DNA of 59,676 nucleotides from Spirochaetota bacterium (GTDB lineage: Bacteria > Spirochaetota > UBA12135 > COTS27 > JAFLEE01), in assembly GCA_017302015.1 (NCBI GenBank), contig JAFLEE010000025.1:1-59676 (forward strand), read 5' to 3'. Numbering within the stretch: position 1 is the stretch's first letter; every line of letters starts with the position of its first letter. Made by a program: the position numbers and the translations under genes. The notes under the pieces were generated by a model. The model searched no databases. It saw nothing but the letters and a program-made list of their open reading frames with translations, and was not told the DNA's origin. This document shows positions 1-59,676 of this stretch, piece by piece.

Positions 1-73
1 ATGCCACCCCACCAAGGCGGGGCTTAGCAGGCGCTTAATCCATTTAATGGCATCACCACTGGAGGTGTGCCAC

Positions 74-403
74 ATGACGACCAACGGCCATGCCGAAACC
101 AACACTGCCGCCGACCACAAGTCGCCGACCAAGTCACCCAAGACGAAGAAGTCGAGGAAATACAGGGGCCTCCTCAATCCGGAGAACCTCCCTGTATCCG
201 ACTACCTACTCGAACCTCCGCGACCCCTGACGATCAAGAAACTCGAAATGCTCCAGGCGGCCTGGGACGCCTGGGCGGTGGCCTCGCACGGCAACGATCC
301 GAGGGTGTATGCCCGAGCCAAGGATGTTCTGTATTCTATGACGGTGGAATACGAGCCTGAACTCATCGCGATCGCGCGTAACACGCTCAAGGCTCGGGAC
401 TGA
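74..403 (+). CDS. Small hypothetical protein of the mobile element
   Basis: This 109-residue protein has no family I recognise. The first 30 residues are rich in Thr, Ser and Lys and look disordered; the rest is probably helical. The start at 74 was chosen because GGAGG lies at 61-65 with good spacing, whereas an upstream in-frame ATG at 47 has no ribosome binding site. It precedes a tyrosine recombinase and is probably element cargo or an accessory protein, but the sequence shows no function. Confidence 0.55.
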   Translation: MTTNGHAETNTAADHKSPTKSPKTKKSRKYRGLLNPENLPVSDYLLEPPRPLTIKKLEMLQAAWDAWAVASHGNDPRVYARAKDVLYSMTVEYEPELIAIARNTLKARD

Positions 404-733
404 ATAACCGCGGACGCCCATGCTATCCGGGCGCCCCAGTCATGGACGACGGGGCGCCCGGGCCGGATTTGCGGTGCCCCAATCCCCTCTCGGCCCCAAG
501 GGTGTGCGAAAGATGTGTTTAGCGCCTCCCAACGCCCCCAAACTGGGATGCCCTCGGAAGCCCGTCCCCACCTCACCTTATCCGACAAAAAGTGCGTTAT
601 GTGCTGGGCGCCAACCCCCCGGGCGCTCAACAGAACAGCCCTATGTGTTGAAAAATGATGTTACGTCTCCCCTCGTGATGGGCAGAAACCTGGAGAGAGA
701 CAAGCCTGCGCCCCATTACGACGCGGGAAGGGG
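404..733. other. Non-coding spacer with an 11-bp inverted repeat
   Basis: I see no convincing gene here. An 11-bp perfect inverted repeat (CCGGGCGCCCC at 427-437 and its complement at 451-461) lies just after the first gene. It could act as a weak terminator, but no T tract follows it. The remainder is featureless up to the recombinase start. Confidence 0.4.
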
Positions 734-739
734 ATGCCC

Positions 740-1750
740 ATGGAAAGCCAAGCAAATCAAAGCCTCCCGGGGGCGGCTGCCACCTGGTCCTACCTGGCGA
801 CGCGACTTACGGGCGAGGAGATGACGCTCCTGCGCGGCTTCCTCACCGACCTCCAGTCCGACCTGACGCGCCAGACCTACTTGTATTCTACAAAGCGCTT
901 TATGGCCTCCCACAGCGGTTCTCTACTGGCCGTGACCGGCGAGGCCCTGCGTGGATGGGCGTCGGCTGCCCTCACTTCAATGAACCGCTTGACGGTGAAG
1001 GCCACCCTCATTGCACTTCGGGCGTTTTTCAACCACGCCTGCCGTGTGCAGTCCAATCTACGCCATCCCTTCGATGGCCTGCGTCTGCGGCTACCGACGG
1101 TGAGGGATGCGGAAGCCGTGGGCATGGCAAGTAAGGTTCTGACACCCGGTCAAATCCGAACCGTATGCGAACGCCTGGATGCCGAAGAGACTCGCCTGGG
1201 TAAAGAGTTCCCCGGCGGATTTCTCTGGCGCTTCCTGGCCGGCACAGGACTGCGGGTGAGCGAAGCCCTGAGTTTGAATTTCTACGATCCGGCAAGGGAG
1301 GGGGAGGCGAATTACGTGAACTACGTGCGGGTCCTCCACGACGGCAGGTGCCTTGTGCGTGTCCTGGGGAAAGCCCGGCGCGTAAGGGACGTGCTTCTCG
1401 GCGAGGAACTGAGCGAAGCCTTCACCCGCAAGTTCCCGTCCGGAACCATAGATGCGGGGGCGCCCGTGTTCATCACCCACGACATCCGTCGCACCCGGCT
1501 TTCCCGTCATGGGGCTCACTGGGAGGCGAAGAGAGTTGCCGAAAAGTTCATGTACGATTTCCCGGGCGGGATGAGTAAGCGGTTTCACCTTCACATGCTG
1601 CGGCACGCACTGTGCACGACACTTTTGTGCGACCAAGGAGCGGACCCCATTCACGTCGCGCGCCTCATGGGCCACTCGCCACAGATGCTCGCCCGTGTCT
1701 ATCTGCACGGGACAAGGGACTTACTCAAAGGGTTGCGACTAGCATCCTGA
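740..1750 (+). CDS. Tyrosine recombinase / integrase (XerD-like)
   Basis: This site-specific recombinase should cut and rejoin DNA through a covalent phosphotyrosine, moving the element in or out. The N-terminal third looks like the helical core-binding domain. The catalytic residues are all visible: Arg172 in GTGLRVSE, His285 and Arg288 in HMLRH, His312 in MGHS and the nucleophile Tyr321. At 336 residues it is of normal length. The ATG at 740 was preferred over 734 because GAAGGGG then sits about six bases upstream. A second complete recombinase lies at 7581, so this one may serve a separate or nested element. Confidence 0.88.
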   Translation: MESQANQSLPGAAATWSYLATRLTGEEMTLLRGFLTDLQSDLTRQTYLYSTKRFMASHSGSLLAVTGEALRGWASAALTSMNRLTVKATLIALRAFFNHACRVQSNLRHPFDGLRLRLPTVRDAEAVGMASKVLTPGQIRTVCERLDAEETRLGKEFPGGFLWRFLAGTGLRVSEALSLNFYDPAREGEANYVNYVRVLHDGRCLVRVLGKARRVRDVLLGEELSEAFTRKFPSGTIDAGAPVFITHDIRRTRLSRHGAHWEAKRVAEKFMYDFPGGMSKRFHLHMLRHALCTTLLCDQGADPIHVARLMGHSPQMLARVYLHGTRDLLKGLRLAS

Positions 1751-1772
1751 CGACGGACCAAGGGAGTGCGTC

Positions 1773-2069
1773 CTACAAGAGGAAGTCCATAGCCAGATGT
1801 CGCAGGCGTTCCCTGACCACTTCCCTGGCGTTTTTTACCTTCAGCGTGGAGCCATTTCGGCGTTGAAATTGGGCGCAATAAAGCAGCACCTGTATCCCAG
1901 CGGGGTCTATGTGGTCTACCGCCCGCAAATCAAAAACCATTGGCCGTATACACTTCGCCCAATTACTTCGAATACTATCCTTGAGTTCGCAGCAAAAGGC
2001 TCGCTCAAAGGCCTTCCTCCTGATGATAATATGGACTCTTTGCTCGTCCGAAAGGTCCTGAAATGGCAT
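1773..2069 (-). CDS. STAS-domain protein (anti-sigma antagonist-like)
   Basis: A 98-residue single-domain protein whose centre (VFDLRAVDHIDPAGIQVLL) matches the STAS core: a beta strand, then the loop and helix that carry the regulatory site in SpoIIAA-type proteins. The usual phosphorylatable Ser of the D-S-G loop is Pro-Ala here, so control by phosphorylation is doubtful. CTCCTT at 2077-2082 (AAGGAG on the minus strand) supports the start. It is divergent from an XRE regulator. No partner kinase, phosphatase or sigma factor is visible nearby, so its role in the element is unknown. Confidence 0.68.
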   Translation of the reverse strand: MPFQDLSDEQRVHIIIRRKAFERAFCCELKDSIRSNWAKCIRPMVFDLRAVDHIDPAGIQVLLYCAQFQRRNGSTLKVKNAREVVRERLRHLAMDFLL

Positions 2070-2275
2070 GGTATTTCTCCTTGCGAGAACTGACCAGGTT
2101 TTGACGGCTGCTCACTACTCAACACGCCCCTCCCCTCTTTGTGGCCGCCACTCAGTAGCCTCCGCGCGGAAGCCGCCGATCGTTGGCCCGTATCCCGCAC
2201 GCCGCCGATCGGTAGCCTTCGCCGGAAGGCCTCCGCTAGAAAATTCCAGGCCCAGCCCATGGAATATGATTTGTC
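2070..2275. promoter_or_regulatory. Divergent control region with repeats
   Basis: The spacer between the STAS gene (left) and the XRE regulator (right) holds two copies of GCCGCCGATCG (2172-2182, 2201-2211), a hairpin GCCTTC-gccg-GAAGGC (2215-2230) and one inverted copy of the AACCTGGTCAG-type repeat (2090-2100) that is abundant at 6614-6935. These are plausible operators for the adjacent regulator; this is inference from position. Confidence 0.35.
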
Positions 2276-2554
2276 ATGAATGAGAAAATACTCACGCTCG
2301 GCACACTGGTTCGCACCTTGAGAGAGAAAAAGGCCTACTCCCAGGATGACCTCGCCTGGAAGTCCAACTCATCGAGAACGTTCTTGCAGCACGTAGAACG
2401 CGGCCGCAAGCGAGACCTCAGGCTCTCGACGATTGAGAAATTATGCGCCGGCCTTGGTCTCAGCGTGTGCGAGTTTCTTCACATCTATTATTGCAGCAAC
2501 GAACCCGGAAATACGAATAAGCCCCAGGGCGGCAGCAACACGAATCACGTTTGA
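2276..2554 (+). CDS. XRE-family helix-turn-helix regulator
   Basis: A 92-residue Cro/C1-type repressor. Residues about 8-68 form the HTH_3 fold: LGTLVRTLREKKAYSQDDLA, then the recognition region NSSRTFLQHVERGR, then STIEKLCAGLGLSVCEFL. The C-terminal tail is short and polar. Such proteins usually control integration, excision or replication genes of mobile elements and often their own promoter. It is transcribed away from the STAS gene, and the repeats between them are likely operators. No strong ribosome binding site precedes the start. Confidence 0.85.
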   Translation: MNEKILTLGTLVRTLREKKAYSQDDLAWKSNSSRTFLQHVERGRKRDLRLSTIEKLCAGLGLSVCEFLHIYYCSNEPGNTNKPQGGSNTNHV

Positions 2555-2912
2555 CCTCGTCCAGAGGAGCCTAGGGTAACGCAAGGGACATCATGCATCG
2601 CGCCTAACTTTCTTACAGACTTCACCCCTGTCCGGCCACCCCGAGTCGAGTTCTTTTCACGACTCAGTATCGTTGTTGGACATGCGGTCTCGGTCGCGAC
2701 CAGGGCCTTCATCTGAAGGCCCTCGGAGCGGCTCGGTTCGGTCACTGCGAATGTCACGCACTTTATCGTATTCGGCGAGGAGAGCATTCCTACTGCTGTT
2801 CCATCTAATCTCATGGCGATATAGCAAATGTCGAGACGGAAAGGACAATGCGGCTTCCTGCGGGCAATATGATAATTCGGCACAGATTCCGCTTTTCACA
2901 CAGAGAGGAAGC

Positions 2913-3320
2913 ATGGCACAAAACTTTGTGTTTTGGTTTCGATTAGTAACTACCGCACTCATCGCCCTCACGGCCATCCCTGGCGGAATTGCGCTGGTAA
3001 GCGGGCTTGAGGGGGGCCGATTCCCTACATCCTGGCTATCTGGGACTCCGTTTCATACCTACTTGGTGCCCGGCTTGATTTTATCGCTGGCAGTAGGCGG
3101 CAACGCCGCAATCGCCTTTGTGCTCACCATCAGGCGTAGAAAACTCGCTCGCGTGTGGTCCGCCTTGGCAGGCCTTTGCCTCGCGGGATTCATTCTCGTG
3201 GAAATCATCATCCTGAAGCAGAGTCCACCCGGACCCACGGCGATGGAAATTGCTTACCTCGCACTGGCCCTGCCACTGGCCCTATCGGGATTCGCAAGAG
3301 GCGGCCACCATCGAGATTGA
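2913..3320 (+). CDS. Small four-TM membrane protein
   Basis: This 135-residue protein shows four hydrophobic spans (about residues 7-28, 47-70, 80-102 and 112-130), with a basic RRRK loop after span 2, so loops on that side should be cytoplasmic. The layout recalls small DoxX-like or DUF-type inner-membrane proteins, but no motif settles it. The ATG at 2913 has GAGAGGAA just upstream. The open frame extends further left, yet that extension is basic and not hydrophobic and was left out. Function unknown. Confidence 0.55.
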   Translation: MAQNFVFWFRLVTTALIALTAIPGGIALVSGLEGGRFPTSWLSGTPFHTYLVPGLILSLAVGGNAAIAFVLTIRRRKLARVWSALAGLCLAGFILVEIIILKQSPPGPTAMEIAYLALALPLALSGFARGGHHRD

Positions 3321-3534
3321 AACGATGCGCACCTGGCTCTACCGCTCAGAATAGCCATTGTCGGGGTCTCGTGTGCCAGCATTTCCCACAGCATAAAAAC
3401 TGCTCGTCAACGCAATGGTGGCGACGTCCCACTCCTGCCTAACCCAGTCCGCCACGGCCCCAATTGAAATCATCACGAAATCATGCCGAAGAATGGGTGC
3501 CCGCGTGAAAAGCCAATTTGGGGCGCTTGGCTTT

Positions 3535-4020
3535 CTATTCGTGAAGCCGCGCATGTCGCCCAAGCACAGCCATGACCTTCATCTGCTCGTCTTCGGAGAG
3601 ATCCAGCACGGTCTCCATCGCCTTTGATATTTTCATCTCGTCACCACGTTCGTCCGCCGCCAGGTCTATGACCGACAGAAGCGCAATGGCTTCATTCTGG
3701 AGTTCACGCCTTTCGCTCTCGGACAAGGCGAAAACGCGCTCAAGGGCTTCAATGACCTTCCGGCCCTCGATGCTCTCGCGGCGAGCGAGTTCCCCCACGA
3801 GTTCAAAGGCCTCGATCATCTGATCTCGCGATATGGTTTCCACGCGACGCATTTCAGACACTTCAACCTGAGCGTCGATAACCGCCCGGGCGTCCAGCAT
3901 TTCGACCCTGGACATATCCGTCACGCTCTCAAAGGAACTGATGATCGCCTCCAGTTCAGCCGCTCGCTGCCGCAGGGACTCTAATTCACTCAAGGACCCG
4001 GAAGAAGAGATGGGCTGCAT
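3535..4020 (-). CDS. Helical, acidic coiled-coil-like hypothetical protein
   Basis: A 161-residue protein made almost entirely of charged helical segments, with heptad-like Leu/Ile spacing in residues about 10-40 (LSELESLRQRAAELEAIISS) and again after residue 85. The rest is rich in Glu, Arg and Ala with no catalytic motif. GGAG lies about ten bases upstream of the start. It sits between a membrane protein and an HU-like gene in the mobile element. It may be a structural or adaptor protein; no family is recognised. Confidence 0.5.
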   Translation of the reverse strand: MQPISSSGSLSELESLRQRAAELEAIISSFESVTDMSRVEMLDARAVIDAQVEVSEMRRVETISRDQMIEAFELVGELARRESIEGRKVIEALERVFALSESERRELQNEAIALLSVIDLAADERGDEMKISKAMETVLDLSEDEQMKVMAVLGRHARLHE

Positions 4021-4069
4021 CGTGGGACTCCAACTACGTGACGACCTGGTGGGGCAGATTGCCCGTGGG

Positions 4070-4390
4070 TCAGATACTGGTTTTTAGCGCCTTGGCAGGC
4101 CTGATCTTCACCACCTTGCGCGCGGGCTTGGCTGCGAACATCACTTCCTGCTTTGTGAACGGATTGATCCCTTTCCTGGCCTGGGTGGCCGGCCGGCGGA
4201 TCACCACGGCCTTGAACATGCCACTAAAGGCGAAGGCACCGATTTTCGAGAGGTCCTTTTTCATCTGGGTGGCAAACGAGTCCATGACGGCCTTCACCTG
4301 CTTCTTGGTGAGTCCTGTCTCCGCCGCCATGGCGAGAATCACCTCGCTCGTTGGGCGGGGTTTGGCTGACGAGAGTTTCTTGCTGGCCAT
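4070..4390 (-). CDS. HU/IHF-type DNA-binding protein
   Basis: A 106-residue histone-like protein. The N-terminal helices (SEVILAMAAETGLTKKQVKA) and the C-terminal DNA-binding arm ending GINPFTKQEVMFAAKPARKV match the HU fold; HU normally has an RNPQTG turn where this one reads INPFTK. HU proteins bend DNA and often aid site-specific recombination and origin firing, which fits a place beside integrases and a replication ATPase. The ATG at 4390 was chosen over a GTG at 4396 because AAGGAAGG then has suitable spacing. Confidence 0.88.
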   Translation of the reverse strand: MASKKLSSAKPRPTSEVILAMAAETGLTKKQVKAVMDSFATQMKKDLSKIGAFAFSGMFKAVVIRRPATQARKGINPFTKQEVMFAAKPARKVVKIRPAKALKTSI

Positions 4391-4676
4391 GCTCACCTTC
4401 CTTTATCGCGGGGAACACCAGTGCGCCCCGGGTGTACCGGCCATTCTATTATCTTCCCGACTGCCAGGGGATTGCACGAGAAAGCCGGATTTTCCTGCAC
4501 TTTTCACGCAAAGTGGCGAGCCTACACCCCAGAGGCCCCGTTAACTCGACAATCCCAGCATCGACCACCCCCGACCACACCTGATCAAAATTGTTGGTTA
4601 CACCGCGCCCCCGCGTGGACATCAACCCCATGACGGCAAACCCGAACCCGCTTACGGGATGGGGAAGGAGCGTCAT

Positions 4677-6566
4677 GTGGGTCGTATTCCAGCCAAACCC
4701 AAGGATAAGCAGAGGGCCACGCCCGAGACCGAGGCGGTGGAGGTCGACGACTTTTTCAACCTCCCGGGTGTAGGTCTCGAAAGCCCGGCAGCCACCGTGG
4801 TCCCGGGAGATCGGGAGATACGCCCCGAACCCGGGCCATTATTGGACCCTGCGCCACTGGGGGACGTCGAGAACGAGGAGGCGGTCATTGATGAGCCATC
4901 GCCGTTGGCCATAGGAGATACCGGCCTCCAGGTAGCCACCTCCGCGCCCGTGAATGACGCGGCGCCCACACCGGCCTACCAGGTCCTTTCGCTCTCCGAG
5001 CACGAGTTGGAGATCCAGGTGGGCGACCGCGTATGGCACGCCACGGGTTTCAACATAAAACGCCTCGGCGTTTACGGCCTCACCCTGAAAGTCTGGGGCG
5101 TCACCCACGAGGGGGAGAGGAACTTCTTTGTCGGCGACGTGAACCTTGCGCGAAGCCGTAGCCGTAGCGAGTTCGTGCGCAACCTCACCGGCTACCTGGT
5201 GTTCCCCGAGGAGGTCATCCGCCGCGACCTCCACGTGTTGGTGACCGCCCTGGAGGCCCTCACCAGGGAGAACCTAAGGAAGCAGACGGCAGAGAAGCAG
5301 GTGCACGTGAAGACCTTCGAGGCCACGGGTGACGAACTGGCGGCGGCCGAGACCTACCTGCGGGAGCACGACCTCCTCACGGGCGCCCTCTACGACGACC
5401 TGGAGAAACTGGGGTTCGTCACCCAGCCGGGGACCAGGTGGGGGGCCCTGGTGCTTTACCTCGTTGCCACCAGTCGCAAACTGAGCCGCCCGCTGTCAGT
5501 GCTCTCCCTCGGCCTGGCCAGCAGCGGGAAGTCGATGGGGCAGGAAATCATGCAGGGCCTTCTGCCGGACGACGAGTTCTACTCTTTCACCCGCCTGACC
5601 CCAAAATCCCTCAGCCACTTCGGCCCCCACGACCTGACGAACAAAGCGCTGTTCCTCGATGAGTTCACCGCCCGCGGGGACGACGGGAGCATGAGCCAAC
5701 TAAAGAGCCTGCTGTCCCGAGGCTTCCTTACAACGTCCCTCGCGAGTTTGAACCGTGTGACTGGCGTGGTGGAGACCGTGAGCAAGGACGTGCATGGTCC
5801 CGTGAGTTTCTTCTCCGCCATCACGCACGAGCGGGGACTGGATGACGAACTGCGTAGCCGCTTCCTCATCCTTCCCGTGGACGAGTCAAGCGAACAAACG
5901 CGGCGCGTGATGGAGAAGATGCTGGAACGAGATACCGAGGACGGGCTGCGCCAGGAGGGGGAGCGCCGCGAAATCAGGCGCAAGTACCGGCTCATCCAAA
6001 AGGTTCTCCAGTCCGTGAAGGTCATCATCCCCGAGGCGTGGCGGGAGAAAATCAAGTTCAACAGCCAGCGCATCACCTACCGCCGCAAGTTCCAGATGTA
6101 TCTGTCCTTGGTGTGCGTCATCACCCTGCACCGCCAATTCCAGCGCCGGGTCTCCCGCCTGCCCGACCCCTCCACGGGCGGCGAAACCACGTTCATCACG
6201 GCCGAGGCGGAAGACATCCGGCTGGCCAACCAAATCATGGAAAACCTGTTCGCGGTCGCCACCGACGAACTGAACCCTGTGAACCGCCGGGTCTACGAGC
6301 AAATCAAGGTCTTCTGCCAGGCAGAGGCGTCGGCCAAGGGGCTGCCCGAGACCGAGGTGTCTTTTACGAGGCGGGAGATTCGATACGCCGCCCAATTGGA
6401 TGAGACGCCTACGCGCCGGGCCTTCGAGCAACTCCTGCAACTTGAATACGTGGAGAAGGTCCGCGGCGGGGACCAGGGGAGCCGCCACTTCTACCGCCTC
6501 TCCCATTCGACGGACGGACACGAGAGCGACGGCCTCCACCTGTGGACGCCCGGGGAGGGAACATGA
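4677..6566 (+). CDS. Mobile-element replication ATPase (CHC2-primase-associated helicase family)
   Basis: A 629-residue P-loop ATPase. The Walker A motif GLASSGKS is at residues 279-286 and Walker B ALFLDEF at about 324-330. Later segments GPVSFFSAIT, LRSRFLILPVDESSEQT and a C-terminal winged-helix-like part (FTRREIRYAAQLDETPTRRA) match a family common in integrative elements, where it often carries a CHC2 zinc finger. No zinc finger is seen here; the N-terminal 120 residues are acidic and low complexity. It probably unwinds or initiates replication of the excised element. GTG at 4677 has AAGGAG six bases upstream and was preferred to ATG 4659. Confidence 0.7.
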   Translation: MGRIPAKPKDKQRATPETEAVEVDDFFNLPGVGLESPAATVVPGDREIRPEPGPLLDPAPLGDVENEEAVIDEPSPLAIGDTGLQVATSAPVNDAAPTPAYQVLSLSEHELEIQVGDRVWHATGFNIKRLGVYGLTLKVWGVTHEGERNFFVGDVNLARSRSRSEFVRNLTGYLVFPEEVIRRDLHVLVTALEALTRENLRKQTAEKQVHVKTFEATGDELAAAETYLREHDLLTGALYDDLEKLGFVTQPGTRWGALVLYLVATSRKLSRPLSVLSLGLASSGKSMGQEIMQGLLPDDEFYSFTRLTPKSLSHFGPHDLTNKALFLDEFTARGDDGSMSQLKSLLSRGFLTTSLASLNRVTGVVETVSKDVHGPVSFFSAITHERGLDDELRSRFLILPVDESSEQTRRVMEKMLERDTEDGLRQEGERREIRRKYRLIQKVLQSVKVIIPEAWREKIKFNSQRITYRRKFQMYLSLVCVITLHRQFQRRVSRLPDPSTGGETTFITAEAEDIRLANQIMENLFAVATDELNPVNRRVYEQIKVFCQAEASAKGLPETEVSFTRREIRYAAQLDETPTRRAFEQLLQLEYVEKVRGGDQGSRHFYRLSHSTDGHESDGLHLWTPGEGT

Positions 6567-6958
6567 CCACTGTTCGCAAGAGCACCACCCTGCCTATCAA
6601 AACTCGTGCCGAAAACCTGGTCACGGGCTGGAACTTGGTCAAAACCTGGTCCGCCGCGGGTGACCAACTTTTTCAATCTCAAAGCGTGAAAACTCTCGGT
6701 CTTTTTGGGCTCTGGGGAATCCTGGTCATGTTGGTCGCCCATTTTCTCAAATGGGGACGCGCACTGGCGGCTTGTGAATTGTTGATCGAGCCTTGGGTGG
6801 CGGCGTTGCCAACCTGGTCACGGGCGATGAACCCGGTCAGAACCTCGCCAGCCACGTGTGACCAGGTTTATGCGTCAGGAGTGCCCAAAACTGGGGGTCT
6901 CCACGGGGGTTTGAACAACCCGGTCACTTGGTCAGCGTTTGCCGGGGGTGTGCAGTGA
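6563..6958 (+). CDS. Small repeat-bearing protein overlapping a DNA repeat array
   Basis: A 131-residue frame that starts in an ATGA overlap with the ATPase and ends in a GTGA overlap with the next gene, so it looks translated. Its sequence is dominated by motifs such as NLVTGW, NLVKTWS, LPTWSR, NPVRTS and NPVTWS, which are simply the translation of the AACCTGGTCAC repeats in the DNA. One hydrophobic stretch (about residues 48-62) could span a membrane. The DNA repeats may be what matters, with the frame kept open for translational coupling. Confidence 0.45.
   Translation: MTTVRKSTTLPIKTRAENLVTGWNLVKTWSAAGDQLFQSQSVKTLGLFGLWGILVMLVAHFLKWGRALAACELLIEPWVAALPTWSRAMNPVRTSPATCDQVYASGVPKTGGLHGGLNNPVTWSAFAGGVQ
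6614..6935. repeat. Iteron-like array, about 11 copies of AACC(T/C)GGTCAC
   Basis: Copies occur at 6614-6624, 6632-6642, 6643-6652, 6660-6670 (inverted), 6719-6729, 6729-6739, 6811-6821, 6830-6840, 6858-6868 (inverted, exact), 6917-6927 and 6926-6935. The 15-mer AACCTGGTCACGGGC occurs twice exactly. Further single copies lie at 2090-2100 and 7558-7568. Such clustering beside a replication ATPase suggests an origin of replication or initiator binding sites. Confidence 0.6.
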
Positions 6959-7584
6959 ACTCCACAAATGCCATGCAACCGATCGCCGACGCCTGCCGGG
7001 CCTACCTGCGGTCGCTGCGTCGCCAGGGCCGGACTCCCCACACCCAGGTTGCCCACAGGCGCATCCTGGACGCCCTACAAGCCTTCCTCGACGGGCGGAA
7101 TGTGCTGGATGTCTCTGCTATCCGTGGACGGCTCCTTGCGGCGTTTGGCAAGCGCCTGACGCCCGGGGGTGCCGGGCGGCAGATGGGGATCGTCCGGGCC
7201 TTCCTGGCCTACGCCCACCTGCGCGATCCGCGGGGCAGGCGGGAAGCCACCCCCACCCCTGTGGATGACCCGGGTTTCCCCGTGGGGGCCGTCACCGGCG
7301 GTCACTTCCTGTGGGTGCCCGCCAGGGGCCAAGACAAGCCGTCGCTTAAACCCTTAGGGGGCACGAGGTCCCCCATGAGTGACAACAGACAACTGCTCCC
7401 CCTGCAAGAGATTCACAAGACGCGCATCCGCATGCCGTACAGCCAACTGCTTCGCCTCGCCCGCCTGGGCCGGCTGCCGGTGCGCAAGTTCGGCAAGGCC
7501 TACTATGGGGACCCCCAGGAGGTCGTGGCCGCCCTGCTGCCCCCAGCCCAGGAAGTGGTGACCAGGCCGGGGAGGAAGCCGTGA
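6955..7584 (+). CDS. Recombinase core-binding domain fused to an excisionase-like HTH
   Basis: This 209-residue protein has two parts. Residues about 7-90 resemble the SAM-like core-binding domain of tyrosine recombinases (AYLRSLRRQGRTPHTQVAHR), but no catalytic domain follows. After a 50-residue linker, residues about 150-200 look like an excisionase/MerR-like winged helix (MPYSQLLRLARLGRLPVRKF). The GTG start overlaps the previous stop as GTGA. An internal ATG at 7375 with GAGG at 7365-7368 could give a separate 69-residue Xis-like protein. It probably directs excision with the recombinase that follows. Confidence 0.6.
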   Translation: MNSTNAMQPIADACRAYLRSLRRQGRTPHTQVAHRRILDALQAFLDGRNVLDVSAIRGRLLAAFGKRLTPGGAGRQMGIVRAFLAYAHLRDPRGRREATPTPVDDPGFPVGAVTGGHFLWVPARGQDKPSLKPLGGTRSPMSDNRQLLPLQEIHKTRIRMPYSQLLRLARLGRLPVRKFGKAYYGDPQEVVAALLPPAQEVVTRPGRKP

Positions 7585-8663
7585 GCGTCCGCCAAATCGG
7601 CAAAGCCCCCGATGGCCTCTACGTCTTCGCCCTCTACACCCGATTTGAGGGCGAGACGCACCGCAAGCGTGTCAACACCACCAAGACGGCCATCGACGGC
7701 ATCTACCGCGAATGGATTGACCGCATCCAGTCGCACGCTACGGCCAAGAGTCTCACGCTCCACGAGGTCATCGACCGCCACCTGGTGTGGTGCGCCGAAC
7801 ACCGGCCGCCCCACCACACGGACCACATGCGCAGGTATCTCGCGTGGCTCAAGGCCTACTTCAACAAGGAGGTCCCCATCGACCGCCTCAAGCGCAGCAA
7901 GATGCTCGACTTCGTGGAGTGGAAGCGCAAGCGGCCGGACGCTCACGGGGGAGGCAAGGGCAAGGCCCAACTGAGCGACGGTACGCTACTGCGCTGCGTG
8001 GGCGCCCTCAACGGCTTCTTCAACTGGGCGCTGGACAATGAACTGTTCAGGGGCGTGAACCCCTGCCATCGGCTCAAACTAAAGGACCGCGGCAAGGGCA
8101 AACGCCAGGTCTTCCTCACCACGGACGAGATGCGGGAGATTCTGGAGGCCGCCCACCTGCCGCACCACCGAACCCTGTTGCTGGTGCTCATGACGACCGG
8201 CATGCGGCGGGGCGAGGCGCTGAAACTGCGTTGGGAGCACGTGAACCTCGAAAGCCGGGTCATCGACCTGCCGGCGGGCATCACCAAGGCCGGCCGTAGC
8301 CGCACCATCCCCATCCCGGTCGTGCTGGCCGAACACCTGGCGGGCTTGAGGCGGGAATGCGAGTTCGTTGTCCACCAGCACGGCCAACAGTTGTCGTGGG
8401 TTAAAACCTTTTGGCGGGGGCTCAAAAAGCGGCTGAAGTTCGAGAAGGCGCGGAACCTCACGCTCCACGGCCTACGTCACAACTACACGTCATGGTTGGC
8501 CAAGAGCGGGGCCGACCCCTACGCCATCAGGGACTGGCTGGGGCATCGGGACCTGCGGATGACCCAGCACTACGACCACTACCGGACGGGGAGCCAGGGG
8601 AGTGAGAAACTGGAGGTGTTTACCAAGATGCTGGAGGGGAAGGAGAAGGCGCAGGGGGAGTGA
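7581..8663 (+). CDS. Tyrosine recombinase / integrase
   Basis: A complete 360-residue phage-type integrase. Its N-terminal part should bind arm or core sites, and the C-terminal domain carries the active site: Arg209 in TTGMRRGEAL, His296 and Arg299 in HGLRH, His322 in WLGHRD and Tyr331 in QHYDHY. The GTG start overlaps the stop of the core-binding/excisionase gene, so the two are translationally coupled. As the last gene of the replication-excision block it is the likely integrase of this element, and the element end may lie shortly after it. Confidence 0.9.
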   Translation: MSVRQIGKAPDGLYVFALYTRFEGETHRKRVNTTKTAIDGIYREWIDRIQSHATAKSLTLHEVIDRHLVWCAEHRPPHHTDHMRRYLAWLKAYFNKEVPIDRLKRSKMLDFVEWKRKRPDAHGGGKGKAQLSDGTLLRCVGALNGFFNWALDNELFRGVNPCHRLKLKDRGKGKRQVFLTTDEMREILEAAHLPHHRTLLLVLMTTGMRRGEALKLRWEHVNLESRVIDLPAGITKAGRSRTIPIPVVLAEHLAGLRRECEFVVHQHGQQLSWVKTFWRGLKKRLKFEKARNLTLHGLRHNYTSWLAKSGADPYAIRDWLGHRDLRMTQHYDHYRTGSQGSEKLEVFTKMLEGKEKAQGE

Positions 8664-8804
8664 GGAGGGACCAGTTCTTTGGCCCAAAACGGAAAAAAGG
8701 TGTTTCTCACCCCCTGTTTTCCAAAGGAATTTGCAGGCCCCATTTGGGAAAACACATCAGCGACCGGGGGAACGTGTTTTCATACTCCCACACTTTGAAG
8801 TGGC

Positions 8805-9567
8805 TTAGCGCAATAGTTCTGACAAAGTCTGGTGAACCCGGATTTGGCGGCCATTGGCCCACGACTCTATCCCTGCCCAAAACCTAACAACCGCGTCAGC
8901 CACCTCGGCAAAGTTGTTGAGGCGACCTTGTGTCACCAGATTGCACAAACGGGCATACCCTTGAAGATTGCCCGGGAGGTCGAGGCTTTCCCTGACATAC
9001 GCCTGGGCCGAAGTAAACAACCGCCGGTTCGCCAGCCCGCTCATCATTGCGCCAAAATGCACCATCCCCACGGCCAGACTACTGACGTGCTCCCGCTAGC
9101 TACTGTGACTGGCGTTTCTCAACTTTCCCACAAACTCATTAATCTCGCCGACGACATCCCCATGGATTAGGCATCGATATTCTTCCTCGCCATGTTCAAA
9201 AACCAACGGTTTCAAGCGGGGAAAATATCGGGTCGGGTCGTGAAGCGGTAGAATGTCAACGAAAGCCCCGTGTGTGAGAGGTCTGTCATCTTCCAGCCTT
9301 GCGGCGTGGGTCAGCACGAGTATCTTGCTTGTAACCCCCACTTCCGCTTTCCAGGGGCCTTCGGACCATCCGAAATCCTGATCCACCCCACTTTCTTGGA
9401 CCAAGCAGAGCATTTCGATGTCGCCGTAGGGTCCATCGGTGCCCCGCGCCAGTGAACCATTGAGCCCGACTGCCCCGGCTTGAAATTGGCATGAAATGCA
9501 TCGGCGATTGTACGGGCACTTGCGAGACGCTCCTTATGTGACTCATAAGTGACAATCGGCTGATGGA
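8805..9567 (-). pseudogene. ANT(4')-like (kanamycin) nucleotidyltransferase pseudogene
   Basis: Joining three pieces gives a protein resembling aminoglycoside 4'-nucleotidyltransferase along its length. The parts include a start region like IVTYESHKERL, the nucleotidyltransferase motif GSLARGTDGPYGDIEM, the stretch PLTHGAFVDILP, and the C-terminal NLVTQGRLNNFAEVADAVV with FWAGIESW. The frame is broken by a one-base deletion in the C run at 9473-9476 (one more base would restore KPGAVGLNGS) and by an in-frame amber codon at 9096-9098. No clear start codon is left. It lies 29 bp downstream of the six-gene operon, on the same strand, and may be a decayed seventh gene. Confidence 0.8.
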
Positions 9568-9596
9568 GACAGTACTTCCCTACGCCCGTCCAGATG

Positions 9597-10583
9597 TTAT
9601 GCGTAAAATACTTTAATGTTCCATTTCGGAGGGTACCATTGCGGAATCGGTGTTGAGTGCGGCGTGAACTTCTGCTTGATCCGGGTGCGCCCAAATACTC
9701 CCTCGACCTCGGGATGCGCGACGCGCGAGTACTTGCTGACTTCGCAGAACACGTTCTGACAGTCGATAAGTTGCAGGCTCCGGCCCCAGAGGTTCTTGAA
9801 CTTCATCCCCAGCCGACTGAACTCGCCATCCGCGCGCTCGGCCATGACCCGGATAATCTCGGCCTCGGTCAAGCCGGCGGTGTCCTTGAAGCACTTGCGA
9901 ATGCCGTCGCGTGCTCCAGGACCGGCTACGACGAACTCCATCTCCGAGAAGTCGGTCAACTCGCTGTAGTTTAGGTCGATTGCGAACTGGTACGCAAGGA
10001 AGTCCCCCAGCGACCGATAGCTTCGAAGCAATTCGAATACCGCCCGCAGCGTGGTCGCCTTCATGAGCTTCCTTGGCGCGTCATCAGCCATCATGTACTC
10101 GATGAGCCGCAGGTGATTCCGGTGCTTCCGCGGGCTCCCGAAGGCCGGCGAAGGCATGATGTACGCGGCAGAGTAAATTCGCTGTCCATGGTCGAGCAGA
10201 CGATCAAGAATCGTCGCGTAGGCGTCGAAGTCGAAGTCTCGCCAGCACGCTGCTCCGACCGCTCTGCGCAGGGCCTCCCACGTCTCGATCTTGTTGAAAA
10301 GCTTGAACAGGATCGTGCGAAAAAAGACATCCTCTGGTTTCTGTGAGCCTTCGTAGATAACGTGGCGGATCAGGTATTGGCTCACCCGGTCTGATGCTCG
10401 GTACGTGTTCGTGAAGCGGTGCGATCGGAGGATCGGGTCCTCGGTCCACGGCGGAATGTTTCCGATCAGCCGGCGCATGAACATCTCCTGGCGCTCCGAG
10501 GCAAAGCGCCAGTACGTGTCGAACACGGACGTCGTCCTGAGTATGCGCCCACCTTGCACCCGAATCTCGTGGGATGTTGGCAT
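9597..10583 (-). CDS. 5-hmdU DNA kinase helical-domain / DNA base hypermodification-like protein
   Basis: A 328-residue protein with signatures I associate with the 'nucleotide kinase / DNA base hypermodification' family (Pfam HMUDK_hel): FDTYWRFASERQ at residues 21-32, PPWTEDPIL at 44-52, RFTNTYRASDRVSQYLI at 56-72, then FKLFNKIETWE, KHRNHLRLIEYMM, VVAGPGARDGIRKCF and LQLIDCQNVFCE. Relatives act on 5-hydroxymethyl-dUMP in phage thymidine hypermodification or as glutamyl/putrescinyl-thymine pyrophosphorylases. No P-loop is present, so kinase activity is not shown. Start at 10583, two bases after the TIR-like gene; it is the last intact gene of the operon. Confidence 0.8.
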   Translation of the reverse strand: MPTSHEIRVQGGRILRTTSVFDTYWRFASERQEMFMRRLIGNIPPWTEDPILRSHRFTNTYRASDRVSQYLIRHVIYEGSQKPEDVFFRTILFKLFNKIETWEALRRAVGAACWRDFDFDAYATILDRLLDHGQRIYSAAYIMPSPAFGSPRKHRNHLRLIEYMMADDAPRKLMKATTLRAVFELLRSYRSLGDFLAYQFAIDLNYSELTDFSEMEFVVAGPGARDGIRKCFKDTAGLTEAEIIRVMAERADGEFSRLGMKFKNLWGRSLQLIDCQNVFCEVSKYSRVAHPEVEGVFGRTRIKQKFTPHSTPIPQWYPPKWNIKVFYA

Positions 10584-10585
10584 GC

Positions 10586-11131
10586 TCAGTCGGTCCACTC
10601 GCTGCCTGTACGGTTTTTGCCGAATGATGCGCGAGAGTTGTCGGGCTGTTTCGTGCTCTTCCGAAGGTAGGCTTGGTGAATCCAGTCTTGGACCGTGGTG
10701 GCGTCCTCCGACCAGTTGTAGATGGCCGCAAACCCACATTGGATATTATCGAAAAGGCGTGGCGGGATCGTCTTCGGGTTGTACTTGGACTTGTCGGTTC
10801 GGGGGTATGCAGGCAGCAGGATGCCGAGGAGCCCCGAGCGAGGATTTGTCTTTGTGTCTCTGATCGACGAGCCGATTTCCCAGTCGACGTGCTTCCGTTG
10901 CCAGGTTTCAGCGCCGATCAGGACGACGGTCACCGAAGTGTCACGAAGGTACTCGTCTCGAATCTTCTGCCGGATGGTTTCGGTTGACAGCGTGGGATCG
11001 ATGTCGCCTACTTTCACCGAACCCGGAACGATGGCTCCAAAACTATTCCCGAAGCGCAGCTCGAAGATGTTCTTGTAGGACTCGTCCAGCGCATGGTGGT
11101 AGCTGACGAAGACCTTGTGTCTGTTGCTCAT
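10586..11131 (-). CDS. TIR-like protein (MTH538/ThsB-type), copy 1
   Basis: A 181-residue protein with a TIR-like flavodoxin fold of the DUF1863/MTH538 class, to which Thoeris ThsB belongs. Visible marks are the first strand KVFVSYHHALDE (about residues 5-16), the second-strand block VTVVLIGAETWQRKHVDWEI with the expected catalytic Glu in DWEI, and GLLGILLP after it. Family members sense phage and make NAD-derived signals or cleave NAD. The start overlaps the thymidylate-synthase-like stop as ATGA, with AAAGGAA upstream. The C-terminal 30 residues are basic and probably disordered. Confidence 0.85.
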   Translation of the reverse strand: MSNRHKVFVSYHHALDESYKNIFELRFGNSFGAIVPGSVKVGDIDPTLSTETIRQKIRDEYLRDTSVTVVLIGAETWQRKHVDWEIGSSIRDTKTNPRSGLLGILLPAYPRTDKSKYNPKTIPPRLFDNIQCGFAAIYNWSEDATTVQDWIHQAYLRKSTKQPDNSRASFGKNRTGSEWTD

Positions 11132-12174
11132 GTGATTCCTTTCGGCGAAGAAATCACTCCAGTCCTGGCTGGAACGCCATGCACTCGTTCAAGCCACGAA
11201 GACCAAACCTGAACAAGCTGCGGATTCGTGCAATCAGCCATGAGCGCTTGGGCCTGATCCAAGCGAGCACGCCGTCGAGCCGACTCGCTGGCAAGCACAC
11301 GCAGAAGGTTCCGATAACCGACCGGTGCATCGTCCATCGCGGCGATTTCGGAGACCTGCGTCTCGCTGAGTTCTGGCGCTGTAAGCATGGCCATCCGCCG
11401 GAACATCTCGCTAATGAGTCGGTCGCTTTGGTCGAAAGGAGATGCGAGTGAATCGGTGTTCCTCTCCTCGACAACCGGAGCGCCGCAGGAGAACTCATTC
11501 AGGGAATCCTCGTATGCGTGGAGGCTGTCACACCATTGGTGGTACCCGCCGATTTCGAGGCCCAACCATCCAGCAATTACCTCCTGCAACAGGGTGAACT
11601 GCACAAAGTTATTCGGCAGGCCCCGAAAGAGGTCGTTGCTCCGAAGCACCTGTGTCCACTCAAGGCGCCTACCGCGAACCTTCAGCATCGACATAACGTT
11701 ACACGGCACATCCGGAGTACGGGGTGCCCCGTCGGCCTCCGGGAGGTCGGTAAGGACATCCCAAAACTGGAGGACCACCTGCCGGCTCTTTGTGTCAGAG
11801 GACAGCGCTGCGCACGCTCGCTTGACCTGGTCGACACCGAAGTGTTTCCGCAAACGATGGCCGTAAGCTCCCGGATAGGTTGACCCTTGGCCCGCGAACT
11901 TCGGTAGGCCCGAAAACCAGAAATTCATGACATCGGCGTCGTTACTCCCGGCGAGAATCCAAAGTGCATCGGCAATCGCGAAGGCCGGGTTGACGCTGGG
12001 CCGCCGGGAGATAACCCAGCGCTGACGAGGATCGTCGACCTCGAGGCCAACGTGCAGAAGCTCCAGCGTCTCTCCAGCACGACTGGCTTGCTTCGCGTGT
12101 GGCGCGGTCTCCATTACTGCGGCATGGGCTTGACGCCAGACTCCATCAGCGGTCCGTGCGCGGAAGATCTCCAT
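11128..12174 (-). CDS. Thymidylate synthase-like dUMP (hydroxy)methyltransferase
   Basis: A 348-residue member of the ThyA superfamily, which adds a one-carbon unit to C5 of a pyrimidine nucleotide. The nucleophile is Cys158 in DVPCN; Arg178, Ser179, Asp181, His219 and Tyr221 align with E. coli R166, S167, D169, H207 and Y209 at identical spacing. Asn189 matches N177, which favours uracil over cytosine. Two differences stand out: Asp69 replaces the general base Glu58, and the Trp80 region is not kept. A product such as 5-hydroxymethyl-dUMP is therefore possible (inference). The start at 12174 follows the Nmad2 stop by 16 bases; the longer open frame was rejected. Confidence 0.85.
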   Translation of the reverse strand: MEIFRARTADGVWRQAHAAVMETAPHAKQASRAGETLELLHVGLEVDDPRQRWVISRRPSVNPAFAIADALWILAGSNDADVMNFWFSGLPKFAGQGSTYPGAYGHRLRKHFGVDQVKRACAALSSDTKSRQVVLQFWDVLTDLPEADGAPRTPDVPCNVMSMLKVRGRRLEWTQVLRSNDLFRGLPNNFVQFTLLQEVIAGWLGLEIGGYHQWCDSLHAYEDSLNEFSCGAPVVEERNTDSLASPFDQSDRLISEMFRRMAMLTAPELSETQVSEIAAMDDAPVGYRNLLRVLASESARRRARLDQAQALMADCTNPQLVQVWSSWLERVHGVPARTGVISSPKGIT

Positions 12175-12190
12175 GGCTACTGTCGCTCCC

Positions 12191-12838
12191 TCATGCGTTC
12201 GCACCACGGCGGCCTGGCTGTTGGCGAACGTGCCGCGCGAACTCCAGAGGATCGTCCTGGAAGCCCCACTTCCCCTGCTGCTCAAGCCAGCACGCGAATG
12301 CGGTAGCAAGCTCCTCTCCGAAAATGCGGTAGCCTCGCGCCTTGCAGCAGATATCCTCGTGTGTCTTGCGGAAGGATCGAAAACGCTTCGGGATCACCGG
12401 CGCGGTCTTCCCCCAGTAGACGAATTTCGTAGATACGAGCACGCGATCGGCCCCGGTGTCCCACGCGATGTTGGCCTTGTTAGGACGGCCGTTCTCCAAG
12501 CTGTGGTGCGAATCTGCCTGGACCCACTTCTTGCAGACGCGGTGGTAAATGTTGTCGCCGTAGATGACCTTAAGGCTGCCTTTCAGGTTGGGACGCTTTC
12601 GTAGGAATCGTGGATCGTTCCAGTAGTTGTCGAAGTCGAGAACCTCGCACACTTGCATCGCATATATAAGTCGACCATTGAAGTCGTAACCCGACTTCGC
12701 ACCCGTTCCGACGATCCAATCGCCAACACTCGCACCGGCGCGAATCTTCGGCTTGCATGTCGCCAAGGTACAGAACCCGAAGAACGGGTTCGGGGCGAAA
12801 CCAAAGTCACGCGCGACGATGTATGAGTAGAGCCTCAT
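12191..12838 (-). CDS. Nucleotide modification associated domain 2 (Nmad2)-like protein
   Basis: A 215-residue protein beginning MRLYSYIVARDFGFAPNPFF, followed by GFCTLATCKPKIR and GDWIVGTGAKSG. I recognise this pattern from the Nmad2 family, predicted by comparative genomics to work in modified-nucleotide pathways; its biochemistry is unknown. The alternation of beta strands and the conserved Asp, Arg and His residues (e.g. DNIYHRVCKKWVQADSHHS) suggest an enzyme or nucleotide-binding domain. Its start overlaps the upstream TIR-like stop as ATGA. It lies between a TIR-like and a ThyA-like gene, which ties it to base modification. Confidence 0.8.
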   Translation of the reverse strand: MRLYSYIVARDFGFAPNPFFGFCTLATCKPKIRAGASVGDWIVGTGAKSGYDFNGRLIYAMQVCEVLDFDNYWNDPRFLRKRPNLKGSLKVIYGDNIYHRVCKKWVQADSHHSLENGRPNKANIAWDTGADRVLVSTKFVYWGKTAPVIPKRFRSFRKTHEDICCKARGYRIFGEELATAFACWLEQQGKWGFQDDPLEFARHVRQQPGRRGANA

Positions 12839-13332
12839 CCGCAGCTAAACCTCTTGGCCACCCAATCCGGCGTTGTGCGCGGGTTCCCGGTGGCTGGGTC
12901 GTCCCAACCGGTGATCTTGCCGTTAATCGCATCGACGACGCGATCCCCTTGCCAACCGACAACCGCGGCGTCGCCATGCTTTCGTAACTCCTCGGGAATG
13001 TCTGCATCCGTCGCGCTCTGCGCGAATACACCTATGACATTCTTACCTTGTTCGATGGCGTACTTGATTTCCCAGTTCACCCAGTCGCTTTGCGCGGTGT
13101 CGTGTGTGATAAGGACGACCAAAGTGCTTGCCCAGTCGATGCGCGGCCGAAGGTAGGTATCCTTTATGTAGTCGGGATTCGTTGCCTCATTCGGTTTGTC
13201 ACTATTTATGGAGCCGTCTCGGACCTCCATGCCCGCACCTTTGATTAGGTCCTTCAGTTTGGGAAGAAGTTCGTCGTCCTCATGTACATGGGAAATGAAG
13301 ATGTTCTTCTGCTCGGGCATGGCATTCTTCAC
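12835..13332 (-). CDS. TIR-like protein, copy 2
   Basis: A 165-residue TIR-like protein clearly different from copy 1. The first strand is KNIFISHVHEDDELLPKL (about residues 9-26), a Ser-His loop follows, and the catalytic-type segment is TLVVLITHDTAQSDWVNWEI with Glu in NWEI, then GKNVIGVFAQ. The C-terminal part after residue 130 is not typical of TIR domains. A GTG start at 13332 overlaps the membrane-protein stop; ATG 13320 is an alternative four codons in. As part of the operon it may be a sensor or an NAD-consuming effector. Confidence 0.83.
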   Translation of the reverse strand: MKNAMPEQKNIFISHVHEDDELLPKLKDLIKGAGMEVRDGSINSDKPNEATNPDYIKDTYLRPRIDWASTLVVLITHDTAQSDWVNWEIKYAIEQGKNVIGVFAQSATDADIPEELRKHGDAAVVGWQGDRVVDAINGKITGWDDPATGNPRTTPDWVAKRFSCG

Positions 13333-13973
13333 TTTATTTCGTGGCCATGGGCGATCTGCCGAAGAACTTCAGCGTAATCGACCAATTGCTTGTTGACTTC
13401 TATCAAGCTCTCTACGAGTTCCTGGTATCGCGGATATGAGCGTTGAATCTCTTGAGGGCTCTTATCCACGCTCTTTTTGAGTGCCTCCTCATACCAGTGC
13501 CTGAAATTCGCCTGCCACTGTGTTAGGTGCGGGCGAAGGCCCTCATTGAGGGCACTTACGAGCAGCCGCACCAACTCCTGCGTGTCTTTGCTTCTGCGCA
13601 CTTTCTCCGCAGGGATTGTTCTTGCAAGATTCCGCATCTCCTGGAATAGGGCGTACCAGGAATTGTAAATCTCGCTGATCACGTCATATTCCTTGTCGAA
13701 AGGTAAAGCGGCCTTCCGCGTCACAAGCTCGACCCATGCTCTGTGGGCCACCTGGATATCTTCGAAACTCGGGCGAATTTTTACTTTCCCGATGCCCCCA
13801 AGTTGAACATCGGCCTCAACGACAGACCACTCTGGCAGTTTCCGACCTCGATACCGGCAGAGTGCCCAAGTAGCAACACCAAGGACCATTATCGCAAGGA
13901 ACAACACTCCGACCTCGACTGAAAGACCGCAGTAGTCAGTAATTTTGATCGTGATGAGGTCCCGCCAATTCAT
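13329..13973 (-). CDS. Single-TM protein with helical cytoplasmic domain, first gene of the TIR operon
   Basis: A 214-residue protein with one strong membrane span (about residues 20-42, VEVGVLFLAIMVLGVATWAL) followed by a basic stretch, so the remaining 170 residues should be cytoplasmic. That part is mainly helical and charged (EIYNSWYALFQEMRNLART, QWQANFRHWYEEALKKS). No family is recognised. GAGGAG lies just upstream of the ATG. In TIR-containing defence loci such proteins are often membrane effectors or anchors; that role is inferred from position only. Confidence 0.7.
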   Translation of the reverse strand: MNWRDLITIKITDYCGLSVEVGVLFLAIMVLGVATWALCRYRGRKLPEWSVVEADVQLGGIGKVKIRPSFEDIQVAHRAWVELVTRKAALPFDKEYDVISEIYNSWYALFQEMRNLARTIPAEKVRRSKDTQELVRLLVSALNEGLRPHLTQWQANFRHWYEEALKKSVDKSPQEIQRSYPRYQELVESLIEVNKQLVDYAEVLRQIAHGHEIK

Positions 13974-14008
13974 GGCACTATCTCCTCGATTCGTCCATCC
14001 GGTGACAT

Positions 14009-14038
14009 ATTGTATTCACATTTACTCCCATTGAGCAA
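14009..14038 (-). promoter_or_regulatory. Candidate promoter of the TIR/nucleotide operon
   Basis: On the minus strand TTGCTC (-35, weak) and TACAAT (-10, five of six) are 18 bases apart, about 35 bases before the first gene. This is the best pair in the spacer, but only the -10 is convincing. Confidence 0.35.
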
Positions 14039-14400
14039 GAAACGCTTGACCGGGTACCTACAAGTGGGTTACCGATTCGACCCGACGGGCGATACCAAGG
14101 TTGACCGCTTTCTACATTCCTCTAGCGGAAAACGCGGTATTAAAAGTGAGGTTAATCTAAAATACCGAGCCCTACCGAAAACTAAAGAGGGTCACTAAAT
14201 TTCGCGAAAACTGCTTTTGAAACTCTCAGAAAACACCGGTTTTTACAGTGCGAAATGGCTTTGCAACGGAAAAGCCGTTGAAAACCCGTTTAGGTAACCG
14301 AAAACGACCCCTACCCTAAACATCCCCGATTTTTGAGAAAAGATTGCAATATTCTTGCAACGGCGAATCCCACCATCTTGCCCATGATTATCCAATAAGC
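14039..14400. other. AT-rich spacer between the island operon and tRNA-Val
   Basis: No gene is supported. The stretch is much richer in A and T than its flanks. It holds a hairpin CAACGG-aaaag-CCGTTG near 14,263-14,279 and two nearby TTGCAA copies around 14,344-14,360. It may contain the island's junction with the chromosome, but no repeat of the tRNA end was found in the window. Confidence 0.4.
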
Positions 14401-14428
14401 AAAAACCCCGGTATTTACCGGGGTTTTT
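14401..14428 (-). terminator. Intrinsic terminator of tRNA-Val
   Basis: AAAAACCCCGGT and its complement ACCGGGGTTTTT flank a four-base loop, giving a GC stem with an A/T extension four bases past the tRNA 3' end. It would stop tRNA transcription on the minus strand and, being symmetric, also transcription from the left. Confidence 0.85.
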
Positions 14429-14431
14429 CAT

Positions 14432-14504
14432 TGGGCGCTACAGGGCTCGAACCTGTGACCCCTACCGTGTGAAGGTAATGCTCTACCAACTGAGCTAAGC
14501 GCCC
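14432..14504 (-). tRNA. tRNA-Val (anticodon CAC)
   Basis: Read on the minus strand, a 73-base cloverleaf forms: acceptor GGGCGCT paired with AGCGCCC, D arm GCTC/GAGC, anticodon stem TTACC/GGTAG with loop TTCACAC (anticodon CAC, decoding GUG), and T arm with GTTCGAGC. The discriminator base is A and CCA is not encoded. It marks the edge between the accessory region (left) and conserved chromosome (right). Confidence 0.93.
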
Positions 14505-14547
14505 GGGGCCGACGCGACGCGCCATCCATGCGGCGCCTCGTGGGAGT

Positions 14548-14577
14548 ATTTTAGCATAGGCTTCCTTCCCGGCCCAA
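14548..14577 (-). promoter_or_regulatory. Candidate promoter of tRNA-Val
   Basis: TTGGGC and TAAAAT are separated by 18 bases on the minus strand, about 44 bases before the tRNA. The -10 box matches five of six positions; the -35 box is weak. Confidence 0.4.
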
Positions 14578-14596
14578 AAAGGGGCGCGGGCCGCCC

Positions 14597-15238
14597 TCAA
14601 GCGAACCGGAGCGCGTGCTCTTTTTCGGAGAGATGATCCTGGTTCGACGCCTGAAGGCGCCATCCCCCCGGGATGCGGACCAGGGTCGTGATGGCGCAAA
14701 GGCCGGTATTCACCCCGTCGCGAGTCCCGGCGAGTGCGAAGGCGGTGTTATGGGTGATGGCCCCGTGGGTCACGATCGCCACCGGCCCCTCCCCATCCAG
14801 GCCGATCCCATCGAGGGTCCGCCGAACCCGCTCGGCGCCCCAGAGGTTCTCGTGGAACTCGGGCCATTGCGGCACGACCTTGGGCTCCCAATGGGGATCG
14901 ATGGCCGGGCATTGCCGCCGCAATTCCTCGAGGGGCAGGAAATCGGGCGCCCAGGGCATGTATTGGGGAAGGAGGAATTCCATGAACCCGGGTTCGACGA
15001 ACACCGCGGCGCCGCTGGCCCACGAGAGGGGATGGGCCGTTTGCACCGCGCGCAGGAACGGCGAGGTGAAGATCCGTCGGATTCCGGCGCCCGACAGGGC
15101 CTCCGCGGTCTCCAGCGCCATGCGGACGCCCGAGGGGGACAGAGGGGGGTCCCAGGGCCGCGGCGACCGCGTCGTCCACTGGGGATCCTCGAAGTCGGCC
15201 CGCATCCCGTGGCGGATGACGAAAACCGCGTGCACCAA
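14597..15238 (-). CDS. Histidine phosphatase family protein (phosphoglycerate mutase-like)
   Basis: A 213-residue protein of the histidine phosphatase superfamily. The phosphoacceptor motif is near the N-terminus (VIRHGMRAD, residues 7-15), LSPSGVRMA follows, then FTSPFLRAVQTA with the second catalytic Arg, and VTHGAITHN near residue 160 gives the second His. Such enzymes remove phosphate from sugars, nucleotides or proteins; the substrate is not evident. It begins only nine bases after nuoN on the same strand, so it is probably transcribed with the complex I operon. Confidence 0.85.
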   Translation of the reverse strand: MVHAVFVIRHGMRADFEDPQWTTRSPRPWDPPLSPSGVRMALETAEALSGAGIRRIFTSPFLRAVQTAHPLSWASGAAVFVEPGFMEFLLPQYMPWAPDFLPLEELRRQCPAIDPHWEPKVVPQWPEFHENLWGAERVRRTLDGIGLDGEGPVAIVTHGAITHNTAFALAGTRDGVNTGLCAITTLVRIPGGWRLQASNQDHLSEKEHALRFA

Positions 15239-15247
15239 GGCGGAGGC

Positions 15248-16624
15248 CTACAGGAAACGCATCACCCAAACGGGGGCGGCTGCCAGCAGGACCACGAAAG
15301 CGGTGGCGATACCGAGCACCCAAGCCTGGGACGTGGACAACTGAAAGGGCGAACCGGCCGGCGGACGCAGCCAGGTCTGGATGATCGGGCGCATGTAGTA
15401 GGCCATGCCCACCGCGCTCATGACCACCGCGAAGACCACCAGCACCACGTGGCGCTGGCTCACGGCGTTCCCGAAGACGAAGAGTTTCCCGAAGAAGCCG
15501 GCGAGGGGAGGGACCCCGATGAGGGAAAGCATGGAGATCGTCAGGCAGACCCCGAGGAACGGGTTCCTCCGTCCGAGACCGGAGAGGGCCTCCAGGCTCT
15601 CGCCGCCCCCCGCCGCTTCCACGGCCAGGAGCGACACGAACGCGATGAGGGTCGCGAAGGAATAGGCGGCGGCATAGATCCAGAGGGCGCCGGCCGAACC
15701 TGGCCCCACCGAAAGCAGCGCCAAAAGCAGGAAGCCCGCGTGGGAGATCCCCGAATACGCCATGAGGCGCTTGAAACTGCGCTGGGCCAGGGCGCCCAGG
15801 TTTCCCACCGCGAGGGTGAGGGCGGCCACCGCGGCGATGACCCAGCTCCACGCATCGGCGGCCGCGGGGAAGGCTTCGGAGAAGAGGCGATAGAAGGCGG
15901 CGATGGCCGCGACCTTCACCACCGTGGACATGAACGAGGTGACGATGCTGGGCGAACCCTCGTAGACGTCGGGGGCCCAGAAGTGGAAGGGCGCGGCGGA
16001 GATCTTGAAGGCAAGTCCCACGAGCATCAAGAGCAGCCCCAGGTGGAACATGGGCGTGAACACCGCGGGATTCGCCTCGGCCCAGGCGGCGATGGCGCGG
16101 GTGGAGAAGCTCCCGGTGGCCCCGTAGATGAGGGCGATCCCGAAGAGCAGGAAGCCGGTGGCGAAGGACCCGGTGATGAAGTACTTGAGGGCCGCCTCGT
16201 TCCCCGCGCGCTCGCGCTTGCGCGCGCCGGCGAGGATGTAGAGCGGGATGGAGAGGATCTCGACGCCGAGGAACAGCATCACGAGGTGCGCGAAGCTCGC
16301 CATCATGATCCCGCCCGTGAGCGAGAAGAGGAGGAGGGCGGCCATCTCGACGCGGGGGATATCGGAACGTTCGTTCGGGTTGGTGAGCAGCAGCACCACC
16401 AGCGTGCCCAGGACGAGGAGCAGGCAGGAGAAGAGGACCGCGTAGCGATCGAACTCCGCCATGCCCTTCAGCAAGGGGTGGTCGAGGCCGAGGCCCATCC
16501 CCGTCACCGCGAGGGCTCCGAGGAGGCCGGCGATGGCCAGGGGCACCACGAGGCGTTTCCCGCGCCCGAGGCTGGAGAGGAGCACGAGGGCCCCGAGGAT
16601 CGACAGGATGAGGTAGAGGCTCAT
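15248..16624 (-). CDS. nuoN: NADH-quinone oxidoreductase subunit N
   Basis: The 458-residue product is one of three antiporter-like, proton-pumping subunits of the complex I membrane arm. It is hydrophobic throughout with about 14 predicted spans. Landmarks are KYFITGSFATGFLLFGIAL, FHFWAPDVYEGSPSIVTSFM and KRLMAYSGISHAGFLLLAL with the pumping-channel Lys. It ends the fourteen-gene operon and starts three bases after nuoM. Length and order match the family; nothing is missing. Confidence 0.96.
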   Translation of the reverse strand: MSLYLILSILGALVLLSSLGRGKRLVVPLAIAGLLGALAVTGMGLGLDHPLLKGMAEFDRYAVLFSCLLLVLGTLVVLLLTNPNERSDIPRVEMAALLLFSLTGGIMMASFAHLVMLFLGVEILSIPLYILAGARKRERAGNEAALKYFITGSFATGFLLFGIALIYGATGSFSTRAIAAWAEANPAVFTPMFHLGLLLMLVGLAFKISAAPFHFWAPDVYEGSPSIVTSFMSTVVKVAAIAAFYRLFSEAFPAAADAWSWVIAAVAALTLAVGNLGALAQRSFKRLMAYSGISHAGFLLLALLSVGPGSAGALWIYAAAYSFATLIAFVSLLAVEAAGGGESLEALSGLGRRNPFLGVCLTISMLSLIGVPPLAGFFGKLFVFGNAVSQRHVVLVVFAVVMSAVGMAYYMRPIIQTWLRPPAGSPFQLSTSQAWVLGIATAFVVLLAAAPVWVMRFL

Positions 16625-16627
16625 GGT

Positions 16628-18076
16628 TTATTTCCAGGCGACCAATTGAACGAGGGCGTCCACCGCGGGGCCCGACCAATCCATGAGCCATTTCGGCCAG
16701 ACGCCGAAGAAGACCAGGAGCGCGGCCGATGAAACCAGCACGGTCGTCTCGACCCCCGTCGGGGCGAACGCGGGGCTCCCCGCCGGGGCGTCGCCGAGCA
16801 TGGTCTTGCGGAACCACTGGAGCATGTAGACGGCCCCGAGCACCACCCCCACCAGGCCCGGGAGGGCCCAGGCGAGCCCCTGCTGGGCGACGCCGTAGAG
16901 GAGTTGGAACTCGCCGACGAAGCCGGCCGTCAGCGGCAGACCGATGGCGGAGAGGAGGGCGAACATGAAGACCACGGCGAGCAGCGGCGCCCGGTGAGCC
17001 AGGCCGCCCACTTGTCCGATGGCGCGGCTCCCGGTGCGGGTCTCCACGATGTCGACGACGAGGAACAGCGCGGCGATGGCGATCCCGTGGGCCGCCATCT
17101 GCACCACGGCGCCCTGGAGGCCGGCGAAGGAGAGCGAGAAGATCCCCGCCGCGATGAGGCCCGTGTGGGCGAAGGAGGACCAGGCCAAGAGGCGTTTCAT
17201 GTCCTTCTGGGTCAGGGCGATGATAGAGCCCCACACCACGCCGATGAGCGAGAGGGCCAGGACGACCCATTGCCACGCGTGCATCCCGTCCGGCAACACG
17301 GGCAGGAGCCAACGCATGGCGCCGTAGGCGCCCATCTTGGCCATGAGGGCGGCGAGCAGCACCGTGCCGGCCGCCGGGGCCTCGTGGTAGGTGTCGCTCT
17401 GCCAGGTGTGGAAGGGGAAGACGGGCATCTTCACCGCGAAGGCGGCGAAGAAGCAGGCGAAGAGCCAGATCGCGGCGTCCCCGGGGAGCGAGGCGGTATA
17501 GAAGGCCTCCAGGGAGAAACTATGGGGCAGCAGGGTATAGAAATAGACGTAGAGGATCCCGAAGAGCATGAGGAGGCTTCCCACCACGGTGTAGATGAAG
17601 AACTTGAGGGTGACCGCCACGCGCTTCTCGCCGCCCCAGATCGCCGCGATGAAATAGACCGGCACCAGCGCCAATTCCCAGAACAAGTAGAAAACGATCG
17701 CGTCCCGCGCCGCGAAGACGCCCAGCAGCCCGGTCTCGACGGCGAGCACGAGGGCGTAGAAGACCGGCGTGCGCGTCGCCGGATTGCGGGCCGCGAGGAG
17801 CAGCGCCACGGGCGTCACCAGGACGGTGAGCAAAACGAGCACGAGGCTGATGCCATCCAGGCCGAGGCGGAACGAGATCCCCCATGCGGGGACCCAGGGG
17901 AGATCGAGGGCGTAGTGGACCGTATCCCCCCGGCCGAAAAGGGCCGCGAGGACGATGGCGAAGAGGGCCTCGAGGGCGACGGTGACGACGGCGAGCCTGC
18001 GGGCCGGGGCCTCCTTCAGGAACAGCACGGCGAGGCCGGCCAGCAGGGGGAAGACGACGAGGATGAGGGAGTGCAT
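16628..18076 (-). CDS. nuoM: NADH-quinone oxidoreductase subunit M
   Basis: A 482-residue antiporter-like subunit of complex I. Recognisable segments are FYLFWELALVPVYFIAAIWG with the conserved membrane Glu, KMPVFPFHTWQSDTYHEAP, and DMKRLLAWSSFAHTGLIAAG. It should form about 14 membrane helices and pump one proton per cycle. It lies between nuoL and nuoN with three-base gaps, so translation is probably coupled. Confidence 0.96.
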   Translation of the reverse strand: MHSLILVVFPLLAGLAVLFLKEAPARRLAVVTVALEALFAIVLAALFGRGDTVHYALDLPWVPAWGISFRLGLDGISLVLVLLTVLVTPVALLLAARNPATRTPVFYALVLAVETGLLGVFAARDAIVFYLFWELALVPVYFIAAIWGGEKRVAVTLKFFIYTVVGSLLMLFGILYVYFYTLLPHSFSLEAFYTASLPGDAAIWLFACFFAAFAVKMPVFPFHTWQSDTYHEAPAAGTVLLAALMAKMGAYGAMRWLLPVLPDGMHAWQWVVLALSLIGVVWGSIIALTQKDMKRLLAWSSFAHTGLIAAGIFSLSFAGLQGAVVQMAAHGIAIAALFLVVDIVETRTGSRAIGQVGGLAHRAPLLAVVFMFALLSAIGLPLTAGFVGEFQLLYGVAQQGLAWALPGLVGVVLGAVYMLQWFRKTMLGDAPAGSPAFAPTGVETTVLVSSAALLVFFGVWPKWLMDWSGPAVDALVQLVAWK

Positions 18077-18079
18077 AAC

Positions 18080-19975
<1,896 letters not shown>

Positions 19976-19979
19976 GGGT

Positions 19980-20288
19980 TCACCATTTGAGGTTGGAAAG
20001 GTCCTTCAGATCGATGGAACCGGTGTTGCGGTAGACCATCACCATGACGGCGAGGCCCACGGCGATCTCGGCCGCCGCCACCAGCATGATGAAGAACACG
20101 AAGACTTGGCCGGCCGCGTCGCCCCGGAAAGCCGCGATGGACCCGAGGAGCAGGTTCACCGCGTTGAGCATGATCTCGAGGCTCATGAACATCACGAGGA
20201 TATTGCGGCGGATGAGCACGCCCGCGACGCCGAGGCAGAAGAGCGCGGCGGAGAGGAACACGTAATGGTCGAGGGTGATGGGCCCCAT
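19980..20288 (-). CDS. nuoK: NADH-quinone oxidoreductase subunit K
   Basis: A 102-residue protein with three membrane helices. The glutamates needed for proton coupling are present in MSLEIMLNAVNL and in AAAEIAVGLAVMV. It is transcribed directly after nuoJ (one base between stop and start) and before nuoL. Confidence 0.96.
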   Translation of the reverse strand: MGPITLDHYVFLSAALFCLGVAGVLIRRNILVMFMSLEIMLNAVNLLLGSIAAFRGDAAGQVFVFFIMLVAAAEIAVGLAVMVMVYRNTGSIDLKDLSNLKW

Positions 20289-20289
20289 G

Positions 20290-20802
20290 CTATTCCCCCA
20301 ATTCCTTCTTCCCGAGCACGACCGCGCCCACCAGGGCCGCCAGGAAGAGGATCGACGACAACTCGAAAGGCAGCAGGAAATCGCGGAAGAGCACCTTCCC
20401 CAGGGTTTCGACCAGGCCCACGGTGCCCGAATGCACGGTGGCGAGATCGCTCGCGGTCTCGGCGCTGGAGCGCCGCAGGGCGCCGACCATCACGACGAGG
20501 AGCATGCCGCCGGCGACCAGGCCCGCCAATTTCACCAGGAGCGAATGCTGGGGTTCGGTCTCCTTATTGAGGTTCAGCAGCATGATCGTGAAGAGGAAGA
20601 GCACCATGATCGCCCCGGCGTACACGATGACGTGCACGGCGGCGAGGAATTGGGCGTTGAGCAGCACGTAATGCCCCGCCACCGCGAAGAACGCGGTCAC
20701 GAGCCATAGGGCGCTGTGGATCGGGTTGCGGCTGAGGATGACGAGGAGCGCCGCCGCGAAGAGCAGGGTCGAAAGGCCGTAGAAGAGGATGCTGGACATC
20801 AT
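20290..20802 (-). CDS. nuoJ: NADH-quinone oxidoreductase subunit J
   Basis: A 170-residue membrane subunit with five spans. NPIHSALWLVTAFFAVAG and the family motif VHVIVYAGAIMVLFLFTIML are clear; the latter includes the pi-bulge helix of the proton path. Its ATG overlaps the nuoI stop, and a second ATG follows at once, so the exact start is uncertain by one codon. A much longer open frame in the same register is an artefact covering nuoI and nuoH. Confidence 0.95.
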   Translation of the reverse strand: MMSSILFYGLSTLLFAAALLVILSRNPIHSALWLVTAFFAVAGHYVLLNAQFLAAVHVIVYAGAIMVLFLFTIMLLNLNKETEPQHSLLVKLAGLVAGGMLLVVMVGALRRSSAETASDLATVHSGTVGLVETLGKVLFRDFLLPFELSSILFLAALVGAVVLGKKELGE

Positions 20803-21407
20803 GGGTGGGCCGCCCGGGGGGTGCTCCCGCTCAGCCGATTGTGGAGCGGGGCGGGGTCTTTCTTGAACGCCAGCACGGCGGGCGTCTGCCGTTTGGTGAC
20901 GTCGACCGGGTGCTCCACCGGCTCGACGAGGCGCTCCTTGCCGTAGACGAAATGCTCGCGCAGGGAATGGGTCAGCACCAGGCGGTCGGTGAGGAAGATC
21001 GCCTCCTTCGGGCAGGCCTCCTCGCAGAGGCCGCAGAAGATGCAGCGCAGCATGTTGATCTCGTAGACGGCGGCGTACTTCTCCTCGCGGTAGAGGGGCT
21101 CTTCGCCGCGCTTGCGCTCGGCGGCGGTCATGGTGATGGCCTCCGCCGGGCACGCCAGGGCGCACAGCCCGCAGGCGGTGCAGCGCTCCGCGCCCTTCTC
21201 GTCGCGCTTGAGCACGTGCATCCCCCGGTAGACGGGGGCGCGCGGGCGCTCCTTCTCGGGGTACTCCCAGGTGACCTTCCGCTTGAAGATGTGCTTGAAG
21301 GTGACCCAGAGGCCGCCGATGACGGCGGGGAGATAGATCTTCTCCCACCAGGACTGGCGATTGTCCACCACGTGGCGCGCGCGTGAAGTCAGGGGTTGCA
21401 TGGCCAT
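20799..21407 (-). CDS. nuoI: NADH-quinone oxidoreductase subunit I (two 4Fe-4S clusters)
   Basis: A 202-residue ferredoxin-like subunit that passes electrons to the quinone-binding module. The two tetranuclear sites are CTACGLCALACP and CIFCGLCEEACP. The N-terminal segment (LPAVIGGLWVTFKHIFKRKV) is the amphipathic anchor to the membrane arm. The C-terminal tail of about 40 residues is longer than in E. coli and unremarkable. Between nuoH and nuoJ. Confidence 0.96.
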   Translation of the reverse strand: MAMQPLTSRARHVVDNRQSWWEKIYLPAVIGGLWVTFKHIFKRKVTWEYPEKERPRAPVYRGMHVLKRDEKGAERCTACGLCALACPAEAITMTAAERKRGEEPLYREEKYAAVYEINMLRCIFCGLCEEACPKEAIFLTDRLVLTHSLREHFVYGKERLVEPVEHPVDVTKRQTPAVLAFKKDPAPLHNRLSGSTPRAAHP

Positions 21408-21419
21408 GGTCGGTCCCGC

Positions 21420-22451
21420 CTATTTGAAGCCGCGCAGCGCCAGGTAGAGCCCGGTCCAGGCGATGTTGAGGAGCGCCAGGGGGAAGAGCGTCTTCCACCC
21501 GAGGGCCATGAGCTGGTCGTAGCGGAAGCGCGGCAGGGTCCAACGGACCCACCAGAAGAAGAAGATGAAGACGGAGATCTTGAGGAAGAGCGCCGCCGTG
21601 CCGACGAGGGCCGCGACGTTCTGGGACAGCCCGAGGGAATCCAGCCCCGGCACCTGGTAGCCGCCGAAGAAGAGGGTGGCCATCATGGCGGCGGAGATGA
21701 ACATGTTCACGTATTCGGCGAAGAGGTAGAAGCCGAGCTTCATCGACGAGTACTCGGTGTGGAACCCCCCGATGAGTTCGGCCTCGCACTCGGCCAGGTC
21801 GAAGGGGTGGCGGTTGCACTCGGCGAAGGAGCACACCAGGAAGACGAGGAAGCCGAGGGGCTGCACGAGGATGTTCCAATGCCAGCCCTTCTGGGCCGCG
21901 GCGATGTCGTTCAAGGATAGGCTGCCCGTGAGCATCACCACGCCGATGATCGAGAGGCCCATGGCGAGCTCGTAGCTGATCATCTGGCTCGAGGCGCGCA
22001 GCGCGCCCATGAGCGAGTACTTGTTGTTGCTGGCCCAGCCGCCGATCATGATGCCGTAGACGCCCAGCGAGACCACGGCGAACACGTAGAGCACCGCGAT
22101 GTTGAGGTCGGCGAGCTGCAGGGGGAACTCGCGGCCGCCGATGGAGAGCGGGCGGCCCCAGGGGATGACGGCGCTGGTGACCAGGGCGGTGCTCATGGCG
22201 ATCCCCGGCCCGAGGATGAACAGGAATTTATTGGAGACGCCGGGGATGAGCTCCTCCTTGAAGAAGAGCTTCCCGCCGTCGGCGAGGGGCTGGAGGATGC
22301 CCATGGGGCCCGAACGGTTGGGCCCGAAGCGGTCCTGGATCCACGAGGCGACCTTGCGCTCGCCCAGGGTGGAGTAGGCGGCGACGCCCAGGGAAAGCCC
22401 GAGGAGACCGGCCGCGAAGGCGACTTTATAGAGGAGCCAGACGAGATCCAT
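21420..22451 (-). CDS. nuoH: NADH-quinone oxidoreductase subunit H
   Basis: A 343-residue membrane subunit forming most of the quinone chamber. The first matrix-side loop reads ERKVASWIQDRFGPNR, followed by GPMGILQPLADGGKLFFKEE; the C-terminal part has FAECNRHPFDLAECEAELIG and GFHTEYSSMKLGFY, which carry the conserved acidic residues. About eight spans. It starts three bases after nuoG. Confidence 0.97.
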   Translation of the reverse strand: MDLVWLLYKVAFAAGLLGLSLGVAAYSTLGERKVASWIQDRFGPNRSGPMGILQPLADGGKLFFKEELIPGVSNKFLFILGPGIAMSTALVTSAVIPWGRPLSIGGREFPLQLADLNIAVLYVFAVVSLGVYGIMIGGWASNNKYSLMGALRASSQMISYELAMGLSIIGVVMLTGSLSLNDIAAAQKGWHWNILVQPLGFLVFLVCSFAECNRHPFDLAECEAELIGGFHTEYSSMKLGFYLFAEYVNMFISAAMMATLFFGGYQVPGLDSLGLSQNVAALVGTAALFLKISVFIFFFWWVRWTLPRFRYDQLMALGWKTLFPLALLNIAWTGLYLALRGFK

Positions 22452-22454
22452 CGT

Positions 22455-23501
22455 TTATCCTGAGATGAGGGCGGCCGGATCCGCCTGCCCGCCCTCGTGG
22501 GGGCCCCGCGGCCGGGAACCCTCCGGGCCGGCGCCGGCCAATCGGCGCGCTTCGAGGTGCTTCTGCGTCACGATATGGAGCTGCTTGAGGTCGGTGTAGT
22601 GGTTGGCGGAGATCACGGAGGTGGACTCGATGCGCCGGGGACCCTCGACGACCCAATCGCCGAGCTCCTTGCGGTCGAAGCGGCACTCGTTGCAGATGAA
22701 CTCCTCGACTTCGCCGTAGGCGCCGCGGCGGCCGGTGACGCGGATGACCTCGTTCCCCTTCACCCACAGGGCGACCTTGCCGGAGCACTTGGTGCAGGCG
22801 CGGTGGGCGTCCATGGGCTTGAGGAACCAGACGCGGGAAGCGAAACGCGCCGTCTTGTCGGTGAGGGCGCCCACCGGGCAGACGTCGATGACGTTCCCGA
22901 TGAAATCGCTGTCGAGGGCGTTCTGGATATAGGTGCCGATCTCGGCGGCGTCGCCCCGGCCCAGCACCCCGTGCACGCGGTGCTTGGCGACCTGGTCGGC
23001 GGTGTAGACGCAGCGGAAGCACATGATGCAGCGCGTCATGTGCAGTTGGATCCGGTCGCCGATGTCGATCTTCTCGAAGGTGCGCCGCTCGAACTCGTAA
23101 CGCGTGCGCTGGAGGCCGTGGGCGTAGGAGAGGTTCTGGAGGTCGCACTCGCCGGCCTGGTCGCACACGGGGCAGTCGAGGGGGTGGTTGATGAGGAGGA
23201 ACTCCACGATGGCCTTGCGCGTCTCGAGCACCTCGGGGCTGGTGAGGTTGGCCACCACCATGCCATCGGCCACGGGGGTGCTGCACGAGGCGACGAGTTT
23301 GGGCATGGGGTTCGGGTTGGCGGCGCTCTGGGCGGCGACTTTCACCAGGCAGGTGCGGCATTTGCCCCCGCTGCCCTTGAGTTTGGAGTAATAGCACATG
23401 GCCGGGGGAACCAGCGCGCCGCCGATCTGCCGCGCCGCCGCCAGGATGGTGGTGCCCGGGGCGACCTCGGTGGTTTGTCCGTCAATCGTGACTTTGGGCA
23501 T
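22455..23501 (-). CDS. nuoG: NADH-quinone oxidoreductase subunit G, short form
   Basis: Only 348 residues, against about 700-900 in E. coli or Thermus. The 2Fe-2S site is in CYYSKLKGSGGKCRTC with a later Cys in VASCSTP. The His-ligated site is HPLDCPVCDQAGECD, and the next is CIMCFRC with CPVGAL. A fourth Cys group (CTKC, CNEC) follows, and then the protein ends with a Gly/Pro-rich tail instead of the molybdopterin-like domain. Electron transfer from NuoF to NuoB/I is still possible. Similar short forms are known in Bacteroidota and some other phyla. Confidence 0.94.
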   Translation of the reverse strand: MPKVTIDGQTTEVAPGTTILAAARQIGGALVPPAMCYYSKLKGSGGKCRTCLVKVAAQSAANPNPMPKLVASCSTPVADGMVVANLTSPEVLETRKAIVEFLLINHPLDCPVCDQAGECDLQNLSYAHGLQRTRYEFERRTFEKIDIGDRIQLHMTRCIMCFRCVYTADQVAKHRVHGVLGRGDAAEIGTYIQNALDSDFIGNVIDVCPVGALTDKTARFASRVWFLKPMDAHRACTKCSGKVALWVKGNEVIRVTGRRGAYGEVEEFICNECRFDRKELGDWVVEGPRRIESTSVISANHYTDLKQLHIVTQKHLEARRLAGAGPEGSRPRGPHEGGQADPAALISG

Positions 23502-23507
23502 GGGGCT

Positions 23508-24857
23508 TCATTTCGGCATCGCGACGGGCTCTCGCTCGCCGTGCCGGGGATCCTTGACCTTCTCGGGGTATTTCACGTGGTACTCGAACTCGTGGCGGAA
23601 ATGGCGGATATGGCTGGCCACCGGCCACGCGGCGGCGTCGCCGAGCGGGCAGATGGTATTGCCCTCGATCTTTTTCGCGATGTCGACGAGGAGGTCGATG
23701 TCGGAGAGGCGGCCCTGGCCGGCCTCGAGGCGGTGGAGGACCTTCTCCATCCAGCCCGTGCCCTCCCGGCAGGGTGAGCACTGGCCGCACGACTCGTGGT
23801 GGTAGAAGCGGGTGAGGTTCCAGAGGTTGCGCACCATGCACGCGCTCTCGTCCATGGCGAAGAAGCCGCCGGAGCCCAGGCTCGTCCCGCTGACGAAGCC
23901 GCCGTCGGCGAGCGACTCGTAGCTCATCATGCGCGCCTCGCCTTTGGCGGTCTTGAGGAAGAGGGCGAGCGGGAGGACCGGCACCGAGGAACCGCCGGGG
24001 ATGACGGCCTTGATCGGGCGGCCGTTCTTGGGCCCGCCGCAGAAGGCGTCGCTCAGGAGGAACTCCTCGCAGCTCACCTTGCCCAATTCGATCTCGTAGA
24101 CCCCGGGGCGCTTGATATGCCCGCTGGCGGAGATGAGCTTCGTGCCCGTGGATTTCCCGACGCCGATGGCGGCGTAGGCCTCGCCGCCCATGCGCAGCAC
24201 GTGGGGGACGGTGGCGATGGTCTCGACGTTATTGACCACGGTGGGGCAGCCGTAGAGCCCCTGGCTCGCCGGGAACGGCGGCTTGATGCGGGGATTGCCG
24301 CGCTTGCCCTCGAGGGATTCGAGGAGCGCCGTCTCTTCCCCGCAGATGTAGGCGCCGCCGCCGGGGTGCACGTGGAGGTCCAGGGAATAGCCGCTCCCGA
24401 GGATATCGTTCCCCAAATAGCCGGCGGCGTAGGCCTCCCCGATGGCCTTCTCGAGGAGCCGCAGCAGGTACATGTACTCGCCGCGGATATAGATATAGGA
24501 GGTCTTAGCCCCGAGGGCGAAACTCGAGACGATCATGCCCTCGACGAGCAAGTGGGGCAGGTGCTCCATGAGGTAGCGGTCTTTGAAGGTGCCGGGCTCG
24601 GATTCATCGGCGTTGCACACCAGATAGCGCGGCTTGTCGGACTTGCGGTCGAGGAACGACCACTTCAGGCCCGCGGGGAACCCGGCGCCGCCGCGCCCGC
24701 GCAGGCCGGCCTTCTTCACCTCTTCGCCCACCTGCTCGGGGGTCATCCCCTTGAGGGCCTTCTCGACGCTCGCGTAGCCCCCCAGCTTCCTCCAGCCGGC
24801 GAGGGTGCGGGCCTCGGCGTTGCCCGCGTGCTCCAGGATCATCCTTCGCTGCTCCAT
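23508..24857 (-). CDS. nuoF: NADH-quinone oxidoreductase subunit F (NADH and FMN binding)
   Basis: The 449-residue NADH dehydrogenase subunit. The FMN/NADH glycine-rich loop is GLRGRGGAGFPAGLKW and the cluster motif ESCGQCSPCREG is near residue 350. The ATG at 24857 was chosen because the open frame further upstream covers nuoE. It starts five bases after the nuoE stop and precedes nuoG by six. Intact. Confidence 0.97.
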   Translation of the reverse strand: MEQRRMILEHAGNAEARTLAGWRKLGGYASVEKALKGMTPEQVGEEVKKAGLRGRGGAGFPAGLKWSFLDRKSDKPRYLVCNADESEPGTFKDRYLMEHLPHLLVEGMIVSSFALGAKTSYIYIRGEYMYLLRLLEKAIGEAYAAGYLGNDILGSGYSLDLHVHPGGGAYICGEETALLESLEGKRGNPRIKPPFPASQGLYGCPTVVNNVETIATVPHVLRMGGEAYAAIGVGKSTGTKLISASGHIKRPGVYEIELGKVSCEEFLLSDAFCGGPKNGRPIKAVIPGGSSVPVLPLALFLKTAKGEARMMSYESLADGGFVSGTSLGSGGFFAMDESACMVRNLWNLTRFYHHESCGQCSPCREGTGWMEKVLHRLEAGQGRLSDIDLLVDIAKKIEGNTICPLGDAAAWPVASHIRHFRHEFEYHVKYPEKVKDPRHGEREPVAMPK

Positions 24858-24862
24858 GGCGT

Positions 24863-25363
24863 TCACCGCCCCGCCCGTTGCTTGAGGTTCTCGAGAAGAC
24901 GGTCGACCTCGGCGAAGGTGAGGTTCTCGTGGTAATCCTCCCCGATCTGCATCACCGGCGCGCTCCCGCACGAGCCCAGGCACTCGGTGCTCTTGAGCGT
25001 GAAGAGGCCGTCGGCGGTGGTTTCGCCGTCCCGGATCCCCAGCTTCTTCTCGAGGTAGGCGATGAGGTCTTCCGCGCCGTTCAAGGCGCAGGGGCCGGTG
25101 CGGCAGGGCTCGAGCTTGAAGCGCCCCACCGGCCGGGTGTTGAACATCGTGTAGAAACTGGCGACCTCGTAGACCTCGATGGGCGTGATCTCGAGGAGGC
25201 CCGCGACGTAATCCATGAGGGGCACGCTCAGATGCGGCCCGAGTTCGTTCTGGGCGAGGTGCAGCACGGGCAGGAGGGCAGATTTCTTGCGGTCCGCCGG
25301 ATAGTGCGCCAGGAGGCGCTTGACCTCGGCCAGGGCGGCGGGGGAGAAACGAAGTTCAGGCAT
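24863..25363 (-). CDS. nuoE: NADH-quinone oxidoreductase subunit E (2Fe-2S)
   Basis: A 166-residue thioredoxin-like ferredoxin of the NADH module. The four cluster cysteines are in CRTGPC and STECLGSCGSAP. Residues 1-80 form the helical part (VLHLAQNELGPHLSVPLMDY, then ITPIEVYEVASFYTMF). The start overlaps the nuoD stop by eight bases. Confidence 0.96.
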   Translation of the reverse strand: MPELRFSPAALAEVKRLLAHYPADRKKSALLPVLHLAQNELGPHLSVPLMDYVAGLLEITPIEVYEVASFYTMFNTRPVGRFKLEPCRTGPCALNGAEDLIAYLEKKLGIRDGETTADGLFTLKSTECLGSCGSAPVMQIGEDYHENLTFAEVDRLLENLKQRAGR

Positions 25364-26564
25364 CCATTTCCCCCGCGATGACGTTGAGGCTCGAGAGCGT
25401 GAGCACGGCGTCGGAGAGGAGCGAGCCGCGGATGATCTCGGGGAACGCTTGATAATAGATGAAGCACGGTCGGCGCATGTGGAGGCGGTAGGGCGTGCGG
25501 CCCCCGTCGCTGACGATGTAATAGCCGAGTTCCCCGTTGCCGCCCTCGACGGGGTGGTAGATCTCGCCCACGGGGATCTTCGTCTCGCCCATGACGACCT
25601 TGAAGTGGTAGATGAGGGCTTCCATCCCCGAATAGACCTCTTCCTTCGGGGGCAGCACCCAGTCGGGGGCGTCGGCGCGGAAGACGCCCTCGGGCTCGGC
25701 GGCGACCTTGGCCACGGCCTGGTGGATGAGGCGCAGGGACTGGCGCACTTCTTCCTGGCGCACCATGAACCGGTCGTAGACGTCGCCCTGAGCGCCCACG
25801 GGGATGTCGAACGCGAGGGCGTCGTAGCCGCTATAGGGCTGGGCAACGCGCACGTCGTAATCGACGCCCGCGGCGCGCAGGTTGGGGCCGGTGAAGCCGT
25901 ACTGCAGGGCGCGTTCGGCGCGGATGCCGCCGACGCCCACGGTGCGGTCCATGAAGATGCGGTTTCGGGCGAGCATGCCGTGGAATTCTTCGAAGGCCGC
26001 GGGGAACTCGCGCAGGAATTTGTGGATGAGGCGCCAGGTTTCGGGGGAGAAATCGCGCTCGAAGCCGCCGATGCGGCCGAGGTTCGTCGTGAGGCGCGCC
26101 CCGCCCACCGACTCGAAGATGTCGTAGATGGCCTCGCGCCACTGGAACATGTACATGAAACCCGTGAGCGCCCCGGCGTCGGCGGCGATGATCGGGTTGC
26201 AGATGAGGTGGTCGGCGATGCGCGCGAACTCCATGATGACCACGCGCAGGAACTGCACGCGCCGGGGCACCTCGAGGGAGATCAGTTTCTCCACGGCCAG
26301 GTGCCAGCCGATATTGTTGATCGGGGAGGAGCAATAATTGAGGCGGTCGGTGAGCGTGGTGATCTGGTAATAGGGGCGCCGCTCGGCGATCTTCTCGAAG
26401 GCCCGGTGGATATAGCCCAGCGTGGGCTCGGCGTCCATGACGATCTCGCCGTCCATCTTGAGCACGCTCTGGAAGATGCCGTGGGTGGCGGGGTGGGTCG
26501 GCCCGAGGTTGAGGGTCGTGTAGGCCTTCTCGGGGCGCAGGGGGGAATCGGTGGGGAGGGCCAT
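25356..26564 (-). CDS. nuoD: NADH-quinone oxidoreductase subunit D
   Basis: The 402-residue 49-kDa-type subunit, related to NiFe hydrogenase large subunits, lines the quinone site with NuoB. LGPTHPATHGIFQSVLKMDG lies near the start with the quinone-site His, followed by IHRAFEKIAERRPYYQ and DRLNYCSSPINNIGWHLAVE. NuoC and NuoD are separate here, not fused as in E. coli. It starts one base after the nuoC stop. Confidence 0.97.
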   Translation of the reverse strand: MALPTDSPLRPEKAYTTLNLGPTHPATHGIFQSVLKMDGEIVMDAEPTLGYIHRAFEKIAERRPYYQITTLTDRLNYCSSPINNIGWHLAVEKLISLEVPRRVQFLRVVIMEFARIADHLICNPIIAADAGALTGFMYMFQWREAIYDIFESVGGARLTTNLGRIGGFERDFSPETWRLIHKFLREFPAAFEEFHGMLARNRIFMDRTVGVGGIRAERALQYGFTGPNLRAAGVDYDVRVAQPYSGYDALAFDIPVGAQGDVYDRFMVRQEEVRQSLRLIHQAVAKVAAEPEGVFRADAPDWVLPPKEEVYSGMEALIYHFKVVMGETKIPVGEIYHPVEGGNGELGYYIVSDGGRTPYRLHMRRPCFIYYQAFPEIIRGSLLSDAVLTLSSLNVIAGEMDA

Positions 26565-26565
26565 G

Positions 26566-27075
26566 TCAGCGTCCGAACATCGGGTCGTTCTTGTCGTGTC
26601 GCGTGCGGTCTTCGAGGGGGAAGTCCTTGCGCAGCGGGAAGACGGTCATCGTTTCGATGTTGAAGATGCGGATGAGATTGGGATGGTTCTTGAACTTGAT
26701 CCCGTAGAAGTCGTAGGCCTCGCGCTCCATCCAATTGGCCGAGGCGAAGATCGGGGTGATGGATTCCACCTCGGCCGCGGCCACGGGGAACACGGTCTTT
26801 ACGCGCATGCGGCGGTTGCGGGGCAGGTCGTGGAGGAAATAGATGAGGCCGAGCTGCTCCCCGTCGCCGGTCGCATCGGCGGTGAAGTGGATGCCGCAGA
26901 GGGAGGTGAGGAAACGGAACGCGAGGCCGGCGTCGTCGTAGAGGTCGCGCACCACCGAATAGACCTCGGCGGGGGGGACATGGACGGCGGGGAGTTCGCC
27001 CCCTTCCCACTTCAGGCAGCGCGCGCCCAAGGCGGCGGCGACCTGCTCCTGCAAGTTCTGGAGTTCGTTCGCCAT
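26566..27075 (-). CDS. nuoC: NADH-quinone oxidoreductase subunit C
   Basis: The 169-residue 30-kDa-type subunit. The family signature WMEREAYDFYGIKFKNHPNL is intact, and the C-terminus has PLRKDFPLED. The start at 27075 (MANELQNLQE) was taken because the longer open frame is antisense or out-of-frame nuoB. Five bases separate it from nuoB. Confidence 0.95.
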   Translation of the reverse strand: MANELQNLQEQVAAALGARCLKWEGGELPAVHVPPAEVYSVVRDLYDDAGLAFRFLTSLCGIHFTADATGDGEQLGLIYFLHDLPRNRRMRVKTVFPVAAAEVESITPIFASANWMEREAYDFYGIKFKNHPNLIRIFNIETMTVFPLRKDFPLEDRTRHDKNDPMFGR

Positions 27076-27080
27076 GGCGC

Positions 27081-27659
27081 TCACGCGATCCCGTAATAGC
27101 CGAGGCGGGCCTGGTACTCGGCGGTGTCGCGGCGGCGCAGCGACTCGGACATGGCGAGTTCGTGCACGCGCAGCAGCCCGTCGATGATCTGCTCGGGCCG
27201 GGGCGGGCAGCCGGGCACGTAGACGTCGACCGGGATGATGCGGTCGATGCCCTGGAGGACGGAGTAGGTGTCGAAGATGCCGCCGCTGGAGGCGCAGGCG
27301 CCCACGGAGAGCACCCAGCGGGGCTCGGCCATCTGCTCGTAGACGCTGCGCAGCACGGGCCCGAGCTTCTTGGAGATGGTGCCCATGACCATGAGCAAGT
27401 CGGCTTGGCGGGGCGAATAGGCGAAGCGCTCCATGGCGAAGCGCGCGAGATCGTAATGGGGGGCGGCCGTCGCCATGAACTCGATCCCGCAGCACGAGGT
27501 GGCGTAGGGCATGGGCCACATGCTCTTGGCGCGCGCCAAACCGATGGCGGCGCTGAGCGAGGTGGCGAAGAAGCCCTCGCCGCTTAGGCCGGGCGGGGCC
27601 TCGGAGACGAGGGTGACACCGCCTTGGGTCTGACGTGGGGTGGGAGCGGAGGCATTCAT
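27081..27659 (-). CDS. nuoB: NADH-quinone oxidoreductase subunit B (cluster N2)
   Basis: A 192-residue subunit holding the terminal 4Fe-4S cluster N2. Tandem cysteines are in ATSCCGIEFM, a third in SVGACASSGG and a fourth in YVPGCPPRPEQIIDGLL. The N-terminal 25 residues are variable. It starts seven bases after nuoA. Confidence 0.97.
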   Translation of the reverse strand: MNASAPTPRQTQGGVTLVSEAPPGLSGEGFFATSLSAAIGLARAKSMWPMPYATSCCGIEFMATAAPHYDLARFAMERFAYSPRQADLLMVMGTISKKLGPVLRSVYEQMAEPRWVLSVGACASSGGIFDTYSVLQGIDRIIPVDVYVPGCPPRPEQIIDGLLRVHELAMSESLRRRDTAEYQARLGYYGIA

Positions 27660-27666
27660 GGCGGAA

Positions 27667-28050
27667 TCATTCCCACTTGAGGGCGCCGCGGCGGACCATA
27701 TAGACGAAACCGGAAAGGACGAAGGCGAGAAACAGGCCCATCTCGGCCAACCCCATCCACCCGAGTTCGCGGAAGTTCACCGCCCAAGGATACATGAAGA
27801 TGATCTCGACGTCGAAGATCACGAACAGGATGGCGACGAGGAAGTATTTGATCGAGAAGGGGATGCGCGCATTGCCCTGGCCCGGGATGCCGCACTCGAA
27901 GGCCTGGTCTTTCGCCGCGGATCTCCGCCGGGGTCCGAGCAGGTGGGTGGCCACCATGCCCCCGGCGACGAAACCAACGGCGACCACGAAAGAGATCGCG
28001 ATTGGGATGAAATCGCTGGAGGTGTGGAGCGCTTCGACCGGAGGATTCAT
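27667..28050 (-). CDS. nuoA: NADH-quinone oxidoreductase subunit A
   Basis: The 127-residue first gene of the complex I operon. It has three membrane spans and the loop QAFECGIPGQGNARIPFSIK with the conserved Cys and Glu, then FDVEIIFMYPWAV. A promoter with a perfect -35 box lies about 50 bases upstream. Together with nuoB-N it forms a complete 14-subunit enzyme that oxidises NADH, reduces quinone and pumps protons. Confidence 0.96.
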   Translation of the reverse strand: MNPPVEALHTSSDFIPIAISFVVAVGFVAGGMVATHLLGPRRRSAAKDQAFECGIPGQGNARIPFSIKYFLVAILFVIFDVEIIFMYPWAVNFRELGWMGLAEMGLFLAFVLSGFVYMVRRGALKWE

Positions 28051-28102
28051 AGTGGATTCGTGTCTGCGGAGGATGCGCGCTTTTCTGCGCGACTTCCGCG
28101 CT

Positions 28103-28132
28103 ACTGTACCTTTTGGCGGGGTGGATTGTCAA
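28103..28132 (-). promoter_or_regulatory. Promoter of the nuoA-N operon
   Basis: On the minus strand a perfect TTGACA (28127-28132) and TACAGT (28103-28108, four of six) are 18 bases apart. The predicted transcript begins about 45 bases before the nuoA start. Confidence 0.55.
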
Positions 28133-28353
28133 CGAAGATGGCCCGGATCCGCCCCAAATGAGATAGGCTACGTCTGAATGAACTTTTACGGACTCGCTTG
28201 TGACGAAGCCCGGAAGTATATTTTTACGTCACGAATTCCTTGGTCGGCTCGCTCGGGAGAGAACGCCTAGAAGGGCATCCCCGCACCTTCTGGCGCCGAC
28301 TGCCGCCGGCGGCTCAATCGTCAGGGACCCTTTTTGGGGCCAAGGCGCATCGT

Positions 28354-28381
28354 CTTGGGGAAAAACGCCCCAAGGCGCTTT
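28354..28381 (-). terminator. Probable terminator after the beta-helix gene
   Basis: On the minus strand a short GCGCC/GGCG stem is followed by TTTTT, starting about 20 bases past the stop of the beta-helix gene. An alternative perfect 7-bp stem (CTTGGGG/CCCCAAG) overlaps it. The sequence between here and the nuo promoter (28133-28353) shows no gene. Confidence 0.4.
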
Positions 28382-28399
28382 CGGATCGAGTTGCCCGAC

Positions 28400-30586
28400 C
28401 TATTTCTTGTTCGAAGCCTCCATGTCTTTCAGGGAAACGTCGTCATCCCCGAACCTACGTTTCGCCACGAAGCGCCCGGTGTCCGCGGGGGGGAGGGATT
28501 TGCGGTACGCATCCGCCACAAGCCCGATTTCACCCAAAGGAATGGCGCGGTAGACCGGATGCGCGCCCAAACGCGAGCCCGGCGCGGGCCTCAGATCGAG
28601 GCGCGCCAGGTCGATAAAATCCGCCGGGGTGAAATCGAGGCAATTTTCCCCCCACTGGCATTCGATGAAATTCGCCTCCTGGTATTTGCGGCGGAACTCG
28701 GTGGGCGAATCGACGATGAGGTTCTCCCCCGTGAAATTGCGGTAGGGATAGCCGCGCTTCTCCGCCAGGGCCTCGAGGAGGCCCGGATAGCGCTCTGCCC
28801 ACGGCCCCCCGGCGAGGTCCACCGAGGCGTAGCAGAGATTCCACATATAGTTCCCGTCCGGCGTCTTCGGATCGCCGTAGCCCCGGCTCACCCCGCGGTC
28901 GTCCGCGTGGAGGGCGGCGGTGCGGCAGGCGATGAAGAGGTTGCTCACGAGGCCGTTCTCCCGGCCGCCGCTGATGAAGCCGCCCACTTCCGCGCCCACC
29001 ACCACGTTCCCGGTGGCAGTCGTGCCGCATTCCCCGTCGTCGATGTAGATGGCGTTCACGCCCGGGGCGTGGTGGATGAGGTTCCACCGCACGAGGTTCC
29101 CCCGGTCGGTGACGCGGCGGCACGAATAGATGGCGCCCCCGTCGCCGGCCTGGAGGAGAAGGTTGTGGAACTCGTTCTTCTCGATGATCAGGCCGTTGCC
29201 GCCGTAGCGCAGGCCCATGCCGCGGATATCGTGGACGAGGTTATTTTCGATCCGGCCGTCCACCGGGAAGCCCTTGCTGCCCATGGCCAGCCCGATGGCC
29301 GCGTTCCAGACGTGGTTATTGGCGATGCGGTCGCCCCCGCTGACGAGGTTCTTCGAGCGCTCGCCGCGGAAGGACGCGGCGTCCTTACGGTTCTCCTGGT
29401 ACTCGTAGTCGATGCCGATCTCGCGCACGTCATGCACATCGCACGAGAGCGTTTCCACCCGAAACGGTTCGTAGGCCTTCACCCCGCAACGCACCTGGGA
29501 AAGCTCGCAGCCCGCGATGCGCACGAAGGCCGCGTTGGAAAGGGCGAACCCGTCCTCCAACGAGGCAACCACCCGCAGGCCGATGAAGGCGAGGTTGGAG
29601 GCGCCGCTTAGCCGCAGGAGGGGCGCCTTGAGATCGCACAGTTCCATCGCCGCCGCGGCGAAACGGGCGGGGGGCAGGAAATAGAGACGCTTCGTCCTGA
29701 AATCGACGCACCATTCCCCCGGGCGGCGGAGTTCCTCCAGCACGTTGATCGCGAACCAGGGTTCCTTCCCGCTGCCGATCTTACCGGTCTGCTTATTGGG
29801 CCTATGGAATTTGCTGCCGATGCCGTTGGGGACGGCTCCCGCGAGGGTGATTTCCTTCAGCGACGCATCCACCTTCCCCAGTTTCACCGTGTGCCGCGCG
29901 AACTCCACCCGCCACCAGCCCGTAAGCCAAATGCCCGCCTCCAGATCCCAACTCTCGGGGGCGGGATCGGTGTAGCGGAAACGGCCGAAACTGCCCTTCT
30001 CGAGCCCCATGGCGGTCACCTCCGCCATACGGGCGTTCCCGTCCTTCGGCCAGCGGGAGAGGGGCGCCTCCATCCCATCCACCAGGAGCTTCAGCATCCC
30101 GTCGTCGTCCTCGGAAAAACAATCGGCGAAGGGTCCCCCATTTTTCACCCCCCGCGCCGCGAGGTCGAGGTACACCGCCCGGCCCCTCGCCTCCGGGGGC
30201 AAGCGGGCGAGAACCGCCCCATCGGAAACGAGCGTGAAGTCGGTGGGCTGAAGGGGAATACCCCCGGAAAGAACCACGGGTTCCCCATCGGCGGCGCGCC
30301 ACACGGTCGGCGAGAGGGCGCTGCCGCTATCGAGCGGAGTGAACGACAAGGACTCGGTGAGACGGTAGGTCCCGCCATGGATCACGATTGAGAGCCCCGA
30401 TCCCCCGTTTCCCGCGGCGGCCCGGGCTTTGATTTTGGCGCCCGCCAGGCTTCGAAGGGGCTTGGTGGGCGTGCCCTCCCAGCGGTCATCGCCATGGTTC
30501 GCCACGTGGATCTCCAAGGCCCCCGCCGAAAGGACGCCCACGAGGAGGATGAAGGAGATCGGAATGACGAAAGGGAACTTATTCAT
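28400..30586 (-). CDS. Secreted right-handed beta-helix protein (GH141-like)
   Basis: A 728-residue exported protein: an N-terminal signal of about 25 residues (FPFVIPISFILLVGVLSAGA), then a domain with HVANHGDDRWEGTPTKPLRS, VIHGGTYRLTESLSFTPLDS and GEPVVLSGG, which is the usual opening of GH141-like and related polysaccharide-active beta-helices. The centre (about 370-600) has repeated coils such as IENNLVHDIRGMGLRYGGNG and IEKNEFHNLL. It may hydrolyse a plant or algal polysaccharide in the periplasm or outside. Catalytic residues cannot be assigned from sequence alone. It is divergent from an AraC regulator. Start 30586 has GGAAAA upstream and places the signal correctly. Confidence 0.8.
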   Translation of the reverse strand: MNKFPFVIPISFILLVGVLSAGALEIHVANHGDDRWEGTPTKPLRSLAGAKIKARAAAGNGGSGLSIVIHGGTYRLTESLSFTPLDSGSALSPTVWRAADGEPVVLSGGIPLQPTDFTLVSDGAVLARLPPEARGRAVYLDLAARGVKNGGPFADCFSEDDDGMLKLLVDGMEAPLSRWPKDGNARMAEVTAMGLEKGSFGRFRYTDPAPESWDLEAGIWLTGWWRVEFARHTVKLGKVDASLKEITLAGAVPNGIGSKFHRPNKQTGKIGSGKEPWFAINVLEELRRPGEWCVDFRTKRLYFLPPARFAAAAMELCDLKAPLLRLSGASNLAFIGLRVVASLEDGFALSNAAFVRIAGCELSQVRCGVKAYEPFRVETLSCDVHDVREIGIDYEYQENRKDAASFRGERSKNLVSGGDRIANNHVWNAAIGLAMGSKGFPVDGRIENNLVHDIRGMGLRYGGNGLIIEKNEFHNLLLQAGDGGAIYSCRRVTDRGNLVRWNLIHHAPGVNAIYIDDGECGTTATGNVVVGAEVGGFISGGRENGLVSNLFIACRTAALHADDRGVSRGYGDPKTPDGNYMWNLCYASVDLAGGPWAERYPGLLEALAEKRGYPYRNFTGENLIVDSPTEFRRKYQEANFIECQWGENCLDFTPADFIDLARLDLRPAPGSRLGAHPVYRAIPLGEIGLVADAYRKSLPPADTGRFVAKRRFGDDDVSLKDMEASNKK

Positions 30587-30650
30587 GGTTTTCCTGTTTC
30601 TTTGAAAAGTTTTCAGGAGAGCGGAAGGATCGCGCGGGCGGATCTCCCAT
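30579..30650 (-). CDS. Possible 23-residue leader peptide before the beta-helix gene
   Basis: AGGAGAAC precedes an ATG at 30650 with ideal spacing, a much better ribosome site than that of the main gene. The frame runs 23 codons and its stop overlaps the start of the beta-helix gene, so it could couple or modulate translation. Its peptide is polar (MGDPPARSFRSPENFSKKQE) and shows no attenuator-like codon run. Only the layout supports it. Confidence 0.35.
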   Translation of the reverse strand: MGDPPARSFRSPENFSKKQENHE

Positions 30651-30856
30651 GCGTTCTCCTCAATAATGATCATGAATGTCGGTCCCATGGAGGCGCATCG
30701 AACCGTCCAGGCGGTTCATCCCGCCAATCCCATCCGATTCCCCCGGCCTTTGCCCTTGGAAGCTTAGCCGATCTCCCAAAAGAGAACTGGTCTAAAATTG
30801 CCTTTGGTGGTATACAACCGGGTTAGATCCCGCCGAAATCGGCCTCCCCAAACACC

Positions 30857-31615
30857 ATGCCCCAAGTTCCCCTCGGCCAACCCCCCGGCCTGGTTAAGGT
30901 CGGCTATTCGCCCACGGGCTTCCGCGGCACCGAAATCGCGCGCCGCGACGGCTTTTGGCAATTTCACCTCTATCTCTACGAAGGCGCGCTGCGCGAGCGA
31001 GATGCGTGGCTCTCCTTCGCGCCCGGGTGGATGAGCCTCACCCCGCCGAGCATCGCCCATGAAGTGCGTCGCCCCCGCCGCTCCCCCCATTATTTCGTCC
31101 ATTTCAGGCCATCGGGCAATCCCAGCGCCTCCTTCCCCCGGCTCTGGCTTCCGATGCAGTCGCCGGACTCCTCCACGGCGATCATCGCCCGCCTCGTGGG
31201 CGAAAGCCTCCTGCATCCCGAGCGTTCCCGTTCCCGCTTCTGGGAATTCTTGTGGCGGCTCACCGAGACCCCGACCTCACCGGGGAAAGCGGATCTCCCG
31301 CGGGGCCTGGAAGCGGCGATGCATTACCTCGAGCAAGACCTGGAAACCCGTCGGCCCGTGGCCTTCCTCGCCCAGCGCCTGGGGCTTTCCCAGGGGCATC
31401 TCATCCGGCTCTTCAAGAAACATTTCGACCTCACCCCGGCGGCCTGGCGGCGAAGGCGCCTGGCGGAGCGGGCGCGCATGATGCTCCAGGAAAGCCACCT
31501 CTCCCCGGCCCAGGTGGCCGAGACCCTCGGGGTGCGCGATCTCCAGCGCTTCAACAAACTCATGCGCCGCGAGTTCGGAGCGGCGCCGAGGGAGCTGCGG
31601 AAACGCGGGCGCTAG
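30857..31615 (+). CDS. AraC-family transcriptional regulator 1
   Basis: A 252-residue regulator. The N-terminal cupin-like sensing part runs to about residue 130; the C-terminal two-helix-turn-helix domain starts near 155 (AMHYLEQDLETRRPVAFLAQ) with GLSQGHLIRLFKKHFDLTPA and, for the second HTH, SPAQVAETLGVRDLQRFNKL, then MRREFGAAPRE. It is transcribed away from the beta-helix gene, so that gene is the likely target, probably induced by a sugar. It ends 9 bases from the convergent UroD-like gene. Confidence 0.85.
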   Translation: MPQVPLGQPPGLVKVGYSPTGFRGTEIARRDGFWQFHLYLYEGALRERDAWLSFAPGWMSLTPPSIAHEVRRPRRSPHYFVHFRPSGNPSASFPRLWLPMQSPDSSTAIIARLVGESLLHPERSRSRFWEFLWRLTETPTSPGKADLPRGLEAAMHYLEQDLETRRPVAFLAQRLGLSQGHLIRLFKKHFDLTPAAWRRRRLAERARMMLQESHLSPAQVAETLGVRDLQRFNKLMRREFGAAPRELRKRGR

Positions 31616-31624
31616 GCCGCGCCC

Positions 31625-32908
31625 TCATTCCCACATTTCTTCGATGAGTTCCCGGGCGATGCGGATGGCCCTCCCCGCCCGGTCCTTCTCCCCGCAGAGG
31701 GAATAGATATCGCGGAAGATGATCTCGGTCTGGCAGCCCTTCGCGGCTTCGAGCGTGTGCGCGATATGGGCGCGGAAGCGTTCGGGGTCGAAGGCGCCCA
31801 CGCCGAGGAGGGTGGGATTGGGCTTGCGGGAATAGATGACCCGGGAACCGCGCAGGCGCTCGCCCATGAAGGCCTCGTCGCACCAGGCGGAGACGGAGAC
31901 CTTGCGCAGCCCGTGGAGCTTGGAGACGCAGCGGTCCCAGATCGGGTGGACCGGCTCGCAGCAGCCGAAATAGACGAGGCCGCACTGCTCGGCCATGGCC
32001 GCGTAGCAGGGGTGGATGAACTCCTCGTACATGGCCGCGGAGATGCTGACGGTCTCCTGGGAGTTCATGTTGAACCAGAGGTCGCCCTTCTTCGGCCGCC
32101 CGCTGAGGGCGGCCTCGCTCTTGGGGAGTTCATCGGTGAAGCCGAAGCTCCCCGCGCCGGCGTAATCGTTGCCGTTATTGAGCACCAGGAGCCCCTCCTG
32201 CTCCTGCCAGTCGAGGAAGCGCGTCATGTCCTCCTGGAGGAAGCGGTAGAGGGCGTGCATCTCGTCGGGGTTGTCGATCATGGCCAGCATGAACCCCTCG
32301 GTGCCCATGAGGGAGTTCACCATGCGCGAGGGGGTGACGAACCAGCGCAGCGAGTCGTTGATGATCCGCACCGGCAGGAGATCCCCCAGGATCTCCTCGG
32401 CGAAGCGCACCCTTTGGAAGGTGCGCTCGCGGTTGACCGAGTGGACGGAGGGCTTCAGCAGGTGGAAATCGCGCGCGAGGTCTTGGATCGGATGCTCCTC
32501 CGCGTAGCCGACCTCGCGCCCCGTCTGGTCGGCGGCATGGGTGCGCCTCAAGTCCAGGTCGAACTCGCGCCGGTGGATCTCCCAGGGGATCTCGATGCCG
32601 CCGGGAACCACCTTGTCGTCGCCGGTCACCTCGTGGTTGAGGATGGCGCGTAGCAGCTGGTCCTCGAGGCGGGCCGCTTCGCCGCGTAGGCGCAGGGGGG
32701 GAAGGAAATCGGGGGCGAAGGAGTTTTCTTCCATCACCAGCATGGGCTTCTTTCCGCGCAGCGCGTTATGCGCCCGCCAGGCCCGACGCCGTTCCTCCAT
32801 GATCGGGAGAGCGGCGTACTCGGCCATTTTTCGGGCCAATTCCCGCAAATAGGTGCGGTCTTGCGTTTCGATGGCAAAGTCGTTTCGGGGCTGGGAGACG
32901 GTGACCAT
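31625..32908 (-). CDS. Uroporphyrinogen decarboxylase-like (URO-D superfamily) protein
   Basis: A 427-residue TIM-barrel protein of the URO-D/MtaA superfamily. Fold-level marks are the N-terminal VMEENSFAPDFLPP region, NSLMGTEGFMLAMIDNPDEM, the Asp/Asn-rich NNGNDYAGAGSFGFTDELP, and the C-terminal VYFGCCEPVHPIWDRCVSKL with two cysteines that could bind zinc, as in methyltransferases of this group. Many such genes sit beside sugar regulators in PVC-type genomes without a known reaction; true heme synthesis is unlikely in this context. Start 32908 has AAAGAGG upstream. Divergent from AraC regulator 2. Confidence 0.75.
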   Translation of the reverse strand: MVTVSQPRNDFAIETQDRTYLRELARKMAEYAALPIMEERRRAWRAHNALRGKKPMLVMEENSFAPDFLPPLRLRGEAARLEDQLLRAILNHEVTGDDKVVPGGIEIPWEIHRREFDLDLRRTHAADQTGREVGYAEEHPIQDLARDFHLLKPSVHSVNRERTFQRVRFAEEILGDLLPVRIINDSLRWFVTPSRMVNSLMGTEGFMLAMIDNPDEMHALYRFLQEDMTRFLDWQEQEGLLVLNNGNDYAGAGSFGFTDELPKSEAALSGRPKKGDLWFNMNSQETVSISAAMYEEFIHPCYAAMAEQCGLVYFGCCEPVHPIWDRCVSKLHGLRKVSVSAWCDEAFMGERLRGSRVIYSRKPNPTLLGVGAFDPERFRAHIAHTLEAAKGCQTEIIFRDIYSLCGEKDRAGRAIRIARELIEEMWE

Positions 32909-33009
32909 GGGAACCTCTTTGCCGTTTCGTGATGGACGCACAATGATCATAGGCCATCATTTGATGATATTCTATCCGTCAGAGCTGATATTTCTTACGG
33001 ATTTGTGAT

Positions 33010-33864
33010 ATGAGCACGCATCGGTGGGGGGTGTCCTTCGAGCTGCGGGATCCCTTCCCGTCCATGCCCGTCCTCAAGACCCTCTTCGAAACCCGCATCG
33101 AGCGGGAAACCTACGATTGGGGCCGCCGCGCGGGAAGGAAAGCCGCGCTCTTCCAATACACCCTCTCCGGGGATTATCGCTACGCCGACGAGCGCGGCGA
33201 GAGCGCCCTTCCCCCGGGCACCGCGTTCCTCGTCCCCTATGACGACCGGCGATATCGCTACTGGCTCCCGAAAGGCTGGCCCGGGATGACCGTGCTCTGG
33301 TGCCACCTCGACGGCCAGGCCGCGCATGCGCACGCCGTCGAGATGAAACGCCGCCATGGCGGGGTCTACCGCCTCGAGAGGTCCGCCCCCATCCTGCGCA
33401 AACTCCTCTCCTTCGATCGGGGGGAGGTGCGCACGCTTCGGATGGGGGTCGCAGAAAATTACCGCCTCGCCAGCGAACTCTTCGCGGCCCTCCTCGAAAC
33501 GAAGGAGCGGCAGAAGACCGTCGACGCCTCGGAGCGCCTCATCGAACGGGCCCTGCAGGTACTAGGCGACGAACCCGCCAAACTGTACAAGGCGGGGGAA
33601 TTGGCGCGCAAAATAGAGGTGAGCCGGGAACACCTCTGCCGTGTGTTCCGGCAGCGGCTAAGGGCAAGCCCGTATGAGTTCATCGTCCGCCAGAAGATCG
33701 ACCTCGCCCGCATCGACCTCCGCCACGGCAATGACCGCATCCAAGAAATTTCCAGGCGCTACGGGTTCACCTCGCCTGTTCAGTTCACCACCCTCTTCCG
33801 AAGGATCACGGGGTTGGCGCCGCGCGATGACCGGGGGATAAGAGGCGGCGCCCCCGAGTCTTAA
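33010..33864 (+). CDS. AraC-family transcriptional regulator 2
   Basis: A 284-residue regulator. Residues 1-110 form the ligand-sensing cupin (FQYTLSGDYRYADERGESAL and PPGTAFLVPYDD), and residues about 185-275 the HTH domain (AGELARKIEVSREHLCRVFR, ASPYEFIVRQKIDLARIDL, IQEISRRYGFTSPVQFTTLF). It is divergent from the UroD-like gene, its likely target. The sugar is unknown. Confidence 0.87.
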   Translation: MSTHRWGVSFELRDPFPSMPVLKTLFETRIERETYDWGRRAGRKAALFQYTLSGDYRYADERGESALPPGTAFLVPYDDRRYRYWLPKGWPGMTVLWCHLDGQAAHAHAVEMKRRHGGVYRLERSAPILRKLLSFDRGEVRTLRMGVAENYRLASELFAALLETKERQKTVDASERLIERALQVLGDEPAKLYKAGELARKIEVSREHLCRVFRQRLRASPYEFIVRQKIDLARIDLRHGNDRIQEISRRYGFTSPVQFTTLFRRITGLAPRDDRGIRGGAPES

Positions 33865-34080
33865 GCGAGTTCCGGTGTATATAAATTCGATTGAGCCCTG
33901 AGCCAAATTTTCGGTGAATTCCTGTCATCAAACGCGACAATTGCCCGCGAATTCGTGGAATCCGGATCTTTTACCCGGCTGCCATATCCACCAAGACCCT
34001 TTTATCGTAAAATTCCGGGCTCGATTTCAAACCTTCGCGCGCGAGTCAGGATGGCTCCGCTAAAATCGCCGTGGCAGGAA

Positions 34081-34098
34081 GCCGCAAGCGGCGTTTTT
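34081..34098 (+). terminator. Hairpin plus T run just before the isomerase start
   Basis: GCCGC-aa-GCGGC followed by GTTTTT ends 16 bases before the isomerase ATG. A longer alternative stem begins at TCGCCG (34066). It could end transcription from the left or act as an attenuator in the isomerase leader. The rest of the spacer (33865-34080) holds nothing else I can support. Confidence 0.4.
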
Positions 34099-34113
34099 CA
34101 TGAGGAGTCCCCC

Positions 34114-34899
34114 ATGCTCCAGTTCGGCGTCTGCATTTCCCTCCCCCATGCCCGCGAAGCCCTCGAGGCCGGATTCGACTACGTCGAATTGCCGGCCCAA
34201 CTCTTCAAGGGCCAAGAAACCCAAGCCGACCTCGCCCCCATCAAGAATCTGGCCATCCCGGTGACCAATATGTTCTTCCCGGGGACGATGAAACTCTATA
34301 CCCCCGAGGGCCGGACGCAAGTGCCCGAGTACACCCGCCGCGTGCTCGACCGCGCCGCCGCCGTGGGGGTGAAGACGATGGTCATCGGCAGCGGGGCCTC
34401 CCGCCACGCGCCGGAGGGGCTCAACCTCGACCAGGCCGAATCCGAGTTCGCCGCCATCTGCGGCGAGATCCAAAAACTCGCCCGCAAATACCACATCACC
34501 ATCGCCCCCGAGAACTTGAACCACGTCGAGACGAACGTGGGCAACGACCTCGCCGAACTGGTCAAGCGCCTCGAGAAGGTGCACGTGCACTACACGGCCG
34601 ACTCCTACCACCTCCTCATGGAGTGGGAGGACGAGGGCCGCGAGCACGGCCGCAAGACCCCGAGCGAGTCGTTCTGGAAGCACCAGATCCCCTCGCTCCC
34701 GGCCCATGTCCATATCGCCACCCTCCCCGACCGCGTCTACCCGAAAAGCGACGATCTCCTGCTGCAGGGCTTCGTGAAGCGCCTCAAGACCCTCGGCTAT
34801 AAGGGGCGCGTCTCCCTCGAGTGCAAGTTCGCCGACCAGGCCAGCGAATTGGCCCCGGCGCTGCGCGAGATCCGCGACCTGTTCCACGCGGAAGACTGA
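34114..34899 (+). CDS. Sugar phosphate isomerase/epimerase (AP endonuclease 2-like TIM barrel)
   Basis: A 261-residue TIM barrel of the xylose isomerase-like superfamily. Metal-binding type positions appear in FDYVELPAQLF, TIAPENLNHVETN (metal Glu and Asn), VHYTADSYHLLMEW (Asp, His), AHVHIATLPDR (His) and RVSLECKFAD (Glu). Enzymes of this family interconvert ketoses or work in inositol and sugar-acid pathways; the exact substrate is not clear. GAGGAG at 34102-34107 fixes the start. The surrounding sugar genes support a role in carbohydrate catabolism. Confidence 0.8.
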   Translation: MLQFGVCISLPHAREALEAGFDYVELPAQLFKGQETQADLAPIKNLAIPVTNMFFPGTMKLYTPEGRTQVPEYTRRVLDRAAAVGVKTMVIGSGASRHAPEGLNLDQAESEFAAICGEIQKLARKYHITIAPENLNHVETNVGNDLAELVKRLEKVHVHYTADSYHLLMEWEDEGREHGRKTPSESFWKHQIPSLPAHVHIATLPDRVYPKSDDLLLQGFVKRLKTLGYKGRVSLECKFADQASELAPALREIRDLFHAED

Positions 34900-34998
34900 G
34901 CCTTTTCCCCGCGGCGCCTATCGAGGCAAGCCGTCGGCTTTCCGCGCGGCGGGGGCATCCGGACGGACATCGAGCCTCGGGGCCCCGATGGCGCGGGC

Positions 34999-35574
34999 CT
35001 ACTCCCTGAAAATATTCCCCAAGTCTTTCTGGCGAATGCTGTGGAGGCGAAGCAGGTCGCGTTCGTACTTGCTGTCGAAATCGAGGCGCGTGAGGTCGCG
35101 GGTGCGCAGGGCGAGGAAGGAGCGGTCGAGGTTCGAGATGGTGCCGAACTCGCGCATCACGAGCGTCTCCTCGAGGAGCTCCTCCATCTGGCCGATGAAG
35201 GCGGTGTTGCGCGCGCGCTCCTCGGCGTAGAGGCAGACGTAGCCGAAGCGGTCCTGCACCGAGACCAGGGCCGCGGGGAAACTGGCGAGGTCGATCTCGG
35301 CCTCGTGCACCAGGGTCTCGTTCTTGAGTTGGGCCAATTTCTCGAGGGAGGAGCGCTCGATGCCCCCCCAGCGGACGCGGGTGATGTCGTCGACGAAGAG
35401 CAGCGCGAAGCCGTCGTACTCCCCCCCGTTGTCGATTTTCAGGAGCTGGACGAGCTCGTGGGAATAGCCCTTGATGAGGCCGAAGAGCGGGGCCTCCTCG
35501 ATGGTGTCGCGGAAGATATCGACGAAGATGTTCTCGCTCTTCGCGCGCTCGAGGATCTTTTGGAGGGCGTTCAT
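34999..35574 (-). CDS. Conserved-looking hypothetical protein
   Basis: A 191-residue protein of mixed alpha/beta character. The N-terminal segment (YDGFALLFVDDITRVRWGG) recalls barrel-type WYL/SH3-like strands, while residues 110-190 are helical and charged. I do not recognise a family. It follows the radical SAM gene by 49 bases on the same strand and is probably cotranscribed. Its codon use matches the neighbours and there is no signal peptide, so it should be cytoplasmic. Confidence 0.6.
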   Translation of the reverse strand: MNALQKILERAKSENIFVDIFRDTIEEAPLFGLIKGYSHELVQLLKIDNGGEYDGFALLFVDDITRVRWGGIERSSLEKLAQLKNETLVHEAEIDLASFPAALVSVQDRFGYVCLYAEERARNTAFIGQMEELLEETLVMREFGTISNLDRSFLALRTRDLTRLDFDSKYERDLLRLHSIRQKDLGNIFRE

Positions 35575-35623
35575 AGGGGCCTAGCGTACTCCCCCGCGCG
35601 CCGGGCGTCAAGAAGCGCGGGGA

Positions 35624-37129
35624 TCAAGCCCCCTCGTGGCGGGTGAGGTTGAACAGGTGGTTGCGCACCCGCCGGATGGCGCGAAGGCCGTAGGTGAAGA
35701 GGAATTGCCAGTCGCGCTTGCGGAAGGTGAGCAGGAAGAGCATTTGGCGCAGCAGGAAGCGCGGATGGAAGGCGATGCCGTACATCTTGCGCACCGCCTG
35801 GTAGTACTCGGCATGGGGGATGGGCGTCTTCACGATGAGTTTCGACATGTCGTGGTCGTCGTAGTCCTTCGTCAGGAGCACGCCCTTCTCGAGGCATTCC
35901 AGGTGGTAGGGGGTGTAATCGAGGGGGGTGCAGAGGGTGACCTGGAGGGTGCGCGCGAGGCCGCGGAACATGAGCGAACGCACGGTGCGCACGGTCTCCT
36001 GCAGCTGCTCCCGCGTCTGCCAATAATAGCCGACCATGATCGTGAGGTGGGGGTGCAGGCCGTACTTCGTCATCCAGCGCAGGGTCTGCTCGATGTGGTG
36101 GGGCTCGTATCCCTTGTTGAGGCGGCGCAGGGTCTCCTCGTCGGCGGCCTCCAGCCCGATGAGCACGAAGCGGAAATTGGCTTTCGCCATGATCTTGATC
36201 GTCTCTTCCTCGAGGTATTCGAAGCGGGTATTGATGCCGAAATAGCATCCGGTCTTGTCGAGGCCCCGGGCGATGATGCCCTCGGCGAACTCGCGGGCTT
36301 CCTTCCCGCGGTACCACACCCCCGAGTCGTCGAAGATCTCGCGCACGCCGTCGCGGCGGATGAGGCGCTCGTACTCGTCGAGGCTCTGCTGCACGGGCCG
36401 CATGGAGAACGTCAACTCGGGCCCATTATAGCGGCAGAAGGTGCACTTGCCGAAGGTGCAGTCGCGGATAACGCTCGTGGCGTAGGTGCCCGGCGTCGCC
36501 AGGTAATTCCCGTTCTCGTAGGCGTAGCGCTTCCATTGCACGAGGTCGCGGTCGACATCGGGGGATTTCTCCAGGGCCTCGACCTGGCGGAAATTCCCGG
36601 TGTCGTGGAACCGCCCGTCGGATTTCCGGATGAAGAAACCCTCCACATCGCAATGGTCGCGCCAATCCTGGGGGTTCTTGGCGATGAAGGGCACGAGGCG
36701 CGCCAGGGAAAAGTCGATATGGTTGGAGCGCAGCACGACGTCGCAGGGGGAGCGCTCGAGGGTCTCGGCGGGCTGGCGCATGCTGTGGTAGCCGCTCATC
36801 ACGAGGATCGCGGAGGGCAATTTCTCGCGAAGGGTGGCCGCCAATTTCCAGTAGAACTTCATCACCGGGGTCGTGCTTTCGAGCACGATCATGTCGGGCG
36901 CCGCGGCCACCAGGTCGCGCAGCCAGGTATCGAAATCCTTGAGTTGGGCGTTGCCGTCGTCCCAGAGCACGTCGTGGCCCAATTGCTTCAGCCAGGTGGC
37001 GGCCTGGGCGTGCACCACCGGGAGCAGGTAGGTCGGCGTCTTGAAGTATTGGACATTGCGGTTCTGGCTGACCATGGCCTTCTGGCCGAGGGCGTTTACG
37101 ATGGGGGGGTAGGAGATGGCGATTTTCAT
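35624..37129 (-). CDS. B12-binding-type radical SAM protein
   Basis: A 501-residue protein with the two-domain layout of cobalamin-dependent radical SAM enzymes. Residues about 50-180 look like the B12-binding Rossmann domain (LKQLGHDVLWDDGNAQL, ILVMSGYHSMRQPAETL). The radical SAM barrel begins with CTFGKCTFC (Cys224, Cys229, Cys232), a CX4CX2C spacing instead of the usual CX3CX2C. FRFVLIGLEAADEETLRRLN is the SAM-side glycine/acidic segment. The C-terminal 90 residues are basic and probably membrane-associated. Substrate unknown; relatives methylate or rearrange lipids, antibiotics or peptides. Confidence 0.82.
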   Translation of the reverse strand: MKIAISYPPIVNALGQKAMVSQNRNVQYFKTPTYLLPVVHAQAATWLKQLGHDVLWDDGNAQLKDFDTWLRDLVAAAPDMIVLESTTPVMKFYWKLAATLREKLPSAILVMSGYHSMRQPAETLERSPCDVVLRSNHIDFSLARLVPFIAKNPQDWRDHCDVEGFFIRKSDGRFHDTGNFRQVEALEKSPDVDRDLVQWKRYAYENGNYLATPGTYATSVIRDCTFGKCTFCRYNGPELTFSMRPVQQSLDEYERLIRRDGVREIFDDSGVWYRGKEAREFAEGIIARGLDKTGCYFGINTRFEYLEEETIKIMAKANFRFVLIGLEAADEETLRRLNKGYEPHHIEQTLRWMTKYGLHPHLTIMVGYYWQTREQLQETVRTVRSLMFRGLARTLQVTLCTPLDYTPYHLECLEKGVLLTKDYDDHDMSKLIVKTPIPHAEYYQAVRKMYGIAFHPRFLLRQMLFLLTFRKRDWQFLFTYGLRAIRRVRNHLFNLTRHEGA

Positions 37130-37296
37130 GGGGGCTCAGGGTGGAATCATAATATATAGGGGAATCGGCCGGAGGGATACTGGGAAAGGCGAAACATCCT
37201 TCGTAAATCGGCGAGTTTCTGCTTAGTTTTCCGCCCCAACCTTGGATCTCCGGGAAAAAATCCGCGTTTTTATTCGGTCGCGGGTAGAAAGACTTC

Positions 37297-37644
37297 ATGA
37301 CCTACAAACGCACCCGTTCTTATCCCCGCGCCGATCGCCTACGGGGCCGCCTCGGTCGCAGCCTATCCCACCCCGCACGCATCGAGATCCTGCGCCTTCT
37401 GGGGAAAGATCTCTTGGTCTCGTTCAGCCAGATCCATGCCCATATTCCCATCCCCTTCAAGACGCTTTCCCATCACCTCCAATTCCTCGTGAAACGGGGC
37501 CTCCTCGTCCCCGTCCATGACGGGACTCGGAATTGGTACGGGCTAGACGAAGGGCGTTTGATCGGGGAAGTGCGGGCGATGAGGCGCTTTTTGGCGCTGA
37601 TGGGGAACATTTTGGAGCGGCGAACGGGGACAGGGACGGGCTAA
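37297..37644 (+). CDS. ArsR-like winged-helix regulator
   Basis: A 115-residue regulator. LSHPARIEILRLLGKDLLVS and the recognition helix KTLSHHLQFLVKRGLLVPVH form a standard ArsR winged helix, and RNWYGLDEG is the wing. No cysteine metal site is present, so metals are an unlikely signal. It is divergent from the radical SAM gene, which it may control. Its last residues (RRTGTGTG) and stop codon are formed by the G-rich head of a palindromic repeat, so the original C-terminus may have been altered. Confidence 0.8.
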   Translation: MTYKRTRSYPRADRLRGRLGRSLSHPARIEILRLLGKDLLVSFSQIHAHIPIPFKTLSHHLQFLVKRGLLVPVHDGTRNWYGLDEGRLIGEVRAMRRFLALMGNILERRTGTGTG

Positions 37645-37687
37645 TTCGCACAGAATTAAGACGATCCTCTTAATTCTGTGCGAATTA
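37642..37687. repeat. Perfect 20-bp inverted repeat (REP-like palindrome)
   Basis: TAATTCGCACAGAATTAAGA at 37642-37661 and its exact complement at 37668-37687 flank a six-base loop. A GGGGACAGGGACGGG head lies just left of it. It is AT-rich in GC-rich surroundings and lacks a T run on either strand, so it resembles a REP/BIME or other palindromic mobile repeat more than a terminator. It sits between two convergent genes. Confidence 0.6.
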
Positions 37688-37692
37688 AAAAA

Positions 37693-38559
37693 TCAGAACC
37701 CCCCCCTCCGATACTCCCCCGGCGTCATCCCGAACGCCCTGCGAAACGTCTTGCAAAAATAATTCGCATCCGGATACCCGCACCGCCAAGCCACCTCCTT
37801 CACCGAGAGCGTGGCATTGCGCAGGAGCCCCGCCGCCCGGTTCATGCGCAATTCGGCCAGGAACGCGGCGGGGCCCTTCCCGGCGTGGTGCTCGAAAAGC
37901 CGGCTGAAATGATAGCGGCTATACCCGGCGGCCCGGGCCATTTCCTCGACGGGAATCTCCCGGTCGAGGTGCGCCTGGAGGTGGCGCTCCACCCGCTCCA
38001 ACCACGGCGGACGGGGCCTCACCGGGGGGTCTCCGCTGAGTTCCGCGGACAGCGCCATGGCGAAAGCGTAGGCGTCCCGCGAGACATCGTAGGGCGATCG
38101 CCAGGCGCCGTCCTTCATCCGCTCGTAGAGGTCCACCGCCTTTTCTACCGTCGGGGAATCTTGGGCGAGGGTGACGAGGGGCCCGGCCATGGCGATGAGC
38201 TCGCGCCACAGGCGTACGATCTCCCCGCCCTGGAGGCAGACGTAGAGGAAGTCCCACCCCGGGGACCGTTGCGGTAGCCAGTACCGGTTGGCGTGGGGGA
38301 AGTGCAGCACCATGGCTTGGCCCGGCTGCACCGTCCACTCCTTTTGCTCATAACGCAACCGCCCTTCCCCGGCGAAGGTGTACTGGAAGAGGGTGAACGC
38401 CCGGGGCCCGCGCTTAAGTCCGTCCCAATCGTAGCCGGGCTTCGCCTCGACGGTCCACCCCGCGCTCATGGCGAAGGCGTGCAGGTCGATCCCCGCGCGC
38501 GGCATCGCGTTGCCGACGGCGCCGCGTCCGATTTTCTCGAGGCGTGAGGGGATTCGCAT
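37693..38559 (-). CDS. AraC-family transcriptional regulator 3
   Basis: A 288-residue regulator. The sensing domain (FTLFQYTFAGEGRLRYEQKE, PGQAMVLHFPHANRYWLP) covers residues 50-130 and the HTH domain 190-285 (VERHLQAHLDREIPVEEMAR, GYSRYHFSRLFEHHAGKGPA, VAWRCGYPDANYFCKTFRRA). It is divergent from the GH4 gene, with 118 bases between, and is probably its regulator. Confidence 0.88.
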   Translation of the reverse strand: MRIPSRLEKIGRGAVGNAMPRAGIDLHAFAMSAGWTVEAKPGYDWDGLKRGPRAFTLFQYTFAGEGRLRYEQKEWTVQPGQAMVLHFPHANRYWLPQRSPGWDFLYVCLQGGEIVRLWRELIAMAGPLVTLAQDSPTVEKAVDLYERMKDGAWRSPYDVSRDAYAFAMALSAELSGDPPVRPRPPWLERVERHLQAHLDREIPVEEMARAAGYSRYHFSRLFEHHAGKGPAAFLAELRMNRAAGLLRNATLSVKEVAWRCGYPDANYFCKTFRRAFGMTPGEYRRGGF

Positions 38560-38677
38560 GAAAAGACGCTCATTCGCACGGATTTCCCCTTCCGGGGTTC
38601 CGCCGCGCGCCCTATATTACCACAAAGAGAAACGGGGAGAACGGGCCACGAAGCGCGCCTCCCCGAGGAGTTTTCCC

Positions 38678-40195
38678 ATGACCGCCCCCCTCAAGATCGC
38701 CTTCATCGGCGCCGGCTCCATCGGCTTCACCCGCGGCCTCCTTCGCGACCTCATGGGGGTGCCCGAATTCCACCGCATCGATATCGCCTTCATGGACATC
38801 GCCCAGGCCAACCTCGACATGTCGGTGAAGCTCTGCCAGCGCGACCTCGACCACAACCGCATCCCCATCCGCATCCAGCCCACCACCAACCGCCGCGAGG
38901 CGCTCCACGGCGCCAAGTACGTCTTCTGCACCGTGCGCCACGGCGGGCTCGAGGCCTTCCAGTCCGACATCGACATCCCCCTGCGCTACGGCGTGGACCA
39001 GTGCGTCGGAGATACCCTCTGCGCCGGCGGCCTGATGTACGCCCAGCGGGGGGTGCATTTCATGCTCGACCTCTGCAAGGATATCCGCGAGGTCGCCGAC
39101 CCCGGGGCCCTCCTCCTCAACTACGCCAACCCCATGGCCATGATGACCTGGGCGGCCAACGAGTTCGGCGGGGTGAATTGCGTGGGCCTCTGCCACGGCG
39201 TGCAGGGCGGCCACCGCCAGATCGCCATGGCCCTCGGCCTGGAGCAGAAGGAGGTCGACATCATCTGCGCCGGGATCAACCACCAGACCTGGTACCTTTC
39301 CGTCAAGCACCGCGGCGAAGACCTCACGGGGAAGATCCTGGAGGCCTTCGAGAAGCACCCGGAACTCTCCAAGACCGAGAAGGTGCGCATCGACATGATG
39401 CGCCGCTTCGGCTTTTATTCCACCGAATCCAACGGCCACCTCTCCGAGTACCTTCCCTGGTACCGCAAGCGCCCCGACGAGATCGCCCGGTGGATCGATC
39501 TGGGCTCCTGGATCAACGGGGAGACCGGCGGCTACCTGCGCGTGTGCACCGAGGGCCGCCACTGGTTCGAGACCGAGTTTCCCCAGTGGATGGCCGAGCC
39601 ACCCAAAGACTTCGGCGCCCAGCACCGGGGCCACGAGCACGGCTCCTACATCATCGAGGCCCTCGAGACTGGGCGCGTCTACCGCGGGCACTTCAACCGC
39701 GTCAACCGGGGGGCGATCTCCAACCTCCCCGACGATGCGGTGGTGGAGGTCCCCGGCTACGTCGACCGCAACGGCATCAGCATCCCCCTCGTGGGCGAGC
39801 TTCCCCTCGGCGCCGCCGCGGTCTGCAACGCCAGCATCTCCGTGCAGCGCATGGGCGTGCGCGCGGCGGTCCGAGCCGACGACCTGCTCCTGCGCCAGGC
39901 CATGATGATGGATCCCCTCGTGGGCGCCGTGTGCAATCCCCCCGAAATCTGGCAGATGGTGGACGAACTCCTCGTCGCCCAGGAGGCCTGGCTTCCCCAA
40001 TACGGCAAGGCCGTCCAGGCCGCCAAGGCGCGCCTGGCGCGGGGCCTTACTGTCCCCGTTCGCGAAGGCTATGCCGGAGCCGCCCGGCTCAAGACCAAGA
40101 CCGTCGAGGAAATGCGCGTCAACCGCGACGCCGCGAACAAGCAGGCCGGCGAGTCGGACAAGGCCCAAGAGAGGCCCCCCGCCGCGAAGGTTTGA
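38678..40195 (+). CDS. Family 4 glycosidase (alpha-galactosidase/alpha-galacturonidase type)
   Basis: A 505-residue GH4 enzyme, which cleaves alpha-glycosides through NAD-dependent oxidation and elimination with a bound metal. The NAD motif is GAGSIGFTRG (residues 11-20), the sugar-phosphate or substrate loop is NYANPMAMM near 147, and the metal ligands are Cys172 in LCHGVQG and His202 in INHQTW, spaced as in characterised GH4 proteins. The CHGVQ type is seen in MelA/LplD-like members. GAGGAG at 38665-38670 sets the start. A strong terminator follows. Cytoplasmic; probably acts on an imported disaccharide. Confidence 0.88.
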   Translation: MTAPLKIAFIGAGSIGFTRGLLRDLMGVPEFHRIDIAFMDIAQANLDMSVKLCQRDLDHNRIPIRIQPTTNRREALHGAKYVFCTVRHGGLEAFQSDIDIPLRYGVDQCVGDTLCAGGLMYAQRGVHFMLDLCKDIREVADPGALLLNYANPMAMMTWAANEFGGVNCVGLCHGVQGGHRQIAMALGLEQKEVDIICAGINHQTWYLSVKHRGEDLTGKILEAFEKHPELSKTEKVRIDMMRRFGFYSTESNGHLSEYLPWYRKRPDEIARWIDLGSWINGETGGYLRVCTEGRHWFETEFPQWMAEPPKDFGAQHRGHEHGSYIIEALETGRVYRGHFNRVNRGAISNLPDDAVVEVPGYVDRNGISIPLVGELPLGAAAVCNASISVQRMGVRAAVRADDLLLRQAMMMDPLVGAVCNPPEIWQMVDELLVAQEAWLPQYGKAVQAAKARLARGLTVPVREGYAGAARLKTKTVEEMRVNRDAANKQAGESDKAQERPPAAKV

Positions 40196-40228
40196 GGGTG
40201 GAGGCACCCCGCTCGCGCGGTCGTTCGG

Positions 40229-40257
40229 AGCCCCGGGTTTGCCCCGGGGCTTTTTCT
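40229..40257 (+). terminator. Intrinsic terminator of the GH4 gene
   Basis: AGCCCCGGG (40229-40237) pairs with CCCGGGGCT (40243-40251) across a five-base loop and is followed by a T run. It lies 33 bases after the GH4 stop. Confidence 0.88.
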
Positions 40258-40337
40258 TAGCCTCGAAGGATCGTGCCGACGGCCGTCGAGATCAAGACGG
40301 TCACGACCGTGCCCAAAATCGTAATGACGAAAATCAT
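40257..40337 (-). pseudogene. Possible remnant of a small membrane protein
   Basis: A 26-codon frame (MIFVITILGTVVTVLISTAV...) is a plausible membrane helix. The same frame continues upstream without a stop through IIGG and SPIIGGSGG motifs that faintly recall GlsB/YeaQ proteins, but no good start or ribosome site exists. It overlaps the GH4 terminator. A decayed small gene is the most I can say; the 40258-40484 spacer holds nothing else. Confidence 0.22.
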
Positions 40338-40484
40338 GGGGCCCCCGGAGCCACCTATTATGGGCGATCGTTGGGTTTTTGCCAACCCGATGGATCGGGG
40401 TCTATGCCATATTTTTGGGTCTATCGCCGGCAGGAATCCGCCGATGATGTCAACGTGCCTTGACCGATTTCCCCCTAAAAGAGA

Positions 40485-41132
40485 TCAGGGATAGAGCCTT
40501 CTCCAGGACCAGGCGCTTTCCGCATTTTTCTCGTAGACGAATCGGTCGTGGAGTCGGCTCACCCTCGCCTGCCAAAACTCGATTTGCTGGGCAGAAATGG
40601 CATACCCGCCCCAGAAATCCGGCCGGGGAATCTCGCCGGGGTGGGCGCCCTCGATGCGGGCGACTTCCTCCTCGAGGATCTTTCGCTGCGCGAGGGGGCG
40701 GCTCTGCCTGCTGGCGATGGCCCCCACGCGGCTCCCCCGTGGACGGGATCGGAAATACGCGTCGGATTCGGCCCCGCTCACCCGCTCCACCGGCCCCACG
40801 ATGCGCACCTGCCGCAGCAGCGACGCCCAATGGAAACAGAGGGCGGCCCGGGGGTTGGCCTCCAACTCGCCCGCCTTTCGGCTCTCGTAATTGGTGAAGA
40901 AGACGAATCGCCCCTTCTGGAAGGATTTAAGCAGCACGACGCGGGCCGAGGGCGCGCCCTCGGGCGTACTCGTGGCCAAGGTGCAGGCGGTGTGGTCGAA
41001 GATCTCGCTCTTGCGCGCACGTTCCCACCACAGGGCGAAGAGATCCACCGGATCCGCGGTGAGGTCCCTTTCGCCGAAGGGCCGGGCGCCGATATGGAAG
41101 AGGCTTCCGAGGAAGGGCAGGGAGAGTTTCAT
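40485..41132 (-). CDS. pdxH: Pyridoxamine 5'-phosphate oxidase
   Basis: A 215-residue FMN enzyme that makes pyridoxal 5'-phosphate from pyridoxine or pyridoxamine phosphate. Family signatures are RVVLLKSFQKGRFVFFTNYE and SRKAGELEANPRAALCFHWA (FMN site), RQVRIVGPVERVSG, FRSRPRGSRVGAIASRQS, and the C-terminal EFWQARVSRLHDRFVY with the substrate-binding Arg and His. ATG 41132 was chosen over TTG 41141. It runs in the same direction as the peroxiredoxin gene upstream. Confidence 0.95.
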   Translation of the reverse strand: MKLSLPFLGSLFHIGARPFGERDLTADPVDLFALWWERARKSEIFDHTACTLATSTPEGAPSARVVLLKSFQKGRFVFFTNYESRKAGELEANPRAALCFHWASLLRQVRIVGPVERVSGAESDAYFRSRPRGSRVGAIASRQSRPLAQRKILEEEVARIEGAHPGEIPRPDFWGGYAISAQQIEFWQARVSRLHDRFVYEKNAESAWSWRRLYP

Positions 41133-41174
41133 GGGGATCAAATTCTCCCATGCCGCCCGGCCCCGGGGGGGCGA

Positions 41175-41648
41175 TCAGGCCGGTCTTTGCAATTCCACGA
41201 TTTTTCGGCGCACTTCCTCGGCGTGGCCCTCGGGCTTCACCTTCTCGAACACGTGGGCGATGCGGCCCTGGGGATCGATGAGGAAGGTGGTGCGCGCCAC
41301 TCCCATGTATTTTTTCCCGTACATGTTCTTTTCGACCCAGACCCCGTACTTGAGGCAGACCTTGCTCCCGGCGTCCGAGAGCAGGCGGATCTTCAGTTTC
41401 TTCTTCTCGATGAACTTCCGGTGGGCCTCGGGGCTATCGGGGCTCACCCCGACGACCGTCGCCCCCGCCTTGCCGAACTTGGGGACGCCCGCGCTGAACT
41501 CGCAGGCTTCCACCGTGCAGCCCGGGGTGTCGTCTTTCGGGTAAAAATAGAGGGCGAGCCACTGGCCCTTCCAGTCGTCGAGCCCGACGGAGTCTCCGTC
41601 CTGGTCCTTGAGGTTGAAGGCGGGGGCTTTGTCTCCGGCTTTCGGCAT
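41175..41648 (-). CDS. bcp: Thioredoxin-dependent peroxiredoxin (PrxQ/Bcp)
   Basis: A 157-residue peroxiredoxin that reduces hydrogen peroxide and organic peroxides. YPKDDTPGCTVEACEFS contains the peroxidatic Cys44 and the resolving Cys49 five residues later, the PrxQ arrangement. VARTTFLIDPQGRIAHVFEK closes the thioredoxin fold. GGGAGAA lies ahead of the ATG at 41648; longer frames upstream are not supported. Cytoplasmic. Confidence 0.95.
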   Translation of the reverse strand: MPKAGDKAPAFNLKDQDGDSVGLDDWKGQWLALYFYPKDDTPGCTVEACEFSAGVPKFGKAGATVVGVSPDSPEAHRKFIEKKKLKIRLLSDAGSKVCLKYGVWVEKNMYGKKYMGVARTTFLIDPQGRIAHVFEKVKPEGHAEEVRRKIVELQRPA

Positions 41649-41787
41649 GGGATTCTCCCGGGCGAGGCTCCCTCGGGAGCTTCCCTCGGACGCGGTCCGA
41701 TCCCAAGAATATACCCGGGATGTTGAACCGGACAAATCCGGTGGCGCCCCGGGGACGCGCCGGATTTCCCCATGCCATGATTCCCCC

Positions 41788-43134
41788 TTGCTCCGCGACC
41801 GCATCACCGCCACCCAACTCGCCGATTTCTGGCGCTGCCCCCGGAAGGCCCGGTATACCGACCGCCTCCCCCCCGACCGCCGCGACCCCGATTTCCCCCT
41901 GCGCCACCGTATCCTCGAGGAGGGCAACGCCCACGAGGCCAGGCTGATCGGGGCGATTCCCGGGGTGGTGATCCTCGACTCCCGCCGCGACGGGTTCGAC
42001 GCGGTCTTCGCGGAAACCAAGCGGCTCATGGCCCGGGGGGTCCCCGCGATCCACCATGGGGCGCTGCTAAGGCCCGAGGGCGCTTTTACCTGGCTCGCCG
42101 AGCCCGATCTCTTGGAAAACACCGGCACGTTCGCGGCGGGCGGGCATCCCCTCTACCGGGTCGTCGAGATCAAGAATAGCGCCGAAGTCCATTCAGCCCA
42201 CGCCGTCCAATTGGCCCTCAACGCCTGGATCCTCGAAGAGATCCAGGGAGGCCCCGCCGACCACCAACTCGTCGACCATGGGGGGAGGCGCACCCCGGTG
42301 CCTCTCGGGACCCTCTCGTCCCTCATGGCGCGCCTTCGCGGCGATTGCCTGCGGGCCCTTGAAAGCCCGACGCACCCCGAGTATTTCCATTGCGCGGGAT
42401 GCCTCGCCTGCGATTGGTCCCGGGCCTGCGCCGAAGACGCCCGCGCCGCCGACGCCCTGGGAAGGGTCCCCGGCCTGGGGGAGCGTGAAATCAACGCCTT
42501 GATCGCCCAGGGCATCCCCACCCTCACCGCCCTCTCCAAGGCGGACGGGGCCCTGCTCTTCCCGGATTTTCCGGGCTTGGGGGATCGATTTCTCAGGCGC
42601 GCCCAAGCGCTCCTCAGCGGGGTCGAGGGGGTCCTCGATCCCCAACCGCCGATGCCCCCGGCGGATGCGTGGCTCCTCCACCTCGAACGGGATGTGGCGA
42701 TCACCAAAGGCCTCTGCCTCTTCGCCGGGCTCCGCTTCCGCGGCGGCGAGTTTTTTTTCCATTCGGGGCCCGCGGCCGAACAGGCCGTGCGCGACTTCTT
42801 CAGCGCTTCCCGACCGCCGGTTTTCTGGACCACCACGCGCTCCTCCCTTTCCCTCCTGCGCGAAGGGGTTCTCGTCCGCCATGCCCTGGGCCAGCCCCGC
42901 TCCCTCCACGGGGCGCGCTCCCTCGAGGGTCTCGTCTTCGATTGCCGGGCGCTTCCCTTCGAGGCCTCCGCCCTGCGGCCGCTCCTCCTCCATTACGGAC
43001 TTTGCGCCTCCCTGCTCCCCGATCCCCTCGAGACCTTCTATGAGAACCACCCGGGCCGCCTCGAGCGGGAAACCCGAGCGCTTCTCGAAGCGGCCCTCCC
43101 GCTCCCTGAGCGGCTCCGCCGGGCGGCCCCATGA
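41788..43134 (+). CDS. RecB-like PD-(D/E)XK nuclease with Cys cluster (TM0106 type)
   Basis: A nuclease of about 448 residues. The active site is Asp107 in AEPDLLE and Glu127-x-Lys129 in VVEIKNS. Four cysteines (202, 205, 208, 214; FHCAGCLACDWSRAC) can bind an Fe-S cluster or zinc, as in AddB/Dna2-type nucleases. A helix-hairpin-helix-like segment follows (VPGLGEREINALIAQGI). No ATG is available in frame; TTG 41788 is the best guess and has a weak ribosome site. The stop overlaps the helicase start by four bases, so the pair probably acts together on DNA ends or flaps. Confidence 0.8.
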   Translation: MLRDRITATQLADFWRCPRKARYTDRLPPDRRDPDFPLRHRILEEGNAHEARLIGAIPGVVILDSRRDGFDAVFAETKRLMARGVPAIHHGALLRPEGAFTWLAEPDLLENTGTFAAGGHPLYRVVEIKNSAEVHSAHAVQLALNAWILEEIQGGPADHQLVDHGGRRTPVPLGTLSSLMARLRGDCLRALESPTHPEYFHCAGCLACDWSRACAEDARAADALGRVPGLGEREINALIAQGIPTLTALSKADGALLFPDFPGLGDRFLRRAQALLSGVEGVLDPQPPMPPADAWLLHLERDVAITKGLCLFAGLRFRGGEFFFHSGPAAEQAVRDFFSASRPPVFWTTTRSSLSLLREGVLVRHALGQPRSLHGARSLEGLVFDCRALPFEASALRPLLLHYGLCASLLPDPLETFYENHPGRLERETRALLEAALPLPERLRRAAP

Positions 43135-44903
43135 CCTTGGAGCAGCTGGGCGATTTCCTGCGCCGCGAGCGGTGGCAAGAAGAGGCGGATGGATGGGAGA
43201 ACACCTTCCTCGACACCGGCGAGCGCGTCCAAAACCATAGCTGCCTCCGGCCCCTCACCGTGCAGGGCGGCTCCGGAGACGAAATCACACTCGACTGCCC
43301 CGAAAATATCGCCCGCTTCCGCGAGGGCGACCTGGTGCTCGTGAATCCCGACGGCACACCGGCCCCGGCCGTGCGCCAGGGCTTCGAGATGGAGTGGGTG
43401 CGGTTCGATCCCGCGCGGGGAGAGGTCGTCCTCGCCAAGAGTTTCCGTACGCGCCGCGACCCTTTCCCCTTCCTCCCGGGAACGCGGGTCATGCTCGACC
43501 AGGCCCCCGATAGCATCCAAGATGCCATCGCCGAGATGCTCTCCTTCCATGCGGCCGATCCGGCCCGCCGCGCCTTCCTCGAATCCTTCCTCGCGGGCAC
43601 GCTCCCCAATCGACCCGCCGAGATCGACCGGCCCTGCCGCGACCGCGTCCTCGCCGCTTGGCCCCTCAACGACGGGCAGATCGAGGCGTTCGATCGGGCC
43701 CTCGTCTCCTACCCCGTCTCAGGCATCCAGGGCCCCCCGGGCACGGGAAAAACCCGGGTCCTCGCGGCGCTGGCCGCCTATTACCACCTGCGCGGAATGG
43801 ACGTGCTCGTCTCTTCGGTCAGCCATTTCGCCATCAATCACGCCCTCAACCAATGCGCTGCCGCCCTCGCCCAACTCGGCGAATCGGGGTGCGTCGTGAA
43901 GGCCAGCCGCCTCAAGAACACCGGCCTCGACCGTTCGGTGCTCCGCATGCCCCGCCTCAAGAATCTGGGCGAGGGACGCGGCGGTCCCATCATCGCGGGC
44001 ATGACGCCGTTCAAATTTCCCCGGGAGTTCCGCCCGGGCGATTTTCCTGTCTTGCTGTTCGACGAGGCGAGCCAGGCCGCCATGCCCCTGGCCGCCGCGG
44101 CCATCGCCTTCTCGAAGAAGACGATCTTCCTCGGGGACCACCGTCAACTCGGCCCGATCCTCCACCACGAGCACCATCCCGAGGGGGCCTCCCGGTCCGC
44201 CTTCGCCCATCTCGACGCCCATTTCCAAGCTCGCACCACGCTCCTCACCCAATCCTACCGGCTGGGCGACGGGCTCGAGCGCTTCTCCTCCGGGGCCTTT
44301 TACGGGGGGCGCCTAGTCGCCCATCCAGAACGCGCCACCGCCTCCCTGAATCTCCCCGGAGGCGATCGCCTCGCGGGCGACCCGGTGCTCGATCCCAAGG
44401 TCCCCTCCGTCTTCGTGCCCCTCGCCCACTCCGGTTGCCTCAAATACAGCGAGGAAGAAGCCAGCCTCGTGGCCGCCTGGCTGGAACGGCTGACCGATGC
44501 CGGGGCGAAACCCGGCCAAATCGCCGTCTTGGTGCCCTTCCGGGGCCAGCAAAACCGCATCCGCCGCGAAGTCCACCTCCTCGAAGGGCGGCGGGGATGG
44601 GCGCTTCGCGGCCTGGTGGTCGACACGGTCGACCGCCTCCAGGGCCAGGAGCGGGATATCGTCATCTATAGCCTCGCCATGTCCGACCCCGCCCGATTGG
44701 CCCAAATCGCCGATTTCTTCTTCGACCCCCGCCGCCTCAACGTGGCGCTAACGAGGTCCCGCTTCAAACGGATCGTCGTGGGTAGCCTTCGAATTTTCGA
44801 TACCCGGGTCCACCCCCTTGGCGCTCTGGAGGGTCTTGACCTGCTGCTCCGTTTCGCCCAGGAAAACACGGCTTCCCTCCCCAACCGGGGCGTTTTTCCA
44901 TAA
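43131..44903 (+). CDS. UPF1/DNA2-like superfamily 1 helicase
   Basis: A 590-residue SF1B helicase. Motif I is GPPGTGKT at residues 201-208, motif II DEAS at 311-314 (LLFDEASQAAMP), motif III KTIFLGDHRQLGP, motif IV LTQSYRL, and motifs V-VI VDTVDRLQGQERDIVIYS and RRLNVALTRSRF. The N-terminal 150 residues form an OB-like or stalk part (NIARFREGDLVLVNPDG). Coupled by ATGA to the RecB-like nuclease, it looks like a split DNA2 used in repair or replication. Confidence 0.87.
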   Translation: MTLEQLGDFLRRERWQEEADGWENTFLDTGERVQNHSCLRPLTVQGGSGDEITLDCPENIARFREGDLVLVNPDGTPAPAVRQGFEMEWVRFDPARGEVVLAKSFRTRRDPFPFLPGTRVMLDQAPDSIQDAIAEMLSFHAADPARRAFLESFLAGTLPNRPAEIDRPCRDRVLAAWPLNDGQIEAFDRALVSYPVSGIQGPPGTGKTRVLAALAAYYHLRGMDVLVSSVSHFAINHALNQCAAALAQLGESGCVVKASRLKNTGLDRSVLRMPRLKNLGEGRGGPIIAGMTPFKFPREFRPGDFPVLLFDEASQAAMPLAAAAIAFSKKTIFLGDHRQLGPILHHEHHPEGASRSAFAHLDAHFQARTTLLTQSYRLGDGLERFSSGAFYGGRLVAHPERATASLNLPGGDRLAGDPVLDPKVPSVFVPLAHSGCLKYSEEEASLVAAWLERLTDAGAKPGQIAVLVPFRGQQNRIRREVHLLEGRRGWALRGLVVDTVDRLQGQERDIVIYSLAMSDPARLAQIADFFFDPRRLNVALTRSRFKRIVVGSLRIFDTRVHPLGALEGLDLLLRFAQENTASLPNRGVFP

Positions 44904-44984
44904 AAACGCGCCTCTTTGGGCCCGAATTCATTCATAAACACCCCCCCACCGCATCCAATTTGTGAAACCCATGTTGATGCAATC

Positions 44985-45013
44985 TTCCCAATGGCTTGAT
45001 TTTGGCGTATAAT
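44985..45013 (+). promoter_or_regulatory. Promoter of the lipoprotein pair
   Basis: TTCCCA (four of six) and a perfect TATAAT are 17 bases apart. The expected transcript start near 45020 lies shortly before the first lipoprotein start at 45038. Confidence 0.55.
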
Positions 45014-45037
45014 CAGATGACGATTGATAACGTATAC

Positions 45038-45628
45038 ATGACCACCAAACATGCTCTTTTGACCTTGCTCGGGGCGGGCCTGCTGTCCGCCCTTTCTTCG
45101 TGCACCTCGCCGGTATCCCCGGCGGGTACGGGCCTTCCGGGGGTCACGAATTACTACACGAATTACAGCACAAACCGCAACACGGCCATGGTGAGGCTGC
45201 AGATCCGACATAATACGGTTGCACCTATCCGATTCAGGCTGGCCGATACGCAGCCGTTCTCCACAAGTGGTTTTTACTACTTCGAGTACTTCTACACGTC
45301 GACGAATGAAAACTCGAACACCCAATACTTTTCGGTCGTACCCGGCAATTTTTACCTCTCCCTCTACTTTCCGAACGAGCCCTTGGCAACGACCTACGGA
45401 GCCATCTACCACGGCGTCTACCAGGGCATTGGCTGGTATGGATCGGGCATGGTTCCGTTCGATATCACCGGCGGCGCTCGCTATACGTTCGTGGTGACCA
45501 TCAAAACCACATCCACTGCGACCATCTATTCCGGGTACTCCAATATGTTGAACAGTTACCTAACGAGGCCAGTGAATCTTGCGGCGCTCAATACCCAGGT
45601 CGATCTCATCAAAGAAGACGGGTATTAA
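45038..45628 (+). CDS. Secreted lipoprotein 1
   Basis: A 196-residue exported lipoprotein. The signal peptide (KHALLTLLGAGLLSALSSC) ends in a lipobox with Cys at about residue 22, followed by TSPVSPAGTG. The mature part is rich in Tyr, Asn, Thr and Ser with beta-type strands and no catalytic motif. It shares the CTSPV start and VTN segment with the next gene, so the two look like tandem paralogues. Lower GC than its neighbours. Function unknown. Confidence 0.7.
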   Translation: MTTKHALLTLLGAGLLSALSSCTSPVSPAGTGLPGVTNYYTNYSTNRNTAMVRLQIRHNTVAPIRFRLADTQPFSTSGFYYFEYFYTSTNENSNTQYFSVVPGNFYLSLYFPNEPLATTYGAIYHGVYQGIGWYGSGMVPFDITGGARYTFVVTIKTTSTATIYSGYSNMLNSYLTRPVNLAALNTQVDLIKEDGY

Positions 45629-45629
45629 A

Positions 45630-46079
45630 TTGAAGACCCCCCTCGCCACCTTCGCCGCGATCGCGGTTCTCCTGCTGGGCGCATGCACAAGCCCCGTTGC
45701 GCCACCGGCGACGGCGCCGACGGTCACGAACGCCATTTCCTACTATTACACCATCCAACCCCAGGTTCGGGCGCAATCCCCGCTTTATTGGGCGTCGGTC
45801 GCCCTGATGAACTCGTCCTCGAATGTACTCTATGACTTTTCCGTGCTGAGTGCTTCCACTTCGCCGTCAAGCGCCGTGCCGCCGGGCACCTATCTCTTGG
45901 CTTGGCGGGCCTGGACCAACACCGCCGCCGGCCTGGTCTCGAACGCCTGGAACGTCTCCAACACGGTGACCCTCCGCAGTTTTTACGCCTACACCCTGCG
46001 AATCGACTCCTCCGCAACGAACCAGGTTCACTTCGCCGAACAGCCCGGGAACACGGTCATCACCGTGCTGGAATACTGA
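45630..46079 (+). CDS. Secreted lipoprotein 2
   Basis: A 149-residue lipoprotein that starts at a TTG one base after the previous stop. The signal is KTPLATFAAIAVLLLGAC with lipobox Cys at about residue 19, followed by TSPVAPPATAPTVTN. The mature part is beta-rich and similar in composition to lipoprotein 1 (SYYYTIQPQ, SFYAYTLRID). A surface structural or binding role is likely but unproven. Confidence 0.68.
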   Translation: MKTPLATFAAIAVLLLGACTSPVAPPATAPTVTNAISYYYTIQPQVRAQSPLYWASVALMNSSSNVLYDFSVLSASTSPSSAVPPGTYLLAWRAWTNTAAGLVSNAWNVSNTVTLRSFYAYTLRIDSSATNQVHFAEQPGNTVITVLEY

Positions 46080-46090
46080 GGGGCCTTCCC

Positions 46091-46438
46091 TCAATTAAAG
46101 GGGCTATCGGCGAAGGGATTCGGCGTCGGCGGGGAGGTTTCGCCGCCGTTTTGGGAGGGGCCCGGGCCGGTGGTCCCCGAGGAATTCACCGCTTTCCGGT
46201 TCTCCTCCAAACCATCGAGCATTTTCATGGCATTCTGGGCGTCATCCGAGCTCATATGGGCGCTCTGGATATGCCCGTTGGCGATCTCCCGCAGGATGAT
46301 CTTGGTGAGTTTCTCGTAATCGCCGTAGTCCACCGCCTTCTTCAACTGAAAGCACTCGGTGACCATCATGTTGAGTTTGTTCTGGATGATCTCCAGAACC
46401 AACGATTGGAAGGAAGAGCTGCGGTTTCCCTGTTTCAT
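46091..46438 (-). CDS. Small helical protein with disordered tail
   Basis: A 115-residue protein: helices from about 8 to 75 (SLVLEIIQNKLNMMVTECFQ, LTKIILREIANGH) and a Pro/Ser/Gly-rich tail (GPGPSQNGGETSPPTPNPF). No family is recognised. The ATG at 46438 is assumed; a TTG at 46498 with a distant GGAGGAGG is the alternative and would add 20 residues. It is convergent with the lipoproteins. Confidence 0.5.
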   Translation of the reverse strand: MKQGNRSSSFQSLVLEIIQNKLNMMVTECFQLKKAVDYGDYEKLTKIILREIANGHIQSAHMSSDDAQNAMKMLDGLEENRKAVNSSGTTGPGPSQNGGETSPPTPNPFADSPFN

Positions 46439-46654
46439 GCGTGCGAAAACACCACGGCGAAGCGCCCGAAGGCCGCCCGCCGCCACGTCCGCCGTCAATT
46501 TACGATTCTAGATCCTCCTCCGTCTTAAGTCAAGCGATTTTGACAAGACGATGTAAACGGTTGCAAAAAATTCGTTCTTTTACATTTGGCGAATTTCTGG
46601 TGTTCCTGCGCCGAATCGAGCGGCCGAACGCCAGGTTTACGGAGGCCCAATGGT

Positions 46655-48391
46655 TCAGGCGTCGAGTTTTCCCCGAATGAGCGCCACCACTTCCGCGACG
46701 TTCACCCGAGATTGCTCGGTGGTGTCCCGGTCCCGCAGGGTGACGGTGCCATCGACCAGGGTCTGCCCGTCGACGGTCACGCACCAAGGGGTGCCGATCT
46801 CGTCGTGCTTGGCGTAGCGCTTGCCGATGGAGTTCTTCTCGTCGTACTTGGCGTGGATGCCGGCGGCCAGCATGGCGGAGATGAGCTCCCGGGCCTTCTC
46901 GGGCATGCCGTCCTTCTTCACCAGCGGCAGCACCGCGCATTTGATCGGCGCCAGGCGCGGGTGGAGCTTGAGCACGGTGCGCAGCTCGGTCTCGCCCGCG
47001 GCGGTGCGGCGCTCCTCTTCCGTGTAGGCGTCGAGGAGGAAGCAGAGCACGGCGCGGGTCGCCCCGGCGGCGGGCTCGATGACGTAGGGCAGGTAGCGCC
47101 AGGGCTTCTTCCCCGTCTTCGGGTCGTCCTTCTCGGCGTCGATGTATTCGAGGCTCTGCCCCGAGGCCTCCTGGTGGGCGTGGAGGTCGTGGTCGGTGCG
47201 CGAGGCGATGCCCTCGAGTTCTCCCCAGCCCCAGGGGTAGGCGTATTCCACGTCGAAGCACTGGTCGGCGTAATGGGCCAATTCGCTCTTCTCGTGGGCC
47301 CGGAACCGGAAATCCCCGGGGCGTTGGGCGTAGCGCGTCCACCACGCCATGCGGGCTTTCTTCCAGAACTCCATCCATTCGCCCTGGGTGCCCGGCTCGC
47401 AGAAGAACTCCATCTCCATCTGCTCGAACTCGCAGGAGCGGAAGATGAAGTGCTCGACGGTCACCTCGTTGCGGAAACTCTTGCCCATCTGGGCGATGCC
47501 GAAGGGGATCTTCTGGCTCGTGGAACTCTGGACGTTCTTGAACTGGACGAACATCGCCTGGGCGGTCTCGGGGCGGAGATAGACCATATTGCCCCCGGTG
47601 ACGTGCTCCGCCACCGCGCGCAGGATCTTCGCCCGCTCGCCCGTGGCGAGGGCCTTGCCCAAGGCGCCGGTTTCGGCATCCTTCCCGAACTCCGCCTTCA
47701 CGGCCGCGGCCAGGTCGGGCTGGGCGGTGAGCCGGGCGGTCGCCTCCGCGACGTCCTGCATGGGGTCGACCGCCCCGAGGGAGGTGCGGAACATGAGGTT
47801 GAACTGGCGCTCCTCCGAGAGGAAGGGGGAGCCGATGAGGGGGCTGACGTAGCCGCGCCACGGCCAGGTCTTCTCGGGGGCGGCGGCGCCCTTGGAGAAG
47901 AAGCCGAACTCGCCGGGGCCCACGGCCTTCAGCCCGCGCAGCACGTTCCCGTCGCGCTCCAGGGCCACGCCGAAGGACTTCTCGATGATCTCGGCGTAGG
48001 TCTTGGCGACGCCCTTATCGGGGCAGGTCAGGGGGAGTTCGTCGCCGGGGGCGGGGCGGGGGGCCTTGTCGGCGCGGAAGCGCTCCTTCGAGACCTTGCA
48101 ATCGACGAGGGGATCGGCGAAGCCGGCGGCGTGGCCCGAGGCTCGCCAGACGTCGGGGTGCATCATGATCGAGGCGTCGATGCCCACCACGTTCTCGCGG
48201 CAGGTGACCATGTCGCGCCACCATTCGGCCATCACGTTGCGCTTCAGTTCGACGCCCAGGGGGCCGTAATCGTAGGCGCTCTTGAGCCCCCCGTAGATCT
48301 CGGACGATTGGAAGACGAAGCCGCGGGTCTTGCAGAGCGCGACGACCTTGCGCATGAGTTCGTCTTTGGCCATGGGGGCGGGGCTGTTCAT
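46655..48391 (-). CDS. glyQS: Glycyl-tRNA synthetase, single-chain type
   Basis: A 578-residue class II synthetase of the eukaryote-like alpha2 type, not the bacterial alpha2beta2 type. Motifs include GFVFQSSEIYGGLKSAYDYG at the start, MVYLRPETAQAMFVQFKNVQ and FGIAQMGKSFRNEVT (motif 2 area), EFEQMEMEFFCEPG, PYVIEPAAGATRAVLCFLLD (motif 3 area), and the anticodon domain (APIKCAVLPL, IGKRYAKHDEIGTPWCVTVD). An insert of about 110 residues around 150-260 is typical of this type. Start 48391 follows AGGAT. Confidence 0.96.
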   Translation of the reverse strand: MNSPAPMAKDELMRKVVALCKTRGFVFQSSEIYGGLKSAYDYGPLGVELKRNVMAEWWRDMVTCRENVVGIDASIMMHPDVWRASGHAAGFADPLVDCKVSKERFRADKAPRPAPGDELPLTCPDKGVAKTYAEIIEKSFGVALERDGNVLRGLKAVGPGEFGFFSKGAAAPEKTWPWRGYVSPLIGSPFLSEERQFNLMFRTSLGAVDPMQDVAEATARLTAQPDLAAAVKAEFGKDAETGALGKALATGERAKILRAVAEHVTGGNMVYLRPETAQAMFVQFKNVQSSTSQKIPFGIAQMGKSFRNEVTVEHFIFRSCEFEQMEMEFFCEPGTQGEWMEFWKKARMAWWTRYAQRPGDFRFRAHEKSELAHYADQCFDVEYAYPWGWGELEGIASRTDHDLHAHQEASGQSLEYIDAEKDDPKTGKKPWRYLPYVIEPAAGATRAVLCFLLDAYTEEERRTAAGETELRTVLKLHPRLAPIKCAVLPLVKKDGMPEKARELISAMLAAGIHAKYDEKNSIGKRYAKHDEIGTPWCVTVDGQTLVDGTVTLRDRDTTEQSRVNVAEVVALIRGKLDA

Positions 48392-48459
48392 GGGTCTATC
48401 CTGGGTTCGGTCTTGGCGGCGCGGGCCGGGAGGGCCCCCGCGGGTTCGGGGAGGGGGAT

Positions 48460-49422
48460 TTAGAGGTCGGTCACCACGCCCATGGCGGCGAACTTGGCGA
48501 TGCGCTCGTCGACGAGCTCCTCGGGCTTCTTCGCGCACAATTCGGCGAGTTCGCGCTTGAGGCTCTTGCGGATATTGGCGGCGGTGCCGTCGGGGTCGCG
48601 GTGGGCCCCGCCGAGGCCCTCGGGGATGATCTCGTCGATGATGCCGAATTTCAGGGCGGTCTTCGCGTCGTTCTTGAGGGCCTTGGCGGCGATGATCTTC
48701 TCGTCGGAACTGCGCCAGAGGATCGAGGCGCAGGATTCGGGGGAGATCACCGAGTAGACCGAGTACTCGAGCATGAGCACCTTATTGGCCACGCCGATGC
48801 CCAAGGCGCCGCCGGAGCCGCCCTCGCCGATGATGACGGCGATGATCGGCACCCGCAGGCCGGCCATCTCGCGCAAATTGCGCGCGATCGCCTCGCCCTG
48901 GCTGCGCTCCTCGCCCTCGAGGCCGGGGAAGGCTCCGGGGGTGTCGATGAGGGTGACCACCGGCTTATTGAACTTCTCGGCGAACTTGAAGAAGCGCAGG
49001 GCCTTGCGGTAGGCCTCGGGCTGGGGGTAGCCGAAATTGCGCCGGATATTCTCCTCGGTGGAGCGGCCCTTCTGCTGGCCCACCACGACCACGCTCTGCC
49101 CATCGAAACGGGCGACCCCGCACACGGTGGAGGCATCGTCGCGGAAATTGCGGTCACCGTGGAGTTCCTGCCAATCGGTGAAGATCTTCCCGATATAGTC
49201 GAGGGAATAGGGGCGCGCCACATGGCGGGCCACCTGGGTCAATTGCCAGTTATTGAGGCCCTTGTAGATCTTGGCGGTGACCTTCTGGATGTCCGCGCCC
49301 ACGGCGGCCAATTTCTTCTCGTTGACCGGGACTTCGGCCATGAGCTTCTCGGCCTTGTGGTAGAGGGGCTGCAGGGGCTTCTCGAAGTCGAAAAGCGCGA
49401 GTTCGGGTTTGATTTCGGCCAT
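48460..49422 (-). CDS. accA: Acetyl-CoA carboxylase carboxyltransferase subunit alpha
   Basis: A 320-residue enzyme subunit that, with AccD, transfers carboxyl from biotin to acetyl-CoA, the first step of fatty acid synthesis. Marks are IFTDWQELHGDRNFRDDAST, GRSTEENIRRNFGYPQPEAY, VTLIDTPGAFPGLEGEERSQ, IGEGGSGGALGIGVANKVLM and SPESCASILWRSSD. Full length. It runs in the same direction as glycyl-tRNA synthetase 68 bases downstream, so the two may share a transcript. Confidence 0.96.
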   Translation of the reverse strand: MAEIKPELALFDFEKPLQPLYHKAEKLMAEVPVNEKKLAAVGADIQKVTAKIYKGLNNWQLTQVARHVARPYSLDYIGKIFTDWQELHGDRNFRDDASTVCGVARFDGQSVVVVGQQKGRSTEENIRRNFGYPQPEAYRKALRFFKFAEKFNKPVVTLIDTPGAFPGLEGEERSQGEAIARNLREMAGLRVPIIAVIIGEGGSGGALGIGVANKVLMLEYSVYSVISPESCASILWRSSDEKIIAAKALKNDAKTALKFGIIDEIIPEGLGGAHRDPDGTAANIRKSLKRELAELCAKKPEELVDERIAKFAAMGVVTDL

Positions 49423-49582
49423 GGATGGGAAATTCTAGCATCCTTCCGGCCGGAAGCCCCCCGCCCGGCCCCTTTTAAGCCTTCCCCCGCCCAAGAAGCG
49501 AATCTAGTGCGCCGTTTGGCCGCAAATTCACCCGCAGAACCCCCCATTCCCAGCGCCCCCCGAGGCGGAAGGCTGAATTTCT

Positions 49583-50689
49583 TTAGCCGATGGCCCCGGC
49601 GAAAGCCAGGGAAAAATCGCTCCCGGTGCACTCGGGCCGGTTTCCGTGGGTGACCTCCAACGCGAATTGGTGCCGCCCCGGGGAGAGCGCATCGGTGACG
49701 GGATAGAGCCGAAACCATCCCTGGTCCCCGCACCAGGCCGGGCGGTCCCGCACGACCTCCACCGGCGCTGCGCCATCGAGGCGGTAACGGAATTCGGCGG
49801 ATTGCTTCCCGAAATCGAACCCGAGGACGAGGCCGCGTCCCTCGAACTCGAAGGAGAGGCGCGCCCCGGGCGAGGGGGTGAAGAGAACCTGATCCATCCA
49901 GACGTTGGTCGTGGAGCGGCGCAGGGTCCAGGGGCCCTCGGTTTTCACGGCATCCCACGGGAGGTAGGACACGCGCTCCCAGCAGGCGGGGTCCATCGGC
50001 GCGGGCAATTCCTTCCCGCAGAGGATCCGCGCCGCCGAGGGCGACTCCGCGAGTTCCCGCTCCAGGAACTCGCACACGCTGGCCGCGTAGCGGAAACTGC
50101 CCCGGTAATGGGGGTGGAGCCCGTCCGGCAGCCATTCCTGCCAGCGCATGGCGCCGCTTCGCACTTCGAGGAGCGCCGCGAGGCCCATCCACACGCTGCC
50201 GAGGCGGTAATGCGACCCCAGGGCCTCGAGGCCCGCCACCGAAGGCGGCACGCGGCCCTCGTTCATCTCGCTCCCCATGTCCTGCATGTAGGTGTAGACG
50301 AGCACCACATCCCGGTCCTCCCGGAGCAGCTGGCGCAGAAGCCCCTCGCGCGTGCGTTGCCTCCGTTCGGCCGTCTCGCCGTTATCGTTGACCGCGTACT
50401 CCACGAACACGAGGTCGCAGCCGCGGTCGATGAGGTCGCGCTTGGCGCGGAAGGCTCCCAGGCCCGAGTTCGTCGCCCCGATGGCCGCATTCTCCATGCA
50501 GACCCGTACCCCGGGAAATTTCCGCGCGAACCACGCGCCCACCGGGTCGGTCCAATTATGGGGCCCCCGCCCGTCGGTGATGGACCCCCCGATGAAGCCG
50601 AGGGTGAGCTTCTTGTTCTGGATCGCCGCCAGCGTTCGCCGCAGGCCGCCGCGATGCTGGTGGACGGTAAGGGATTCGGGAGTGGCCAT
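49583..50689 (-). CDS. SGNH/GDSL hydrolase (esterase-type)
   Basis: A 368-residue SGNH hydrolase. Block I is FIGGSITDGRG with nucleophile Ser36, then the Gly/Asn blocks (ENAAIGATNSGLG, VEYAVNDNGE), and block V DGLHPHYRG carries the catalytic Asp and His. The C-terminal 140 residues look like a beta-sandwich (RLSFEFEGRGLVLGFDFGKQ), probably carbohydrate-binding. No signal peptide is seen. It may remove acetyl groups from sugars, in keeping with the glycosidases in the window. Start 50689 has CGGAG upstream. Confidence 0.8.
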   Translation of the reverse strand: MATPESLTVHQHRGGLRRTLAAIQNKKLTLGFIGGSITDGRGPHNWTDPVGAWFARKFPGVRVCMENAAIGATNSGLGAFRAKRDLIDRGCDLVFVEYAVNDNGETAERRQRTREGLLRQLLREDRDVVLVYTYMQDMGSEMNEGRVPPSVAGLEALGSHYRLGSVWMGLAALLEVRSGAMRWQEWLPDGLHPHYRGSFRYAASVCEFLERELAESPSAARILCGKELPAPMDPACWERVSYLPWDAVKTEGPWTLRRSTTNVWMDQVLFTPSPGARLSFEFEGRGLVLGFDFGKQSAEFRYRLDGAAPVEVVRDRPAWCGDQGWFRLYPVTDALSPGRHQFALEVTHGNRPECTGSDFSLAFAGAIG

Positions 50690-50736
50690 GATTGCTCCGT
50701 GACGTGTCGATTGCTTGGAATGGAACCAGAGGGGCT

Positions 50737-50835
50737 TCAGCGCCAATACCAGAAGAGAAGAAGCATCAGCAGCGCGCGCAGGAGTTCGTTCCCGCACTCA
50801 ATCCACACCACGGTCCACGGCTTGAATTGCCACAC
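50737..50835 (-). CDS. Possible small membrane peptide, start uncertain
   Basis: A 32-codon frame (VWQFKPWTVVWIECG..., then LLRALLMLLLFWYWR) ends in a good membrane helix. It has only a GTG start and no ribosome site. An ATG with GGGGGG upstream (50873) is in another frame and would join it after a one-base shift, so this may be a frameshifted small gene. Low confidence; the rest of the 50690-50897 spacer shows nothing. Confidence 0.22.
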   Translation of the reverse strand: MWQFKPWTVVWIECGNELLRALLMLLLFWYWR

Positions 50836-50897
50836 GACCTTGCCCAGGGACTGATTTCGATGTGAAGGCCCATGGGAATCCCCCCTGCTTTCGCGGG

Positions 50898-52775
50898 TCA
50901 ACTATACTCCCCATCCCCCCGGCGCTCAAGATCCCCCGTGTCCACCAGCCCGCGGCCGCAGGAAGGGCGGTCGAAATGGCGCCGCAAGAGTTCCCCGCCG
51001 AGGCGGTAGAGGAAGGGACGCCCGTGGGGGCATACGTCCGCATACCCGCCACGATAGAAAGAATCGATGAGGTCCTGCATGACGCCCAACGAAAGGGGTT
51101 CCCCGGCGCGCACCGAGAGATGGCAGGCGGTGGTGGCGATCGCGCGCTCCCGGAGGTCCGCCGGGCCCATGGCGGGATTCTCGACGAACTGGTCGAGGAA
51201 CTCGAACGCGACCCCCTCCACCCGGTCCACCGGGATCCAAGCCGGGATCTCCTCGATCTGGGCCGCGCCTTCCCCGAAGGGCGAGAGGATGAAGCCGATG
51301 GCCTTGAGGGCGTCTGCGTGGAGCATCAGGGTCTCGATCTGATTGCGGGAACGGGCGTAGATGAGGGGGGAGAGCAGCGGCTGGGTGGCCCCGGAACCCC
51401 CTTCCATCTTGAGGCGCAGTCGATCGAAATGGATGCGCTCATGGAGGGCGTGCTGGTCGGCGAGGATCAGGGAGGGTCCATCGGTGAAGACGATGAAAAG
51501 ATGGTCCACCTGCCCGAGGACCCGCTTCCCGGAAAAGGGCGCGGCGTTTTCGCCGCCAAAGACCGTTTGGACCGGCTGGGAACCGGCCCGCGATTCGGGG
51601 ACGCCAAAGCCCGCTTGGAAGGATGGGAACCCCGCCCCGCTCCCCCGGTCCGAGAAAGAGAAGATATTAGGTCGGCTCGCGCCCGCGGGCTCGCCTCGGT
51701 AGGCGCCCGGCGTGGCCTTCCCCTCGAGAGAGGCGCGCAAGGCGTCTTTCACCGCGCCGTGCACCAGGCGATAGGCGCTATCGGGATCCCGGAAGCGCAC
51801 ATCGCGCTTCTGGGGATGCACGTTGACATCCACATCGTGGTCTGGGAACTCCAGGGCGAGGAAGCAAGCGGGATAATTCCTGGAGGGGAGGAGGTTCAAG
51901 TAGGCGTGGGACAGGGCGGCCGAGAGGGTGGCATTCACGATCGGCCGGCGTTTATGGAAGAAGAATTGGGTGCTGCGATTGCGCGCCCGATGGCGGTGGG
52001 AAGTGATGAAGCCCGTCAGGCGTAGGGGGCCCTCGCCGGTTTCCACGGGGAGCAGATTGGCCGCGAGTTCCGCGCCCCAGAACCGCTCCACGCGCCCGCG
52101 GAGATCGAGGGTGGCGGGGATCTCCAGGTCGATCTCGGGCTTCTCCCCCCCCTGGACCGTCTCCAAGACGAAGTGGACGCCCGGATGCCCCAGGCTCCGG
52201 TGGAGGAACTCCCGGCGGATCTCCGAGCGCTCCGCTTGGGGGGACCGGAGGAATTTCCGGCGCGCCGGGGCGTTGTAGAAGAGATCGGCGACCCGCAACC
52301 GAGTTCCCCGGGGCGACGCGGCCCCCCGGCGCCCGAGGAGGGCCCCCCCCTCCACCCGCAGCAGGCACCCCTCCCCCGAATCGCCGTCGCAACTGAGGGC
52401 CTCCACCCTGGCCACCGACGCGATGGCCGCCAAGGCCTCGCCCCGGAATCCGAGGGTCGGGGTGGTGAAGACATCCTCGATATCGCGGATCTTGGAGGTG
52501 GCGTGCTTGGCGAAGGCGCGCTCCAAGTCCTCCGGGTGCATGCCGCAGCCGTCATCGCCGACGCTAAGGGCGAAATGCCGCCAAAAATCCGCATCCGAAG
52601 CCCCGGCTCCCGGCAATTCTAGTCGGAGCTGGATGCGCCGCGCCCCGGCGTCGAGGGCGTTGTCCACGAGTTCCCGGACCACGGAGGACGGCCGTTCAAT
52701 GACCTCCCCCGCGGCGATGCGCGAAGCCACGGCCTCTGGTAAAATACGGATCTTCGCGGGACGGGGGTCGCTCAT
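50898..52775 (-). CDS. mutL: DNA mismatch repair protein MutL
   Basis: A 625-residue GHKL ATPase. The N-terminal ATP site has IAAGEVIERPSSVVRELVDN, DDGCGMHPEDL and TLGFRGEALAAIAS. The C-terminal half carries the endonuclease motif DQHALHERIHFD (residues 440-451, ending in Asp where Glu is common) and CPHGRPF, so it is of the nicking MutL type found in bacteria lacking MutH. It connects MutS to strand removal. Divergent from the Bat operon, 71 bases apart. Confidence 0.96.
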   Translation of the reverse strand: MSDPRPAKIRILPEAVASRIAAGEVIERPSSVVRELVDNALDAGARRIQLRLELPGAGASDADFWRHFALSVGDDGCGMHPEDLERAFAKHATSKIRDIEDVFTTPTLGFRGEALAAIASVARVEALSCDGDSGEGCLLRVEGGALLGRRGAASPRGTRLRVADLFYNAPARRKFLRSPQAERSEIRREFLHRSLGHPGVHFVLETVQGGEKPEIDLEIPATLDLRGRVERFWGAELAANLLPVETGEGPLRLTGFITSHRHRARNRSTQFFFHKRRPIVNATLSAALSHAYLNLLPSRNYPACFLALEFPDHDVDVNVHPQKRDVRFRDPDSAYRLVHGAVKDALRASLEGKATPGAYRGEPAGASRPNIFSFSDRGSGAGFPSFQAGFGVPESRAGSQPVQTVFGGENAAPFSGKRVLGQVDHLFIVFTDGPSLILADQHALHERIHFDRLRLKMEGGSGATQPLLSPLIYARSRNQIETLMLHADALKAIGFILSPFGEGAAQIEEIPAWIPVDRVEGVAFEFLDQFVENPAMGPADLRERAIATTACHLSVRAGEPLSLGVMQDLIDSFYRGGYADVCPHGRPFLYRLGGELLRRHFDRPSCGRGLVDTGDLERRGDGEYS

Positions 52776-52846
52776 TTATTTTCCGGAAAGGTCGATGCTA
52801 TGAGGAGGGAAAGGCCCCCCATTTTCCCATTTTTCCACCCCCCGCG

Positions 52847-53770
52847 ATGAGGACCATGCCCCGATTTGCCGCGAGCCTATTCCTGCTAGCCACCCTGGCG
52901 GCGGCCCCGACCTTCTCTATCCGGGCCACCGTCGACCGCACGGTGGTCACCGTCGGCGACCCCATCACCCTGAGCATCGTCATCCGCTTCGATCCTACCC
53001 TGAAGGTCCGTAAACCGGGTCCCGGCGCCGGGCTAGGCGACTTCGAGATCAAGGACTACGTCTTCCAACCGCCCCGCCTCGAGGGGAAAGTCGCCGTCGA
53101 CCGGGCCGATTACACCCTAGCCGTCTACGAAACCGGATCCTTCCTCGTCCCCGCGATGCGGGCCTCGGCCCTCATCGACGGCCGCGAGGTCGAGATCCTC
53201 ACCGAACCCATTAAGATCGAGGTGCGCTCCCTCGCCGCCGGACGGAGCAATCTCGAGCCCTCTCCGGACCGCGCCCTCGAAGTCCCCGCCGGCCGCGTCC
53301 CGCTGCGCTATTTCCTCTACCTCGCCTCGCCCCTCTTCGCCATCGGGCTCTTCTTCGCGGGCCGCGCCTTCTGGCGCTGGTGGCGCCGAAGGCGCATCCC
53401 CCCCCTGCTCCCCCACGAACGGGCCCAGCGCGACTTGAACGAGCTCCTCGCCAAGTCCTTTCCCGAAGGGGAACGCGACCGCTTCTTCTATTACCGGCTC
53501 TCGGAAATCCTGCGGGCATTCATCGAAGCCACGGTTCCCGAGCTCCCCCTCACCATCCTCACCACCCGCCAAAGCCTCGAACTCCTCTCCACCCACGCGG
53601 CTCCCTTCGCCCCGTTCCTCGCCGAGTTCCTCCCCTATTCCGACCGCATCAAGTTCGCCCGCCTACCCGCCCAGCCCGCCGATACCGCGCGCTTCGTTGC
53701 GGAACTCCGCGGCCTCATCGCCGCCGAGGCGGCCCGGGTGGAAGCGGCCCGTGAACTGAAGAAGGCTTGA
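52847..53770 (+). CDS. DUF4381/BatD-type membrane protein, first gene of the Bat operon
   Basis: A 307-residue protein: signal peptide (FAASLFLLATLAAA), a periplasmic beta domain (about 25-130: VDRTVVTVGDPITLSIVIRF, YTLAVYETGSFLVPAM), one membrane span (about 152-172), a basic RRRR stretch and a helical cytoplasmic tail (RFFYYRLSEILRAFIEATVP). This matches DUF4381/BatD-like proteins in MoxR-Bat loci. The start could be 52847 or 52856. It is followed by the BatA-like gene five bases later. Confidence 0.75.
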   Translation: MRTMPRFAASLFLLATLAAAPTFSIRATVDRTVVTVGDPITLSIVIRFDPTLKVRKPGPGAGLGDFEIKDYVFQPPRLEGKVAVDRADYTLAVYETGSFLVPAMRASALIDGREVEILTEPIKIEVRSLAAGRSNLEPSPDRALEVPAGRVPLRYFLYLASPLFAIGLFFAGRAFWRWWRRRRIPPLLPHERAQRDLNELLAKSFPEGERDRFFYYRLSEILRAFIEATVPELPLTILTTRQSLELLSTHAAPFAPFLAEFLPYSDRIKFARLPAQPADTARFVAELRGLIAAEAARVEAARELKKA

Positions 53771-53775
53771 GGCCC

Positions 53776-54798
53776 ATGCTGCACCCCGATTGGTTCTTCG
53801 CCTTCAAGGATCCCGCCTGGTTCCTGCTGTTCCCCCCCGTCGCGGCGATCCTCATCGTGTGGCATTTCGCCTTCGCAGAAAAGCGCGGGGCGGCCATCCC
53901 GTATTCCTCCGTCTCGGCCTTCGCGGCCCTCGGCCCCCAGAAGACCCTGCGCTGGAGGCATAGCCTCCTCGTGCTGCGACTCCTCACCATCCTCCTGCTC
54001 TTGGCCGCCCTGGCCCGGCCCCAGACCGGGCGCAAGAATAGCCTGATCCGCAGCGAAGGCATCGACATCATGATCGCCCTCGACATCTCCGAGAGCATGC
54101 GGGGGGAAGACTTGCAGCCCGATTTCCGCCTCGCGGTGGCCAAGCGGGTCACCGCCGACTTCATCATGAAGCGCCACGACGACCGCATCGGGCTCGTCCT
54201 CTTCGGAAACGAGGCGTTCCTGCAATGCCCCCTCACCCTCGACCACGGGGTGCTCCTCAGTTTCCTGAACAAGGTGAGTTTCATCCCCGAGATCTCCCAA
54301 CGCACGGCCATCGGCATGGGCGTCTCCACCGCGCTCCTCGCCCTCAAGAAATCGAAGGCCAAGAGCCGGGTCGTCATCCTGGTCACCGACGGGGCCAATA
54401 ACGCCGGCGAGATCGACCCCGCCACCGCCGCCGAACTGGCCAAGGCCCAGGGGGTGAAAGTCTACGCCATCGGTATCGGGAAACCGGGGGTGCACCAGGT
54501 ACTCGTGACCGTCGCCGACCCCAATTTTGGCCCGACCAAGCAAGCGATCATGGCCGAGATGCTCGAGGAGCCCCTCCAAGGCCTAGCCGCGGCCACCGGC
54601 GGCGCGTACTATAACGCCCAGAACACCGGCAAGTTCGCGGAGATCCTCCGCCAAATCGACAAGCTCGAGAAGAGCGAGATCACCACGAAGCAGTACCTCG
54701 ACGTCAACGAGCAGGCGGGGGGTTGGCTCCTCGCCGCCTTCCTGCTGTTCCTCCTCGAGGCCGGCCTGCGCCATACCCGCTTCCGCAAACTTCCCTGA
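53776..54798 (+). CDS. batA: BatA-like von Willebrand factor A protein
   Basis: A 340-residue inner-membrane protein with membrane spans near residues 15-33, 62-80 and 315-332 and a VWA domain between. The metal site is DISESM (MIDAS), and the later strand VILVTDGANNAGEIDP completes it. BatA/BatB partner with MoxR ATPases in stress tolerance, probably as chaperones or scaffolds. ATG 53776 has GAGG close upstream. Coupled to batB with 10 bases between. Confidence 0.88.
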   Translation: MLHPDWFFAFKDPAWFLLFPPVAAILIVWHFAFAEKRGAAIPYSSVSAFAALGPQKTLRWRHSLLVLRLLTILLLLAALARPQTGRKNSLIRSEGIDIMIALDISESMRGEDLQPDFRLAVAKRVTADFIMKRHDDRIGLVLFGNEAFLQCPLTLDHGVLLSFLNKVSFIPEISQRTAIGMGVSTALLALKKSKAKSRVVILVTDGANNAGEIDPATAAELAKAQGVKVYAIGIGKPGVHQVLVTVADPNFGPTKQAIMAEMLEEPLQGLAAATGGAYYNAQNTGKFAEILRQIDKLEKSEITTKQYLDVNEQAGGWLLAAFLLFLLEAGLRHTRFRKLP

Positions 54799-54808
54799 AC
54801 GAGACCCC

Positions 54809-55840
54809 ATGCGCTTCGCCGAACCCGCCTTCGCCCCCCTCCTCGCCCTCGTGCCCCTGGCGCTCCTCTTCGCGTGGTGGGTCGAGCGTCGCAAGCGGCG
54901 CGACCTGGCCCTCCATTTCCACCCCGAACTCCTCGCCGTGCTCTCCCGGGGCGTGAGTTACCCACGACGGTGGCTGAAATGGTCGCTGCTGGCCCTCGCC
55001 CTCGGGCTCTTCGCCATCGGGCTCATGCGCCCCCAATGGGGCCGCCATTCGGTCACGGTGGAACGCCGCGGCATCGACATCGTGTTCGTCATCGACGTCA
55101 GTAAATCGATGCTCGCGGAGGATATCAAGCCCAGCCGCCTCGAGAAGGCCAAGATCGAGATCGACCAGTTCATGGACCGCCTGGCCGGGGACCGGGCCGG
55201 CCTCGTCGCCTTCGCCGGGTCGGCTTTCACCCTCTGCCCCCTCACCCACGACTATAACGCCATGAAGCAATTCGTCGGCCTGCTCGCCCCCGACATCGTC
55301 GCCCGCCAGGGCACCGACATCGGCAACGCGCTGCGCGTGGCCCGGCGGACCTTCGTCGACGGGGCCGGCAAGCACAAGGCCATCGTCCTCCTCACCGACG
55401 GCGAAGATTTCAACCCCGCCACCCGGGACGAGACCGCCGCCTGCGCCAAGGACGGCATCAAGATCTTCACCATCGGCTTCGGCAGCCGCAACGGCGACCC
55501 CATCCCCGTCAAGGACGATTCGGGGAAGATCGTCGGCTACCATAAAGACGCCTCGGGCCAGATCGTCGTCTCGCGCCTCGACGAGAAGATGCTCTCCGAG
55601 ATTGCCCAGAAGACCGACGGGCGGTATGATTACAGCCCCTACGGCGATATGGACCTCGCCGGCATCTACCGCAGCCTCCAATCCATCGAGAAGCGCCAAT
55701 TGGATTCCCAGAAGATCGAACAATTCGAGGAGCGCTACGCCGTGTTCGCCGCCGCGCTGCTCCTGCTGCTCGTGGGCGAATACCTCCTCCTCGACCGCGC
55801 CCGCCCCCCGCGCCGCCGGGAAGAAGAGGAGGGCGCGTGA
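54809..55840 (+). CDS. batB: BatB-like von Willebrand factor A protein
   Basis: A 343-residue VWA protein, a paralogue of BatA. N-terminal spans lie at about 8-24 and 54-72, the MIDAS motif is FVIDVSKSMLAEDI, then VAFAGSAFTLCPLTHDYNAM and VLLTDGEDFNPATRDE, with a C-terminal span (VFAAALLLLLVGEYLLL). The stop overlaps the next GTG start as GTGA, so the operon is translationally coupled. Confidence 0.88.
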   Translation: MRFAEPAFAPLLALVPLALLFAWWVERRKRRDLALHFHPELLAVLSRGVSYPRRWLKWSLLALALGLFAIGLMRPQWGRHSVTVERRGIDIVFVIDVSKSMLAEDIKPSRLEKAKIEIDQFMDRLAGDRAGLVAFAGSAFTLCPLTHDYNAMKQFVGLLAPDIVARQGTDIGNALRVARRTFVDGAGKHKAIVLLTDGEDFNPATRDETAACAKDGIKIFTIGFGSRNGDPIPVKDDSGKIVGYHKDASGQIVVSRLDEKMLSEIAQKTDGRYDYSPYGDMDLAGIYRSLQSIEKRQLDSQKIEQFEERYAVFAAALLLLLVGEYLLLDRARPPRRREEEEGA

Positions 55841-56652
55841 AACGGAAGACCGCACTTCTGGCGCTCGCCCTCGGCTTCGCGCCGCTCTGGGCGTTCTTCA
55901 ACCCGATCCGCGACCAGAGCCGCGAGGCCCTCGAAGCGCTTAAGCGCGGGAAGTTCGACCGGGCGGTGGAACTCTTCGCCAAGGCGTTCCAGGAGGACCC
56001 CGCCGACCCCGTCCTGCTCTACAACCTCGGGTCCGCCCAGTCCCTGAAGGGCGATTTCGAGAAGGCCAAGGAAAACCTCGAGAAGGCCCTCGCCGCCGCC
56101 CCGCCCGCGTTCAAACCCCGGGTGCTCTACCATCTGGGCAATAACGCCATGCGCAGCGAGAACTACGAGGAGGCGATCAAGCATTACGTCGAAGCCTTGC
56201 GCCTGGCGCCCGAAGATCGCGACGCCAAATGGAACCTTGAATTGGCGCGGACGAAACTGCGCGAGCAATCCCAAAAGCAGCAAAACCGGCAGAACCAGCA
56301 GACCCAAGATAAAAAATCCAACGGCAGCCGCCACAACGAGTCGGGCGGCGAGCGCCAAACACAGGGCGCCGATCGCTTCGACCAGCCCCACGATTCCCGC
56401 AAACCCGGGCAAGAGTCTCCCCAAGCCTCCCCCCAACAGGGGAGTAAGGGCGGCCAGGGCCAAGGCGGCAAGCCCGAAGACAAGGCCCGAAGCGGCGGCG
56501 GCGCGGGACAAACCCCGGTGGGAAGCAGGCGCCTCACCCCGGAAGAGTCGGAGCAACTCCTCCAGGCCCTGCAAGACAAGCAAAACCGCGCCCCCCGCCC
56601 CTTTACCCCCGACCAGGCCATGCCCAATACCCCGCGCGGGAAGGATTGGTGA
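55837..56652 (+). CDS. batC: BatC-like TPR protein
   Basis: A 271-residue protein: signal peptide (ALLALALGFAPLWAF), three or more TPR units (KRGKFDRAVELFAKAFQEDP, GDFEKAKENLEKALAAAP, NYEEAIKHYVEALRLAPED), then a Gln/Ser/Gly-rich low-complexity linker (about 145-235) and a short ending (RRLTPEESEQLLQALQDKQN). Periplasmic scaffold for the Bat complex is the likely role. GTG start. Confidence 0.83.
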   Translation: MKRKTALLALALGFAPLWAFFNPIRDQSREALEALKRGKFDRAVELFAKAFQEDPADPVLLYNLGSAQSLKGDFEKAKENLEKALAAAPPAFKPRVLYHLGNNAMRSENYEEAIKHYVEALRLAPEDRDAKWNLELARTKLREQSQKQQNRQNQQTQDKKSNGSRHNESGGERQTQGADRFDQPHDSRKPGQESPQASPQQGSKGGQGQGGKPEDKARSGGGAGQTPVGSRRLTPEESEQLLQALQDKQNRAPRPFTPDQAMPNTPRGKDW

Positions 56653-58424
56653 AGGTGCGTGCCGCCCGGTTCCTCCCCATCGCCTGCCTCGCGGCCTTGG
56701 CGCCCCTCTTCGCTTCCATGGAAGTGCAGGTGGACGCCGAGAAGATCGGCCAAGAGGACACGCTCGGCGTCGAGGTGATCCTGGAGGGCGAAGAGGCCCA
56801 GCCCGAAATCCGCTCCGCCGATTTCGAGATGCGCGGCTCCAGCCGGTCCTCCCAAATCCAGATCATCAACGGCGCCGTCACCAAGCGCACCATCTACCAT
56901 TTCGACCTCGGGCCCATGCGCACCGGGTCCCTTTCGTTCTCCGTCGCCGCGGGCAAGGAGACCAAGGGGCCCGTCGCCATCGAGGTCGTCGCCGGGCGCC
57001 TAAAGGCGCCCCCGGCCCAGGCGCGCAATCCCATCGAGGAATTCTTCGGGGGCAACCCATGGGGCGCCCCCCAGCCCCAGCGGCGCGCCGAGTTCGGCGA
57101 AGATGAGGCTCTCGTGCGCAACGAGGTCCCCAAGACCCAGGTGTGGTTGGGAGAGACCATCCCTGTCGACACCGTACTCTACACACGCGTTGTGATCGAG
57201 CAACCGCGCCTCGCGAAGGAGGACGAAGCGAGCGGGTTCTCGGTGGAACCCGTCAATGATTTCCAGCCCCAGAGCGCGCGCGCCACCCTCAATGGCCAGA
57301 ATTACCAGAAAATCGTCCTCCGCCGACGTCTCTTCACCCCGACTCTCACCGGGAACGCCACCATCAAGGGGGCCGTGCTGCGCCTCGAGAAGGGCGGCGG
57401 CTTTTGGGGCGGTCCGGCGCGCAACGTCAAAGTCCCCGATCTGACCCTCACGGTCTCTCCCCTTCCCGATGCCGGGAAGCCCGCGACCTTCCGCGGGGCC
57501 GTCGGCGAGTTCGCCTTGAAGGCCCGCCTCAGCGCGGGAACCGTGAAAGCCCATGACGCGGCCACCCTCGTCTATGAACTTTCCGGCCAAGGCAATTTCA
57601 GGGGCACCACCCTTCCGGCCCCCAGCCTGCGCGACCCCGACCTCGCCAGCCGCCGCGCCGCCGTGCGCGATACGGTGAAGTTCACCCCCCAAGGCCAAGA
57701 AGGCACCCTCGCCGCCGAGTACATGCTCATCCCCGAACGCGAGAAATTCTACACCCTCCCCGGGGTCGAGTGGTCCTATTTTTCCCCGGCGAAGGCGGCC
57801 TACATCACCCTGCGCACGCCGACGCTCACCCTCACCGCCACCAAGGCCGACAAAGACGGCGGTCCCTCCGTCACCATCAATGGTTCCCGCGAAGTGGAGA
57901 CCCAGCGCGAGGATATCCGCTATATCCATACGGCGGGTCTCCGGTCGGCCTCAAGCGGCCCCTTCCGAAGCCCCTGGTTCATCGCGCTCCACGCCCTCGC
58001 GCTTATAGCGGCCGCGGGCGCTTTCGCCGCTCGGCGCATCCATGAGCTCCGACGCCACGGCGGCCTCGGTCTATCAAGCCACGCCCTGGAGCGCGCCCAG
58101 AAGCGCCTCAAGCAATGCGTGAAGCACCGCGGCGATTCGGATGCGTTCCACCGGCACCTCGAGGCGGCCCTCCAGGGCTACCTCCAGGACCGCCTGGGTG
58201 TTTCCGCCGGGATGCCCCTGACCGAGGTGCGCCGATTCGCGGTCGCACAGTTCGGGGAGAGCGAGGAACTCGCCGGTCTCTTCGAGCTGGTGCGCGCCTG
58301 CCAGGCGGCGCGTTATGCCCGGCCGTCCGAGGGCGGATCGGATGCGGGGAAGTCCGACCGCGCCGAGGCGACCCTGCGCGCCATCGACCGCCTCTGGGGC
58401 GAAAAGAAGGGAGGCAAACCATGA
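56649..58424 (+). CDS. batD: BatD-like oxygen tolerance protein
   Basis: A 591-residue protein: signal peptide (FLPIACLAALAPLFA), tandem Ig-like beta domains of the BatD family (about 25-430, e.g. FDLGPMRTGSLSFSVAAGKE and KTQVWLGETIPVDTVLYTR), one membrane span (about 440-460) and a helical cytoplasmic tail like the first gene's. An 18-residue Gly/Pro/Gln insert lies near 133-150. The GTG at 56649 overlaps the batC stop and has GGAAGG upstream. Confidence 0.86.
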   Translation: MKVRAARFLPIACLAALAPLFASMEVQVDAEKIGQEDTLGVEVILEGEEAQPEIRSADFEMRGSSRSSQIQIINGAVTKRTIYHFDLGPMRTGSLSFSVAAGKETKGPVAIEVVAGRLKAPPAQARNPIEEFFGGNPWGAPQPQRRAEFGEDEALVRNEVPKTQVWLGETIPVDTVLYTRVVIEQPRLAKEDEASGFSVEPVNDFQPQSARATLNGQNYQKIVLRRRLFTPTLTGNATIKGAVLRLEKGGGFWGGPARNVKVPDLTLTVSPLPDAGKPATFRGAVGEFALKARLSAGTVKAHDAATLVYELSGQGNFRGTTLPAPSLRDPDLASRRAAVRDTVKFTPQGQEGTLAAEYMLIPEREKFYTLPGVEWSYFSPAKAAYITLRTPTLTLTATKADKDGGPSVTINGSREVETQREDIRYIHTAGLRSASSGPFRSPWFIALHALALIAAAGAFAARRIHELRRHGGLGLSSHALERAQKRLKQCVKHRGDSDAFHRHLEAALQGYLQDRLGVSAGMPLTEVRRFAVAQFGESEELAGLFELVRACQAARYARPSEGGSDAGKSDRAEATLRAIDRLWGEKKGGKP

Positions 58425-59224
58425 CCCGCCGCCTTCGCATCCTCCTCGTGTCGGTGGCCCTGCTCGCCCCCGTTTTCGCCGCCTCCCGCGACGAAGCGGA
58501 TGCGCGCACGCTCGACGAGGCCAACCGCTATTACCGCCGCGGCCAATACCAGGAGGCCCTGCGCATCTACGAAGACCTCTTGCGCGTACGGGGCCCCAGC
58601 CGCGACCTCCTCTATAACGCGGGGAACGCGGCGTTCCAGGTCTACCGCGATACCACGGCCACCAATCGCGAGGGGAAATTGGCCCTCGCCATCCGCCATT
58701 TCGAGTGGGCCAAGCGGCTCTCTCCCTCCGACGAGGATGTCGCCTTCAACCTCGAGTTCAGCCGCCGGCTGGTCTCTGACCGCATCCAGGCGCCCGAACC
58801 CAACGCGCTCCTCTTCGCGCTCTTCTTCTACTACTACCTGGCCACGGTACCGACCCTGGCGCTCCTCGCCGCCATCGCCTTCCTGCTCGCGGGGGCGGCC
58901 GCCGCCGCGCGCATCCTCCTCTCCGCCGACCGAGAAGCCCTCCGCACCGCCAGCCTGACCGTCCTCCTCGTGGCCGCCTGCCTCTGGGCAATCCTCCTCG
59001 CCTCGGCCATCGTGAAGCACCGCGCCACCCGCCTCGACGACCGCGCCTGGATCCGCACCGAAACCGCCGATCTCCGCACCGAGCCGAGGCCCGATGCCCC
59101 GGTGGCCCTCGAACTCCACGAGGGAACCCGCGTGAAGACGGTCAATTCGGTGGACCAATGGGATCAGGTGCGCCTGGAGGACGGCCGACAGGGCTGGATC
59201 CCCGGGGAGCGGCTCCTCAAATGA
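58421..59224 (+). CDS. batE: BatE-like TPR and SH3 protein
   Basis: A 267-residue protein: signal peptide (ILLVSVALLAPVFA), TPR units (DEANRYYRRGQYQEALRIYE, GPSRDLLYNAGNAAF), two membrane spans (about 128-150 and 165-185) and a C-terminal bacterial SH3 domain (TADLRTEPRPDAPVALELHE, GRQGWIPGERLL). This is the usual BatE layout. GGGAGG lies ahead of the ATG; the start overlaps batD as ATGA. Confidence 0.83.
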   Translation: MTRRLRILLVSVALLAPVFAASRDEADARTLDEANRYYRRGQYQEALRIYEDLLRVRGPSRDLLYNAGNAAFQVYRDTTATNREGKLALAIRHFEWAKRLSPSDEDVAFNLEFSRRLVSDRIQAPEPNALLFALFFYYYLATVPTLALLAAIAFLLAGAAAAARILLSADREALRTASLTVLLVAACLWAILLASAIVKHRATRLDDRAWIRTETADLRTEPRPDAPVALELHEGTRVKTVNSVDQWDQVRLEDGRQGWIPGERLLK

Positions 59225-59676
59225 AGAAGCCCCTGCGCATCCGCGGCCTTTCCGGCTTCGCCCGGGAGATCTCCCGCATGCTGCTGCGCGCGGAAGACGC
59301 CATCCTCGACGAGGTGCTCCGCCTGCGGGTGCGCCGCGGGATCGACCTCGTGGAGCGCATCCTCGCCCAATCCCGCATCGAAGTGGACGACCTCGCCCCC
59401 TCCCAACGCAAGGCCTACACGTTCCTGAAGCGGGCGGCCGCCCCGGCCCAAGTCGTCCCCTTCTTGGCGCCCGAGCCCGCCCGCCCCGTCGCCGGCCGCT
59501 ACCACGACCTCGCCGCCCTCTGGGACGGCGTGAATGCCCGGTACTTCGAATCGCAGATGCAGCCGGCCACCCTGCGTTGGAGCCAGCGCGCTTCCCTGCG
59601 CCGCCTGGGCTTCTGGGATTTCGGCCGCGACCATATCGTCATCTCCAGGTCCCTCGACCATCCCGCCGTCCCCGCC
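59221..59676 (+). CDS. SprT-like / DUF45-type metallopeptidase, partial
   Basis: The 3' end is cut by the window edge after 152 codons. The visible part has basic helices (FAREISRMLLRAEDAILDEV), a linker and then LWDGVNARYFESQMQPATLR and FDFGRDHIVISRSLD-like text (read WDFGRDHIVISRSLDHPAVP), the start of the SprT/M48-like core before its HExxH motif. Its ATG overlaps the batE stop. The metal site is outside the window. Confidence 0.65.
   Translation, partial: MKKPLRIRGLSGFAREISRMLLRAEDAILDEVLRLRVRRGIDLVERILAQSRIEVDDLAPSQRKAYTFLKRAAAPAQVVPFLAPEPARPVAGRYHDLAALWDGVNARYFESQMQPATLRWSQRASLRRLGFWDFGRDHIVISRSLDHPAVPA

What the first reader, a model, noticed from the sequence alone, without database searches (positions are those of the whole stretch)
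9597..13973. Six-gene TIR / ThyA-like / Nmad2 / 5-hmdU-kinase-helical operon: candidate new defence or nucleotide-signalling system
Six minus-strand genes are packed with ATGA overlaps or gaps of 2-16 bases: one-TM protein, TIR-like 2, Nmad2-like, thymidylate-synthase-like, TIR-like 1 and HMUDK_hel-type protein. Seen directly: order, overlaps and motifs. Family knowledge: MTH538-type TIR proteins act in Thoeris immunity; ThyA-like, Nmad2 and HMUDK_hel proteins belong to modified-base pathways. Inference: the three nucleotide enzymes make or read a modified thymidine-type nucleotide, and the TIR proteins with the membrane protein turn infection into signalling or cell death. The operon lies in an integration hotspot beside a mobile element and a tRNA.
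Basis: partly seen in the sequence, partly recalled or inferred. Interest (0 to 1): 0.87.

Follow-up and report, generated by a model that had tools for sequence, protein, structure and literature searches.

The report
Mobile TIR operon handling modified nucleotides
This is a compact six-gene bacterial operon, spread between distant phyla and very probably an anti-virus system, which couples two TIR proteins (a family that cuts NAD) to enzymes that appear to make and read a modified form of the thymine building block, so it may use an alarm chemistry not yet described.

Summary
In detail: six intact minus-strand genes (13973-9597), tightly packed: TM protein, ThsB-like TIR2, Nmad2, TS-like, ThsB-like TIR1, HMUDK_hel. 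The set recurs. Twelve loci recorded under seven phyla keep TIR2-Nmad2-X-(TIR1)-HMUDK at mostly 60-86% identity, with TIR-SLOG where the window has TM, and in 11 of 12 MazG_C where it has TS. Around 91 Nmad2 genes, a TIR lies directly upstream in at least 77.

New here: TS is closest to MilA-type hydroxymethylases, with residues favouring dUMP. HMUDK_hel has no kinase motif; its model matches N-glycosylases, best the queuosine-nucleotide one. It never co-occurs with the UDG-like gene of sister systems (0 of 49 loci), so that slot seems to hold an N-glycosylase. Nmad2 models, weakly, like YTH/EVE/ASCH modified-base readers.

Best reading: a horizontally spread, Thoeris-like immune operon in which a modified pyrimidine is made, read by Nmad2, and turned by the TIRs into an NAD-derived signal for a swappable effector. 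Defence is likely, since TS, 5hmdUk and NMAD domains were validated in E. coli defence systems; the messenger is unproven. New variant of a known kind.

The parts
13329..13973 (-). TM protein, 214 aa: one N-terminal TM segment plus a helical domain; predicted effector module
   Evidence: Homologues occur in 23 other Nmad2 loci; four are fused to a patatin-like phospholipase. Sits where L014-L025 carry TIR-SLOG.
12835..13320 (-). TIR2, ThsB-like TIR protein, 161 aa, conserved Glu84
   Evidence: PF08937 8e-21; PADLOC ThsB PDLC00418 1e-52; aligns with ThsB structures 9b7d and 6lhy including the Glu.
12191..12838 (-). Nmad2, 215 aa, predicted PUA-like (YTH/EVE/ASCH) reader of a modified base or nucleotide
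   Evidence: PF18753 1e-67; AlphaFold2 pLDDT 87.6, pTM 0.85; Foldseek and VIA hits to ASCH, EVE, YTH, THYN1 and VcaM4I.
11128..12174 (-). TS-like enzyme, 348 aa, MilA-related; predicted dUMP 5-hydroxymethylase
   Evidence: Closest solved chains are MilA CMP 5-hydroxymethylase 5b6d and 5jnh, E 4e-25, against 1e-8 for the best thymidylate synthase. C158, R131, R178/S179, N189, H219 and Y221 kept.
10586..11131 (-). TIR1, second ThsB-like TIR protein, 181 aa, conserved Glu85
   Evidence: PF08937 1.2e-16; alignment A3.
9597..10583 (-). HMUDK_hel protein, 328 aa, N-glycosylase-like fold, no kinase P-loop
   Evidence: PF18723 1.7e-116; AlphaFold2 pLDDT 92.7, pTM 0.90; VIA Z 10.5 to QNG1/DUF2419, then DNA glycosylases; P-loop scan.
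7581..8663 (+). tyrosine integrase of the mobile element beside the operon
   Evidence: PF00589 2.7e-26.
14386..14475 (-). tRNA-Val 3' half plus terminator, probable attachment site; about 87 bp repeated on contig C13, where no intact tRNA is found

Best explanation
A horizontally spread, Thoeris-like antiviral operon of a 'TIR-Nmad2' family. Shown by sequence or model: two ThsB-type TIRs with the catalytic Glu, one translationally coupled to Nmad2; a TS-family enzyme with its active-site residues; an N-glycosylase-like HMUDK_hel protein; a TM protein in the effector position. Inferred: (1) the TS-like enzyme converts dUMP to a 5-substituted dUMP, most likely 5-hydroxymethyl-dUMP. (2) HMUDK_hel acts at the glycosidic bond of that nucleotide, or of the same base in phage DNA, to release or exchange the base, as MilB does after MilA and as DUF2419 does in queuine salvage. 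(3) Nmad2, a YTH/EVE-like reader, binds the modified base or nucleotide and gates its partner TIR2. (4) The TIRs turn NAD+ into an ADP-ribose-type signal, possibly with the modified base attached, as type II Thoeris attaches histidine. (5) The signal opens the TM protein, or in sister systems TIR-SLOG or a patatin lipase, which kills or arrests the infected cell.
For: Synteny at mostly 60-86% identity across phyla. TIR directly upstream of Nmad2 in 75 of 91 loci by ORF calls, and in two more by tblastn. Effector swaps TIR-SLOG, TM and patatin-helical. MilA-like TS with uracil-type and deoxy-type residues. HMUDK_hel closest to the queuosine-nucleotide glycosylase, then DNA glycosylases, and never together with the UDG-like gene: 0 of 49 loci, Fisher p 1.7e-6; UDG motifs intact. 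TS and MazG_C anti-correlated, p 2.7e-3; MazG yields an NMP and TS uses one. Nmad2 fold hits are PUA-like base readers. Precedents: His-ADPR in type II Thoeris and dITP in Kongming; E. coli systems with TS, 5hmdUk and NMAD domains stop phages (PMC13092281).
Against: No experiment. The Nmad2 fold match is weak (Foldseek E 0.03 or worse, Z at most 7.5). HMUDK_hel Z 10.5 lies within the range that helical proteins can reach by chance, although all rows down to the first unrelated one (Z 3.5) are glycosylases. The exclusivity counts ignore relatedness: on starred branches only 3-4 independent pairs remain, too few for a significant test. No link between a TIR product and a base is shown. Phage relatives of HMUDK_hel are tied, by family knowledge, to changing the 5-substituent of DNA thymine and not to base release.
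Confidence: 0.4

Rival explanations
1. Modified-dNTP messenger, as in Kongming: TS (or MazG with DCD) prepares a modified dNMP, a nucleotide kinase of phage or host raises it to dNTP, and that nucleotide directly switches on TIR NADase activity.
For: Kongming uses dITP made with phage kinases to trigger NAD+ depletion. Three HMUDK_hel proteins are fused to a thymidylate-kinase domain and an archaeal plasmid has tmk next to HMUDK_hel. DCD-like genes occur in 16 loci.
Against: Does not explain the N-glycosylase slot or MazG, which destroys NTPs. No kinase in this operon.
Confidence: 0.2
2. Detection of hypermodified phage DNA: the glycosylase-type enzyme (HMUDK_hel or UDG) excises modified bases from phage DNA, Nmad2 reads the DNA or the freed base, and the TIRs kill the cell.
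For: DNA-glycosylase-like folds; UDG partner; Nmad2 resembles THYN1 and VcaM4I readers; DNA glycosylases give phage defence in prokaryotes (PMC11078745, title and abstract).
Against: Leaves the operon's own TS and MazG without a clear task. UDG and HMUDK would be expected together at times, but are not seen together.
Confidence: 0.17
3. Self-marking of host DNA with a modified thymine plus TIR killing when unmarked DNA enters (restriction-modification logic).
For: TS and HMUDK_hel belong to phage thymine-hypermodification pathways (family knowledge; phage homologues).
Against: No kinase, polymerase or transferase for DNA marking in the operon. In sister systems MazG_C stands in for TS, which would lower a modified dNTP pool. 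No nuclease.
Confidence: 0.1
4. dNTP starvation: MazG, DCD, glycosylase and TS drain pyrimidine nucleotides to starve the phage, with TIRs as a parallel killer.
For: MazG hydrolyses NTPs to NMPs; DCD-like genes co-occur.
Against: TS consumes dUMP to give a thymidylate-like product and does not by itself deplete dNTPs. Does not explain Nmad2 or the swappable effectors.
Confidence: 0.08

Closest known systems
Thoeris (ThsB TIR plus ThsA SIR2-SLOG or macro-TM)
   Same: ThsB-type TIRs with the catalytic Glu; SLOG-bearing effector in sister loci; TM protein here
   Different: No SIR2-SLOG or macro-domain ThsA in the operon; two TIRs, Nmad2, TS and HMUDK_hel are extra; the effector is a TM-helical protein without a macro domain, or TIR-SLOG in relatives
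DefensePredictor systems with TS, dNMPk, 5hmdUk and NMAD domains (Science 2026, PMC13092281)
   Same: Same nucleotide-enzyme domains, shown to stop phages in E. coli; predicted MazG, MazG-C, UDG and NMAD systems also listed there
   Different: The word TIR does not occur in that main text; the figure and supplements could not be read, so exact gene orders are unknown
Phage thymine hypermodification (5-hmdU kinase and aGPT-PPlase pathways)
   Same: TS-type dUMP enzyme and HMUDK_hel/aGPT-PPlase-like protein
   Different: Cellular, no P-loop kinase in the protein, coupled to TIR genes
MilA/MilB of mildiomycin biosynthesis
   Same: TS-family hydroxymethylase followed by an N-glycosidase acting on the product
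   Different: Predicted dUMP instead of CMP; glycosylase of another fold; immune context
Kongming (KomABC)
   Same: Base-modified nucleotide coupled to NAD+ destruction (here only inferred)
   Different: No KomA, KomB or KomC type domain found in the operon
Nucleotide-centric conflict systems (Burroughs et al. 2015, not held here)
   Same: Cited in PMC13092281 as having predicted several of these domains in defence
   Different: Text not available, so overlap with this exact operon could not be checked

Membership tests
Thoeris | ThsB-type TIR with catalytic Glu | tested here: met
   PF08937 and PADLOC ThsB matches; Glu84/Glu85 align with ThsB structures
Thoeris | ThsA effector (SIR2-SLOG or macro-TM) in the operon | tested here: not met
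   No such domain in the six proteins. SLOG LD_cluster2 also not found in the rest of the genome, but that search had no positive control
Thoeris | cyclic or conjugated ADPR signal activates the effector | not testable with these tools
   Needs biochemistry
Housekeeping thymidylate synthase (ThyA) | Reaches an NCBIfam equivalog cut-off | tested here: not met
   63.5 bits against 174.55; 51 against 327
TS superfamily, active dUMP-type enzyme | Catalytic Cys; Arg, Ser, His and Tyr of the nucleotide site; Asn for uracil | tested here: met
   C158, R131, S179, H219, Y221, N189
5-hmdU DNA kinase | P-loop kinase domain | tested here: not met
   No GxxxxGK[ST] in the window protein; 3 of 48 homologues have it, in an added thymidylate-kinase domain
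5-hmdU DNA kinase | HMUDK_hel domain | tested here: met
   1.7e-116
HhH-GPD/QNG1 N-glycosylase fold (HMUDK_hel) | Structural similarity above unrelated folds | tested here: met
   VIA Z 10.5 to QNG1, 21 glycosylase rows before the first unrelated row at Z 3.5; Foldseek alone weak, E 0.35; no sequence-profile hit in PDB
HhH-GPD/QNG1 N-glycosylase fold (HMUDK_hel) | Base-releasing activity | not testable with these tools
   D274 invariant, a candidate catalytic Asp by position after the hairpin (inference); activity needs an assay
PUA-like modified-base reader (Nmad2) | Fold match and ligand pocket | tested here: inconclusive
   Consistent ASCH, EVE, YTH and THYN1 hits, but E at least 0.03 and Z at most 7.5
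Kongming | KomA deaminase, KomB HAM1-like, KomC SIR2-like | tested here: not met
   None of these domain types among the six proteins

The most novel reading that the evidence does not exclude
The TIR-Nmad2 family makes an immune signal from a modified pyrimidine: TS or MazG supplies a nucleoside monophosphate, an interchangeable N-glycosylase (HMUDK_hel or UDG) frees the base, and the TIRs join it to ADP-ribose from NAD+, giving a base-ADPR second messenger that a SLOG, TM or lipase effector detects.
Probability: 0.15. Interest if true: 0.93.

Novelty: new variant of a known kind. Interest (0 to 1): 0.74.

Why it matters
It ties three so far unexplained domains (Nmad2, HMUDK_hel, MazG_C) to TIR immunity as interchangeable parts of one widely spread system: at least 524 Nmad2 relatives were found in about 85,000 species genomes. 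It also makes the open question of what modified-base enzymes do in defence directly testable, because each slot has a natural swap. If a modified base feeds the TIR signal, it would be a new immune messenger.

Tried and rejected
Kinase reading of HMUDK_hel: rejected, no P-loop and a glycosylase-like fold. ThyA salvage reading of TS: rejected, below equivalog cut-offs and closer to MilA. Simple Thoeris: rejected, no ThsA. Promoter and terminator scans gave nothing above chance. No att copy inside the window; the copy on C13 lies next to mostly host-like GC, so it may be a relic and not the other end. Sequence-profile searches of PDB with HMUDK_hel and Nmad2 gave no meaningful relative. HMUDK_hel is absent in 59 kin genomes, so comparison within the kin was not useful. 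The 2013 and 2015 NAR papers on these domains are not held.
Full report
Observation. The six ORFs, their order and their overlaps or small gaps are as described. The starts chosen give 214, 161, 215, 348, 181 and 328 aa. Pfam assigns ThsB_TIR, Nmad2, Thymidylat_synt, ThsB_TIR and HMUDK_hel with strong scores, and PADLOC gives ThsB for TIR2 at 1e-52. The TM protein has no significant family in Pfam, NCBIfam or PHROGs.

Recurrence. In the window's own genome HMUDK_hel and the two ThsB-type TIRs occur only here, and HMUDK_hel is absent from 59 kin genomes. A scan of species genomes with Nmad2 found 524 relatives, of which the best 80 were fetched. The 12 closest loci (L014-L025, 61-82% Nmad2 identity) come from records named as Chloroflexota, Pseudomonadota, Bacteroidota, Actinomycetota, Myxococcota, Planctomycetota and Nitrospirota. 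They keep the order TIR-SLOG, TIR2, Nmad2, X, TIR1, HMUDK_hel; TIR1 is not found in L019 and L024, and TIR1 and HMUDK_hel are turned round in L025. X is TS in L014 and MazG_C in the other eleven. Most are metagenome bins, so single taxonomic labels may be wrong, but L022 is a Myxococcus isolate. High identity over such distances means horizontal spread (inference). On the Nmad2 tree the window's sister is L014 (support 96), inside an 11-row clade whose other members carry MazG_C. So in this lineage TS stands where relatives have MazG_C, and in the window TM stands where relatives have TIR-SLOG.

The wider family. Around 91 Nmad2 genes a TIR lies directly upstream in 75 by ORF calls; in L014 and L020 tblastn shows TIR2 there too, and some of the rest sit at contig ends. 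This pair is the constant core. Other parts vary: TS, MazG_C, HMUDK_hel, a UDG-family protein, a dCTP-deaminase-like protein, the TM/helical family, TIR-SLOG fused or split, patatin, radical SAM. In 49 loci with more than 5 kb on both sides, HMUDK_hel and UDG never occur together (23 and 16 alone, p 1.7e-6), UDG is always with MazG_C (16 of 16), TS and MazG_C avoid each other (2 together, p 2.7e-3), and HMUDK_hel goes with TS (p 3.4e-3). On the best tree the HMUDK/UDG slot changes at least 13 times and the TS/MazG slot at least 11 times, but branch support is low and the formal independent-pair test has too few pairs. Treat this as a strong pattern, not proof.

Enzymes. The TS-like protein matches MilA CMP 5-hydroxymethylase (E 4e-25) far better than any thymidylate synthase (1e-8). 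It keeps the catalytic Cys, and has Arg and Ser where MilA has Lys133 and Ala176; in MilA the A176S/K133R change reverses preference from CMP to dCMP (PMC5175136). It has Asn where MilA has Asp, the uracil-type residue by TS family knowledge. Prediction: a dUMP 5-hydroxymethylase. In mildiomycin synthesis the next step is base release by the N-glycosidase MilB (PMC4081090, abstract). HMUDK_hel models with high confidence (pLDDT 92.7). Its best structural matches are DUF2419, the queuosine salvage enzyme solved also with queuosine-5'-monophosphate, then AGOG, OGG, AlkA-like, EndoIII and MutY, with the first unrelated row at Z 3.5. DUF2419 releases queuine from queuosine (PMC9406330). The UDG-like partner scores to PF03167 above cut-off and keeps HPS and N-x-x-P type motifs. 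Two unrelated N-glycosylase folds in one slot suggest that base release or exchange is the job of that slot (inference). MazG turns NTPs into NMPs (PMC10014863, abstract), so both X enzymes can feed a nucleoside monophosphate to it (inference).

Reader and signal. The Nmad2 model (pLDDT 87.6) retrieves ASCH, EVE, YTH, THYN1 and VcaM4I, weakly but consistently. By family knowledge these are PUA-like domains, several of them readers of modified bases. TIR2 is coupled to Nmad2 by ATGA, so Nmad2 as its gate is a natural guess. Both TIRs keep the Glu of ThsB. Known TIR products include gcADPR and His-ADPR, and Kongming shows a base-modified nucleotide as messenger (PMC12948488).

Effector. Homologues of the TM protein occur in 23 other loci of the set. 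Seven have the N-terminal TM segment, others lack it, and four have the helical domain fused to a patatin-like phospholipase, of which L042 was checked with Pfam. A shared sensor or adaptor domain joined to a membrane-acting part fits an effector (inference).

Known work. DefensePredictor validated E. coli systems with thymidylate synthase, 5-hmdU kinase, dNMP kinase and NMAD domains and predicted others with MazG, MazG-C, UDG and NMAD (PMC13092281), citing Burroughs 2015, which I could not read. TIR is not mentioned in its main text. No paper found here describes the TIR-Nmad2 pair. Hence 'new variant of a known kind' and not categorically new.

Setting. The operon lies between an integrase and tRNA-Val; its GC is 57% against 66% in the flank beyond the tRNA. 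The 3' half of the tRNA plus terminator is repeated over about 87 bp on contig C13 without a tRNA, which supports this tRNA end as an attachment site. Whether C13 is the other end of this very element is open.

Noticed in passing
L002, L003, L005, L007, L008, L013 (plasmid records): HMUDK_hel also recurs in a different set: small acyl-carrier-like protein, HTH, ImmA/IrrE peptidase, TS or C1 peptidase, MazG-type NTPase and holo-ACP synthase, in bacteria and a haloarchaeon. Looks like a second, separate system.
   Followed up: partly
L066:2869-4584, L076:13029-14723, L083:3489-5201: HMUDK_hel fused to a thymidylate-kinase domain.
   Followed up: partly
L042:9824-11977: Metallophosphatase domain followed by a weak thymidylate-synthase match in one 717-aa protein beside TIR-Nmad2.
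   Followed up: no
L106 (Mesorhizobium plasmid MesoLj131a2): Two TIR-plus-hypothetical pairs back to back, one with uracil-DNA glycosylase and MazG, one with patatin.
   Followed up: no
L070:6282-8411: TIR and SLOG LD_cluster2 occur as two adjacent genes next to a TIR-Nmad2-MazG_C-UDG set, the split form of the TIR-SLOG effector.
   Followed up: partly
L108:15398-17100 (G000:C13): Low-GC stretch (46-48%) with two small genes just before the tRNA-Val fragment.
   Followed up: no
window 4659-8663: 635-aa protein without Pfam match and a tyrosine integrase on the plus strand, probable replication and integration genes of the mobile element.
   Followed up: partly
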